The notes under the pieces are model-generated. The model made no database searches, was not told where the DNA came from, and saw only the letters and a list, made by a program, of their open reading frames with translations. Shown here piece by piece: positions 1 through 48,679 of a DNA stretch of 48,679 bases. Every line of letters starts with the position of its first letter. The stretch's first letter is position 1. Origin of the DNA: Thiotrichaceae bacterium. Its GTDB lineage: Bacteria > Pseudomonadota > Gammaproteobacteria > Thiotrichales > Thiotrichaceae. Location: contig JALXAX010000134.1 in the NCBI GenBank assembly GCA_026991755.1, positions 1-48,679 on the forward strand, given 5' to 3'. The position numbers were made by a program, and so were the translations under genes.

Positions 1-124
1 GGCTTGAATTTCCTCTATTTCTGCTAAAAATTCGGCCAATAGCTCGGCTATTACCCTCTTTTTTAGCAAAAATAGAGAAAATTACGCTCATTTTTCTCTC
101 GCCATCCTTTCGTGCAAAGGTCTC
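1..124. mobile_element. MITE family A, copy 1 (left end outside window)
   Basis: Near-identical to 33286-33411 over its visible length, differing at only a few positions near the right end. The right terminal inverted repeat ends TGCAAAGGTCTC. The hairpin apex AATAGC-TCG-GCTATT lies at 38-52. No open reading frame is seen. The left terminus and its target duplication lie outside the window. It belongs to the 159-bp family also seen at 22600-22758 and 33253-33411. Confidence 0.85.
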
Positions 125-253
125 AATAAATTTAATTTGTGAACATCTATTGGCAGTGAATTATCACAATATCCCTATAAAACAATACTGTTTATTATCA
201 GTAACTATCATCGTGTGAGTGTGTAGTTTCCCCGTATTCTGTAAACTCCATAC

Positions 254-325
254 GGGCTACGTTACTAATTCATGGTTCGTTTTGCTAAGTCACAGCAATT
301 CCGACCAGAATTAATAGAGATACCC
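254..325. mobile_element. MITE family D, internally deleted copy
   Basis: The right end, ATTAATAGAGATACCC, matches the terminus of the full family D copy at 28359-28517. The left half keeps the subterminal ATGGTTCGTTTT block but has a degenerate outer repeat beginning GGGCTAC. The hairpin core is missing, leaving about 72 bp that look like an internal-deletion derivative. The flanks ATAC/ATAT are a near-match to a 4-bp target duplication. It lies downstream of bamD, 44 bp from its stop codon. Confidence 0.65.
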
Positions 326-369
326 ATATAGCCTAACCAAGCATATTAGATGAATAGTTAGGCAGCTTG

Positions 370-1158
370 TTACTTAAACTTAGCCGCTTCAGCAGGAAAG
401 TTAAGCTGTAAAACACGACGAGTAGCAGCGGCTAACTGAGGTTTACCCAATGCTTGACTAGCTTTAATTTTAATTTTCAACGCATCAATAATAGCTGGAG
501 AACCTTGATAGTGCTTAATGGTATATTCAGCACGGTTAAACGCTGCAACATAGGCTTTTCTACGCATGTAATATTCAGCTACATTGACTTCAGAAGTGGC
601 TAAAGAGTTGCGGAGGTGTTGCAAGCGTTGTTGTGCATCGGGTGTATACTTACTTGAAGGGTAACGATTAACTAACTGCGAGAAGTCATGAAAGGCTTCT
701 TTTTGTCTTACATTATCCAAATCGGCAAAGCTACGCGGGAAGACTTTATCAACAATACTCTTTCCTCGATTGAAGTTAGTCAAACCTCGTAAATAAAGTG
801 CGTAGTCCATAATAGGGCTGCGAGGATACATGCGTTTAAAGCGATCAATCGTGTCTAGAGCGGTGTCTTCTTCTTCTGCTTTATAATAAGCAAAAGCCGT
901 TTCTAGCAAGCTTTGCTGTGCAAAACGACCCAAAGGATAGCGTGCTTCCAGCGTTTCATAATATTTGATGGCATCTTCATAACTACCTGATTGAACCGCA
1001 GCACGAGCTTTAGCTAATAACTGGCTTGCTGATTTCGCATCAGAGGATGTTCCTGCATCATCAGCATCTTGAGAGAAGCGGGGCATAGAACAAGCGCTAG
1101 CAATAACGAATGTGATTAAAATGAGGAACCCAGATTTCAAATTTTTATTATTTATCAT
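370..1158 (-). CDS. bamD: Outer membrane assembly lipoprotein BamD (ComL)
   Basis: 262 aa, the usual BamD length. The N-terminus is a lipoprotein signal ending in the lipobox SAC with Cys23 as the lipidation site. The mature part carries tetratricopeptide-type helices (around 45-130), including the family-typical stretch YYETLEARYPLGRFAQQS. In this family the protein is an essential, periplasm-facing lipoprotein of the BAM complex that inserts beta-barrel proteins with BamA. It is monocistronic here: about 370 bp of repeat-bearing DNA separates it from uppP upstream. The stop is followed by a MITE fragment. A hairpin at 1239-1272 lies in its probable leader. Identification is confident from motif, length and lipobox. 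Confidence 0.93.
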   Translation of the reverse strand: MINNKNLKSGFLILITFVIASACSMPRFSQDADDAGTSSDAKSASQLLAKARAAVQSGSYEDAIKYYETLEARYPLGRFAQQSLLETAFAYYKAEEEDTALDTIDRFKRMYPRSPIMDYALYLRGLTNFNRGKSIVDKVFPRSFADLDNVRQKEAFHDFSQLVNRYPSSKYTPDAQQRLQHLRNSLATSEVNVAEYYMRRKAYVAAFNRAEYTIKHYQGSPAIIDALKIKIKASQALGKPQLAAATRRVLQLNFPAEAAKFK

Positions 1159-1238
1159 TGTACAATTTATATCTATTTGTTTGGTTTTAGAAAGCTTTAG
1201 AGTGATTTTCGTTCAACTGTCGCATACGTATCGTATTG

Positions 1239-1272
1239 CTATCGCTTAACTCTTTTGAGCGGTGAGCGATAG
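1239..1272 (-). other. Inverted repeat in the probable bamD leader
   Basis: CTATCGCT (1239-1246) pairs with AGCGATAG (1265-1272), with further partial pairing (CTC/GAG) around a TTTT loop. It lies about 80 bp upstream of the bamD start. It could be a 5'-UTR hairpin, an operator, or the remnant of a repeat. Nothing in the sequence decides between these. Confidence 0.35.
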
Positions 1273-1351
1273 ACTTGGCAAAGTATACCTGATTATGTGT
1301 AATTCCAAAACTGGTCAAAAAACAATCAATTTATCAGGATTTATAGTGAAG

Positions 1352-1519
1352 CTAGGAGGCTGTCCGAGAACTAGAAGCGTAGCGAAAATCACAGGAGCAT
1401 CATAAGGTGAGATTATTGGAAGAGGCGAATAGCCGTAGCTATTTAACGATTTCAATAAGCTCAGATTATGATGCTCATGGGATTTGCAGTAGCTTCTTAG
1501 TTCTTGGACAGGCTCCTAG
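1352..1519. mobile_element. MITE family B (ends GAGGCTGTCC / GGACAGGCTC)
   Basis: Terminal inverted repeats CTAGGAGGCTGTCCGAGAAC and, on the other strand, CTAGGAGCCTGTCCAAGAAC enclose about 125 bp without an ORF. CTAG at both outer edges could be a 4-bp target duplication or part of the repeat. The interior is a long hairpin: GAGCATCATAA pairs with TTATGATGCTC, and the apex AATAGC-CGTA-GCTATT is at 1428-1443. The apex matches that of families A, C and D although the termini are unrelated. It lies 6 bp beyond the uppP stop codon. Confidence 0.8.
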
Positions 1520-1525
1520 AAAAGC

Positions 1526-2293
1526 TTATAAGTACCAAACTAATAGTAGAACACCAAAAATAATTCGGTAAATACCAAAGCTAACAAAGGTGAAGTTTTC
1601 TAAGAATCTAATGAAAAACTTCATCGTGAAATAAGCTACAGCAAAAGATACAAAGAAGCCGATAGCTAGAGTGAGCAGTCCTTCTTGAGAGAACTCGTTA
1701 TAATGTTTTAGCAAATCATAACCACTAGTTGCTAGCATTACAGGTACAGCGAGTAAAAATGAGAACTCCGCTGCGGCTTTACGGGTAAGACCCAGCATCA
1801 AAGCGCCCACGATAGTAGAGCCAGCGCGAGATGTACCAGGGATAAGTGCGAACATCTGTGCTACACCAATCAAACCAGCTTGAGTATAGGTAAGTGTTTC
1901 TACATCATCTATCTGCTGCTTTTCCTCTTTGTAGAAATATTCGAGTACTAAGAAAACAATTCCACCAATAATAAACATGTAAGCCACTACTTGTGAATTA
2001 AATGCTTCTTTAACGTAGTCTTTTAGCAGAAATCCAACAATAGCTAGTGGCAGGAAAGCAATGAGTACTTTGACCCAAAGATTCACCTTAGACAGGCTAA
2101 ATTTATCTTTATAGTTGAAAACAACGGCAAGAATGGCAGCTAACTGGATAATCACCATAAAAGCTTTGTTTTCCGCATTTTCGTCCATCCCCATCCAGTC
2201 AGCAACAACGATCATATGACCTGTTGATGAAATAGGTAAGAACTCGGTAATGCCTTCTACAATACCTAGAATAAGAGCCTGAATAATGTCCAT
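1526..2293 (-). CDS. uppP: Undecaprenyl-diphosphatase UppP (BacA)
   Basis: 255 aa hydrophobic protein of the BacA/UppP family. It dephosphorylates undecaprenyl pyrophosphate at the inner membrane, recycling the lipid carrier for peptidoglycan and surface polysaccharides. Both signature segments are present: [15 protein letters not shown] near residues 13-27, with the acidic catalytic cluster, and PGTSRAGST in the middle of the protein, with the conserved Arg. About eight hydrophobic segments can be drawn. The ATG start at 2293 gives the canonical [15 protein letters not shown]-terminus. It is not obviously in an operon; midA begins 1.3 kb upstream and ends 83 bp before this gene. The 3' end abuts a family B MITE, which could affect termination. 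Confidence 0.95.
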
Positions 2294-2376
2294 TGGATTC
2301 CTGTTTTATTATTAATTCATTGAAGTGAGACTTATTCGTCATATCTTTTGTGCAAAAAAGTCATGGTAAAGACTTG

Positions 2377-3615
2377 TTATAACTTATGCCTAAAATCCAT
2401 GGCAGAAAACCCGATAAGGTCGTCATCAAATGCTTTTGTTAATGCAATGACTTTAAAGCGTTCTCCCATTTCAGAGGGTAGGCTTAATGTCCGTACTTGC
2501 TGAGCTAGTGGGTACTGCTGTTCAGGATGTTGTGTTAGCTTATTTATAAATAGCGCTTCAAGACCGCACCCTGTAAGAAAAGCTGCTTGTGAGGTAAAAC
2601 CTGAAACAGTTAGCCCATTTGCACTTCCCGCAATGCTTTCTTCATTTACATCCGCTGTTGAGTTGGCTGTTTTATTAGCAGCCTCGGCAACGTGAGTGAA
2701 GTCTACATTTGCCGTTATATCTTGTAAACCGGGAAACCAAAAAAAATCATTATGTACAAGGTGTTGATAGTGACAAATTAACGTACCCGCTTCTCGCTCA
2801 GGGTGATAATACTCACTACGGGTATAGCCATAATCAATTAACAGAACAAGGCCTTGCTCAAGGCAATCATTAAGTTGCTGGATCCAATCGTCTATATTGG
2901 GGTTGAACTCAGATTGATACTTCAATTCACTATCAATAGACCTATCAAAAGCTAAGCGATCTACCGCTTTGTGTATTGGATTTGTTTCATTAATAGACTG
3001 GTTGATCAACTTGAATTTACCCTCTTCAAAGCTAACCCGTTGCTGGTAAGTTTGATGTTGATGCATCATAAATAGCTCGACGGGCATCGCATCGAGGACT
3101 TCATTGGCTAGAATAACGCCTGTAAAAGGCTGCTCAGGTAGTGCCGATAACCAAGTAACATGCGGTAGTAAATGTGGACATGATTGACTCAATGTTTCTT
3201 TCTGAAGTGCTTTTAGTTCAGGGCTTACATCAAGAATATAATAGTGATCTGGTAGGCATTCTTTGGCTTCAAGGTGCAACAAAATATCAGCCGCCATCGT
3301 GCCACTGCCTGCGCCGAACTCTAGAATATCAGCGTGTTGAATCTTCTCAATGATTTGAATGCATTGATTGGCAACGCACTGAGAAAACAAAGGTGATACC
3401 TCTGGTGCAGTAATAAAATCCCCGCCTTTCCCCAGCTTTCTTTTACCTGCAACGTAATAGCCAAGAGCAGGCTCGTATAATGCCATTTCCATATAGTGAC
3501 GAAAGCTAATACTGCCACCGTGGTGTTTAATTTCTTCACAGATCCGTTCAGTGAGCTTTTCGCTGTGTTGTCGTGCATCGGTAGAGGGTTGGGGTAAGGG
3601 CTTTTTTATTTTCAT
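2377..3615 (-). CDS. SAM-dependent methyltransferase, MidA/NDUFAF7 family (DUF185)
   Basis: 412 aa from the ATG at 3615. A longer reading frame runs to 3822 but would overlap the divergent pteridine reductase and adds a non-conserved, Cys/Trp-rich tail, so I rejected that start. Family features are the N-terminal SISFRHYMEMALYEPALGYY block (residues 35-54), GDFITAPEVSPLF (65-77) and the SAM-binding loop LEFGAGSGTMA (98-108). Mitochondrial members (NDUFAF7) methylate an Arg of a complex I subunit; the bacterial substrate is not established. An insert around 330-360 (VAEAANKTANSTADVNEESI) is low-complexity and probably a surface loop. The gene is divergent from the pteridine reductase, with 86 bp between the starts. 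Family call is confident; substrate unknown. Confidence 0.88.
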   Translation of the reverse strand: MKIKKPLPQPSTDARQHSEKLTERICEEIKHHGGSISFRHYMEMALYEPALGYYVAGKRKLGKGGDFITAPEVSPLFSQCVANQCIQIIEKIQHADILEFGAGSGTMAADILLHLEAKECLPDHYYILDVSPELKALQKETLSQSCPHLLPHVTWLSALPEQPFTGVILANEVLDAMPVELFMMHQHQTYQQRVSFEEGKFKLINQSINETNPIHKAVDRLAFDRSIDSELKYQSEFNPNIDDWIQQLNDCLEQGLVLLIDYGYTRSEYYHPEREAGTLICHYQHLVHNDFFWFPGLQDITANVDFTHVAEAANKTANSTADVNEESIAGSANGLTVSGFTSQAAFLTGCGLEALFINKLTQHPEQQYPLAQQVRTLSLPSEMGERFKVIALTKAFDDDLIGFSAMDFRHKL

Positions 3616-3675
3616 TGTTGTTGCTATAAAGTTGGCGCTATAAAATGTTAATGTGACAAATAAGAATTTTTGAGA

Positions 3676-3687
3676 TCTCGGACAGCC
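3676..3687. repeat. 12-bp match to the family B MITE terminus
   Basis: TCTCGGACAGCC is the exact reverse complement of GGCTGTCCGAGA at 1358-1369, the left end of the family B element. It stands alone 14 bp before the pteridine reductase start, without a partner end. It may be a solo remnant of an excised element, or chance. Confidence 0.35.
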
Positions 3688-3701
3688 TTTAGGAAATAAA
3701 A

Positions 3702-4460
3702 ATGGCAGAGTTACACGGCAAAACCATCTTGCTGACAGGTGCTGCAAGGCGCATCGGAGCGGTAGTTGCAACCACCTTGCATCAAGCAGGCGCGGATATT
3801 GTAATCCATTACCGTAACTCAAGCGAGGCTGCGCAAGAATTAGTAGATTCGCTCAATCAACAACGCAAAGACTCAGCATTTATGGTGCAGGCTGACTTGT
3901 GCGAAATAGATACTCTACCCGCATTAATTACCGAAACTATTTCACATACTGGACGTTTAGATGTGCTTATTAACAATGCTTCGAGCTTCTACCCCACAGT
4001 TATAGGCTCGGTGACAGAAAAGCAGTGGGATGATTTACATTGCTCCAACCTGAAAGCGCCTTTTTTTTTAGCTCAAGCGGCTCAAACAGAAATAACCAAG
4101 CATCAAGGGTGCATTATAAATATGGTCGATATCCATGGTATAAAGCCGCTAAAAAACCACCCTGTCTATAGCAGCGCAAAAGCAGGATTAATTATGCTAA
4201 CGCAAGCACTGGCAAAAGACTTAGGACCTGATATCCGCGTCAATGGTGTAGCACCAGGTGCGATTTTATGGCCTGAAGAGGATAGTAGTGAAGAGAGTAA
4301 TCATAAAGAGATTCAAACAGAGCTTCTGGAAAGAACTGCGTTAAAACGCCAAGGTACACCTGAAGATATAGCTAATGCCATATTGTTTCTTGTGAAAGAT
4401 GCGGATTACATCACAGGTCATGTGATACCTGTTGATGGTGGGCGGTTGCTTAATCAATAA
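3702..4460 (+). CDS. Pteridine reductase (FolM/PTR1-like short-chain dehydrogenase)
   Basis: 252 aa short-chain dehydrogenase/reductase. The cofactor loop is TGAARRIG (12-19), the Arg-containing TGxxxRxG variant typical of NADPH-dependent pteridine reductases. NNASSFYP (91-98) is the family's active-site strand. Catalytic Tyr156 and Lys160 lie in VYSSAK. The usual SDR Ser is replaced by Asp143 in VDIHG, as in FolM and PTR1. It probably reduces dihydrofolate, dihydromonapterin or another pterin in the cytoplasm. The start ATG has a GGAAATAAAA ribosome-binding stretch. It is divergent from midA and followed, 92 bp on, by a phosphatase on the same strand. The SDR fold is certain; pterin specificity rests on these motif variants. 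Confidence 0.88.
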   Translation: MAELHGKTILLTGAARRIGAVVATTLHQAGADIVIHYRNSSEAAQELVDSLNQQRKDSAFMVQADLCEIDTLPALITETISHTGRLDVLINNASSFYPTVIGSVTEKQWDDLHCSNLKAPFFLAQAAQTEITKHQGCIINMVDIHGIKPLKNHPVYSSAKAGLIMLTQALAKDLGPDIRVNGVAPGAILWPEEDSSEESNHKEIQTELLERTALKRQGTPEDIANAILFLVKDADYITGHVIPVDGGRLLNQ

Positions 4461-4552
4461 AGAGGATGTATTAATATCCGTTCAATTTAAAAATAATTGC
4501 AACTACTCAGCTAACCCCTGAAATCTGAGCAGTTACAAAATAACTAATACTT

Positions 4553-5032
4553 ATGAATAAAAATATTTCCGTTTTAATGGTCTGTATGGGCAACATTTGT
4601 CGATCACCCACCGCACAAGCTGTCTTCGAAAAAGTAGTTGAACGTCGTGGGCTTTCTGATCAGATTAGTATTGACTCTGCGGGTACTCATGCGTACCACG
4701 TCGGTGAGCAGCCCGATAGACGATCTCAGTCTGTTGCGCTGGATCGTGGTATTGACATGTCAGCTCAACGTGCACGTCAAGTTGAGGCTAGTGATTTTGA
4801 TCGTTTTGATTATGTACTGGCTATGGATAAGTCAAATTACAACGATTTAAAGCGATTAGCATCCCCTACGAAACGTAAAAAACTACACCTGTTTTTAGAC
4901 TTTGCAAAAGATTGGGATGTGGCGGAAGTGCCTGATCCTTATTATGGCGGAAGTCATGGTTTTGAGCGTGTATTGGATATGGTTGAGTCAGCCTCTGAGG
5001 GGTTGCTTGAAGATATTTTGTCGCGCCAATGA
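4553..5032 (+). CDS. Low-molecular-weight protein-tyrosine phosphatase
   Basis: 159 aa, the size of the LMW-PTP family. The phosphate-binding loop is C11-MGNIC-R17-S with the CX5R signature, so Cys11 is the nucleophile and Arg17 binds phosphate. The general acid Asp128 lies in VPDPYYGG. These enzymes hydrolyse phosphotyrosine; bacterial members often dephosphorylate Wzc-type BY-kinases. A Wzc homologue is encoded at 9891-12107, so a functional pairing across 5 kb is possible, but the genes are not linked in an operon. An arsenate reductase of the same fold is less likely because the DPYYGG motif is the PTP type. Confidence 0.92.
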   Translation: MNKNISVLMVCMGNICRSPTAQAVFEKVVERRGLSDQISIDSAGTHAYHVGEQPDRRSQSVALDRGIDMSAQRARQVEASDFDRFDYVLAMDKSNYNDLKRLASPTKRKKLHLFLDFAKDWDVAEVPDPYYGGSHGFERVLDMVESASEGLLEDILSRQ

Positions 5033-5078
5033 TAATTATACGCCTTGCTAACAATGTAAGTTATTCAACTATCTAACT

Positions 5079-5378
5079 TTACTTATGTAACTTTTTTATT
5101 GAAGATAGAATTACAGATAGTAAAAGAGATACAGAAAACCAAAATACAATTAAGATTAGAATGGTGATTGGCGCATAATTGGGCGTTATTCTACCGAAAA
5201 CTGACATAGTTAAAGACTTCAGTAACTCTTGATCATCAAGAAAAGGCAACAAGTGAGTGGGTGCTACTGCCACCTTGATCAGCGGGTGTGAGTAAGGCTC
5301 AGGAAGGATAAAGGCATTGGCTAGTAACAAAACAGGGACAATAAGCCCTATAGCTAGATGTGTTATTAATTGCTTCAA
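5079..5378 (-). CDS. Small predicted membrane protein, unknown function
   Basis: 99 aa with a TTG start 12 bp after the plsC stop; no earlier in-frame ATG is available. It has two hydrophobic segments, about residues 5-27 and 71-92, and a Lys-rich C-terminal end (KKLHK), with a short soluble loop between them. I do not recognise the family. It is the last gene of the rph-rdgB-plsC run, so it may be a membrane accessory to the acyltransferase or simply a downstream hitchhiker. The Shine-Dalgarno is weak, so translational coupling to plsC is likely if it is expressed. Confidence 0.55.
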   Translation of the reverse strand: MKQLITHLAIGLIVPVLLLANAFILPEPYSHPLIKVAVAPTHLLPFLDDQELLKSLTMSVFGRITPNYAPITILILIVFWFSVSLLLSVILSSIKKLHK

Positions 5379-5390
5379 GGTCTTGTCTGG

Positions 5391-6128
5391 TCACGCAATA
5401 GGCGGTAATACTTTCTTCTCTGCCTCTATCCACGTTTCAACATCCATCATGATGTCAGCAGCCTTACGTCCTTCGGTTAGTATTTTAGGGCCTACACTGA
5501 TGGTAATAGTGCCTGGCTTTTTGATATAACTATGACGTGGCCAACTTTCACCTGCATTATGTGCAATAGGGATTATAGGGTAGCCAGTGTGGCTGGCAAG
5601 GATGGCTCCGCCCATTTTGTATCGACTTTTCTTACCTGGCAAAACGCGTGTGCCTTCTGGAAACATGCAAATCCACATGCCATCATCAAGGCGCTGCTGG
5701 CCGATTTCTTTGATCTGGTCGACAGCTGATCGTCCTGCGGATCGGTCAATGGCAATAGGTGTGACTACTTTTAATGCCCAACCAAAAAATGGGATTTTAA
5801 AGAGCTCTTTTTTAAGTACCCAAGCAAAACGAGGGATCAAGGTGGGGATTGCCATGGTTTCCCATGTTGATTGGTGGTTTGCCAAGACTATATGGGCACT
5901 GAAACGGTCAATATTTTCAGGGTTTTTAACGGTATAACGTACACCACAGGTAACCTTTAGCCACCAGACATTGATGTAGGTCCAGTTAATCAAAATACCA
6001 AATGCCATTTTATTAGGTAATAGAAGGAGCAGGGGACTTAGTAGTCCAAATACCATAGTAACAATGGCAAAACCAATCCAAAAAAGTGTGGCTCTAAAGC
6101 CTAGCCATAGTGTATTTAATAGTTTCAT
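5391..6128 (-). CDS. plsC: 1-acyl-glycerol-3-phosphate acyltransferase, PlsC family
   Basis: 245 aa. An N-terminal hydrophobic segment (about 8-38) anchors it to the inner membrane. The acyltransferase block I motif is NHQSTWE, with His85 and Glu90 where most PlsC proteins have H(X)4D. This HX4E form occurs in a recognised proteobacterial subgroup, so it is probably active. The substrate-binding motif FPEGTR is at 156-161. The expected reaction is acylation of lysophosphatidate to phosphatidate, or of a related lysolipid. Its start overlaps the rdgB stop by 4 bp (ATGA), so the two are translationally coupled. It may instead act on another lysophospholipid, as YihG-type paralogues do. Confidence 0.88.
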   Translation of the reverse strand: MKLLNTLWLGFRATLFWIGFAIVTMVFGLLSPLLLLLPNKMAFGILINWTYINVWWLKVTCGVRYTVKNPENIDRFSAHIVLANHQSTWETMAIPTLIPRFAWVLKKELFKIPFFGWALKVVTPIAIDRSAGRSAVDQIKEIGQQRLDDGMWICMFPEGTRVLPGKKSRYKMGGAILASHTGYPIIPIAHNAGESWPRHSYIKKPGTITISVGPKILTEGRKAADIMMDVETWIEAEKKVLPPIA

Positions 6129-6748
6129 GTTTGTTCTTTAAGCAGTTGTTGCAGCATGTCCCTTAGGGCAATACCACGATGACTAATACGATTTTTCTCA
6201 TCAGGGTCTAGCTCAGCGGAGCTGGTGTGATGTGTGGGGACATAAAAAAGTGGGTCGTAACCAAAACCGTTTTCGCCAGAACGCTCAAAGAGAATGCGAC
6301 CTTCCCAGCTTGCATCAGCGATGAGGGGTGAAGGATCTTCAGCATGATGCATATAGACGATGCAACAACGGAAACGTGCAGTACGGGCTTCTTCAGTGAC
6401 ATCGGCTAGCTCTTCTAACAGTTTGTCATTGTTGGCTTCATCATCACCGTGTTCACCTGCATAGCGTGCTGAGTAAATACCAGGTCGTCCCATTAGTGCA
6501 TCGACTTCAATACCAGAGTCATCTGCCAAAGCTGGTAAGCCCGTATGTTTGGCGGCATGGCGTGCTTTGATAATGGCGTTTTCCACAAAGGTTAGGCCAT
6601 CTTCTATCGCATCCGATACCTTAAATTCGGATTGGGGAATGATGTTGAAGTGGACATCAGACAACATGCGCGTAAATTCACGCAGTTTGCCAGCATTGCT
6701 ACTGGCTAGAACAACTTTGTTACCCTTGGTGTTATTTCTATTACTCAT
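6125..6748 (-). CDS. rdgB: dITP/XTP pyrophosphatase RdgB (HAM1 family)
   Basis: 207 aa. It hydrolyses non-canonical purine triphosphates (ITP, dITP, XTP) to monophosphates, keeping them out of DNA and RNA. Motifs are [11 protein letters not shown] (15-25) for nucleotide binding, [12 protein letters not shown] (74-85) with the catalytic and metal-binding Asp pair, [12 protein letters not shown] directly after, and FGYDPLFY and SHRGIAL toward the C-terminus. Length is as expected. It overlaps rph upstream and plsC downstream by 4 bp each; rph-rdgB adjacency is common in proteobacteria. Identification is confident. Confidence 0.95.
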
Positions 6749-7461
6749 GAGTGCATGGCCGTGTTTTGTGCATCAATGATTTCATTGATGCCTTTTTCAG
6801 CAAGTTCTAACATGCTGTTCATTTCATCACGACTGAATGCGTGGCCTTCGGCAGTACCTTGTACTTCAATAAATTGTCCATCATCATTCATGATCACGTT
6901 CATATCAGTTTCTGCGTTAGAGTCTTCTGGGTAATCCAAGTCTAATACGGGAGCGCCGTTGTATATACCGACAGAGACAGAAGCAATTTGCCCATGCAGT
7001 GGATTAGCGTCTAGCTTTTTATCTTTGAGAAGCGTATTAACGGCATCACATAAAGCTACGTAACCGCCACTGATAGAGGCGGTACGAGTTCCGCCATCAG
7101 CCTGAATCACATCGCAATCGATAACTATTTGACGCTCACCTAATGCTTGCATATCAACACAGGCACGTAAAGATCTGCCTATAAGGCGTTGGATTTCAAC
7201 GGTTCGCCCACCTTGTTTGCCTCTGGCAGCTTCACGTCCCATGCGCGTGTTGGTGGAGCGAGGAAGCATGCCATATTCTGCGGTTACCCAGCCAGAGCCT
7301 TTACCGCGCAAGAAGGGAGGAACTCGCTCATCTATGCTTGCAGTACACAGTACTTTAGTGTCGCCAAATTCGACTAATACTGATCCTTCAGCGTGCTTGG
7401 TATAGTTTCGGGTGAATTTCACTGTACGCATTTCGTCGAGTGCTCTACCGCTAGGTCGCAT
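6745..7461 (-). CDS. rph: Ribonuclease PH
   Basis: 238 aa, standard length for the phosphorolytic 3'-5' exoribonuclease that trims tRNA precursors. The N-terminus [14 protein letters not shown], the block [12 protein letters not shown], the catalytic-region segment [17 protein letters not shown] and [16 protein letters not shown] are all diagnostic. It is the first gene of the operon rph-rdgB-plsC-small membrane protein. The promoter should lie in 7462-7500, but a family C MITE derivative begins only 27 bp upstream of the ATG, so either the promoter is squeezed into that gap or the element supplies it. Shine-Dalgarno AAGGAGAA precedes the ATG. Confidence 0.96.
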
Positions 7462-7488
7462 TGATTTCTCCTTGATGGTGGTTTGTTT

Positions 7489-7550
7489 AAGGAAACTCTG
7501 GTGAACTATAGCCTCAGAAAAATGAGTTATGGCTTGTTCAGAGATTCCTT
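7489..7550. mobile_element. MITE family C, internally deleted copy
   Basis: Only 62 bp. The ends AAGGAAACTCTG and CAGAGATTCCTT form the terminal inverted repeat of the family seen in full at 31775-31938. One subterminal block, TATAGCCTCAGAAAAATGAG, is kept and the hairpin core is gone. It sits 27 bp upstream of rph. No clear target-site duplication is visible. Confidence 0.7.
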
Positions 7551-7797
7551 TTATAAGCTATGTGGGATGAGATTATACTTAAACGTAAAATATTTGTTGC
7601 AATAAATTAGCTTTGCTTTCAGACTATCTCGCATGATTATTCTTGTTACTGCTATTGATATAGCTAATACAGCGCTAGAAATGAAACGAGTTCGCCGATG
7701 GGTGATTCCAAACTCTGCGCGTTTTAATAATTGATGATGTAATAAATAATCAAACTAAGAATTATAAAGCCGCAGATTAACCTCTGCGGCTTTTTTC
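7551..7797 (+). other. Non-coding stretch ending in a strong terminator; possible small RNA or 33-aa ORF
   Basis: This stretch upstream of the DMT gene has no ORF over 60 codons but ends in a textbook plus-strand terminator. A transcript must therefore cross it from the left, although rph is divergent. The only reading frame of note is ATG at 7633 to TGA at 7734 (33 codons, MIILVTAIDIANTALE and so on). It has no visible Shine-Dalgarno and I do not recognise it. A small regulatory RNA or a short peptide mRNA are the alternatives; neither is proven. Confidence 0.3.
7767..7797 (+). terminator. Rho-independent terminator
   Basis: GCCGCAGA (7769-7776) pairs with TCTGCGGC (7783-7790) around a 6-nt loop, followed by TTTTTT (7791-7796). 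It is oriented for plus-strand transcription. There is no annotated plus-strand gene immediately before it, which is why an upstream small transcript is suspected. Confidence 0.85.
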
Positions 7798-7878
7798 GTT
7801 TAGGTTATCGATGGTTTTCCTTTGAGGTATTACATTTGTGCAAGACCTCCTTTAACCTTTTTTACAAAGCAGGATGAC

Positions 7879-8763
7879 ATGCAAATACGTTTAGCGTTTA
7901 TTATCGTCATAGCGATATGGTCAACAACTCCACTAGGCATAAACTGGAGTATTCATGAAGTGGGTTTTTTATTCGGCTCGACCACACGAATGATCCTAGG
8001 GGGTGTCTTCACGGTTACTGCGGTGATCATTATGCGCTATCCCGTACGCTTGCATCGCAAGGCACTGAAGGCCTATTTTGCTTCTGGTATTGGGATTTAT
8101 GTGGCTATGCTGTTTGGCTATTGGGGCGCTAGTTATATTCCATCAGGGTGGATTTCTGTGGTGTGGGGTTTATCGCCCATTTTCACTGGTTTATTAGCGC
8201 ATTATATTCTGGGTGAAAAGTCACTAACTTTTAATCGCATGTTAGGCGCTTTGTTAGGTGTTTGTGGGCTGGCTATTATCTTCTTTCAAGGCAAGAGTAT
8301 GAGTGGTGATACAGGCTTGGGTGTATTTTTAATTCTTGTTGGCATGCTAGGTCAGACAGGTACAGCGGTTTGGATTAAGCAAATAGATGCAAAGATTAAC
8401 GGTTTGGTAATGACGGCTGGAGGTTTGATAGTGTGTATCCCACTTTTTGTTTTGACATGGTGGATATTTGATGGCAAATGGCCTGATCAAGTAGAAAACA
8501 AGGTCATAGGTTCAATTGTTTATCTAGCTTTTTTTGGATCACTGATTGGTTTTACTGCTTATTTCTTTTTGTTAAATCATGTTGAAGCCCCCAAAGTATC
8601 TTTAATCACGTTGATAACTCCTGTGACGGCTTTATTGCTAGGGCATTATCTGAATCAAGAAAGCTTGGGGGGGAGCGTGATAATGGGTACTGCACTTATA
8701 TTGCTGGGTTTAGCGAGTTATGAGTGGGGAGGTAAACTGAAGGCAACTCTGATCAAGTCATAG
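7879..8763 (+). CDS. DMT-family (EamA) transporter
   Basis: 294 aa from the ATG at 7879, which has AGGAT as Shine-Dalgarno and begins directly with the first membrane helix (MQIRLAFIIVIAIWSTTP). An in-frame TTG at 7822 would add 19 polar residues with no support. About ten hydrophobic segments form two EamA repeats. The first half carries GINWSI and WGASYIPSGWISVVWGLSP; the second carries GSLIGFTAYFFLLNHVEAP and a VSLITLITPVTALLLG segment, the typical repeat end. Such proteins export amino acids or other small metabolites from the cytoplasm; the substrate cannot be read. Monocistronic, followed by the convergent thioredoxin gene. Confidence 0.9.
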   Translation: MQIRLAFIIVIAIWSTTPLGINWSIHEVGFLFGSTTRMILGGVFTVTAVIIMRYPVRLHRKALKAYFASGIGIYVAMLFGYWGASYIPSGWISVVWGLSPIFTGLLAHYILGEKSLTFNRMLGALLGVCGLAIIFFQGKSMSGDTGLGVFLILVGMLGQTGTAVWIKQIDAKINGLVMTAGGLIVCIPLFVLTWWIFDGKWPDQVENKVIGSIVYLAFFGSLIGFTAYFFLLNHVEAPKVSLITLITPVTALLLGHYLNQESLGGSVIMGTALILLGLASYEWGGKLKATLIKS

Positions 8764-8784
8764 TAGCTTTAGCAGAGGTATCCG

Positions 8785-9147
8785 TTAGTCTAATACTAAA
8801 ATACGGCTATTAGCTTCAATAAAGTCCACTATAAATGACTTAGGACGAGCGCTGCTAAAGCGCTCAACCTCAATACCCTCTTCAAATAACATAATAGTAG
8901 GGAAGCCACGCACCTTGTACTTACCAGCAAGTTTCATATTCTCGCCTTCATCAACTTCAAGCTTAGCTAATAGCACTTTGCCTTGATATTCTTTAATGAT
9001 TTCTTTAAGAATAGGATCAATAAAGAGACAAGGGCTACACCAGTCAGCCCAGAAATCGACGAGCACAGGTGTTTGATGAGAAGCTTTTAATACTTTTTCT
9101 TCGAAGTCATCGAGATCAATATCGAAGACGTAATTGGATGGAGTCAT
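8785..9147 (-). CDS. Thioredoxin-like protein with WCSPC active site
   Basis: 120 aa thioredoxin fold. The redox site is WCSPC with Cys37 and Cys40 after PVLVDFWAD. The more usual residue is Gly (WCGPC), so the redox potential may differ. KVRGFPTIMLF carries the conserved cis-Pro loop. No signal peptide, so it is cytoplasmic. The ending (SRILVLD) resembles stand-alone thioredoxin-like proteins rather than the longer YbbN type. The gene lies 36 bp after the HExxH protein on the same strand, so the two are probably cotranscribed. A general thiol-disulfide reductase role is likely; partners are unknown. Confidence 0.88.
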   Translation of the reverse strand: MTPSNYVFDIDLDDFEEKVLKASHQTPVLVDFWADWCSPCLFIDPILKEIIKEYQGKVLLAKLEVDEGENMKLAGKYKVRGFPTIMLFEEGIEVERFSSARPKSFIVDFIEANSRILVLD

Positions 9148-9183
9148 AAGGTTTGCTGTCGTGTTGTTGTGGCTATATATCGG

Positions 9184-9729
9184 CTATTGTCGGAGTTGAA
9201 AAGTGGGTTGGCAGTCAGTGTCTATAATATGGTGATCAATGAGCCACTGTTGAGCGTCTTCAGCATCTTTTTCAAACCATTGTTGAGCAGACCCAAGGCG
9301 GAAGGTGTAGCCCCAAATATCCATATCATCCATCATTTTCTGACTGCCCATATTACTGATTTTTGTCGCCAGTATAATTTGTAAATAACAAACAGCGTTC
9401 TCTTCGTCATAGTCGCCACCTGCATCGGTATGTAATCCAGTACGCCTTTGCTCGTCCATGCAAATATAATGGCAGGATTCATGTAACAGAGAGTGAATAG
9501 GGGTGTCACTACGGACGTGTAGCTGATTACCCACTAGCCCTGCTTCGGAGTCGCCCCAGAAGCTACCTGGAATAGCGTTATTATCTGGGTTAAGGCTGAG
9601 TAACAAGTTGTATTTGTGTAATAACGCAGAGATTGAAGAGGTATCAACCTCAGCGATGGTAAGTACGGAATCAGTCACAAGTTTACTATTATTAATGAAG
9701 TTATGGGATCTTTGCACGAAGAGAAGCAA
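9184..9729 (-). CDS. Unknown protein with a HExxH motif, cotranscribed with thioredoxin
   Basis: 181 aa; family not recognised. The central feature is LLHESCHYICMDEQRR, with His83, Glu84 and His87 forming a HExxH zinc-protease-type motif. An acidic stretch (YDEEN, around 107-111) lies about 22-24 residues further on, where a gluzincin-type third ligand would fall. Four Cys residues occur (86, 90, 114 and one near the end). No signal peptide or membrane segment is evident, so a cytoplasmic metallo-enzyme is plausible but unproven. The start is uncertain: the frame opens at a TTG (9729), with GTG alternatives at 9717 and 9678. The 5' end contains TTCGTGCAAAGATCCC, similar to a MITE family A terminus, so the first dozen residues may not be ancestral. 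Confidence 0.65.
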   Translation of the reverse strand: MLLFVQRSHNFINNSKLVTDSVLTIAEVDTSSISALLHKYNLLLSLNPDNNAIPGSFWGDSEAGLVGNQLHVRSDTPIHSLLHESCHYICMDEQRRTGLHTDAGGDYDEENAVCYLQIILATKISNMGSQKMMDDMDIWGYTFRLGSAQQWFEKDAEDAQQWLIDHHIIDTDCQPTFQLRQ

Positions 9730-9756
9730 GGTCTCAGGATGTTAGAGGTGGCTTAA

Positions 9757-9879
9757 GGAAACTCTGATTAAGTCTGATCGGAATTTCTGAGAGATAGCCG
9801 TAGCTATTGGTCACTTTTATAGAGAAAAGCTGGCAGGTTTAGCCTCAGGAAAACGAATCATGAGCTGATCAGAGGTTCC
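9757..9879. mobile_element. MITE family C, 123-bp copy
   Basis: Ends GGAAACTCTGATTAAGTC and, reverse complement, GGAACCTCTGATCAG. The interior keeps GATCGGAATTTCTGAG, the apex ATAGCCGTAGCTAT (9794-9807), TTGGTCACTTTTATAG and GCCTCAGGAAAACGA. It is shorter than the copy at 31775-31938 because one arm of the hairpin is deleted. It sits between the 3' end of the wzc gene and the 5' end of the HExxH gene. No convincing target duplication is seen. Confidence 0.8.
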
Positions 9880-9890
9880 GTAAATAACCC

Positions 9891-12107
9891 TTACTTATCA
9901 AACATATTCAAAACACGAGTATCTTGTATTGAATCGGGGTTCTTTGGCTCATACTGGAAATAACTGTATGCCGCACCGCGTGGTGTTGCCTGGTTCATTA
10001 GCGTGCCTATAACGTTAGCTTTAGCTTGTTTAAGGCGTTTGAGGCTTGCCAAAATCGGTGCTTTTAAGGTTGTTTCGGCATGAATAGTAACCAGCGTCGC
10101 ATCTGCAATATTGCTTAATATAAGTGCATCGGCAAGGCCTAATACCGGTGGTCCATCTATGATAATACGATCATAGTCGAGCGTAGCTTTTTCCATTAGC
10201 TCTTTAATGCGCTTACCTGATAGTAGCTCAACGGGGTCAGGTGGTAGAGGGCCTGATGGTAAGACTTGAAGACCTTGAATAGTAGTTTGTTGAGTGGCTG
10301 ATGGCATATCAATACTACGTGTTAGGTAGTTACTTAGACCTTGTCTATTATCTACTTTTAGTAAGGTATGTACCGATGGGCTACGTAAGTCAGCATCGAT
10401 CAGCAGGACGTTTTCACCTGCTTGAGCGTAGGCAGTCGCAAGGTTTAAAGCGATACTTGTTTTTCCTTCACCCGCTTCAGAGCTGGTAAAGAATAGTGTC
10501 TGAGGTGCACCCGTATCGGTAGAAAAACTTAAGGCTGTACGTAATGAACGTATAGCTTCAGATATATTAGAGCGAGGCTCTTTGATAATTTGCAGAGCAA
10601 TATCAGCACTAGATTGATCTTTATTCTTATGGCTAGGAATCATACCTAGCATAGGCAAGTGGGTGATGCGCTCTAACTCGTCGGCATCTTTTATGCTGTC
10701 ATCCATAAATTCGCGTAGGAAAACGGCTGCTAAGCCGAGTAAAAAACCAATTAAAGTACCAAATATAACGTTAGTTTTAACTTTAGGTTTGTATTTGTTG
10801 TACGGAACACTTGCTGCATCAACAACAGTAATATTATTAGAATCAATACCACTAGCTACACCGACTTCTTTAATGCGCTCTAAAAGGTTTTGGTAAATGG
10901 TTTGATTTGAATTAGCCGTCTGTTTTAAATTGTTAAAGGTTTGCACCTTGCTTTGCATATCTAAGCCAGAATCTTGAAGTGAAAACAAACGTTTCTCAAG
11001 TGCAGCCTCTGTGTTTTTTGCAGTAGCAAGCTTAGTTTCAAGTGACTGTTTGTATAAGTGGGCTTCTGAGCGAATTTTACCGCGAGCTAACTCAACTTTC
11101 CGTCTAAGTTTTTTTGCAGCTCTACTTTTAGAGCCATAACGCTTCTTGGCAGAAGTATAGTCATCTTCTAGAGCAATCAGCTTTTTCTTCAATGATTGCA
11201 TATGCGGAGTGTTCAATGTCATTGAAGGATCAGGGTCATTAGCCGCTGTTGCTAATTGAGCCAGTTCGCTCTCTAGTGAAGCTCTCTCTGCTTGAACCTC
11301 TACAAGCTCATCCGATAATTTGGTGAGAATATGGGTTGATGTGGTTTGATTGTTGCTTAAAGAAATGATTTTGTTTTCACGAGCAAACTTATTTAATGCG
11401 GTCTCAGATTCTGTAGAACGTTTCTTTGCTTTATCCAGTTGAGAAAGCAAGAATTTCTGTGCTGACTCGGTATTTTTAAACTGGCGCTCCAAGTTGGTTT
11501 GAATGAAGGTTTCAGCAATTGTATTAACAATTTTACTAGAAAGCTCAGCATCATTGGATTCGTAATGAAGCATAATTAACTGTGAAGTGCTGAGTGGCTC
11601 AACGTACAACCCTTTCAGAAAATTAACTTCAGGAGTAGGGGGGGCTGATCGCAGACCTGACAGAAACCCTTTACTCGATGTGAATTTATCGCGGATATTT
11701 AACTTATCCATGACGGCGTTGGCTAATGTATTGCTTTGCAAAAGCTGGATTTGTGTCTGCCAGTAATCGCGTTCCGAACGACGGCCTTGAGGCTCAACAA
11801 CTACATCAGCGGCTGTTGTAGATTGTCTTTCAATTTGAATGGTCGTGCTGGCACGGTAGATAGGTGTCATCAGCAAAGTGGCAATTAATGAAAGCAACAT
11901 AGCTGCAAGCGTAATAGCACCTAGCAGTTTTTTATGATGCACCACAACATTCCAGAACTCGCGGATATTGAGTCCTTTATTAGGCTCTAGTAGCTGCTCT
12001 GGGTATATATCGTTGAACGAGGAGGTTCCCGATGTGTTTGATTTTAATTCAGTAACGTGACTTGCTGAAGGGGTATCAGCACTTTGTGGTGTCATATTTG
12101 CACTCAT
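9891..12107 (-). CDS. Wzc/GumC-type polysaccharide copolymerase with BY-kinase domain
   Basis: 738 aa inner-membrane protein. A short cytoplasmic N-terminus precedes TM1 (about 61-80). A large periplasmic Wzz region rich in coiled coil follows (200-430), with the usual loop after TM1 (TPIYRASTTIQIERQS), then TM2 (about 446-464). The C-terminal P-loop tyrosine kinase has Walker A EAGEGKTS near 545, Walker A' VLLIDADLRSP and Walker B IIIDGPPVLGLAD. The tail carries a short Tyr cluster (AAYSYFQYEPK), the expected autophosphorylation zone though with few Tyr. The family controls chain length and export of capsule or exopolysaccharide. No glycosyltransferases, Wza or Wzx/Wzy flank it, so it is an orphan here. 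The phosphatase at 4553-5032 is a possible partner. Confidence 0.93.
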   Translation of the reverse strand: MSANMTPQSADTPSASHVTELKSNTSGTSSFNDIYPEQLLEPNKGLNIREFWNVVVHHKKLLGAITLAAMLLSLIATLLMTPIYRASTTIQIERQSTTAADVVVEPQGRRSERDYWQTQIQLLQSNTLANAVMDKLNIRDKFTSSKGFLSGLRSAPPTPEVNFLKGLYVEPLSTSQLIMLHYESNDAELSSKIVNTIAETFIQTNLERQFKNTESAQKFLLSQLDKAKKRSTESETALNKFARENKIISLSNNQTTSTHILTKLSDELVEVQAERASLESELAQLATAANDPDPSMTLNTPHMQSLKKKLIALEDDYTSAKKRYGSKSRAAKKLRRKVELARGKIRSEAHLYKQSLETKLATAKNTEAALEKRLFSLQDSGLDMQSKVQTFNNLKQTANSNQTIYQNLLERIKEVGVASGIDSNNITVVDAASVPYNKYKPKVKTNVIFGTLIGFLLGLAAVFLREFMDDSIKDADELERITHLPMLGMIPSHKNKDQSSADIALQIIKEPRSNISEAIRSLRTALSFSTDTGAPQTLFFTSSEAGEGKTSIALNLATAYAQAGENVLLIDADLRSPSVHTLLKVDNRQGLSNYLTRSIDMPSATQQTTIQGLQVLPSGPLPPDPVELLSGKRIKELMEKATLDYDRIIIDGPPVLGLADALILSNIADATLVTIHAETTLKAPILASLKRLKQAKANVIGTLMNQATPRGAAYSYFQYEPKNPDSIQDTRVLNMFDK

Positions 12108-12435
12108 AGTTTATAGCTTTAGTCTTTTAAATGAGATAGATAAGATTCATTCATCCATGTTATCTAATCTAATGGGATATTTCACATCCAACGGTAATAT
12201 ATAGGACTTTTAGTCCATTTAAGCAAGAACCGACTTAAATCGTTCGTACTTAAAGCAGTTTGTACAGCTGTTTATTACTATATTTTTATACTTCATTTCT
12301 CAATAGCTAATTACAATTTAAGTCGTTTTAAAATAAAGAGTAATTATTAATCTGCTATCAAAGTAGCGCGCGCATACTAGCAATTGCTAGTGTCTATAGC
12401 AAGGTGGGCTTAGATTAGAGGCCTTATATCACAGT
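12108..12435. other. AT-rich intergenic region between wzc and the DUF4360 gene
   Basis: 328 bp without an ORF. The only structure I see is the 16-bp perfect palindrome ACTAGCAATTGCTAGT near 12377-12392, close behind the DUF4360 stop codon. The wzc promoter must lie in the right-hand part of this region (leftward transcription), but no convincing sigma-70 boxes stand out. Confidence 0.4.
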
Positions 12436-13065
12436 CTATTGACAACTACGGTAGCGTAACTGGGTGATGAAGCCTTGTCGTGAGTCAGCTAGTGTCTTTC
12501 CTTTTGCTTCTTTGGCAGCCGTACCATCTGTTTTTATGCGCGTTGAAGTTGTAATGCGTAATGTGGTGTTTTTTCCACAAGCAGACCACACACTAGCAAA
12601 TGAGCTGAGTGAGTCTCTAAAGCTATATCCATTGCTATTGGGGCCATGTAAATCTGTTTTAAAACGACTCCCTCTTCTACCCGAAAAAGAATAAGCATTC
12701 ATAAAACGCGCATGTGATCCAGCGGGTAGAGATACTTTGCCATTATAGTTAGCACTCACTAAAGAAACACTCACGCCCTTAGGGACTTGTATGGGCAGGG
12801 CAATATCACAGGTTTTTCTTAAACTATGCTGGTTACGTCCATGAACCTCAACGACATATTGGTTAAAGTTGATATGCAAAGTAGCGTTGTTTTTATTCAG
12901 GCTCGCAGACACAGAGCCGTTGGGGCACGCACTACCTGAGTAAGCAATACGCCCAAGACTGATGGATGGAACGGTATTGGATGCGTTGAGGGGTGTTAGA
13001 CCCAATACAAAGCTGATACCCAGTAGTAATGAGAAAATTGTTGTATTTTTGATTGCCCTGATCAT
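12436..13065 (-). CDS. Secreted DUF4360-family protein
   Basis: 209 aa. A signal peptide of about 29 residues ends after PLNAS. The mature protein has the DUF4360 pattern: SGSACPNGSVSASL, then FNQYVVEVHG (in place of the usual F.DQYIA), RKTCDIALPIQVPKGVSVSL, the AYSFSGRRGSRF strand, a WSACGK site and a C-terminal LRYRSC. Four mature Cys in conserved places suggest two disulfides, consistent with export. The family is known from fungi, cyanobacteria and scattered bacteria and has no established function. It stands alone, 328 bp from wzc on the same strand. Confidence 0.8.
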   Translation of the reverse strand: MIRAIKNTTIFSLLLGISFVLGLTPLNASNTVPSISLGRIAYSGSACPNGSVSASLNKNNATLHINFNQYVVEVHGRNQHSLRKTCDIALPIQVPKGVSVSLVSANYNGKVSLPAGSHARFMNAYSFSGRRGSRFKTDLHGPNSNGYSFRDSLSSFASVWSACGKNTTLRITTSTRIKTDGTAAKEAKGKTLADSRQGFITQLRYRSCQ

Positions 13066-13339
13066 CGTTTTATCCTTGCGAACTATTAGTTTAAGTTACT
13101 AATAGTGATTAGCGTTATATAACTTGTGATAGAAATGCTCTAAGTCAGTAGCATAATAACTACAACATCTATCTTAGTATATGACGGATTTTATTTATAA
13201 AAGTTCGGTAAATTTTTATATGTTGTAAAAAGTAGACAATATAAGTTGTTGATGAAGAGGTCAAACATAAAGTGCTTCATTAGTCAGGAGAAGTAAATGA
13301 GTGGCATGACTAGAGGTGCCGTAAGGTTAATAAACTGAG
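13066..13339. other. Intergenic region left of the gltX palindromic element
   Basis: AT-rich and without ORFs or clear repeats. It contains the start regions of two divergent genes, the DUF4360 gene to the left and gltX to the right. Any gltX promoter here would be separated from gltX by the 171-bp palindromic element. Confidence 0.3.
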
Positions 13340-13510
13340 TATTACCTGAACCCGTGACTTCACTACGGCATAGGGAATAAGATATTGATTCATCGCGGGT
13401 TTAAAAAATACCTGCTTAACGAAGGGTGAAGCTAAGATTTTTTAAAATCCCGTGCTAAACCAATCTCTTACCCCCTATTATCCGCATTGAAGTCACGGAT
13501 TAAGGTATTA
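13340..13510. mobile_element. 171-bp long-palindrome element upstream of gltX
   Basis: The two halves are imperfect reverse complements over about 75 bp each. The left end TATTACCTGAACCCGTGACT matches the inverted right end TAATACCTTAATCCGTGACT, and the pairing continues through CACTACGG/CAATGCGG, ATAGGGAATAAGA/ATAGGGGGTAAGA and CGGGTTTAAAAAAT/CGGGATTTTAAAAAAT. No ORF. It would fold into one long hairpin as DNA or RNA. It ends 64 bp before the gltX ATG. It is unlike families A-D, with no AATAGC apex. Probably a MITE or REP-type unit. Confidence 0.75.
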
Positions 13511-13574
13511 GACTTTGTTTTAAAGATAGCGCAATGTTAATCTGCGCCTTTCCCAATTAGACATCGAAAACGTT

Positions 13575-14981
13575 ATGAAAGTCAGAACTCGTTTTGCCCC
13601 AAGCCCTACTGGTTATCTACATATTGGTGGAGCGCGTACCGCCTTATTCTCATGGCTCTATGCAAAAAAGATGGGTGGGGATTTTATTTTGCGCATAGAA
13701 GATACCGATCGCGAGCGCTCAACCCAAGCCTCAGTAGATGCCATTATGGATGGTATGAAATGGTTGGACTTAGATTTTGATGAAGGCCCCATCTATCAAA
13801 CAGATCGGTTTGACCGTTATAAAGAAGTGATTCAACAGCTATTAGACCAAGGTGATGCCTACCACTGTTACTGTAGTAAAGAAGAATTAGAAACATTAAG
13901 AGATTCACAATGGGCGGCTAAACAAAAACCACGATATGACGCTCGTTGTTTTGGTCGAGAGGACATTCCAGAAGGGATAGAACCTGTAGTTCGTTTTCGC
14001 AACCCACAAGACGGTACTGTGATTTTTGATGACCAAGTACGTGGTCATATCGAAATTAGCAACAACGAGCTGGATGACCTTATCATTGCGCGATCAGATG
14101 GTACGCCAACTTATAACTTAACGGTTGTGGTTGATGATCTTGATATGGAAATAACCCATGTCATTCGTGGTGATGACCACATCAACAATACGCCAAGACA
14201 AATCAACATCATCCGAGCGTTAGGTAAAGAGCCACCTATCTATGCACATGTCCCAATGATTTTAGGAGATGATGGAAAGCGTCTATCGAAACGTCACGGC
14301 GCAGTAGGCGTAATGCAATACCGTGATGATGGTTATTTACCTGATGCGGTTATTAACTACCTGGTGCGCTTGGGCTGGTCACATGGCGATCAAGAAGTCT
14401 TTAGCCGTGAAGAAATGCAACAACTGTTTTTATTAGATGATGTGAATAAATCAGCATCGACCTTCAACACCGAAAAACTACAGTGGTTAAATCAGCACTA
14501 CATCAAAGAAATGCCAGTTGATGAAGTGGCAAAACACTTGCAATGGCATTTTGATGATCAAGACATAGATGTGACTAACGGCCCCGCTACGACTGAAGTG
14601 ATAGACGCTTTAAAAGAACGTGCTAAAACCCTCAAAGAATTAACAGCTTCAGCGCGCTATTTTTATATGGACTTTGATGCTTATGATGAAAAAGCGGAAA
14701 AAAAGCAATTTAAAGAGCCAACAGTAGCTATATTACAAGCGCTTTACGATGGTTTAAGCGAAGTCAACGAGTGGGATTTAGAGCCGATACATGCAGTGAT
14801 TGTACAAACCTGTGAAGACTTGGATCTGAAGCTCGGAAAAGTAGGGCCACCTTTGCGTGTAGCGGTAACAGGCACAGCCATGTCGCCCTCTTTGGATGTG
14901 ACGTTAAAACTTATTGGTAAAGAGCGCTCTTTACGCAGAATCAACAATGCAATAGCTTATTTGAAAGACAAGTTTGCTTAG
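13575..14981 (+). CDS. gltX: Glutamyl-tRNA synthetase
   Basis: 468 aa class I aminoacyl-tRNA synthetase. The HIGH signature is in [13 protein letters not shown] (9-21), the KMSKS equivalent is KRLSKRHG near 235-242, and [15 protein letters not shown] lies between them. The Zn-binding segment [11 protein letters not shown] with a later RCFG resembles the proteobacterial GluRS zinc site. It charges tRNA-Glu for translation and tetrapyrrole synthesis. Monocistronic, and convergent with dinB. The region just upstream holds a long palindromic element, leaving about 64 bp for its own promoter. Identification is certain. Confidence 0.97.
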
Positions 14982-14994
14982 ACGCTACTTAACT

Positions 14995-15104
14995 TCCCCC
15001 TTTGAAAAGGGGGATTGAGGGGGATTTGCGGATGTCATCTGATAGAAAAATTCAATTTATATATTGATCTTAATCTCCCCCAACCCCTCTTCAAAAAGAG
15101 GGGA
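14995..15104. repeat. Inverted-repeat unit with a hairpin at each end, between gltX and dinB
   Basis: The left end CCCCCTTTGAAAAGGGGG and the right end CCCCTCTTCAAAAAGAGGGG are each self-complementary hairpins. Together they form an imperfect terminal inverted repeat (GGGGGATT outside left, AATCTCCCCC outside right). The middle is AT-rich with no ORF. This type of unit is common in bacterial intergenic regions. Lying between convergent genes, it could serve as a bidirectional transcription barrier, though neither hairpin has a T-tract. Confidence 0.7.
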
Positions 15105-15172
15105 GCATGTACGGAAACACTTTAGATTATTTACTCTAAATCAACGCCTTTCTAGACCCTTCTAGCATGTAA

Positions 15173-16276
15173 TCAAAACCCATCAAACTCTAACTGCTCA
15201 GGCGAGTCAGGTGGATTAAACTGCAACCCTAACCCAATAAGCCGTACAGGACGTTTTCCCCGTTGCCAAGCTTGTTTACACAGTAGCTGGTAACTTGATA
15301 AGCAAGGGTGTGTACCTGGGATTTGTAGAGTCGTTGTCTCAAAATCATCAAAGCGAATCTTTATAAACAAAGTTTTGGTGATCAAACGTTGCCGTTGTTG
15401 AGCGTGTTGCAGCCTTACTAATAACTCGTTATAAATCGTCGGTAGTTTATTTAGGCAACTCTCTAAATCAGGTAAATCATGAGCAAAAGTATCTTCAACG
15501 CTGAGTGATTTTCTGATTCTGTGATTGCTGACAGGGCGATGATCAATACCTCGGCAATATTCATAAAGCCTCGCTCCAAACTTACCAAAATGTTGTCTTA
15601 ACCTACTTGCACTTAATGCCTGTAAGTCGGCACAAGTCATTAGGTTTAAGCTATGCATACGTTTAACGGTGACTTTACCGACTCCTGAAATAGCACTCAC
15701 AGGTAGCGCTTTAACAAAGGATTCAACCTCATCAGGAGTTATGACTTTTTGCCCGTTAGGTTTATTCCAGTCACTAGCAACTTTAGCCAAGAATTTGTTA
15801 GGAGCGACACCCGCAGAAGCAGTTAAGGCCTGAGCGGTAAATATACGTTCTCGAATCTCTTGCGCCATCAAAGTAGCACTGTTATTACAACGACTCACTG
15901 CTGAAACATCAAGATAAGCTTCATCCAGTGATAAGGGTTCTACAAGATCAGTATATTCATGAAAGATGGCTTGAATAGCACTTGAAGCTTGTTTATAAGC
16001 CTCCATTCGCACAGGCACGACAATCAGTGCGGGGCATTTGCGTAAAGCTTTCGAGATAGGCATGGCAGAATGCACACCAAACTCGCGAGCCTCATAAGAG
16101 CAGGTAGCTACTACACCTCTAGAATTGACCGCGCCACCCACCGCAATGGGTTTGCCTTTTAACTGTGGATTGTCACGCACCTCAACCGCAGCGAAAAAGC
16201 TGTCCATATCCACATGGATAATTTTCCGAAGAAATGAACCAGTGGGTTGAAGAGAGGAGGGTGAGTCAGTGGACAC
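15173..16276 (-). CDS. dinB: DNA polymerase IV (DinB), Y-family
   Basis: 367 aa translesion polymerase. The first catalytic Asp is in IIHVDMDSFFAAVEV (19-33). The second pair is Asp-Glu of SLDEAYLDVS, near 115-124. The helix-hairpin-helix SGVGKVTVKRM and C-terminal little-finger domain are complete. A basic, short C-terminus without the usual beta-clamp QLxLF peptide ends PEQLEFDGF, where QLEF may serve that role. The start is a GTG overlapping the end of hslO by 11 bp with a poorly spaced AGGA, so translation is probably coupled to hslO. No SOS box was recognised near hslO. Transcribed toward gltX. Confidence 0.95.
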   Translation of the reverse strand: MSTDSPSSLQPTGSFLRKIIHVDMDSFFAAVEVRDNPQLKGKPIAVGGAVNSRGVVATCSYEAREFGVHSAMPISKALRKCPALIVVPVRMEAYKQASSAIQAIFHEYTDLVEPLSLDEAYLDVSAVSRCNNSATLMAQEIRERIFTAQALTASAGVAPNKFLAKVASDWNKPNGQKVITPDEVESFVKALPVSAISGVGKVTVKRMHSLNLMTCADLQALSASRLRQHFGKFGARLYEYCRGIDHRPVSNHRIRKSLSVEDTFAHDLPDLESCLNKLPTIYNELLVRLQHAQQRQRLITKTLFIKIRFDDFETTTLQIPGTHPCLSSYQLLCKQAWQRGKRPVRLIGLGLQFNPPDSPEQLEFDGF

Positions 16277-17198
16277 TTCCTAGCCCAGCATTGCTTAGTC
16301 CTGAGAATATACGCGTGATATCAATACTATCTAGCTCATACAGCTGATTGCAAAACTGACAACTGATGCTGATTTTTCCTTGTTCTTGCAATACAGAAGC
16401 GGCTTCAGCCTCACCTAAAGAATAAATAGTATCCTCTATTTTCTGCTGAGAGCAGCTACAGGCAAAATGAACAGGTTCTGCTTCATAAAGAGACCGATCT
16501 TCTTGATGATATAAACGATGTAAAATGTCCTCTACACCTAGCTCTAGTAGCTCTGTATCGGTTAATGTTTGTGCTAGCGTAAGGGCATGGTTCCAACCTT
16601 CTGCATCGTCTTCAGCGGGTAAGGTCTGTAGCATAAAGCCAGCAACACTTGAATCGCCTGTTGAGAGCTGGAAGTAGGTGGGCAACTGCTCTGACTGTTG
16701 AAAATAAGCAGCTAACGTATCAGCAAGGCTATCGCCTTCTAATGCGATAATACTTTGGTAGCGCTCTGTCTGATTATCGTTAGCATCTTGCTCAACGGTA
16801 ATAACCAAAGTACCTGGAGCATTCTCTTGAGTTTTGTTTCGAGTTTTATTTTGAGAATTGCTGTGGGTACCCTTTAACAAATCGCTATAACTAGCGTCAT
16901 CATCAATATCAACACTCTCATCCCATTGCGCCATAGCACGAATAGAACCATCTGATGTAGCCTGTACCACGAGCATATTAACGGGGTGAGTATCATTAAC
17001 CTGCAACGTCAAAGAGCCTTTAAACTTAAGCGAGGCTGATAACAACGTAATAGCCACGGTCGCTTCACCTAAAAGACGCTGCACAGCTTTGGGATAAGCC
17101 GTTGTATTAGTAATCTGTTGCCATGCGGTATCGAGTTTTACCCACTCGCCACGGACGTGAAGTTCTTCTAAAAGGAAACGGTGTAAGTTGTCAGACAT
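16266..17198 (-). CDS. hslO: Redox-regulated chaperone Hsp33
   Basis: 310 aa. The C-terminal redox switch is intact: Cys247 and Cys249 (CSC) with Cys280 and Cys283 (CQFC) form the zinc site that is lost on oxidation, activating the holdase. The N-terminal domain has RWEL-type entry (HVRGEWVKLDTAWQ) and a GSLTLQVND strand. A slightly long acidic/Asn-rich insert around 113-125 (GTHSNSQNKTRNKTQ) is not in E. coli Hsp33 and is probably a loop. It is the first gene of a pair with dinB. The two share an 11-bp overlap, giving an operon for oxidative and DNA damage tolerance. Divergent from the unknown 17.4-22.6 kb module. Confidence 0.95.
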   Translation of the reverse strand: MSDNLHRFLLEELHVRGEWVKLDTAWQQITNTTAYPKAVQRLLGEATVAITLLSASLKFKGSLTLQVNDTHPVNMLVVQATSDGSIRAMAQWDESVDIDDDASYSDLLKGTHSNSQNKTRNKTQENAPGTLVITVEQDANDNQTERYQSIIALEGDSLADTLAAYFQQSEQLPTYFQLSTGDSSVAGFMLQTLPAEDDAEGWNHALTLAQTLTDTELLELGVEDILHRLYHQEDRSLYEAEPVHFACSCSQQKIEDTIYSLGEAEAASVLQEQGKISISCQFCNQLYELDSIDITRIFSGLSNAGLGSVH

Positions 17199-17322
17199 AA
17201 AAAAGGTTGAGTCAATATTTAGGGATGTCTATTTTAGCATTATTAATGCATACATCACTATCAAAAGCCTGCTACAAATAGCATAGTGATTGAGTGTTGT
17301 TATGAATATTAATAAACATAGC

Positions 17323-17351
17323 TTGTGAAAAGTATATTCACACCATAAAAT
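17323..17351 (+). promoter_or_regulatory. Candidate sigma-70 promoter with overlapping inverted repeat
   Basis: TTGTGA (17323-17328) and TAAAAT (17346-17351) are separated by 17 bp, a reasonable sigma-70 match (4/6 and 5/6), 78 bp before the 423-aa membrane protein start. The spacer contains an inverted repeat, TGTGAA-N7-TTCACA (17324-17342), that could be an operator. The spacing is wrong for a standard CRP site (TGTGA-N6-TCACA). Confidence 0.4.
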
Positions 17352-17429
17352 CGTTTTGTCATAATCGACTAAGTAAAATATAACTCAAGGACTGAGGCGG
17401 GGATATTCTAGCCATGTGAGGCAGATACT

Positions 17430-18701
17430 ATGCAGCAATTGTGTGTCCGTTATATTGAAAAAACAGTTCAGTGCTTAATGACTATTGGTCTGTTAGTTAG
17501 ACATTCTTTTTATTCTTTCAAACGTAAGTATTTATATCCTGAAAAATGGTCTTTTTTATTCAGCAATAAAGACTTTGTACTTAGAATAGCGGCTATTCCT
17601 AAAGATCAATCTCATCAAATCATTCGCAACTTCCCACCTCCGGGCTACGGCATACCTACTGGAAAGAAATCTTCGTGTAAGCAACAGCCTAGTAATACTT
17701 ATGCACTTTTTCTTTATCCTGCTGGTATTGCGCTTCAATTTATCATTGTTTGTACCGCTATTTATTCATTTATTCTTCCTGGGCTTATAATGTGGTTATA
17801 TAAAGCATTCGTTCTTTGTGAAGAAAATAAACCTAAGTCAGGTGGTGTTACTAGCTCTTATGACTTGTCTCAAGTTGATTATGTAATCATGTTTATAATG
17901 GGTTTTATATTCCTTTTATTCCTGCTGTTGGTAACTTATCAGTTGACTATTAGCTTGCTTTTTAAGAGAAAAATTCGACCTGTTTTTTCTGAAGTATGGA
18001 AATTATGGCCTGAGTCTCAATACGATTTATTTCTCACAGTTCCTCATTTAGTTAAGGTCAGTAGGGCAGACCGTGAAATGCCAGTGCATAAGTATTGGCA
18101 ACCCGATGAGGCTACGCCCATTGCACATCAATCTTCTGAATATTCTCAAGGTATGAATACCGTTCAGGAGGTATTGCTAAATCTTGCCATTTTTGAATTG
18201 TTTTTTTATAACGATGATGAGAATGATCATGATGAAAAAAATGATAAAGAAAGCGGTGAGCATTCAATCAAGTTGAATAACTGGCTTATATATTATTTTT
18301 CTCCTATCTGGATTAGTTATTTTATTATATTGCTGATGCTATTTATGTATCAGGTTCCCTTTATTGCAGAAGCACTTTATACGGATTTTTTATTGTTTGC
18401 TTTCCCCGCCAATATTATTGCTGCTTCGTTGATTTGGTTGTTTATTTCCGTTTGGTTTGTCTGGAAGCGTATTGATTATTTACGATCTTTACACAAGGAT
18501 GTCAAAGATGGTGTATATCAATCCCATTTAGATCTTGTACCCCCGAAAATTCTTAAAAGTATTACCAGAATACCCCATGAGCAACAAATTCTGGCTGGCA
18601 TTAGGCACCTCCAAAGAGTCCTGAATATTATTCAGATTGTTGCTTTTTCGAACATTTTGTTGATATTGGAAGTCCTCACCGCGTACTCACCAAAAAATTA
18701 A
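17430..18701 (+). CDS. Unknown multi-pass membrane protein (first gene of a two-gene module)
   Basis: 423 aa; family not recognised. Hydrophobic segments lie at about 97-125, 151-173, 288-308, 320-345 and 399-417. The first ~95 residues are basic and include FPPPGYGIPTG. A large loop (about 178-285) separates the second and third segments; it ends in a striking acidic run, NDDENDHDEKNDKESGE (261-277). A segment near 365-395 (PPKILKSITRIPHEQQILAG) looks soluble. Start ATG at 17430 with GAGGC upstream and a candidate promoter at 17323-17351. The 1289-aa gene begins 12 bp after its stop, so the two form an operon. It may anchor or regulate the large soluble partner; that is inference from position only. 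Confidence 0.75.
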   Translation: MQQLCVRYIEKTVQCLMTIGLLVRHSFYSFKRKYLYPEKWSFLFSNKDFVLRIAAIPKDQSHQIIRNFPPPGYGIPTGKKSSCKQQPSNTYALFLYPAGIALQFIIVCTAIYSFILPGLIMWLYKAFVLCEENKPKSGGVTSSYDLSQVDYVIMFIMGFIFLLFLLLVTYQLTISLLFKRKIRPVFSEVWKLWPESQYDLFLTVPHLVKVSRADREMPVHKYWQPDEATPIAHQSSEYSQGMNTVQEVLLNLAIFELFFYNDDENDHDEKNDKESGEHSIKLNNWLIYYFSPIWISYFIILLMLFMYQVPFIAEALYTDFLLFAFPANIIAASLIWLFISVWFVWKRIDYLRSLHKDVKDGVYQSHLDLVPPKILKSITRIPHEQQILAGIRHLQRVLNIIQIVAFSNILLILEVLTAYSPKN

Positions 18702-18713
18702 TAAGGCACTACC

Positions 18714-21700
18714 ATGACATTAAAGTATTCAGATAACCTTTATCTACTCTCAGTTATCGATATTGTTGATCGCTATGATATTATTTTGCTGGAAGTGCGT
18801 CATCTACAGAAAATTATTATTGATGCCTTACATGCTCCTACCTTATTTTTGCCATTACGACGTGAGGAAAAATACATTTTCGGTGGATGGCTGGATGAGA
18901 AAAATGGTGAGTATCAAAACATAATAAGCCATGAAAAGGACTTTGCTAAAGTCGCAAGCTTGTGTATTACACGTTACCCCTCTCCTGATACAGCAGTCAG
19001 GTTTATTACAGAGACCTCGCGAGAAGAATTACTCAAACAAGATATAGATATGATGGGTAAGCTTAAACGTTATATAGGTCATTTATGGGCGGGAGATTTA
19101 TGGGTAGGGAGTGAGCGTATTCACTATCACGCGTTACGCGCATTACAGGTGCTTAAACAACAGATTATTAGGGATAAGCTCATTTTCCTATCAGAAGCAC
19201 ATGATGCCGGTATTGTAAAAGTTCCAGGAGCTAAAAAAAACCGCTGTAAAATGTCGTTGATGATATTAAGGCGAGGTGTTCTAAATCGTATGAATGGCTA
19301 TATACGTGTGTTCAGAACACATCAACAGCAATTTGGAAAGTCTCTGGACTTTGGCCTGCAAAGTTATCCAAGGCCAGGTATAGAACGTCGCCGTGATATT
19401 GGTATTTATAATGATTTCTTAGCAAATAGAACTCACGATTTGCATAAGGATATGCAGCATTTCATCAAGTCATTCTTAGACCCTGCTGATGTAGCAAAAA
19501 AAGAGAGCCTAGGTTGGCCCATTGTGTTGCATGGGTGGTCTCAATCCCCCAGTGTATCGGGTTCACAACTGTACGATGATGTGGGGAGGAGCTTACGTGA
19601 AAATGGCGAGAAAAATGAGGATGGTTCAGCGTTCATGCCACAACATGTTAGCTATGTTGATACCAGCTTTTGGTCACCCGACAGACCAGATTTACAGCCG
19701 TTAGTGGCTAAATATGTGGCAGAGTCATTGGCTAGAAATTACTTGGGTAAGATCAACGAACAGTACCTGTCTAATCATACGGATGACTTTGCAAACCTAT
19801 TAGCAGAGTTAAACGCTGTAGTAACGAGCTTTGTTAGAAATACACCTGAGTTTACCGCACAAAAAGACGCGTATCGAAATTTGGTGAATAAACATTTATC
19901 CATAGATTTTCTTGCCTCAACCGTTAAAGGCATTGCCTATTTATATGCTGAGTTTTTGTCTATTGTGGGAGAAGGGCTGGAAGATCAACTGCGTACAACC
20001 GATGGTTTTATAAAGCTAGAAATGCTGGCTGATCTTGAGGATGGCATTAAGAATTATGAGGATACTTTTGTTTGGTACTTTCGTTTAAGACTGACGAGTT
20101 TTTGGTTAGAAAAGGTCATCCATTCTCATTGCAGTACGCTGGATAAGGTTGTTCTAAAAGGCTCTCGGCAGGTGTGTGATGATCTCCTTGATTTTCTGGA
20201 TGAAAACCTGGCCACCACTCATGGAAAGGCATCAGATAAACAGCAAGTGATGGGTGTGTTATGGAAAGCACTCGCAGAAAAAATGGAATACTGTATCGGT
20301 CGTCACGTTTTTGTTAGAAAAGCAAAGCAATGGAGAAAGAAGCGCAGTGATGATACCTGGTGTGAAAAGGAATTAAAGCCAGGAGAGAAACGGTTTCATC
20401 GTTCAACCATTCGATTTGATGTGCGATTACAGAACTTTATGTTTGAAGGTACGTTGAAACAAAAATCTCAAGCTTCTCATAAGCCTATTATTGATGAGAG
20501 TGAGCTTGACCAGTCAAGTAGCGATACTGATAGTAGCCTGAGTATCAAAGAAAAACTATACGCTGATTTTTATGATGTCTACGGTTTGAAGGTGCAAAAA
20601 AATACAGACCCATTGAATACTGAAAATAAGTATCGACATCCACGATGGTTGTATCGACATTTGCATCAAATCCCTTTTCAGTGTGCGATATTAAGAAGTA
20701 TTGATCTGCTTGGCTATCACCCTCAAGAAGAGACTATAGCTTCCGCTCTACCGTGGAGACGTAAGGTCGAAGCAAAACCACGTACACCCGAAGGACGTAA
20801 GCGCCGGCCATATAAATGGCCAGAGTTTATCGACGAAATTCATACTGATATGAGCTTAGGGCGTGAGAAGTTTGCACTTGGTCTTGAGTTTTATACATGG
20901 AGTAGGGAGTCTCCACGAGATCGTTTAGGGTTATGTAATAACCTGATTGTCTTTATTTTACCTCAGTTGAGTGATGCACTGGAGGTGAAGAAGCATCTGG
21001 AGGATTGGTTGCGGGGTGAAGAAAATCTTGAAATTAACACCCCTAAAGCGGTTAGAGATATAGCTACTGATTTAACTAATAGCCGTTTGAAAGATTTTTA
21101 TTATAAGGATGATCATTTATTTAAGACGGGAGCAGAAAGCATTAACCGTGCTTTTTCATTGATTAAGTCTGGAAGTTGTAAGAAAACCAGAAGGCTCGAG
21201 CAGTTAGCCGGTTATAAACTAAAAGAGCTATTAGCTATTTATGAAGAATATATTGCTAAACCTTATGTGAATGAGGATGCTGGATATGTGAAGTTAAATA
21301 TTTTATTGGCGCTGGGTGCTTATCTTAAAATCCGTGCTAATACTGAGAAAAAAGCGTTTTATAAGTTAGTACTACAAGGGTTTAACAATGCTTCAAAAGA
21401 AAGTGATTTACCTGAACGCATCCCTCCTGTGATGTTATCACGTGCCGTACTTACGAATTATCATTCTGTGGCTGATCCTTATGCAGTATTGGATAAAAGT
21501 GTGAATAAGCAGTTTTTAGAACAGAAAATGCCAAACTACTACGGGTATAACGTAGAAACTTTACATCACGGTATAACATTAGGTAATTGGACTTGTCCCA
21601 ATATACCCCCTGATAAAACAGATAATGAAATGTCCGATGCTGATTGTAATCACCATCAGCACATTGAAACAACAGAAGAGGTAGGTAGGTTTCACACCAT

Positions 21701-22583
21701 TCTTGGTCGTTATGATATGGTGGGTTTTGTACCTGCCAGAATGCCATGCAAATGTAAGATTCCCAGTTTTGACTGTGCGATGGATGAGTCAGAGACTTTT
21801 ATTAATCATTTCACTCGACGAGAAATTGCACTTCCCGTTAACGTACAGCCTGTTAACCCATCAGAAAAAACTATGTTTGGCATTATATCGGTGTCACTAC
21901 AACGTCGTGCGATGCGCTTGAGCTTATTATATCGAATCATGAGTGCGATCAATCATGATGAAGCTTCTGGCCCACAACCCAAGATGGAACAAAGCATCCA
22001 AAACATAGCTACCAAATATAGCGATACCATACATATTCAAGGTTATATCACCGATGGCTGGGGAGACTTTCTATTGGTTTTCCAAACCATTAATGGTGCT
22101 AATGTTAAAGGCGAAGAGCTGGTGAACGATATTTTTGTGCTTCAGCAAATGCTCTATGAGGACTTTATGGTGGATAGAACCGAGCTGATTTATACACCTA
22201 GATGTATTGATTATATTGCTAGAGCAGAGGGTTATGATTTTTCTATCACCGTGAGAATGATGGAAGATAGAAAATTAGAAGCCAGTGTTGAAGACTTCAT
22301 TAATGCCTTTGAGCAGAATGCTAGTGACTTGAATAAACGAGTTCCTGAAATCATCGATAGTAAAATCTGTCAGACACCTGGTAGAACGGATCTTACGATG
22401 AATTTTACGATTAAAAAAGGTAGTAGACCTGAAGGGTTGTATAACAATATCCTACTGTGGATGTCTGAAATGAAGATGGCTAAAAGTACCTGGTATTCCG
22501 ACAGTATGTCTATGTTGGGTAAGGTTGAGACTATTATCGAACGAAGCAATATTGAACAAAACATTGAAACAAACAATACTTAG
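18714..22583 (+). CDS. Unknown 1289-aa soluble protein (second gene of the two-gene module)
   Basis: Very large protein with no signal peptide, no convincing membrane helix and no P-loop, nuclease or protease motif that I can see. The N-terminal ~130 residues are hydrophobic and aromatic (DNLYLLSVIDIVDRYDIIL). The middle has basic stretches, for example KPRTPEGRKRRPYKWPEF near 690, and a Ser/Asp-rich linker near 590-615 (DQSSSDTDSSLS). Residues about 955-1025 are rich in Cys and His: WTCPN, DADCNHHQHIE, then LGRYDMVGF, PCKCKIPSFDC. That pattern could bind metal. The C-terminal ~200 residues look like an alpha/beta domain (GWGDFLLVFQTINGA, FSITVRMMED). It follows the membrane protein by 12 bp. 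No function can be assigned. Confidence 0.75.
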   Translation: MTLKYSDNLYLLSVIDIVDRYDIILLEVRHLQKIIIDALHAPTLFLPLRREEKYIFGGWLDEKNGEYQNIISHEKDFAKVASLCITRYPSPDTAVRFITETSREELLKQDIDMMGKLKRYIGHLWAGDLWVGSERIHYHALRALQVLKQQIIRDKLIFLSEAHDAGIVKVPGAKKNRCKMSLMILRRGVLNRMNGYIRVFRTHQQQFGKSLDFGLQSYPRPGIERRRDIGIYNDFLANRTHDLHKDMQHFIKSFLDPADVAKKESLGWPIVLHGWSQSPSVSGSQLYDDVGRSLRENGEKNEDGSAFMPQHVSYVDTSFWSPDRPDLQPLVAKYVAESLARNYLGKINEQYLSNHTDDFANLLAELNAVVTSFVRNTPEFTAQKDAYRNLVNKHLSIDFLASTVKGIAYLYAEFLSIVGEGLEDQLRTTDGFIKLEMLADLEDGIKNYEDTFVWYFRLRLTSFWLEKVIHSHCSTLDKVVLKGSRQVCDDLLDFLDENLATTHGKASDKQQVMGVLWKALAEKMEYCIGRHVFVRKAKQWRKKRSDDTWCEKELKPGEKRFHRSTIRFDVRLQNFMFEGTLKQKSQASHKPIIDESELDQSSSDTDSSLSIKEKLYADFYDVYGLKVQKNTDPLNTENKYRHPRWLYRHLHQIPFQCAILRSIDLLGYHPQEETIASALPWRRKVEAKPRTPEGRKRRPYKWPEFIDEIHTDMSLGREKFALGLEFYTWSRESPRDRLGLCNNLIVFILPQLSDALEVKKHLEDWLRGEENLEINTPKAVRDIATDLTNSRLKDFYYKDDHLFKTGAESINRAFSLIKSGSCKKTRRLEQLAGYKLKELLAIYEEYIAKPYVNEDAGYVKLNILLALGAYLKIRANTEKKAFYKLVLQGFNNASKESDLPERIPPVMLSRAVLTNYHSVADPYAVLDKSVNKQFLEQKMPNYYGYNVETLHHGITLGNWTCPNIPPDKTDNEMSDADCNHHQHIETTEEVGRFHTILGRYDMVGFVPARMPCKCKIPSFDCAMDESETFINHFTRREIALPVNVQPVNPSEKTMFGIISVSLQRRAMRLSLLYRIMSAINHDEASGPQPKMEQSIQNIATKYSDTIHIQGYITDGWGDFLLVFQTINGANVKGEELVNDIFVLQQMLYEDFMVDRTELIYTPRCIDYIARAEGYDFSITVRMMEDRKLEASVEDFINAFEQNASDLNKRVPEIIDSKICQTPGRTDLTMNFTIKKGSRPEGLYNNILLWMSEMKMAKSTWYSDSMSMLGKVETIIERSNIEQNIETNNT

Positions 22584-22599
22584 CGGATTATTAATCTAT

Positions 22600-22758
22600 G
22601 AGACCTTTTCATGAAAGTATGGCGAGAGAAAAAAGAGCGTAATTTTTCAGATTTAGTCTAAAAAGGAGGGTAATAGCCGAGCTATTGGCTGAGTTTTTAG
22701 ACAAAATATGGGAAATTTAAGCCTTTTTTATCCGTCATATCTTTCGTGTAAAGGTCTC
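22600..22758. mobile_element. MITE family A, complete copy with 5-bp target duplication
   Basis: 159 bp, ends GAGACCTTTTCATGAAAG and CTTTCGTGTAAAGGTCTC. It is flanked on both sides by TCTAT (22595-22599 and 22759-22763), a 5-bp target-site duplication. Apex AATAGC-CGA-GCTATT at 22672-22686. Oriented opposite to the copies at 1 and 33253 and somewhat diverged from them. It lies 16 bp after the stop codon of the 1289-aa gene. Confidence 0.9.
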
Positions 22759-22795
22759 TCTATAGATGTTCACCTATTTAATTTTTTATCTACTG

Positions 22796-22827
22796 CCGTA
22801 GAGACGTTGCATGCAACGTCTCTACGG
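22796..22827. repeat. 32-bp perfect palindrome (copy 1)
   Basis: CCGTAGAGACGTTGCA followed by its exact reverse complement. A second copy is at 42969-42998. The core AGAGACGTTGCATGCAACGT is a short palindromic repeat I have seen reported widely in cyanobacteria and other bacteria. It probably acts as a REP-like unit. It lies between a MITE and the rhodanese gene. Confidence 0.8.
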
Positions 22828-22965
22828 AAATTATTTAAGTGAAAGCCTATATTCATGAAACGAAGTGTTTTATATCGGTAATTCCCACAGTTTAGAGTGG
22901 AAAAAATTGCACCCGTTGATAATTAGACTATCATGTATTACTAATGTAGTTACTAGTTATAGAAT

Positions 22966-23718
22966 ATGAGTTATACCAATCTGCTTAGGTCTTTTATTTT
23001 CGGCAGTCCAAGTCCAGAACAACGCAAGAGACATCAAAAGCCCGTCAACATAACAGCGGACTTAAAAAGTGTGGTGGTTCGCCATAAAAAGCACAATATG
23101 TTGATAAAACGTGAGGCTGATAATAACGCTAGAGTGTCTGATATGTTCAGCCGAACGTCTCGGCCTTGCCCTCCTTTTTGTATACAGCCTATGCACGCTG
23201 CCGATGGTGTTGAGACTATTGGTGAGCTCGAAATATTAGACTATTTAGCGGCTACAACCAGTAATGGGGATGATGAAAGTGATGTGCTATTGATCGATTC
23301 TCGTATGCAAAGCTGGGTAGATAAAGGCACGATTCCATGCTCTATTAATATTCCGTGGACGGAGTTATCACCTAGTCAAGGTGCCAAAACTAAAGGCATC
23401 ATGGCAGTGTTAAAACATCATTTCAACGCGCCTTTGGCAAAAGGGTATGAAGATATTGATGTGGAAGTTGTTGACGCCGCAATAGTTAAAGGAGATGTGG
23501 CTGAGTTGTTCGATTACTCAAATGCTAAGCTTTTAGTGCTTTTTTGTAATGGTACGTGGTGTGGTCAAACTTCTGAAAGTATCAAGTCATTGATTACCTT
23601 TGGATACCCCGCAGAAAAGATAAAATACTTTAGAAATGGCATGCAAGGCTGGGTAAATCTAGGCTTAACAACCATTTCGAAGCAAGATGAAGCATCTACT
23701 GAGTGTAAGATTAAATAA
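22966..23718 (+). CDS. Cytoplasmic rhodanese-like protein with CPPFC motif
   Basis: 250 aa. Rhodanese-domain core: LLIDSRMQSWVDKGTIPCSINIPW pattern near 108-131, an active-site loop CNGTWCG with Cys194 as likely sulfur-carrying nucleophile and Cys199 beside it, then a C-terminal YFRNGMQGWVNLGL. Before the domain is TSRPCPPFCIQP (Cys68, Cys72), shared with the exported paralogue at 46905-47612, to which it aligns over almost its full length. Here the signal peptide is replaced by about 30 basic residues (SPEQRKRHQKP), so it should stay in the cytoplasm. Rhodaneses move sulfane sulfur; the specific donor and acceptor are unknown. The Shine-Dalgarno is weak. Confidence 0.85.
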   Translation: MSYTNLLRSFIFGSPSPEQRKRHQKPVNITADLKSVVVRHKKHNMLIKREADNNARVSDMFSRTSRPCPPFCIQPMHAADGVETIGELEILDYLAATTSNGDDESDVLLIDSRMQSWVDKGTIPCSINIPWTELSPSQGAKTKGIMAVLKHHFNAPLAKGYEDIDVEVVDAAIVKGDVAELFDYSNAKLLVLFCNGTWCGQTSESIKSLITFGYPAEKIKYFRNGMQGWVNLGLTTISKQDEASTECKIK

Positions 23719-24096
23719 AGAAGGGGTTCTTGCTTCCCGTATTGAGCTGCGCTTCATGCGAGAAAGTGTAGGATGTGTTCGCTAAGGCTTTTAACCTAAA
23801 ATCCTCAGTTAGACAGCCTATAGAGTGATTCTCTTCGGCTGAATGGCGTAGTAAAAAAAGGAATTAATGGTTGATCCTTAATGAGTTTTTGTACATAGGC
23901 AGTCAGCGGAAGAGGTGTTTGAGCTTTAGCGAAACTTAGAAGCTTCAGCAGGGTTGCTCTATAGGCTGTAGCGCCTTCACTCTATAGGTGAAGGTAGATA
24001 AAGCTTCTTACTTTAATGCTATCAGTAGTTTATTTAATGCTGGAAGCGGTTAACTGAGGAATTTAGGTTTAACCAAGTTTCAAACAAAGGAATGTA
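23719..24096. other. Intergenic region with small hairpins
   Basis: 378 bp without a credible ORF. CCTTCACTCTATAGGTGAAGG (about 23973-23993) is a compact hairpin. It lies inside a larger inverted pair, AGAAGCTT near 23938 and AAGCTTCT near 24001. No T-tract follows, so this is not a clear terminator. The region could be a decayed repeat element. The promoter of the downstream lipoprotein gene should be here; I could not identify it. Confidence 0.4.
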
Positions 24097-25230
24097 ATGA
24101 ACATAAGTATTTATATCAAACATCTGATGAATATTGAGCTTCATAAGCTATTTATAGTATTGTTGTTTTCAACGTTCATAGCTTCTTGTGGAAGTAGTTC
24201 TAAAACAACTCCAACCGTACAAAATATCAAACTGTCATCTCCCAGTACTGATGATAGCCAAGGCGGTTTTCAATCGATTAGTCAGCCTGTATTTAATCAA
24301 AAAGATAATATTCAGTCAGTTATCAACTCGATTAGTGGTGAAAATATCAATTCACTTTATTCGGTGAATGCCTACAAGCTGGAATATATCACTCGCAACT
24401 CAGCCAATGCATTAGTTAAGGTATCTGGCTTATTAGCCATACCCGAAAAGAGTTCGGCTAGCCCTATACTAAGTTTTCAACACGGTACTATATTCAAGAA
24501 CGCAGATGCACCTACTTCTCATTTAGGAGTTAGTGAAGATAGTGTTGAAGTCGGCTTAGCATCATTAGGTTATATCGTATTTTCTGCGGATTACGTGGGG
24601 TATGGGTCATCGTTAGGTCAGCCACATCCTTATTTGCTTAAACAACCTTCAGCTGATGTGGTGTTGGATTTATTACAAGCAGGGAAAATGCTGTTACAAG
24701 AAAATAATATCGAGACGACTAGCCAGTTGTTTATGACAGGCTATTCTCAAGGTGGTTACGTCACTATGGCAGCTTTAAAGGAATTACAAGAAAATCCGCG
24801 TGAAGGCTTACTAGCAACCGGTGTGGTATTAGGTGCAGGGCCTTACGACGTAAATACTACTCTTGATGTATTAACCAGAGGTATTAATGTACCCAATATT
24901 TTTGAAGGTATAGTGATAGATTACATTATGGATAGGCTAGTACCCTCTAACGAAATCACTTTTGAGAGTACGATATTAGAACGCTTTTTTGATGGAGACC
25001 GTCAAGACGACGTACATAATTGGCGTCCTGATATAGCCATCAAACTCTTTCATGGCGAAGATGATCGAACCGTGCCTATTGAAAGTGCGGTAAGTACGTT
25101 CAATGCGATGAAAAACTTAGGCGCAGACATTGAGTTAATAAGGTGCTCGGCGAGTCCATCAGATCATCGTAATTGTATTTTGCCATACGTTGAATATATG
25201 CTGAGTTACTTTGATGGATTACGTTCTTAG
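24097..25230 (+). CDS. Alpha/beta-hydrolase lipoprotein (secretory lipase/esterase type)
   Basis: 377 aa. A lipoprotein signal ends in IASC with Cys31 as lipidation site (Cys21 if the internal Met11 is used; the first ATG has AAAGGAATGTA upstream and is preferred). The catalytic Ser217 is in GYSQGG, the Asp about 322 in HGEDDRTVP and the His about 357 in SDHRN, making a complete triad. FSADYVGYGSSLGQPHPYL and the ILSFQHGT oxyanion strand resemble PF03583-type secretory lipases and related esterases. It is anchored in the outer or inner membrane on the periplasmic side and hydrolyses an unknown ester. Next to Cys31 the residues are Gly and Ser rather than Asp, so outer-membrane sorting is expected. 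Monocistronic. Confidence 0.82.
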   Translation: MNISIYIKHLMNIELHKLFIVLLFSTFIASCGSSSKTTPTVQNIKLSSPSTDDSQGGFQSISQPVFNQKDNIQSVINSISGENINSLYSVNAYKLEYITRNSANALVKVSGLLAIPEKSSASPILSFQHGTIFKNADAPTSHLGVSEDSVEVGLASLGYIVFSADYVGYGSSLGQPHPYLLKQPSADVVLDLLQAGKMLLQENNIETTSQLFMTGYSQGGYVTMAALKELQENPREGLLATGVVLGAGPYDVNTTLDVLTRGINVPNIFEGIVIDYIMDRLVPSNEITFESTILERFFDGDRQDDVHNWRPDIAIKLFHGEDDRTVPIESAVSTFNAMKNLGADIELIRCSASPSDHRNCILPYVEYMLSYFDGLRS

Positions 25231-25317
25231 AGCTGTTTGCTGATCACCTGTATAAGCTTATAAATTTTGCTAAAGCTCAGCTAGTCACAAGAATTTGGTC
25301 AAATTAATAGAGCTTCT

Positions 25318-26199
<882 letters not shown>

Positions 26200-26280
26200 T
26201 CATCTTGATTTATATGAATGTATATTTGTTTTGTAGTTCTTGTCCCTGTGCTGGCGTGGTAAACACGCGTCCCAATGCAC

Positions 26281-26549
26281 TAGTACTCCATCAACTTAGG
26301 TTTGATGGATACAGAGCAATCCAAAGCGTTCAAGACAAGGCTTGGGTTGCAGGCAATGGTTGTTCCCTTGGCAAGGCCCATAACGCAGTATTGAGCGCTT
26401 TGGGTTGCTCCCTTCGGGCGAGCCAGGAAGCGGTTATCCGCGTTGTTGCGCCTTTTGTGAAGGGAACAACCATTCCCTGCAAGACGCGCCTAGCGGCTAA
26501 CCGCTTTCTGACTCGCTGTATCCATCAAACCTAACTTGTTGGAGTACTA
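26281..26549. mobile_element. 269-bp inverted-repeat element between argB and dut
   Basis: TAGTACTCCATCAACTTAGG at the left matches TAGTACTCCAACAAGTTAGG in the reverse complement of the right end. The match continues through TTTGATGGATACAG, a terminal inverted repeat of about 35 bp. The interior is more GC-rich than its surroundings and holds a second inverted pair, GTTGTTCCCTT (around 26360) and AAGGGAACAAC (around 26460). The only reading frame crossing it (about 109 codons) resembles no protein I know and I treat it as non-coding. The length suggests a MITE or a structured-RNA-type repeat. Confidence 0.75.
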
Positions 26550-26610
26550 GCGTTGAGTACATGCCGCAGTACGCAAGAATGAGGTCAACGCATCACAGAG
26601 TTAAGTCGTT

Positions 26611-27066
26611 TTATTTTGTACCAGAGTGACCAAAACCACCTTCACCACGGTCGGTATCTGTAAAGTCATCCACCTGATTTAGACTAACTTGTAGCACAGG
26701 TACAAAGACTAATTGAGCAATACGCTCACCAGGTTCAATAGTGTAGCTATCCCAGCCTCTATTCCAACAGGAGATATACAGTTGACCTTGATAGTCAGAA
26801 TCAATTAAACCCACTAAGTTGCCTAGCACAACCCCATGTTTATGCCCTAAACCAGACCGTGGTAGAATCGTTGCAGCCATTGAAGGGTCATTAATATGAA
26901 TCGCCAAGCCTGTGGGAATCAATTCTGTTTCGCCAGGATCAAGAATGAGATCATGATCAATACAGGCGCGTAAATCCATGCCAGCGGAGCCACCGGTGGC
27001 GTATTCAGGTAATGGAATGGTATCGCCGATTCGGCTATCTAGTATTTTAAAATCTACGGTTTTCAT
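26611..27066 (-). CDS. dut: dUTP diphosphatase
   Basis: 151 aa trimeric dUTPase. It hydrolyses dUTP to dUMP, preventing uracil incorporation and feeding thymidylate synthesis. Family motifs are in order: AGMDLRA (about 29-35), [10 protein letters not shown] (about 70), [11 protein letters not shown] with the catalytic Asp (about 85-95), [10 protein letters not shown] (about 113) and the flexible Gly-rich tail [12 protein letters not shown] that closes over substrate. The ATG overlaps the coaBC stop by one base (TAATG). The coaBC-dut pairing is standard in gammaproteobacteria. Identification is certain. Confidence 0.97.
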
Positions 27067-28313
27067 TAAACGTCCTGTTCGTCATGTGTGTTAGAAGGTA
27101 AGTGGTGTTTGTATATCTCGAAGTGCTCTGAGATAAGTTGCACAAGTTGTTGAGACAAATGTTTTTTACTGGTTAGTGGCAAGGTGCATTTACCCCCTTC
27201 CCATAGCACTAATAGCGCATTGTCATCTTTGTCGAAACCTTGGTTTTTGCCTACCTTATTAGCGGCTATCATATTAAGCTTTTTGCTGATGAGCTTGCCT
27301 TTTGCATACTTTTCGAGATCAGTGGTTTCTGCTGCAAAGCCAACGGTGAATAGGTTAGGGTGGGCGTGGCTGGTTTCAGCCAAAATATCTGGGTTTTTCG
27401 TTAATGTGAGTTCTAGTGTTTCGGTGTCGCTGTTTTTTTTAATTTTGTTATTAGAGGTGGTTGCGGGTGAAAAGTCGGCAACGGCTGCACAGGCGATAAA
27501 AATATCGGCTTGCTTTGCATGCTTGCTGACCGCGCTAAACATCTCCTGAGCAGATTCAACATCAATGGTCTCTATGTTTGCAGGAGTATCTAGATGTACG
27601 GGACCTGACACCAGTGTTACCTGAGCTCCTTGTTTTTTTGCGGCTTCAGCAATGGCATAGCCCATTTTACCTGAACTTCGATTGGTCAAATAACGCACGG
27701 GGTCTAATGCTTCACGGGTAGGCCCTGCGGTGATTAGTACTGACACGCCCTGTAATGATGGTGTCGCGGTAGATTCAGCAATGATTTGATCGACAATTTC
27801 AGCAGGCTCAAGCATTCGACCCAAGCCGATATCCCCACACGCTTGTTCTCCTGCGTCTGGGCCTAATAGGCTGATCTTATTTTGTTCCAGTTGCTTGATA
27901 TTGGCTGTGGTTTGCGGGTTAGCCCACATAGCTTGGTTCATTGCAGGCGCGATATATAGTTTGGCTTTACTGGCAAGTATGAGTGTTGTTAACAAGTTGT
28001 CAGCTCTACCATGAGCTATTTTTGCAATAGTATTAGCGGTAGCAGGAGCTACTACAATAATATCAGCCCATTTTGCTAGTTCAATATGCCCCATGGCGGC
28101 TTCTGCTTCGACATCAAAAAGGTCGGTATGTACAGGATTGCCTGATAACGCCTGAAGTGTCAATGGGGTAATAAACTCAATCGCGCTTTGTGTCATACAG
28201 ACTCGCACGTTAGCATTTTGCTTAATAAATAGTCGTGTTAGCTCAGCTGATTTATAAGCTGCAATGCCTCCACTTATCCCAAGAAGAACGTTTGTGCCAG
28301 TAAGGTTTGTCAT
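27066..28313 (-). CDS. coaBC: Bifunctional phosphopantothenoylcysteine decarboxylase/synthetase
   Basis: 415 aa (Dfp). The N-terminal FMN-dependent decarboxylase half has [18 protein letters not shown] (12-29) and the APAMNQAMW motif (about 122-130). The C-terminal synthetase half begins near 187 with [20 protein letters not shown] and continues [23 protein letters not shown] lies later. It performs two consecutive steps of coenzyme A synthesis in the cytoplasm. Transcribed with dut. Divergent from radC, with a family D MITE filling almost the whole 208-bp intergenic space, so the two promoters must be close to or inside the element. Confidence 0.96.
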
Positions 28314-28358
28314 AATGGTGCGAGTCTACAACATTTACCTACTGATAAAAATAATTAT

Positions 28359-28517
28359 GGGTATCTCTATTAATTCTGGTCGGAATTCCTGTGAGTTAGA
28401 ATTTGCCAGATTTTTAATAGAAAAGTTAGTAATAGCCGTGCTATTGGTCACTTTTATAGTAGAAATATGGCGGATTCTAGCCTCAGGAAAACGAACCATT
28501 AATTAATAGAGATACCC
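28359..28517. mobile_element. MITE family D, complete copy with 4-bp target duplication
   Basis: 159 bp with ends GGGTATCTCTATTAATT and AATTAATAGAGATACCC. TTAT flanks both sides (28355-28358 and 28518-28521). The hairpin interior has the apex AATAGC-CGT-GCTATT at 28431-28445. The interior (GGTCGGAATTCCTG, GAATTTGCCAG, TTGGTCACTTTTATAG, GCCTCAGGAAAACGA) is shared with family C despite unrelated termini. The right-hand target duplication touches the radC ATG. Confidence 0.9.
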
Positions 28518-28521
28518 TTAT

Positions 28522-29193
28522 ATGGCAATAACTGACTGGCCAGCTGAAGAAAGGCCGCGTGAAAAACTTTTGATAAAGGGTGCGACTTCGTTGTCAGATT
28601 CAGAGCTGTTAGCGATTTTCTTGCGTACAGGTGTAAAAGGAATCACGGCGGTTGATATGGCAAAAGGATTGCTTGATGAACATGGTAGTCTGCGGGATTT
28701 ACTGGCAGCAGATAGAGAGCGTTTCTGCGAAAGCCATGGTTTAGGTGAAGCTAAATATGTTCAACTGCAAGCAGTGCTTGAAATGAGCCGACGTTACTTT
28801 GATGAAACGCTAAAGCGAGGTGATGAAATTACCAGCGCGAGTAAGGTTCGTGATTATCTCAAGGCAAAGCTAAGAGATTATCAACATGAGGTCTTTGCTT
28901 GTTTGTTTTTGGATAATCGTCATCGCATTATCCAGTATCAGGAAATGTTTACAGGTACGATTGATGCAGCAAGTGTTTATCCTAGAGAGGTTGTTAAACG
29001 AGCGTTAACTCATAATGCGGCTGCCATTATTCTTGCGCATAATCATCCATCGGGTATAGCTGAACCGAGTGAATCCGATAAGCGAATTACTCAGCGTTTA
29101 AAAGAAGCGCTTGGCTTGATTGATGTTCGTGTACTAGATCATTTTGTGGTGGGTGATGAAGTGGTTTCGTTTGCAGAGAGAGGGCTGCTGTAA
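28522..29193 (+). CDS. radC: RadC-family JAB-domain protein
   Basis: 223 aa, the normal RadC length. Residues 1-100 contain a helix-hairpin-helix region ([16 protein letters not shown]). The JAB/MPN domain carries the metal motif [14 protein letters not shown] from about residue 172, with [11 protein letters not shown] providing the strand before it. All metal ligands of the JAMM type are present. Despite the old name, the role in DNA repair is not established. The ATG is only 4 bp from the right edge of a MITE, so the Shine-Dalgarno (GAGATA, weak) is contributed by the element terminus. Convergent with the HerA-like gene. Confidence 0.92.
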
Positions 29194-29211
29194 GTTGGAA
29201 GCGAGATTGTA

Positions 29212-29340
29212 GAGGCTGTGAAAGTATTCAAAAAATGCTGTTTGTAGGGTGTGCTGAGGTACGAAGCGCACCATAAGCGCATGATAAACGGTGCGCCTCC
29301 TCCGTCGGCACACCCTACCTACGAATACTTTCACAGTATC
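29212..29340. mobile_element. 129-bp inverted-repeat element (family E)
   Basis: The terminal repeat GAGGCTGTGAAAGTATTC at the left pairs with GAATACTTTCACAGTATC at the right. Inside, GTAGGGTGTGC pairs with GCACACCCTAC and GCGCACC with GGTGCGC, giving a long branched hairpin. The GTAGGGTGTGC ... ACGAAGCGCACC core is a type of intergenic repeat I have met in many proteobacteria. No ORF. It occupies most of the radC/herA-like junction and could stop transcription from both sides. Confidence 0.75.
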
Positions 29341-29344
29341 TTTA

Positions 29345-29385
29345 GGGTATCCCTATTAATTCTAGTCGTAGTTACTGTGACTTAG
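29345..29385. repeat. Truncated MITE family D end over the herA-like stop codon
   Basis: GGGTATCCCTATTAATTCTA and the following 21 bases match the first 41 bp of the family D copy at 28359 with about seven mismatches. The match stops at TTAG, which contains the stop codon (29382-29384, read on the minus strand) of the HerA-like gene. It is a one-ended remnant. Confidence 0.6.
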
Positions 29386-31742
29386 TTGTAGGGTTTCCAA
29401 ACAACTGCTATATCTTCAACTTCAATATCCGTTCTTCGAAGCTTAATAGAGAATTCTTCGATAGTAATGCTATCCACATCAAACTTCTCAGCAAGTTCAT
29501 CAATCTTATCTTCTAACTCGTATGCTAGCTTTTCGATGTCTTCTTTCACTTCTTCTACACGTTGTTGGGCACGTCCTACGTCACCACGTTCTTTGAGTGC
29601 ACGACTGCCCCGGCTGATAGCACGGCCAATTTTCGCCGTAGATGAGCGTCCAAACAACGCTCCTAATACGGCTACGCCTGCGCTGAACATTGAGCCTGTC
29701 TTATCAGACTCTTCTTTTTCTACGCGTTCTTCAGCACGTGCTAGTCGTTTTAATAGGGTGTCTTCTTTTTTGCCGTAGCGTTCTTGTAGGACTTCGATGG
29801 CTTGTTCTTTTTTATCATTGAGCAGATCATTGAGCTTTACTTTAAAATCAGCCAGTGACTCGTAGGGCTTGGATTCTAACTTCGGGCTGCGTGATCGGAA
29901 CAGTTCTAGCTTATGCTCGTGATAAAGCCAGTTCTTTAATTCTTTGGTGACACTGCTGAGCTTCTTATCCTTCTTTATATAGTCGGGTAGCGCTGCATAT
30001 TGAGCTTCAGCAGGGGCTTCTACTGGTAGCTGGCTAAAGCATTCATCGCCTGGCATTTCTTCATTAGCAGGAGTGGATAAATCCCAATCTGCCTGATGGT
30101 CGTCTATAGATAATGGCAGGTTTAGACACAGTGTTTCTTCTTCGTTGATACCGCGAGTTTGGTTGTAGAAGTGCAGGGTGGTATGAGCAATGACGCTAGC
30201 GGTGTATTGATGACTACCCGTTAGATCGACCATAAAGCGTTGTGGGATACTGTTGTCTAGGCCTGAGTAGCTTTCATAGCCATCGTTAGTATTAGTGCTT
30301 TCGGTGTTGTCGCTATCTTCTACATTGTTAGCAAGTAGCGCTTTTTTATGCTTCATTAGTGTGCTGATTTCATCGCGCTTGAGAGGGCCTTTAAGGTAAC
30401 TTAATACCCAGCGAGTTCCGAATAAACGGATATCTTCAAGATGTGCGCTTTTCAGAAAGAAGGTTCTCTTTTTCAAGTTAGCCAAAAGAGCTTTTATTTC
30501 TTTCTTATCAAAGCTTGAGCCGACTTTACCGCCCAGACCATCAATCACTCGATCAATATCCTGAGTGGTTTGCAGACGGCCAATAAACCATGTGCCAATA
30601 TTGGAAAGCCCTTTGTAGTCAAGATCAACTGGGTTTTGAGTGCTAAGGATGACACCTACGCCAAAAGCTCTTGCCTGTTTTAGCATGAGTAGCATGGGTT
30701 CTTTACTGGGTGGGTTCTTGGTGGGTGGGAAGAATCCATATATTTCATCCATATACAGCACGGTCTTAAGTGCTGATGTACCACTTTGACGTCTCATCCA
30801 TGCTATGTATTTATTTAAAAGCAGGGTAACAAAGAACATGCGCTCGTCATCACTGAGGTGTGAAATTGAGAAAATAGCAATCTTGGCTTTGCCGTTATCG
30901 TCATAGAGTAATCTTTGGATGTCTAAATCTTCACCTTGTAGCCAGGCAGAGAAGGTCGGAGAGGCAATAATGGCATTAAACTTTGTCGCAAATTTAAAGC
31001 GTTCGGATTGTGGATAAAAGCCTTCTAGTGGTAATACACCGATTTTCTTAAAGCCCGGGCTAATGATACGACCGATGAGGTCTTCTATGCTTAAATCACT
31101 GCCTGAAAGCCATGAATGGGTGATGATTTGAGCGAGTAAAATATATTCTTTTGACTCAACGGGGTCTGCTTCAACGCCAATTAGAGCAAGCAAACTTCCA
31201 ATGGTGGTTTTCACATAAGAAGAGAAAGAGTCAGAGTCATTAATGATCTCAGTAGGTGGTGCATCCAGAGAGCTGAGAATATTGATGCTAACACCTGCAC
31301 TACTTCCAGGTGTATAGATAGTTTTATCTACACTGGCAAACTTGGCGACGCGAGAGCTATCCTGATGCGAGCCTTCTATACCTGATTTCCATATGCCAGC
31401 GATTTTTTTGGCATATTCAGTGGGATCTTTTTCTTTGGTATTGGCTTCATCTTTGACCCATGGTTTGAAGTTCTCAGCTGAGAAGGTTGGATCCGTTAGC
31501 AATAGGTTGCCCATGTCGCCTTTAGGGTCGATGATAATGGAGGGAATGTTGTCGATGGCGGCTTCTTCGATAAGTCCAATTCCCAAACCTGTTTTACCGC
31601 TTCCGGTCATGCCGATAATGGCTGCGTGGGTGGTGAAGTTTTTGTTTTTAAGAAGCGTTAGTGCATCGGTAGTTTCTTGTGTGTCTTTATCTATATCGTT
31701 GCCAAGATAAAAGAGTCCTAGTTTTTCGTAGATTTCTACCAT
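29382..31742 (-). CDS. HerA/VirB4-like P-loop ATPase (DUF87 type), orphan
   Basis: 786 aa. Walker A is GMTGSGKTG (44-52), followed by SIIIDPKGDMGN (67-78), the HerA-type DPKGD motif. Walker B is VLYMDEIYGF near 330. Sensor-like STQNPVDLDYKGLSNIGTWF lies near 365-385. This places it with hexameric DNA-translocating or motor ATPases of the HerA/FtsK superfamily. The C-terminal third differs: a helical, charged region (about 640-770) with VEKEESDKTG, a short Gly/Ala-rich segment (FSAGVAVLGALFG) and predicted coiled coil. No NurA nuclease or other partner is adjacent. Shine-Dalgarno AGAGGA precedes the ATG. A role in DNA processing or defence is possible but unproven. Confidence 0.85.
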   Translation of the reverse strand: MVEIYEKLGLFYLGNDIDKDTQETTDALTLLKNKNFTTHAAIIGMTGSGKTGLGIGLIEEAAIDNIPSIIIDPKGDMGNLLLTDPTFSAENFKPWVKDEANTKEKDPTEYAKKIAGIWKSGIEGSHQDSSRVAKFASVDKTIYTPGSSAGVSINILSSLDAPPTEIINDSDSFSSYVKTTIGSLLALIGVEADPVESKEYILLAQIITHSWLSGSDLSIEDLIGRIISPGFKKIGVLPLEGFYPQSERFKFATKFNAIIASPTFSAWLQGEDLDIQRLLYDDNGKAKIAIFSISHLSDDERMFFVTLLLNKYIAWMRRQSGTSALKTVLYMDEIYGFFPPTKNPPSKEPMLLMLKQARAFGVGVILSTQNPVDLDYKGLSNIGTWFIGRLQTTQDIDRVIDGLGGKVGSSFDKKEIKALLANLKKRTFFLKSAHLEDIRLFGTRWVLSYLKGPLKRDEISTLMKHKKALLANNVEDSDNTESTNTNDGYESYSGLDNSIPQRFMVDLTGSHQYTASVIAHTTLHFYNQTRGINEEETLCLNLPLSIDDHQADWDLSTPANEEMPGDECFSQLPVEAPAEAQYAALPDYIKKDKKLSSVTKELKNWLYHEHKLELFRSRSPKLESKPYESLADFKVKLNDLLNDKKEQAIEVLQERYGKKEDTLLKRLARAEERVEKEESDKTGSMFSAGVAVLGALFGRSSTAKIGRAISRGSRALKERGDVGRAQQRVEEVKEDIEKLAYELEDKIDELAEKFDVDSITIEEFSIKLRRTDIEVEDIAVVWKPYN

Positions 31743-31774
31743 GATGCATCCTCTTTTGGTGGGTCAGTTCTAAT

Positions 31775-31938
31775 AAGGAACCTCTGAACAAGTCATGTAT
31801 CGTTTTTCTGAGGCTATAATTTGTCAGCTTTTCGCTATAAAAGCGACCAATAGCTACGGCTATTGCTAACTTTTCTATCAAAAACCTGACAAATTCTATC
31901 ACTCAGAAATTCCGATCAGACTTATTCAGAGTTTCCTT
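31775..31938. mobile_element. MITE family C, full-length copy with 4-bp target duplication
   Basis: 164 bp with ends AAGGAACCTCTGAACAAGTC and GACTTATTCAGAGTTTCCTT. TAAT flanks both sides (31771-31774 and 31939-31942). AATTTGTCAG (31818-31827) pairs with CTGACAAATT (31886-31895) as the hairpin stem, and the apex AATAGC-TACG-GCTATT lies at 31849-31864. It starts 32 bp upstream of the herA-like ATG. Confidence 0.88.
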
Positions 31939-31972
31939 TAATATATTAAGCTATTAGCGGGCTTAGGTGAAG

Positions 31973-32512
31973 TTACTTATAGTATTTGCTTCGGTGATAG
32001 ATCCAGCCATCCTTTTGACGACCTTTAGGATCATGATGAGTCCAGTGTAATACACCGCCACGATTATTCCATTCATAACGACCGCGTATTTTTACAGAGT
32101 CGCCCTTATGTAGCGGGACGCGTGGAGCCAAGTCGATATTGTGCGCTACTAGTAAAGTGATATCTGATGATAATTTGAGTAAAAACTTTTGATGCTGATG
32201 GCCCTTGGTGTCGTCTTTTAAAATTTTGATGACTTTGCCTTCAGTCACCAGCCACCAGCCTGATTTTTGCGAATCGGCGGCTTTGCGAATTTTGTCGAGC
32301 GTGGATTGTTTATGGTCAACCGATGGGCTTTTTGATGAGAGCGTTGGAGTAGATGAGGTGTTGTTATGTGAGCTGCTTTTACTAGTATAGGAGGTGGTAT
32401 GAGTTGAATGGCTTTGTGAGTTCCCTTGAAAGTTTTCTTGATAGTATTTATAGCCCGATGATGCTGCCAGTATAACGGCAACTATCACTATCTTCTTCAT
32501 TGCTCTATTCAT
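31973..32512 (-). CDS. DUF3465-family protein with N-terminal anchor
   Basis: 179 aa. The ATG at 32512 has AAGGA seven bases upstream; Met5 is an alternative. Residues about 5-22 form a hydrophobic signal-anchor (MKKIVIVAVILAASSGYKYY). A long Ser/Thr/His-rich linker (30-75) follows. The C-terminal domain (about 85-179) matches the DUF3465 pattern: GKVIKILKDDTKGHQHQKF, LLVAHNIDLAPRVPLHKGD, RGRYEWNNRGGVLHWTHHDP. This is a small, probably OB-like, periplasmic domain of unknown function. It stands on the same strand as the HerA-like gene but a MITE separates them, so cotranscription is doubtful. Confidence 0.85.
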   Translation of the reverse strand: MNRAMKKIVIVAVILAASSGYKYYQENFQGNSQSHSTHTTSYTSKSSSHNNTSSTPTLSSKSPSVDHKQSTLDKIRKAADSQKSGWWLVTEGKVIKILKDDTKGHQHQKFLLKLSSDITLLVAHNIDLAPRVPLHKGDSVKIRGRYEWNNRGGVLHWTHHDPKGRQKDGWIYHRSKYYK

Positions 32513-32664
32513 TGATTATTCCTTAGTTAGGTCGAGCATAATATACTTGATTATAGCTATTTTCTAAAGTGCGTAGACGTAGAGAATTGCAATGAAGATA
32601 CTTTATTTGTTTATCTTGCATGGCTCTAGGAGTGGGTTGATTTTACAGGAGTTAGGGAGGTTTC

Positions 32665-32723
32665 TGGTGTGGGAAATCACACCATGAGTTTGAAAGCCTC
32701 AGCCATAAATAGATAGCTGAGGC
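32665..32723 (-). terminator. Tandem hairpins after tpx
   Basis: GCCTCAGC (32696-32703) pairs with GCTGAGGC (32716-32723), immediately beyond the tpx stop in its direction of transcription and followed by TTTC. A second hairpin, TGGTGTG (32665-32671) with CACACCA (32678-32684), lies further on. The T-tract is short, so termination may be inefficient or Rho-assisted. Confidence 0.5.
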
Positions 32724-32730
32724 GGGTGTT

Positions 32731-33228
32731 CTAAAGTGAAGCTAGTGCTGAGTCGTAGTCTGGTTCTTGAGCAATTTCAGGAACAAGTTCGGTATAGATG
32801 ACTTTGTTATCTTCATCTAATACTACAACGGCTCTAGCAGTGATGCCTTTTAGTGGGCTATCGGTAATCAGTACACCATAATCTTTGCCAAAATTCTTAT
32901 CGCGCATGATGGCAAGTGTTTGTACTTTATCGACATTTTCAGCTTCACAGAATCTACCCTGAGCAAAAGGCAAGTCAGCAGAAATCGTTAAGAAAACGGT
33001 GTCATCATGATTGCCAGCAGCATCATTAAATTTCTTGGTAGAGGTTGCGCAAATACCTGTATCAAGACTAGGTACAATGTTTAATAATTTCTTTTTACCT
33101 GCAAAGCTATCAAGTGTCACATCACTCAGCTCGCTATTGGTTAGTACAAAGTCAGGCGCGGTTGATCCAATTGCTGGAAGATCTCCGTTGGTGTTAATAC
33201 CATTGCCTTCTAGTGTAATACTTGCCAT
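32731..33228 (-). CDS. tpx: Thiol peroxidase (Tpx)
   Basis: 165 aa atypical 2-Cys peroxiredoxin. The start is the ATG at 33228, set by AGGAG and by the family N-terminus MASITLEGNGI. The frame stays open upstream to 33378, but that part lies inside a MITE. The peroxidatic Cys is in SLDTGICATSTKKF (the family usually has Pro-Val before the Cys). The resolving Cys is in GRFCEAENVDKV. It reduces lipid and alkyl hydroperoxides in the cytoplasm or periplasm using thioredoxin. The family A MITE begins 24 bp upstream of the start, so the promoter must be in that gap or in the element. Confidence 0.94.
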   Translation of the reverse strand: MASITLEGNGINTNGDLPAIGSTAPDFVLTNSELSDVTLDSFAGKKKLLNIVPSLDTGICATSTKKFNDAAGNHDDTVFLTISADLPFAQGRFCEAENVDKVQTLAIMRDKNFGKDYGVLITDSPLKGITARAVVVLDEDNKVIYTELVPEIAQEPDYDSALASL

Positions 33229-33252
33229 TTTATATCTCCTTATTAGTAATAC

Positions 33253-33411
33253 GAGACCTTTGCACGAAAGATATGACGGATAAAAATGGCTTGAATTTCC
33301 TCTATTTCTGCTAAAAATTCGGCCAATAGCTCGGCTATTACCCTCTTTTTTAGCAAAAATAGAGAAAATTACGCTCATTTTTCTCTCGCCATTCTTTCAT
33401 GCAAAGGTCTC
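33253..33411. mobile_element. MITE family A, complete copy with 5-bp target duplication
   Basis: 159 bp with ends GAGACCTTTGCACGAAAG and CTTTCATGCAAAGGTCTC. AATAC flanks both sides (33248-33252 and 33412-33416), an intact 5-bp target duplication. Apex AATAGC-TCG-GCTATT at 33325-33339. It is nearly identical to the copy at the start of the window, pointing to recent movement. Termini of the GAGACCTTTGCA type resemble IS5-superfamily ends; no such transposase is in the window. Confidence 0.92.
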
Positions 33412-33439
33412 AATACCTGAGTATAGCGGGTTTGTTTTG

Positions 33440-34243
33440 CTACTGACCAATTACCTTTAAATCTTTATAAAAATAAGTAAGGGGTTTGAAATCAGCTACA
33501 CAACGCATGGCGGGTATCCACTCTGCTAAGTGATCGCCTGTAAAGGTACGACCCATGTGTTCATCTTCGAACACACCATCATGAAAGAGAATAACGCCAC
33601 CTCGCTTACTACAAATCTCATGCATCACTGTTTTAAGAATCTTATCGCCTTGTTGATCTGCTTTACGCCAATCATAAGCCGACATTTCCCATGCAATATG
33701 TTTAAAACCATACTTTGCCAGGCTTTGAAGTACCTGAGGTTTTTGATTGCGATTAAACCACCCATCACCAAAAGGGAGCCTAAACAAGGGTGGGGAGGTG
33801 GTAAAGAAAGGTTGTATTATCTGTTTTGATTGTTGAATTTGTTGTTCCATTTCTGCGATAGGGAGTGCAGATAAGTGAAGATGGCTATAGCTATGCGAGC
33901 CGATCATATGGCCTTCTTGTTTAGTGCGTTGTAGTGTTTTTCTATGCTCTAAACAATAGTTATACGAAGTACAAGCTGCTTGTTCTCCAGCCTGACATTG
34001 GGTTTTATGGGGTTGGCAGTCAAGACGTTCAGCTAATACAAAGAAAGTAGCAGGTATTCTTTCTCGTTTTAAGAGGTCTAGTACACTAGGGGTTAGGTTG
34101 GCGGGGCCATCATCAAAGCTTAAATGAATAGGTTTTTTATCATTACCTGGGCATTGATATTTAGCTCGGTATTGAGCGCAAGTATCGGCAAAAGTGGTAG
34201 ATGAGATGAGTATTAAACTCACTAGTATAATTATTCTTCGCAT
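33440..34243 (-). CDS. Secreted polysaccharide deacetylase with Cys-rich insert
   Basis: 267 aa. Signal peptide about 1-19 (ends TFA). The NodB-type deacetylase core has the metal-binding motif LSFDDGP (41-47), the His pair in GSHSYSHLHL (about 112-121), RLPFGDG (motif 3, about 158) and ILFHDGVF near the C-terminus. Between motifs 1 and 2 an insert carries four or five Cys residues (LDCQPHKTQCQAGEQAACTS, then YNYC), likely disulfide-bonded in the periplasm and not seen in basic family members. It probably N-deacetylates chitin-, peptidoglycan- or exopolysaccharide-type substrates; the specific one is unknown. Monocistronic, between a MITE and a divergent GGDEF/EAL gene. Confidence 0.9.
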   Translation of the reverse strand: MRRIIILVSLILISSTTFADTCAQYRAKYQCPGNDKKPIHLSFDDGPANLTPSVLDLLKRERIPATFFVLAERLDCQPHKTQCQAGEQAACTSYNYCLEHRKTLQRTKQEGHMIGSHSYSHLHLSALPIAEMEQQIQQSKQIIQPFFTTSPPLFRLPFGDGWFNRNQKPQVLQSLAKYGFKHIAWEMSAYDWRKADQQGDKILKTVMHEICSKRGGVILFHDGVFEDEHMGRTFTGDHLAEWIPAMRCVADFKPLTYFYKDLKVIGQ

Positions 34244-34457
34244 GTTGGTTTTGTTATGGTGTTATAAGTAAGAAAGACAATAGTAACAATATAATAGCGA
34301 ACTATCCTAATAGAATTATTAATTAGTCTCTTATTCATTCTGCTCAATTTATTGCAAGTCTTAGTTAGGTGCGTACCTTTCATAAGGTGATCTAGAAAAA
34401 TAGGCTTGTATTAGTTACACTGACGCTAATTAAAAATAATAATAAACGGGCTTACTA

Positions 34458-36395
34458 ATGCGTTCTCATCGCTATGTACATCACATTTCTACTTTTACCA
34501 TACTTTACTCGATCTTATTAAACAGTGCTTTTGCTGCTTTTAATGTTAATGGGTTAGATGCGACCAATGTGGGGAGTGGCTTATCTCAGTATTCATACCC
34601 ACTAGCATTCATTTCTTTTATGGTATTAGGTGCCATTGCTATTAAAAATTACCGCAGTGGTTGTTTTCCTTTTTTCAAACCGAAAAAAGAAAGAGTTTCC
34701 CATAAAAACATAGCAGTTGCGGCTGACTCTTCACTTATTAGAGTAGACTCGCGTTTGAATGTTGAGTTTACTAATGTAGCAACACAAGAATTTATAGGTA
34801 AAAGTGATGAAGAGCTAGTAGGGAAAAATCTTGAGCTGGTTATAACGGAATTAGGTCTATCGGGTATTGATAGAAGAGCAATAATAAAAATGGTCAAAAT
34901 GCAATTCAAAGTGGCCGATTTTGGACTTAATTATGCTGAAGTCAGGTCTGAGCGAAATGGTCAGAAACATTCATTTTATATTAGTACATCGCCCATTCTT
35001 AATGCGAAAAATAAAATATTGAGTGTTGCTTTGATAGGCAAAGATCAAGCGGTTCAACAAAAAATGATGGATAACTTGATTGGCAAAGCGGAGAAAGACC
35101 ACCTAACAGGTTTAGTAAACCGTATGGGGTTTGATAAGTTTATCGAACAGCTACCTGAGAATATTCGCCCTGGTAGTAAGAATGTTATTTGTTATATGGA
35201 TCTTGATAACTTTAAACCCGTTAATGATAGTGCAGGGCATGCGGCGGGTGATGAATTATTAAAACAATTGTCTGATATTTTCTCGAAGCATGTCAGGTCT
35301 AGTGATTTTCTGGCGCGTACAGGTGGTGATGAGTTTGTTGCCATTTTTCCGGACTGTCCAATGGATAAAGCCAAACTGCGCTGTGAGAATATGATTAATA
35401 GCGTATCTTCATTGCGCTTTAGTTGGGGTGATAAAAGCTTTGTTGTGGGTGTCAGTATGGGAGCGGTTGAGTTCGATGCAGGCGTGACGGTTGCGGGCTT
35501 GCATGATCTTTGTAAAATCGCCGATGATGCCTGTTATACGGCTAAGAAAAAAGGTCGCAATCAACTTTACATTCACACAGCCAGCCACAGCCCTGAATCA
35601 TCTGATCATATGGGGGGTGATAATTGGCAAGTGATTATCCGTGATGCGCTTGATAACGATAAATTTAAGTTGTTTGTTCAGCCAATCATTCCTTTAGGTG
35701 GCGCGAATAGTGATGGTAAGAAACGCTATGAAGTTTATATTCGTCTACCTTATAACGGGCGCGTATTAAGGCCTGGTAGCTTCTTTCCAGCAGCAGAGCG
35801 TTATGGGTTAAGTCGTTCGATTGACCGTTGGGTAGTCCGCAGGACTATGGAGCGCTTGGCAAATCTAAATAACAACTTAAAATCTAATATAGTGCGTGAA
35901 TTTACCATCAACCTATCAGCAGCCTCTTTATTGGATGATACGTTTGCGGCTTTTGTAAGTGAGCAGTTGGAAAAATTTGAATTAACAGCAAGTTCTTTAT
36001 GCTTTGAAGTATCCGAAACGGATGTCATTAGTAATTTCTCTCAAGCGCGCAAGTTGTTAACTAAACTCGCTACTATCGGTTGTAGTAATTCACTGGATGA
36101 TTTTGGTAGTGGTTTATCTGCACTTAATTATATTCGTGATTTGCCTATCCATTATTTGAAAATCGATGGGGTGTTTGTGCGCAATATTGAGACAAATCAG
36201 ATTGATGCAGCGATGATTCATTCTTTGAATCATATGTCTAAAGTGATGAACCTAAAGACAATTGCTGAGTTTGTTGAAGATGAACACACGGCAAAGTTGT
36301 TACAACGTCTTGGGGTTAATTATGCTCAGGGCTATTACTGTGGTCGTCCTCTTCCTTTAGAAAAGCTGGAATCTGCGCAAGCACAAGCTGCGTGA
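34458..36395 (+). CDS. Membrane-anchored PAS-GGDEF-EAL cyclic-di-GMP protein
   Basis: 645 aa. Two hydrophobic segments lie in the first ~65 residues (FTILYSILLNSAFA and YPLAFISFMVLGAIAI). A PAS-like region occupies about 90-200 (SLIRVDSRLNVEFTN, EELVGKN). The GGDEF domain has an intact GGDEF at about 289-293 with an RxxD inhibitory site (RSSD) five residues before it, so cyclase activity under feedback control is plausible. In the EAL domain (about 390-640) the signature is EVYIRL, but the other catalytic residues appear present: NLSAAS, CFEVSET, DDFGSG near 547, LKIDG and AQGYYCGRP. It is probably bifunctional or phosphodiesterase-active; which activity dominates cannot be read. Divergent from the deacetylase. 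Confidence 0.92.
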   Translation: MRSHRYVHHISTFTILYSILLNSAFAAFNVNGLDATNVGSGLSQYSYPLAFISFMVLGAIAIKNYRSGCFPFFKPKKERVSHKNIAVAADSSLIRVDSRLNVEFTNVATQEFIGKSDEELVGKNLELVITELGLSGIDRRAIIKMVKMQFKVADFGLNYAEVRSERNGQKHSFYISTSPILNAKNKILSVALIGKDQAVQQKMMDNLIGKAEKDHLTGLVNRMGFDKFIEQLPENIRPGSKNVICYMDLDNFKPVNDSAGHAAGDELLKQLSDIFSKHVRSSDFLARTGGDEFVAIFPDCPMDKAKLRCENMINSVSSLRFSWGDKSFVVGVSMGAVEFDAGVTVAGLHDLCKIADDACYTAKKKGRNQLYIHTASHSPESSDHMGGDNWQVIIRDALDNDKFKLFVQPIIPLGGANSDGKKRYEVYIRLPYNGRVLRPGSFFPAAERYGLSRSIDRWVVRRTMERLANLNNNLKSNIVREFTINLSAASLLDDTFAAFVSEQLEKFELTASSLCFEVSETDVISNFSQARKLLTKLATIGCSNSLDDFGSGLSALNYIRDLPIHYLKIDGVFVRNIETNQIDAAMIHSLNHMSKVMNLKTIAEFVEDEHTAKLLQRLGVNYAQGYYCGRPLPLEKLESAQAQAA

Positions 36396-36850
36396 TTAGC
36401 TGCCTCTTAAAGCTTCAGAATTAATGATATTGACTAGTTTTCATGTATATCAAGCCTGTTAAAATATGCTCTACAAGTTGTTTTTTTGTTGAGTAGATTT
36501 GGTGGAATATAACCTCAAAAGAGTGATACAATGCGTCCCCCATTTGCTTTAGCAAATGTAAAGTTGGTTTCTATCGTGCTTCCAAGTGTTGTACAGTAGC
36601 CGTTGCTTCCCGTAAGCAATGGCTTTTGAGCGTTTGTAATTATTATCTTTAATATCAAAAAAAGCTCAATAGAAATCCTGTCTGTTGGAGCTTTGCATGA
36701 AATAGTATTGCTTGAATGGTTGAAGTCCCTTTGTTTTTTGTTGAATATAACGTCGATTTAGTTTGACTTTTCGACTAGCTTGAAAACTAAAGAGGCACTC
36801 ATTATTCAAGATGTTTCACGCAAACTCTGAGTAAATAATAAAGAGGTTTA
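36396..36850. other. gltB upstream region with two hairpins
   Basis: 455 bp without an ORF above about 12 codons. It holds the compact hairpin CATTTGC-TTTA-GCAAATG (36541-36558), a terminator-like hairpin at 36599-36627, and AAGCTC (near 36661) facing GAGCTT (near 36688). GATACAAT near 36521 is a candidate -10 box, with a poor -35. The long leader suggests regulated gltB expression or a small RNA upstream of it. Confidence 0.45.
36599..36627 (+). terminator. Terminator-like hairpin in the gltB leader
   Basis: GCCGTTGCTT pairs over ten positions (one G-T) with AAGCAATGGC around a CCCGT loop, followed by TTTT. It is more than 220 bp before the gltB start, so it could end a short leader transcript or act as an attenuator. 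The T-tract is short. Confidence 0.5.
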
Positions 36851-36856
36851 TTGTTG

Positions 36857-39800
36857 ATGCATCCTGGAGTTCTTCCTTCTTCTCAAGGACTATATGATCC
36901 AAGTAACGAGCACGACGCTTGTGGCGTAGGCTTTGTTGCACATATCAAAGGCGAGCAATCGCATTCCATTATTCAACAAGGTTTAACAATCCTTGAGCGT
37001 TTGCATCACCGTGGTGCAGTAGGTGCTGACCCTTTAGCGGGTGATGGTGCGGGTCTGCTTATGCAGATATCTGATGGTTTCTTTCGTGGCGTGGTTGATT
37101 TTGATCTTCCCGAAATAGGTGCTTATGGCATTGGGATGTTGTTCCTGCCTCAGGATGATGCTGAGCGCGAAGCGCTTGAGACCGTCGTTAATAATGTTAT
37201 TGCCGAAGAAGGACAACAGTTATTAGGTTGGAGAACGGTTCCTGTTGATAATGCAGGCTTGGGCGAAACGGTTTACCCGACTGAGCCACGAATCCGCCAG
37301 GTATTTGTTGGCAAGGGTGACAACACTGCTGATCAAACAGAGCTAGAACGTAAACTCTTTATCATCCACAAGCGGATCACTGCTGCCATCACGGATATGT
37401 CTGGCGCTGAATACTTTTATATTAACTCCATGTCTACTCGTACCATTGTGTACAAAGGCATGTTGTTAGCAGGTCAGGTAGGTGAATATTACCCTGATCT
37501 TAATGATGAACGGATGGTGTCGGCGCTAGCACTAGTGCATCAACGTTTTTCTACCAATACATTCCCTACCTGGGATTTGGCTCACCCCTTTAGAATGATC
37601 GCCCATAACGGTGAAATCAATACCAATCAAGGTAACGTCAATTGGATGGCAGCACGTCAGCATTCAATGGCTTCTGATATTTTGGGTGATGATTTAGAAA
37701 AAATCTGGCCGCTAATACCTGCAGGCCAATCAGACTCTGCATGTTTTGATAATGCACTAGAGCTACTAGTCGCAGGCGGCTATAGCATGACTCACGCGAT
37801 GATGATGCTTATTCCTGAAGCGTGGGGTAGCAATCAATTAATGGATGCTAAGCGTCGAGATTTCTATGAATACCATGCAGGTTTAATGGAGCCTTGGGAT
37901 GGCCCTGCTGCTGTTGCCTTTACAGATGGTCGCCAGATTGGTGCAACGCTAGATAGAAATGGATTACGTCCAGCTCGTTACCTCATTACTGATGATGACC
38001 TTGTCGTGCTTGCATCAGAGATGGGTGTGCTTGAAATACCTGAAGATAAAATTGTTAAAAAGTGGCGTTTACAGCCAGGAAAAATGTTCCTCATTGACAT
38101 GGAAGAAGGTCGTATCGTTGATGATCAGGAGTTAAAAGATAAGCTCGCTTCTGATAAACCTTATGGAGAATGGTTGGCTGATACACAAATTCATGTGGCT
38201 AAGCTAGCAGATAGAAGTAAGGAAGGCACCATTCCTGCGTCATTAACAGGCGATGCGTTATTAAATGCGCAACAAGCCTTTGGTTATACGCAAGAAGATA
38301 TGAAATTTATACTTGCGCCGATGATCAAAAAAGGGGAGGAAGATTTAGGTTCGATGGGTGCTGATAACCCACAAGCTGTCTTATCAAACCGCTCTCGTCA
38401 TCTCTCAAACTACTTTAAGCAAAACTTTGCACAAGTAACGAACCCACCAATAGACCCGATTCGTGAAGAAATTGTCATGTCGCTGATGTCTTTCGTTGGC
38501 CCTAAGCCAAATTTATTGGGTTTAAATGAAGCGGGTTCTCAAAAGCGTTTAGAAGTTTCTCAGCCTGTATTGTCGAATACAGATTTGGATAAAATCCGTC
38601 ATATCACAGATGCTGTCGGTGAAGATTTTAGAACGAAGACTTTAGATATCACCTACGATGTGTCGTTAGGCGCAGACGGTATGGAAGCCGTTATACAATC
38701 TTTATGTGAAGAAGCCGAAAAAGCGGTTGATGGTAAATATAATATATTGATTCTGTCAGACAGAAATATGAGCAAGGAACGTTTAACTGTTCCTGCTTTA
38801 TTAGCGACCTCTGCTGTACATCAACACCTCATTGCTAAAGGTTTGCGTACAGAAACAGGTTTAGTGGTAGAAACGGCTGCGGCTGTTGAAAACCATCACT
38901 TTGCCACATTGGCAGGTTATGGTGCAGAAGCTATTAATCCATGGTTAGTGTTCGAGACGATTGAAGCCAATCTTGATACGTTGGTAATGGGTGCTACTGA
39001 TCTGAATGTTGAAAGTGCCAAGAAGAATTACGTCAAAGCAGTAGGCAAAGGTCTTAAAAAGGTCATGTCTAAAATGGGTATTTGTACTTACCAATCTTAT
39101 TGTGGTGCACAAATATTCGATGCGGTAGGCCTCAAGAAAAGCTTTATAGACAAGTACTTCACAGGTACGTCTACCATGATTGAAGGCATTGGCTTAGCTG
39201 AGATTTCACAAGAAGCTAAAGTGCTGCATGATCGTGCGTATGGTGATCAGGATATCTATCAACATCATTTAGATGTGGGTGGTGATTACGCCTACCGTGT
39301 TCGCGGTGAAGCGCATGCGTGGACTCCAGAAACGATTGCCAAACTACAACATGCAGTGCGTGGTAACGATGCAAAAAGTTATGATGAGTTCACTAAGATC
39401 ATCAATGAACAGAACAAAGCACTACTGAATTTCCGTGGTTTAATGGAGCTTGAGTACGCGGACACGCCTATTCCATTGGATGAAGTTGAGCCAGCCAAAG
39501 AAATCGTCAAGCGCTTTGCAACAGGTGCGATGTCGTTTGGTAGTATTTCTTATGAGGCGCATTCAACACTAGCGGTTGCCATGAATCGCTTGGGCGGTAA
39601 GTCGAACACAGGTGAAGGGGGTGAAGAAGCCGAACGTTTCAATCCCTTACCCGATGGCTCACAAAACCCAGAGCGTTCTGCTATCAAGCAGGTAGCATCA
39701 GGGCGTTTTGGTGTAACGACTGAGTACTTAGTCAATGCAGATGATATTCAAATTAAAATGGCACAGGGCGCAAAACCTGGTGAGGGCGGTCAGTTGCCTG

Positions 39801-41446
39801 GTCATAAAGTCAATGATGTCATCGGGCGTGTACGTCACTCAACACCTGGTGTGGGTTTGATTTCACCTCCTCCTCATCACGATATCTACTCTATTGAAGA
39901 TTTGGCACAGCTGATTCACGATCTTAAAAATGTAAACCCCAGCTCTCGCGTATCAGTAAAGTTGGTATCAGAAGTCGGCGTGGGCACAGTAGCAGCGGGT
40001 GTGTGTAAGGCTCATGCTGATCATCTCACCATTTCTGGTTACGATGGGGGTACAGGTGCATCACCGTTAACCTCTCTTAAACATGCAGGTTCTTCTTGGG
40101 AGCTTGGTTTAGCTGAAACCCATCAAACACTGGTTCTTAATCGTCTTAGAAGCCGTATTAGCGTACAGGCTGACGGTGGTATGAGGACAGGTCGTGATGT
40201 GGTTGTAGCTGCTTTATTAGGTGCTGATGAAGTCGGTTTTGCAACCGCTCCATTGATTGCTGAGGGCTGTATTATGATGCGTAAATGTCATCTTAATACC
40301 TGCCCTGTTGGTGTGGCAACGCAAGACCCTGAGTTGCGTAAGCGCTTTACGGGCAAGCCAGAACACGTTGTAAATTATTTCTTCTTTATTGCCGAAGAAG
40401 TACGTCAGTTAATGTCGAAACTAGGTTTTCGTACTTATGATGAAATGATTGGACAATCCGATCGTTTAAATATGCGTGATGCAATAGATCACTGGAAAGC
40501 GAAGGGGCTTGATTACTCAAAGATTCTTTATAAGCCAGAGACGGCTAAAGGCGATCACTTATATTGTGTTGATAAGCAAGATCATGGCATCGATAAAGCC
40601 TTGGATAATCAACTTATCAAAGAAGCTCAACCCGCACTAGAAAAGGGCGAGAAGGTTGAGATTGATATAGCCGTACAAAATAACAACCGTACCTTTGGCA
40701 CCATGCTTTCAGGTCGAGTAGCTGAGAAGTACGGTCATGCAGGTTTGCCTGATGACACCATTACTATTAACGCTAAAGGCACCATTGGCCAATCGTTTGG
40801 TGCGTGGGTAGCAAAAGGTGTCACGATTAAGCTATCGGGCGAAGGCAACGACTATGTGGGTAAAGGCTTATCAGGCGGTAAGTTGATTATTGCACCTACG
40901 CCAGACTCTAGTCTGGAGCGTGCCGAAGATAACAGTATTGTTGGCAATACTGTTTTATACGGTGCGATTGCAGGTGAATGTTATTTCCGTGGTATGGCAG
41001 GTGAACGTTTCGCTGTTAGAAACTCAGGAGCAACGGCTGTCGTTGAAGGTGTAGGCGATCACGGTTGTGAGTACATGACAGGTGGAATCGTTGTTTGTTT
41101 GGGCGCAACAGGCCGAAACTTCGCAGCGGGTATGTCTGGCGGAATGGCTTATGTATTTGATAAAGACGGTCAGTTTGAAGCACGCTGTAACAAGGAAATG
41201 GTGGAGCTTGAGAAAATCAGTGCTGATCCAGCCGATGCAGATGTAACGGATTTAACTAGTGCTGATGAAACACGACTTAAAGCAATCATTGAAAAGCATC
41301 TAACTTATACAGGCTCTGCGGTTGCACAGGATATGCTTGATAACTGGGAAGCTACATTAGCCCAATTTATCAAAGTCATGCCTGTTGATTACAAGCGTGC
41401 AATGGAAAATAAGAAGCTCACCCATGCTGATAAAGCGGCAGCATAA
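36857..41446 (+). CDS. gltB: Glutamate synthase (NADPH) large subunit
   Basis: 1529 aa from the ATG at 36857, with AAGAGG upstream; two in-frame TTG codons just before are less likely starts. The N-terminal class II glutaminase nucleophile is the Cys of DACGVGF, exposed after removal of the short propeptide. The central domain and FMN-binding synthase domain follow ([36 protein letters not shown]). The 3Fe-4S cluster sits in [13 protein letters not shown] (CX5CX4C). The C-terminal GXGXG beta-helix ends near 1500. It transfers the glutamine amide to 2-oxoglutarate, giving glutamate. The 15-bp gap to gltD makes an operon. Confidence 0.97.
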
Positions 41447-41461
41447 GGTAAAGGAATAGAA

Positions 41462-42913
41462 ATGGGAAAGATAACTGGTTTTAAAGAATTTACTCGCGTT
41501 GACCGTGGTTATAAAGGGGTAGAAGAACGCATTAAGCATTTTGACGAATTTGTCATCGCTTTAGATGAAGAGGAGTTGGCACGCCAAGGCGCTCGTTGTA
41601 TGGATTGCGGTATTCCTTTTTGTCATGACGGTTGTCCTGTCAATAATCTGATTCCAGATTGGAATGATCTGGTGTATCAGAATGATTATAAAGAGGCGTT
41701 GACTACTTTACATAGTACCAACAACTTCCCTGAGATTACGGGCAAGATTTGTCCTGCACCTTGTCAGGAGTCGTGTACGCTCAACCTTATTGATGAGCCT
41801 GTCACCATAAAAAGTATTGAATGTGCCATTATTGATAAAGGTTTTGAAGAAGGCTGGGTTCAGCCTGAAGTTGCGACTATCAAAACGGGTAAAAAGGTTG
41901 CAGTAGTCGGCTCAGGTCCTGCTGGAATGGCTGCTTCTCAACAATTATGTCGAGCTGGTCATGATGTGGTGTTGTTTGAGAAAGAAGCAAAAGCAGGGGG
42001 CTTAACACGTTTTGGCATCCCTGATTTCAAATTAGAAAAAACAATTATTGAACGTCGTGTACAGCAGTTGGTTGCGGAAGGTGTGGATTTACGTCTTAAC
42101 ACACATATTGGAGTGGATATATCGGCACAAGAACTTTTGGCTGATTATGATGCCGTGCTTTTAACGGGTGGTTCTGAAAAGCCACGCGACTTACCCGTAC
42201 CGGGACGTGATCTTAACGGTGTTCATTTTGCAATGGACTTCTTGAAAGCCAATACCAAATTTGTTCAAGGCCTTCATGGTGAAGATCAAGTTATCTCAGC
42301 TAAAGATAAGCATGTGGTCGTTATCGGTGGTGGCGATACAGGCTCTGACTGTATCGGTACTTCAGCACGTCACGGTGCCAAGTCCATTACGCAAATAGAA
42401 ATCATGCCTCGTCCTCCTGAAAAAGAAGATAAGGGTCTAACATGGCCTGATTGGGCAAACAAAATGCGCACATCGACTTCTCAAGAAGAAGGTTGCGAAC
42501 GTATGTTCTCTGTCGCTACTAAAGAAATGATCGGTGATGACAATGGTCAGTTAACCGCCATCAAGTGCATTAAAGTTGAATGGAATCAAGATGAAAACGG
42601 CAGATGGCAGATGTCAGAAGTCGAAGGTTCTGAGTTTGAGCTCCCTGCTGACCTGATTACTTTAGCGATGGGCTTTGTTCATCCTGTTCAAGACGGTATG
42701 TTAAAGGAACTAGGCGTAGAATTTGATCAGATGGGTAACGTGAAAGGCGATACCGAAGGAAATAAAGCCTATTACACCTCTATTGATAAAGTTTTCTCTG
42801 CGGGTGATATGCGTAGAGGTCAATCACTTGTGGTATGGGCTATCCGAGAAGGTAGGCAGTGTGCGCACTCAGTGGATAAATATCTAATGGGTGAAACAAG
42901 CTTACCTAGTTGA
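41462..42913 (+). CDS. gltD: Glutamate synthase small subunit
   Basis: 483 aa FAD and NADPH-binding subunit that supplies electrons to GltB. The N-terminal Cys-rich region [20 protein letters not shown] with [11 protein letters not shown] holds the two 4Fe-4S clusters. The FAD motif is [13 protein letters not shown] (about 150-162). The NADPH motif is [20 protein letters not shown] (about 290). The C-terminus has [20 protein letters not shown], closing over FAD. Length and order match bacterial GltD. Starts 15 bp after gltB with AAAGGAATAGAA as ribosome-binding site. Confidence 0.97.
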
Positions 42914-42968
42914 TTTACGCCAAATGTTAAAAATAATCACTCAGTAGGAGCACATCTTATTGAGTGTG

Positions 42969-42998
42969 GTAGAGACGTTGCATGCAACGTCTCTACGG
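42969..42998. repeat. Perfect palindrome (copy 2 of the 28-32 bp repeat)
   Basis: GTAGAGACGTTGCA and its reverse complement make a 28-bp perfect palindrome at 42969-42996, with two further bases shared with the copy at 22796-22827. It lies between gltD and the AAA protein, 55 bp after the gltD stop. No T-tract, so it is not an intrinsic terminator. Confidence 0.8.
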
Positions 42999-43136
42999 AG
43001 CCTCATATAAATATCGTTTGTTTTAATCTCTAATAAGCGAAATCTTGACACTGACTATAAATATTGATGATAAATGTTTATTTATAGCCTATAGTCTCTC
43101 TCCTTAAACTAAAAAACCACATTAAATAATAGAATC

Positions 43137-45248
43137 ATGTCTACTGATTACACATCCCCAATGGATCAATATAAAGAGATCGTTATTCTCTGGTCCTTAC
43201 GTATTTTGCTTGATCTGAAGGGTTATACCCTGATGGACGTCTCGTATGGCTTATATGGACATGAACGAGCGCTTGCAGCTGTTGGTTTGGAAAAGTTATT
43301 GGATAAATACGATGAGGATAATGAGCTAAGCAAAAAGAAGTTTCGTAAAATTTTAACTAAGCAGCATAAGGCATACCATAAGAAAAAATCAAACGATTTT
43401 GCTGATCTGACGCTGTATAAAAACATTAATAAACTTAGTGAGTTAATTGATTTAAATGTGATTGAAAAGCAATTGTTAGCCTTTGGTGTACTACTTCATG
43501 CGGTGAGAGATTTAGAGGCTATCTGTGATGTACTTGGTGATATATCTTCACATAGTGTAGTAAGTGTTTTGGCTGCCATTATTGGTATTCCTACCGTTGA
43601 AGTGCGTCAGGCATTGTCAACGGATGGCTTATTAAATAAGACTGGGCTGTTGCGCCTGGATCGTGATGAACATTCTAATTTAGAGTATCAAATTAGCATT
43701 CTGGATGAAATTTCGGATGTACTTCTGGATGATGATCAGCCCGATATTATGGAGTCGCTCAAGCGTTTCTTTACTCAAGGTAAAGAAGCTAAGTTAAAAG
43801 TGACTGATTTCGAGCATATTCATAAAGACTACGCGATTGTAAGCCGATACTTAAAAGCCTCTTGTAGTAAAGGTTTGGAAGGCTCTAATGTACTTATTTA
43901 TGGCCCACCCGGAACAGGTAAAAGTGAGCTAGTTCGCACTTTAGCTGAAGATCTTAATTATAAGCTTTACGAAGTGACCACAACGGATGGAGATGATGAT
44001 GCCATTATGTACCAAGGTCGTGTGGATTCTTATCAGCTTTGCCAACAAGTACTTAAACGCAAAAATGACACCATGATTTTGTTTGATGAAATCGAAGATG
44101 TCTTTGTGCGTGACGGCAGTATGGAGCGTTTTGGCATTCGTACTAGCACGGACTCTAAAAAGGGTTGGTTTAATATGGTGCTGGAAGAAAACAAAGTACC
44201 TGCTGTATGGGTGTCTAATGTTATCAGCCACATTGATGAGGCGATTTTACGTCGTTTTGATTACGTGATGGAGCTTAAAACACCCCCTAGAAAAACACGT
44301 ATAAAAATCATTTCTGAGTATGCCAAGAATCTAGATGTTAGTGATGGCTGGATTAAGAAAATATCTATTAATGAAGACCTTGCACCCGGTCTTATTGCAC
44401 GAGCAGTAAAGGTTGTAAAAGAACTGGAGTTAACTGAGCAAGCAGCTATTGAATCTAGCTTAGAGCGTGTTATCAGTAATACATTGCATGCTATGGGTTA
44501 TGACAAAAACCTTGCAAAAGGCGCTGCATCACCGATCTCATATCGTCCTGATGTGCTTAATGCAGATTATGACTTGGTGGCATTACAAGAAGGTCTGCAA
44601 AAATACGAGCAAGGTCGTTTTTGTTTATACGGTCCATCAGGAACGGGTAAAAGTGAGTTTGCTAGGCATATTTCTGAGGTCTTAGATAAACCTTTACTGG
44701 TAAAGCGTGCTTCTGATTTGCTTGACCCTTATGTGGGCGTCACTGAAAAAGAAATCAAACAAATGTTTGATCAAGCACTTGATGAAGGTGCGTTGTTACT
44801 GCTTGATGAAGCGGATAGCTTCTTGCAAGATCGCTCTCGTGCACGCCAATCGTGGGAAGTTACTCAAGTAAATGAGTTGCTTACACAGATGGAACGTTTT
44901 GAAGGTATTTTCGTCTGTTCGACCAACTTGATGGACAACTTGGATCAGGCTTCGTTACGTCGGTTTGATTTGAAAATCAAGTATGATTATCTAAAACCAG
45001 AGCAGGGCTGGGAGTTATTCCAGCAAGTCATAGCTGACTACAATGCAGTAATTGATGATAAGGATGACTGGGAGAAAAAGGTTCGTGCTTTGCGTGGATT
45101 AACACCTGGTGACTTTGCTACGGTTGTACGTCAGAGTCGGTATGCGCCTGTTAAGCTGGATACTCAATCATTATTAGATGGCCTTAAACGTGAAATTGAA
45201 TTTAAGGATAAAGGTAAGTTTAAGAATATCGGCTTTGTAGTAGATTAA
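43137..45248 (+). CDS. Double-AAA ATPase of unknown role
   Basis: 703 aa. The N-terminal ~230 residues are helical, with no known motif. The first AAA module has Walker A YGPPGTGKSE near 257 and Walker B ILFDEIEDVF near 314, followed by RRFDYVMEL. The second has YGPSGTGKSEFARH near 499, Walker B LLLDEADSFLQDR near 555 and SLRRFDLKIKYD, with the arginine-finger region. Both sites look complete, so it is probably a two-ring or tandem-domain remodelling ATPase, similar in domain order to p97 but shorter. No signal peptide. It is 223 bp downstream of gltD and likely separately transcribed. The substrate is unknown. Confidence 0.85.
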   Translation: MSTDYTSPMDQYKEIVILWSLRILLDLKGYTLMDVSYGLYGHERALAAVGLEKLLDKYDEDNELSKKKFRKILTKQHKAYHKKKSNDFADLTLYKNINKLSELIDLNVIEKQLLAFGVLLHAVRDLEAICDVLGDISSHSVVSVLAAIIGIPTVEVRQALSTDGLLNKTGLLRLDRDEHSNLEYQISILDEISDVLLDDDQPDIMESLKRFFTQGKEAKLKVTDFEHIHKDYAIVSRYLKASCSKGLEGSNVLIYGPPGTGKSELVRTLAEDLNYKLYEVTTTDGDDDAIMYQGRVDSYQLCQQVLKRKNDTMILFDEIEDVFVRDGSMERFGIRTSTDSKKGWFNMVLEENKVPAVWVSNVISHIDEAILRRFDYVMELKTPPRKTRIKIISEYAKNLDVSDGWIKKISINEDLAPGLIARAVKVVKELELTEQAAIESSLERVISNTLHAMGYDKNLAKGAASPISYRPDVLNADYDLVALQEGLQKYEQGRFCLYGPSGTGKSEFARHISEVLDKPLLVKRASDLLDPYVGVTEKEIKQMFDQALDEGALLLLDEADSFLQDRSRARQSWEVTQVNELLTQMERFEGIFVCSTNLMDNLDQASLRRFDLKIKYDYLKPEQGWELFQQVIADYNAVIDDKDDWEKKVRALRGLTPGDFATVVRQSRYAPVKLDTQSLLDGLKREIEFKDKGKFKNIGFVVD

Positions 45249-45254
45249 TCTCTT

Positions 45255-45281
45255 CAGCTCTTCCCCCATGAGGGAGAGCTG
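45255..45281. repeat. Hairpin between convergent genes
   Basis: CAGCTCTTCCC pairs with GGGAGAGCTG (mismatch at one position) around CCATGA. It lies between the AAA gene and the convergent DUF3530 gene. No T-tract on either side. It resembles the right-end hairpin of the 14995-15104 repeat (CTCTTC/GAGGGG) and could be a related dispersed unit. Confidence 0.5.
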
Positions 45282-45336
45282 TGTAAGATATAAGCATTAT
45301 TTATTGGTTATACCCCCCCTAAAACCCTGCAAGGCT

Positions 45337-46161
45337 TTATAAGGTATCAAGCCACTCGGCTACTTTCTCAACTAGCGCATCACCCTTGTCAGTAAAGTAG
45401 TGGTTAGCTCCCGTAACGATGACTTGTTTAGACTTCTTATTGCCTGCTTTTTCAATTGCTGCTCTGCGCTCACTAGCCATTTTTATAACGGCTGGATACT
45501 CATCCTCACCATATATATCAAGAACAGGAACTTTCATTTTATCAAGAGGAAATGGCTTTGCCATTGATTGTTTATAGTCAGTAGCCCCCATGCCCGCACC
45601 AATATAAGCACTGATCATTGAATCTCCTTTATTTCCAATCCAATGCATAGCCATGTGAGCACCACAGCTGTGGGCAAGTAAGACGATATTTGTTTCACCG
45701 TTGTCTTTTAAGTAGTTAATGGCAGTTTCTATACGTGGTGTTGCTGCTCCAAAAAGTGGCACATAATCATAATATTTAGCGGTTTTTTCAAGAACGGGCA
45801 TTTGAACAGATAGTGTTCTCCAACCTTTTTCAGCAAGCTGTACTCGTAGAGGTTGAATAGCGTCTTCCCAATCAGGGTGAAAGCCGCGGCCATGTAAAAT
45901 AACAATAGCTCCTTTTGTTTTTTCGGTATTTTCTGGCAATGTATCAATAGCCATAAATGGGTGGCTATCTTTATCTTTTTCATTGTTCTGTGCTTTGAGA
46001 AAAATAACTTCACCATCTAAAATAGCATCTTCAACTTCTGCAGCCATACGTTTTTCGCGTTCTAGATTGGGTTCGCTTGATGGTGGATTTGCCCATACAG
46101 AATGTATGTAAATAATAGACAAGAAAATAAGAGTGACCCATGTTTTAAGATATTTATGCAT
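45337..46161 (-). CDS. Secreted DUF3530-family alpha/beta hydrolase
   Basis: 274 aa. Signal peptide about 1-24 (ends VWA). The fold is alpha/beta-hydrolase with IVILHGRGFHPDW (oxyanion strand) and the nucleophile Ser165 in AHSCGAHM, a variant of the usual GxSxG. The acid is probably Asp in YGEDEYP and the base His in ANHYF. The family pattern (AEKGWRTLSVQMP, YIGAGMG) matches DUF3530. It sits in the periplasm; substrate unknown. Monocistronic. Confidence 0.85.
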   Translation of the reverse strand: MHKYLKTWVTLIFLSIIYIHSVWANPPSSEPNLEREKRMAAEVEDAILDGEVIFLKAQNNEKDKDSHPFMAIDTLPENTEKTKGAIVILHGRGFHPDWEDAIQPLRVQLAEKGWRTLSVQMPVLEKTAKYYDYVPLFGAATPRIETAINYLKDNGETNIVLLAHSCGAHMAMHWIGNKGDSMISAYIGAGMGATDYKQSMAKPFPLDKMKVPVLDIYGEDEYPAVIKMASERRAAIEKAGNKKSKQVIVTGANHYFTDKGDALVEKVAEWLDTL

Positions 46162-46469
46162 TTTTTTCTCGGTAATGGCTATTTGTATTATTTATAGCAC
46201 TTGTCGATATAACTAACAATTTATAGTAATAAATAATAAGCGTGAATTTTAGTTGTGAGGCTCGTAAGACTATATTCGTTATGATGTTTGATCGATTTGA
46301 AGTTAGTGTCTAAGTTGAATGTACACAATAAATTATTAGTGTAACTTATGAATCAATAAGGAAAGTTTGTTCGTTAAAACGTTGTTCAACCTTAGATTAT
46401 AGTAGATTTATGGAACTAAAACGTGTAGATTTTGACTTATCTCAAGTACTTTTCAATTGGATTTAATAT
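46162..46469. other. Divergent intergenic region, DUF3530 gene and small lipoprotein gene
   Basis: 308 bp, AT-rich, no ORF or clear repeat. It must hold two outward promoters; I could not identify convincing boxes. Confidence 0.3.
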
Positions 46470-46739
46470 ATGAAGAATCGAGCTTTAAACCTCTTATTCG
46501 CAAGTTTATGTGTGTTGTCATTTTCTGCATGTGCAGATGATAAAGAAACTGCTACGTCTGAAAAGGTTGTAGAAGTGGCTAAAGAAACCGTTTCTGAAGC
46601 GACTACAACGGATACAAAAGAAGCCAGCGATGTGGCAGCTGAAGAAAAAGCCTCAACGGAAGCTGTTGCAACGGATACAAAGAAAGAAGAGCCTACAGAC
46701 AAGAAACAAGGCGATGAAGAAGAGCCAGAGTGTGATTAA
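46470..46739 (+). CDS. Small acidic lipoprotein, unknown function
   Basis: 89 aa. The signal sequence ends in SFSAC, Cys21 being the likely lipidation site, with Ala-Asp after it; the Asp is at position +3, so the inner-membrane retention rule (+2 Asp) does not apply. The mature ~69 residues are low-complexity, built of Thr, Glu, Ala and Lys (EVAKETVSEATTTDTKEA), and end in a Glu/Asp run with a terminal Cys-Asp (EEEPECD). Probably disordered. The reverse-strand frame over the same DNA is a shadow. It is followed by the exported rhodanese gene 165 bp further on, on the same strand. Start ATG, weak ribosome-binding site. Confidence 0.7.
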   Translation: MKNRALNLLFASLCVLSFSACADDKETATSEKVVEVAKETVSEATTTDTKEASDVAAEEKASTEAVATDTKKEEPTDKKQGDEEEPECD

Positions 46740-46904
46740 TCGCAGCTAAGTGATTAGTAATATCAACCACGTTAACCTCAATAATCAGTCAGGGCCAGCA
46801 TTTTTAATAGTCATATAATTGGCTGAAATTATTATTTATTAGTACTGATACTTAAAATACAAAACGGTATCAATACATTTTGTGTCAAACCTTAGGAGAA
46901 AAAG

Positions 46905-47612
46905 ATGAAAGTAACAAACGTACTTGCAATTTCATTAGTTGCAACAGGGCTATTTCTAACAGCAGGTGCTCAGGCTAAAGAGTCAAAGCCTGTTGGAATT
47001 ACACCTGATATTAGCAGTGTAACTGTTATGCATAATGGTAAAGAAGCTAAAATTTCACGTAACCAAGATAATGGAAATACAGTTATTCCAGCATTCGCAA
47101 AGACATCTCGTCCTTGTCCTCCATTTTGTATTCAACCTATCAAACTTGCAGAAGGTGTTGAGACAGTTGGTGAAGTAGAAGTTATCGATTACGCAAAGAA
47201 AATGAGCGATGGCGACAAGAGCATCATGTTAGTTGATTCGCGTACACCAGACTGGGTTGCTAAAGGAACTATCCCTAGCGCTGTAAATATATCTTGGGTT
47301 GAATTAACGCCTAAGAAAGGTGCAACTACTGAAGGAATCATCAAAGTAATGACGGAGAAATTTGGGGCAAAACTTACAAAAGGTGTGACTGATGTTGATG
47401 TAGATGAAGCTATTGCAGATAGCGACACCAGCAAAGTATTTGACTACTCTGGTGCTAAGACATTAGTTATGTTCTGTAATGGCATGTGGTGTGGGCAGTC
47501 TCCTGCAAGTATCAAAGCTTTATTAAAGTTTGGCTACCCAGCAGACAAGATCAAATACTACCGTGGTGGTATGCAGGATTGGGAAATCCTTGGATTATCT
47601 ACAGCTAAGTAA
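46905..47612 (+). CDS. Exported rhodanese-like protein with CPPFC motif
   Basis: 235 aa. The signal peptide covers about 1-24 (ends AQA), so it should be periplasmic. The mature protein has TSRPCPPFCIQP (Cys71, Cys75), then a rhodanese domain with LVDSRTPDWVAKGTIPSAVN near 109-128, CNGMWCG (Cys191 and Cys196) as active-site loop, and YYRGGMQDWEILGL at the end. It is a full-length paralogue of the cytoplasmic protein at 22966-23718. Shine-Dalgarno AGGAG precedes the ATG. Probably handles sulfane sulfur in the periplasm, perhaps linked to sulfur oxidation; that link is inference. Ends before a strong terminator. Confidence 0.87.
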   Translation: MKVTNVLAISLVATGLFLTAGAQAKESKPVGITPDISSVTVMHNGKEAKISRNQDNGNTVIPAFAKTSRPCPPFCIQPIKLAEGVETVGEVEVIDYAKKMSDGDKSIMLVDSRTPDWVAKGTIPSAVNISWVELTPKKGATTEGIIKVMTEKFGAKLTKGVTDVDVDEAIADSDTSKVFDYSGAKTLVMFCNGMWCGQSPASIKALLKFGYPADKIKYYRGGMQDWEILGLSTAK

Positions 47613-47644
47613 ACTGTATTTCCATAGTCCAATTTATTGGATGT

Positions 47645-47677
47645 AAAAAAGAGCTGACAATTGTCAGCTCTTTTTTT
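47645..47677. terminator. Bidirectional Rho-independent terminator
   Basis: The perfect 20-bp palindrome GAGCTGACAATTGTCAGCTC (47651-47670) is preceded by AAAAAA and followed by TTTTTTT. It lies 33 bp after the exported rhodanese gene. Because A and T tracts flank it on both sides, it can work for either strand. Confidence 0.92.
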
Positions 47678-47844
47678 GTTTGAAATTATTAGATTTTTCT
47701 CACCCTTTTGAACCTAAAATATCCTCTTAGGCTTTTAGGTGTCAAAAACTTACGTTCATCATGAAATTAGAAGTAGATCAATTTCCTGCAAGCTGTTAAT
47801 AATACTCACAGAATATTACTGACTGGAGAAACAAGTAATGCTAC

Positions 47845-48447
47845 ATGGTTATTGTCTTTAGAAAATTTATAGATGAGGTCGTTGCTATTATTAATGAACA
47901 ATATTCGGATAATAATAGCATTAATGAAAATGTCTATGAATATATAGCTGATTTAATTTTTCAATTAATTCTTACATCAGCTAAAGTTAGAAGTCCAAGA
48001 AGTATTAGCCGTAAGATACAACATGAGTTGGTCTGGGATAGTGTTTTTAATTCGCCATCACTCAACTATGAGGCTGGAATAAAAATTAAAGATATAGTAC
48101 AACAAAAAATATACCTTAAGGTAGCACGTATCCAGTTCAATCCAGATCTCGATAGTGTTGAATTACTGGGATTTTGTTTAAATGTAATGGGGTTTAGAGT
48201 TGCAACAGATGAACACTTTGGAATATCGTGGAGAAAATTACACAAACAGATAATCATTTGGTCTCAGTGCTATTTAGCTACTATTCTAAACAGATATCCA
48301 CTTATAGTATCTCATGGCTTTGTTGATGGTATGACGTTTGATTCAGATAATTCTAGATTAGTTATTACTTATGAGTCCAGTAGTTCAAACCGTAATTATT
48401 ACTTTGAATATTTAAAGTTATTTAAGGGTATGAGATTAAAGACATAA
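47845..48447 (+). CDS. Unknown 200-aa protein
   Basis: 200 aa; family not recognised. No signal peptide; AT-rich coding sequence with Asn, Ile and Tyr abundant. The N-terminus is helical (residues 1-60). A middle segment reads NPDLDSVELLGFCLNVMGFR. Residues 110-155 contain SWRKLHKQIIIWSQCYLATIL. The end looks like beta strands (SRLVITYESSS, NYYFEYLKL). A possible Shine-Dalgarno (CTGGAGA) lies 15 bp before the ATG, so spacing is poor. It stands alone after a strong terminator. Its base composition looks lower in GC than its neighbours, which could mean transfer. Confidence 0.6.
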   Translation: MVIVFRKFIDEVVAIINEQYSDNNSINENVYEYIADLIFQLILTSAKVRSPRSISRKIQHELVWDSVFNSPSLNYEAGIKIKDIVQQKIYLKVARIQFNPDLDSVELLGFCLNVMGFRVATDEHFGISWRKLHKQIIIWSQCYLATILNRYPLIVSHGFVDGMTFDSDNSRLVITYESSSSNRNYYFEYLKLFKGMRLKT

Positions 48448-48543
48448 CAAGTTCATCCAAGGGACTTTTTTAGTCAGCGGTTGATTTGTAGTTCACTGAA
48501 TTCTATAAGTTTATCTATTATCAACCTTCATCGTTGTCTGTCC

Positions 48544-48566
48544 AAAAAGCCCCTGATGAGGGCGTT
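48544..48566 (-). terminator. Probable terminator of the gene leaving the right edge
   Basis: Read on the minus strand, GCCC-TCATCAG-GGGC is followed by TTTTT. The stem is only four to five GC pairs but the T-tract is good, and it lies about 36 bp beyond the stop codon at 48602-48604. Confidence 0.6.
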
Positions 48567-48601
48567 ATGCAATGTCATTAAGTTAAGCGATAAGATCATG
48601 A

Positions 48602-48679
48602 TTACTTTGCTCTTTTATAATTCATATAATAACCATAGCGATTAGGCTTACGTTTATCTCTTTTATAGCTTCTGTTAGG
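48602..48679 (-). CDS. C-terminal end of a gene running off the window
   Basis: The minus strand is open from the right edge to a TAA at 48602-48604, giving 25 residues that are very basic and Tyr-rich (SYKRDKRKPNRYGYYMNYKR). A terminator-like hairpin follows at the right distance. The composition resembles an RNA- or DNA-contacting tail, but no family can be named from 25 residues. Confidence 0.45.
   Translation of the reverse strand, partial: PNRSYKRDKRKPNRYGYYMNYKRAK

Follow-up and report, generated by a model that had tools for sequence, protein, structure and literature searches.

The described proteins closest to the locus presented here are the gluzincins, and the nearest layout is that of the M13 peptidases (neprilysin, Zmp1), in which HExxH is followed by ExxxD. 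The ExxxD motif is carried by both thermolysin and neprilysin, and the spacing from HExxH to ExxxD is 61 in the two M13 proteins where ENxAD was detected. A review table gives neprilysin as ‘HExxH 58 E’, and the same review names plant FtsHi and Drosophila Gone early as metallopeptidase-type pseudopeptidases kept after the loss of their zinc ligands and general base (PMC11266112). Another point of comparison is offered by the VMAP/FtsH ternary conflict systems, where a zincin-like peptidase lies beside a small fast-evolving precursor and inactive enzyme domains are also used (PMC7159879). A further one is the KAP ATPase listed in PADLOC as the candidate defence family PDC-S20.

Here, we describe a pair of adjacent genes in a 48,679-nucleotide stretch of DNA from a Thiotrichaceae bacterium (GCA_026991755.1, contig JALXAX010000134.1), termed “the window” below. 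ORF1 (17430..18701, + strand) encodes a 423-aa membrane protein and ORF2 (18714..22583, + strand) a 1289-aa protein, and homologues of both were found. The initial annotation had read this stretch as a five-segment membrane protein and a large soluble protein, 12 bp apart and outside the families it knew, and on these points it was borne out: the two open reading frames have exactly these coordinates, with the stop of ORF1 at 18701 and the ATG of ORF2 at 18714 on the same strand, the hydrophobic segments of ORF1 begin at residues 105, 151, 295, 321, and 400, ORF2 has no hydrophobic segment, and neither window protein reaches a curated Pfam, NCBIfam, PADLOC, or PHROGs family. PADLOC 2.0.0 likewise gave no core-protein match for either of them, and NCBIfam MusI, considered as the identity of ORF1, was taken as noise (E 0.0073; 16 bits where the cut-off is 160). 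Among the titles listed in one open-access library, none describes the pair, which may nonetheless be in print. The single promoter proposed for both genes is present as a sigma-70-like site (10/12) at 17337-17365, but this candidate proves nothing because such sites number 19 in the region, as against an average of 19.6 after shuffling. From their translations, we take the neighboring genes of the window to encode Hsp33, DinB, glutamyl-tRNA synthetase, and ArgB.

The two genes stay adjacent across genomes, since a multi-TM gene adjoins ORF2 at 12 of the 13 judgeable loci, 10 of them confirmed by sequence and one, in G017, convergent. The pair was found in Thiotrichaceae, Candidatus Thiosymbion, and other Pseudomonadota, with a patchy presence in 9/63 genomes of the order, including one (G003) that holds a relic. 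Ten genomes of the order have either gene: seven have both together, two are cut off at contig edges, and the last has the relic, which adjoins the same thioredoxin gene as the pair in G005. Long open ORF2 frames that are 34-40% identical to the window copy occur in five other species; by halves, the degenerate N-half remains well conserved, with an identity to the window of 37-44% in six Thiotrichaceae rows, against 29-37% in the C-half of five rows. That two proteins unrecognised by the libraries form a conserved pair is thus supported, and a membrane-anchored complex of ORF1 and ORF2 is plausible. In these counts, G010, G005, G004, G001, G038, and G012, which apparently equal L039, L040, L041, L042, L043, and L045, were counted once. 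G606 (E 4e-4, a 149-aa frame) was left out, though it stands inside one tally of six, as were a second fragment of G457 and, in G001, a 134-aa part of ORF1 lying on a different contig, while L060, with its truncated ORF2, was left out for motif status. An initial scan of genome contigs with a single protein gave no match, and the downstream rhodanese was of no use as a synteny marker, since it had several matches in 5/6 genomes.

Five segments with a positive-inside K/R pattern, alike in each case, were seen in 6/9 ORF1 rows, and the segment count differs in the other three (six in L039 and L024, four in L022). ORF1 is predicted to have its N-terminus inside and its C-terminus outside, placing the N-terminal region, loop 2 (~170-294), and loop 4 (~340-399) in the cytoplasm. 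The acidic loop that had been pointed out earlier does exist in loop 2 (residues 260-278; 18207..18263, + strand) but is not conserved among ORF1 homologues, and it was rejected as a functional mark, being mostly copy-specific.

The N-half of ORF2 (approximately residues 1-545; 18714..20348, + strand) is helical, metallopeptidase-like by motif, and encoded as a separate gene in one relative. ORF2 had been described as having no recognisable catalytic motif, which is right for the window copy, whereas eight relatives carry HExxH and ExxxD. Residues 333, 334, 337, and 394 are H, E, H, and E in 8/15 ORF2 proteins (seven genomes) and K, Y, E, and H in the window. Here the degenerate HExxH site KYVAE (residues 333-337; 19710..19724, + strand) aligns to HEVAH, HELGH, or HECAH of the eight relatives and comes after a conserved PDRPDL (residues 322-327; 19677..19694, + strand), which lies just before the former zinc helix. 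HExxH is found nowhere in window ORF2, and the third ligand, the E of ExxxD, is also missing from the aligned HLSID (residues 394-398; 19893..19907, + strand), its last residue D398 being kept in 15/15 proteins. All eight HExxH-bearing relatives have ExxxD at the aligned position, starting 53-70 residues after HExxH, and the two elements, HExxH and the E of ExxxD, agree in presence in 14/15 proteins. In the seven proteins without HExxH, the second histidine is never kept and the third ligand is kept once (L041), but the HExxH glutamate is kept in five, three of which have the first histidine as well, so a remodelled activity is possible in some. In a tree of the N-half, with the motif columns kept in, a single branch separates the seven Thiotrichaceae copies lacking HExxH from the rest (100/99; 200/200 bootstrap trees); the C-half tree does not recover the degenerate rows as a group (3 changes; 1 change in 6% of bootstrap trees). 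The initial annotation had ranked the pair as its best candidate for an undescribed system, and this stands as far as a conserved and unrecognised pair is concerned, while the ORF2 family does have an enzyme-like motif in HExxH plus ExxxD.

The model of the window N-half (AlphaFold, mean pLDDT 70) is helical, with both motif sites inside helices (325-344 and 378-405), and its first VIA row, 3zuk (Z 5.8, rmsd 5.5, 234 residues), belongs to the zinc metalloprotease Zmp1 and is tied with unrelated rows including TTYH proteins, all below Z 6. Foldseek of the same model gave nothing at E<0.001, an absence that we count as no evidence. Pfam and PADLOC recognise no peptidase in the N-half even in intact relatives, where the best PADLOC line is capP at the HExxH helix of L057 (E 0.013). 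Membership in M13 was rejected, as six intact relatives have no Pfam M13 line at E up to 10 and the hhalign match to M13 peptidases is limited to 14 columns around HExxH (probability 2.6%). The family has no profile similarity to M13 past the HExxH helix and, unlike M13, is paired with a membrane gene and carries C-terminal ferredoxin-like units, and the window copy lacks the H, E, H, and third ligand. The family also differs from FtsHi and Gone early, which belong to other families, in having its intact as well as its degenerate forms in bacteria, in both cases next to a multi-TM protein. The mean pairwise identity is 0.31 at the former active helix (330-345) and 0.46-0.55 in the preceding regions; a reading of this drop as released constraint was rejected because other stretches are equally low (0.29 at 346-377, 0.31 at 1160-1289).

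Two features of the middle and C-half that had drawn attention earlier are indeed present but poorly shared. The basic patch near residue 690 (682-698; 20757..20807, + strand) sits in an insert that is missing or much shorter in other rows, and it was rejected as a functional mark for being mostly specific to this copy. The Cys/His-rich region is the richest of ORF2, a 71-residue span from 951 holding 11 C+H against a mean of 3.1, but just two of the nine C/H at 955-1025 are widely shared, namely C1012 (11/13 rows) and C1014 (10/13), both in MPCKC (residues 1010-1014; 21741..21755, + strand), so we rejected it as a zinc finger or conserved zinc site. Further downstream, a weak structural model (mean pLDDT 58) suggests two ferredoxin-like, or dimeric alpha+beta barrel-like, units at about residues 1052-1277 (21867..22544, + strand) with a beta-alpha-beta-beta-alpha-beta order, containing TDGWGD and EDFMVDRTE (1149-1157), the latter forming the longest stretch that is identical across six proteins. 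The best Foldseek E was 4e-3 for these units, with nothing at E<0.001 for the C-half model.

Neighbors of the pair mostly differ between genomes. Among 20 selected neighbor proteins from eight loci scanned with Pfam, one CHAT protein alone was of a defence-associated kind, and it was the only one of these also scanned with PADLOC. One distant HExxH relative is placed after Tn7-like TniB/AAA and TniQ-TnsD genes, and another, the split ORF2 relative in G526, is followed by a KAP ATPase that matches PDC-S20 (5.8e-97), at this locus only and not among the window genes scanned. Plasmids gave no match to window ORF2, L059, or L057, viral contigs none to the window ORF2 profile, and phage records none to the relative L056, leaving a phage or plasmid origin unsupported. 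Near the HExxH loci, a small charged coil-like ORF, chosen by eye for its charge and heptad look, was found in 6/6 judgeable cases, and none was seen at five degenerate loci. The heptad test fell below 0.05 in two of the six (L056 0.005, L026 0.01; others L046 0.09, L059 0.11, L047 0.15, L057 0.18), unrelated ORFs such as the thioredoxin of L021 also score (0.015), and a shared C-terminal tail of the small ORFs was not significant (4-mers; 302/2000 shuffles as good). From sequence, a common third gene is therefore a lead. A zincin-like protein beside a small protein resembles the VMAP/FtsH ternary modules, but no vWA, MoxR, radical-SAM, or AP-ATPase was found among the neighbor proteins scanned, and the tail motif is not significant.

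We favor, with a probability of roughly 0.55, a complex tethered to the membrane in which the soluble partner serves as a pseudoprotease scaffold or regulator in the window and is protease-like in relatives. ORF1 would be the membrane platform, its N-terminal region and its loops 2 and 4 facing the cytoplasm, and ORF2 its soluble partner, consisting of an N-half akin to proteins with the gluzincin signature and a C-terminal ferredoxin-like pair that is likely to sense or oligomerise. Relatives with the intact signature, judged by their motifs, probably form a regulated protease tethered to the membrane that would bind zinc, often joined by the small coil-like protein. The window copy has other residues in place of the two zinc histidines, the catalytic glutamate, and the third ligand, presumably through loss, but retains the remainder of the domain as well as the membrane partner. 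Such a pseudoprotease may bind the old substrate of the enzyme, or fix ORF1 in one state, without cutting.

It is unlikely that ORF2 is instead another enzyme, with HExxH incidental and the ferredoxin-like units active in an oxygenase-like or nucleotide-handling reaction. Invariant EDFMVDRTE would fit this, as would the structural comparison of one unit, whose best rows are putative proteins of the antibiotic-biosynthesis-monooxygenase type (Z 9.1 over 93 residues), and the weak Cas10d match of a C-half ORF (E 0.0098); however, ferredoxin-like units are common, their fold shows no function and the model is weak, D1001 of LGRYD is not retained in L041, and the agreement of HExxH with the ExxxD glutamate is hardly expected of incidental residues. 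Far less probable still is a decaying pseudogene pair, already disfavored: replaced catalytic residues and the G003 relic speak for it, against which stand the long frames in five other species with the membrane gene kept alongside.

As for the role, a housekeeping envelope function in sulfur-oxidising Gammaproteobacteria, for instance in scaffolding a membrane process, accords with the presumed Hsp33, DinB, glutamyl-tRNA synthetase, and ArgB neighbors and with the thioredoxin gene shared by G005 and G003, but seems improbable given that the pair was not found in 54/63 genomes of the order (some incomplete), was lost in G003, and occurs in distant groups, once after Tn7-like genes. A role in defence or against mobile elements, in which ORF1 would be the membrane effector and ORF2 the sensor or protease, is a possibility that we hold tentatively and that is compatible with the favored complex. 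The patchy presence of the pair, its loss with a relic, varying neighbors, Tn7-like genes, and PDC-S20-type KAP ATPase all point this way, yet ORF1, ORF2, and the relatives scanned have no strong PADLOC match, the CHAT protein is single, and plasmids, viral contigs, and phages were silent in the searches above. Under the favored reading, the pair would serve a dispensable accessory function, perhaps conflict-related. More speculative, and on balance doubtful, is a wider proposal of an undescribed membrane-coupled protease system of Pseudomonadota, in which a coil-like protein, a five-TM protein, and a cytoplasmic HExxH/ExxxD peptidase with ferredoxin-like sensors, encoded near Tn7-like genes or a KAP ATPase, would act against invaders; in Thiotrichaceae, the peptidase would have become a pseudoprotease, and the small protein, which was likely its substrate or trigger, would have been lost.

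If the pseudoprotease reading of the membrane-tethered complex is true, one family would include both protease-like members and pseudoproteases, each tied to a partner in the membrane, and would provide a candidate system missing from the family libraries used here. Its matched pairs would then allow the role of a bacterial pseudoprotease to be tested once cutting has been lost.

The two genes of the pair lie exactly where the initial annotation placed them, on the forward strand with a 12-bp gap: ORF1 (17430-18701) encodes a 423-aa membrane protein and ORF2 (18714-22583) a 1289-aa partner in which no hydrophobic segments were found. Its statement that they match no defence, secretion or metabolic family known to it holds for the libraries searched (Pfam, NCBIfam, PADLOC and PHROGs): neither protein gave a match in Pfam, PADLOC or PHROGs at E-values up to 10, and NCBIfam returned nothing for ORF2 and for ORF1 a sole line far below the family cut-off. 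ORF2 also had no meaningful match among PDB sequences, and a single copy was found in its own 3.66-Mb assembly, of which the window is contig 134. Downstream, a perfect 28-bp palindrome (GTAGAGACGTTGCATGCAACGTCTCTAC) begins 215 bp past ORF2 and is among the terminator-like sites as well; its two window copies (22798-22825 and 42969-42996) have zero mismatches, and none would be expected by chance. The window further holds two related rhodanese-like stretches (22966-23718 and 46974-47606), with 54% identity over residues 21-237 of the first.

It is the relatives of ORF2 that carry a protease signature. In the alignment, proteins of Thiosymbion and of the genomes G235 and G017 read PERPDLQ and then AHEVAH, and more distant relatives HEVAH, HELGH, HELGH and HECAH. 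HExxH is borne by eight proteins from seven genomes, and in all eight an ExxxD motif begins 53-70 residues past its start; PMC11266112 gives the neprilysin spacing as ‘HExxH 58 E’. The five key positions are H, E, H, E and D in every one of these intact proteins and K, Y, E, H and D in the window, and the other six degenerate Thiotrichaceae rows show KEVAY, HEVAN, HEIAD, NPIAK, HEIAK and REVAV in the place of HExxH. Among all seven degenerate rows, the HExxH glutamate is kept in five, the first histidine in three, the second in none and the E of ExxxD in one, and D398 is conserved in 15/15 proteins. Judged by these key positions, the site as a whole is missing from the window copy, and no complete one occurs anywhere in the degenerate group. 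The putative “zincin” assignment draws its support from the signature, whose parts are jointly present or absent, rather than from any fold match.

The tree of the N-half (about residues 1-545, peptidase-like by motif), unrooted and with motif columns left in, separates all seven degenerate rows from the rest by a single branch (100/99; 200/200 bootstrap trees), whereas the C-half tree, with 15 rows in a slightly different set, has poor resolution: it requires three changes, and a single change suffices in 6% of bootstrap trees. On the two trees together, one loss of the protease site is likely but unproven. The N-half is well kept, with 37-44% identity to the window in six degenerate rows, and the C-half has 29-37% in five. 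The former active helix (330-345) has a mean pairwise identity of 0.31 in five rows versus 0.46-0.55 in the preceding regions, which we rejected as a constraint signal because identity is equally low at 346-377 (0.29) and 1160-1289 (0.31).

A model of residues 1-600, built from 9 sequences, is helical with a mean pLDDT of 70, and both motif sites lie inside helices. Its top VIA row was the zinc metalloprotease Zmp1 (3zuk; Z 5.8, rmsd 5.5, 234 residues), with unrelated rows scoring equally, and hhalign against eight M13 rows, one of which (L099) is a 249-aa frame without HExxH, aligned just 14 columns around HExxH. The model of residues 590-1289, built from 8 sequences, is of low overall quality (mean pLDDT 58) and has two beta-alpha-beta-beta-alpha-beta units near its end, one of which, within this weak model, matched dimeric alpha+beta barrel proteins (Z 9.1, 93 residues). 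The division into halves is supported by the second copy in genome G526, where they are separate genes of 750 and 593 aa. In that genome a three-gene run (L057 262-5638) encodes an HELGH protein, a C-half protein and a KAP ATPase (PDC-S20).

Adjacency of the two genes across genomes, implied by the proposed module, was found at 12 of the 13 loci with enough contig to judge, where a multi-TM gene adjoins ORF2; it fails at G526 copy 2, the sole judgeable locus without one. Alignment or profile confirmed ten of these neighbours as relatives of ORF1 (window, G010, G005, G004, G001, G012, G017, Thiosymbion oneisti, G235 and G526 copy 1), and those of G656 and G457 are called from position and hydrophobic segments alone (profile E 9.5 and 0.34). 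ORF1 is convergent to ORF2 in G017. Both genes occur in 7 genomes of the order, and the loci with ORF2 alone (G038) or ORF1 alone (G021) stop at contig edges. The ORF1 relative of G235 appears split across two reading frames (191 and 257 aa; L047 7503-8970), perhaps through a frameshift or assembly error. The pair was probably lost in G003, since two short adjoining ORF2 remnants (L048 6988-7197), corresponding in the G005 protein to residues 1060-1110 and 1231-1248 and so far apart in an intact gene, lie roughly 0.6 kb away from a thioredoxin gene that shares 67.7% identity with the one adjoining the G005 pair. By threshold-dependent counts, ORF1 has five hydrophobic segments in 6/9 rows, six in L039 and L024 and four in L022. 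In the six five-segment rows, K/R counts are 9-17 at the N-terminus, 0-3, 11-20, 0-2 and 4-10 in loops 1 to 4, and 0-1 at the C-terminus, a pattern that predicts an N-in, C-out topology in which loops 2 and 4 face the cytoplasm, the side expected for ORF2.

The ORF2 family is rare and patchy. Relatives were found in 9/63 genomes of the order (own counted, one a relic), 2/369 of the class sample (own counted) and 6/398 of the phylum sample (a count with own and a weak match that was dropped). Searches centred on genomes already known to carry relatives gave 1/2 in the order of G235 and 1/200 in that of G656, each the genome itself, and 3/48 in the class of G526; a profile mainly of intact relatives gave 1/369 in the class of G235, again G235 itself. 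The eight named loci belong to Thiotrichaceae MAGs, a Cocleimonas MAG, a Leucothrix mucor MAG and two Candidatus Thiosymbion. No relatives were found in viral contigs, on plasmids or, with one relative as query, in phages. Pfam assigned families to 16 of 20 selected neighbour proteins (19 from Thiotrichaceae loci and 1 from G235), the only defence-associated one being a CHAT-domain protein in G012 (L024 5422-6549; Pfam E 2e-9, PADLOC chat E 1e-12), which precedes ORF1 by about 810 bp. All 6/6 HExxH loci with enough sequence have a small ORF of charged, coil-like character nearby, picked by eye and with weak statistics (2/6 under 0.05); it is upstream on the same strand in G017, T. oneisti, G235, G656 and G526 copy 2 and divergent in G526 copy 1. 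No such ORF was seen at any of five degenerate loci, namely the window, G010, G005, G004 and G012, the window having just 231 bp before ORF1. Tn7-like genes (TniB/AAA and TniQ/TnsD), together with a weak transposase (rve) match, precede the G656 pair (L059 918-6712), and G526 copy 2 is followed by the KAP ATPase (PADLOC PDC-S20, E 5.8e-97); these contexts, at two loci only, hint at a conflict role for the intact systems.

Our favoured reading, held at slightly better than even odds (about 0.55), is that ORF2 would dock on ORF1 at the membrane, with the putative ferredoxin-like units near its end sensing or oligomerising; in intact relatives this would regulate a protease, and the dead peptidase domain of the window copy would bind without cutting. 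PMC11266112 offers precedent for pseudopeptidases, and PMC7159879 covers conflict systems with zincin and small-precursor modules and inactive enzymes; the ORF1-ORF2 pair is not described in the available portions of PMC7159879 and PMC10907252. The module is real and more interesting than the undescribed two-gene system first annotated, and the window pair appears to be a pseudoprotease variant in a broader HExxH family linked to the membrane.
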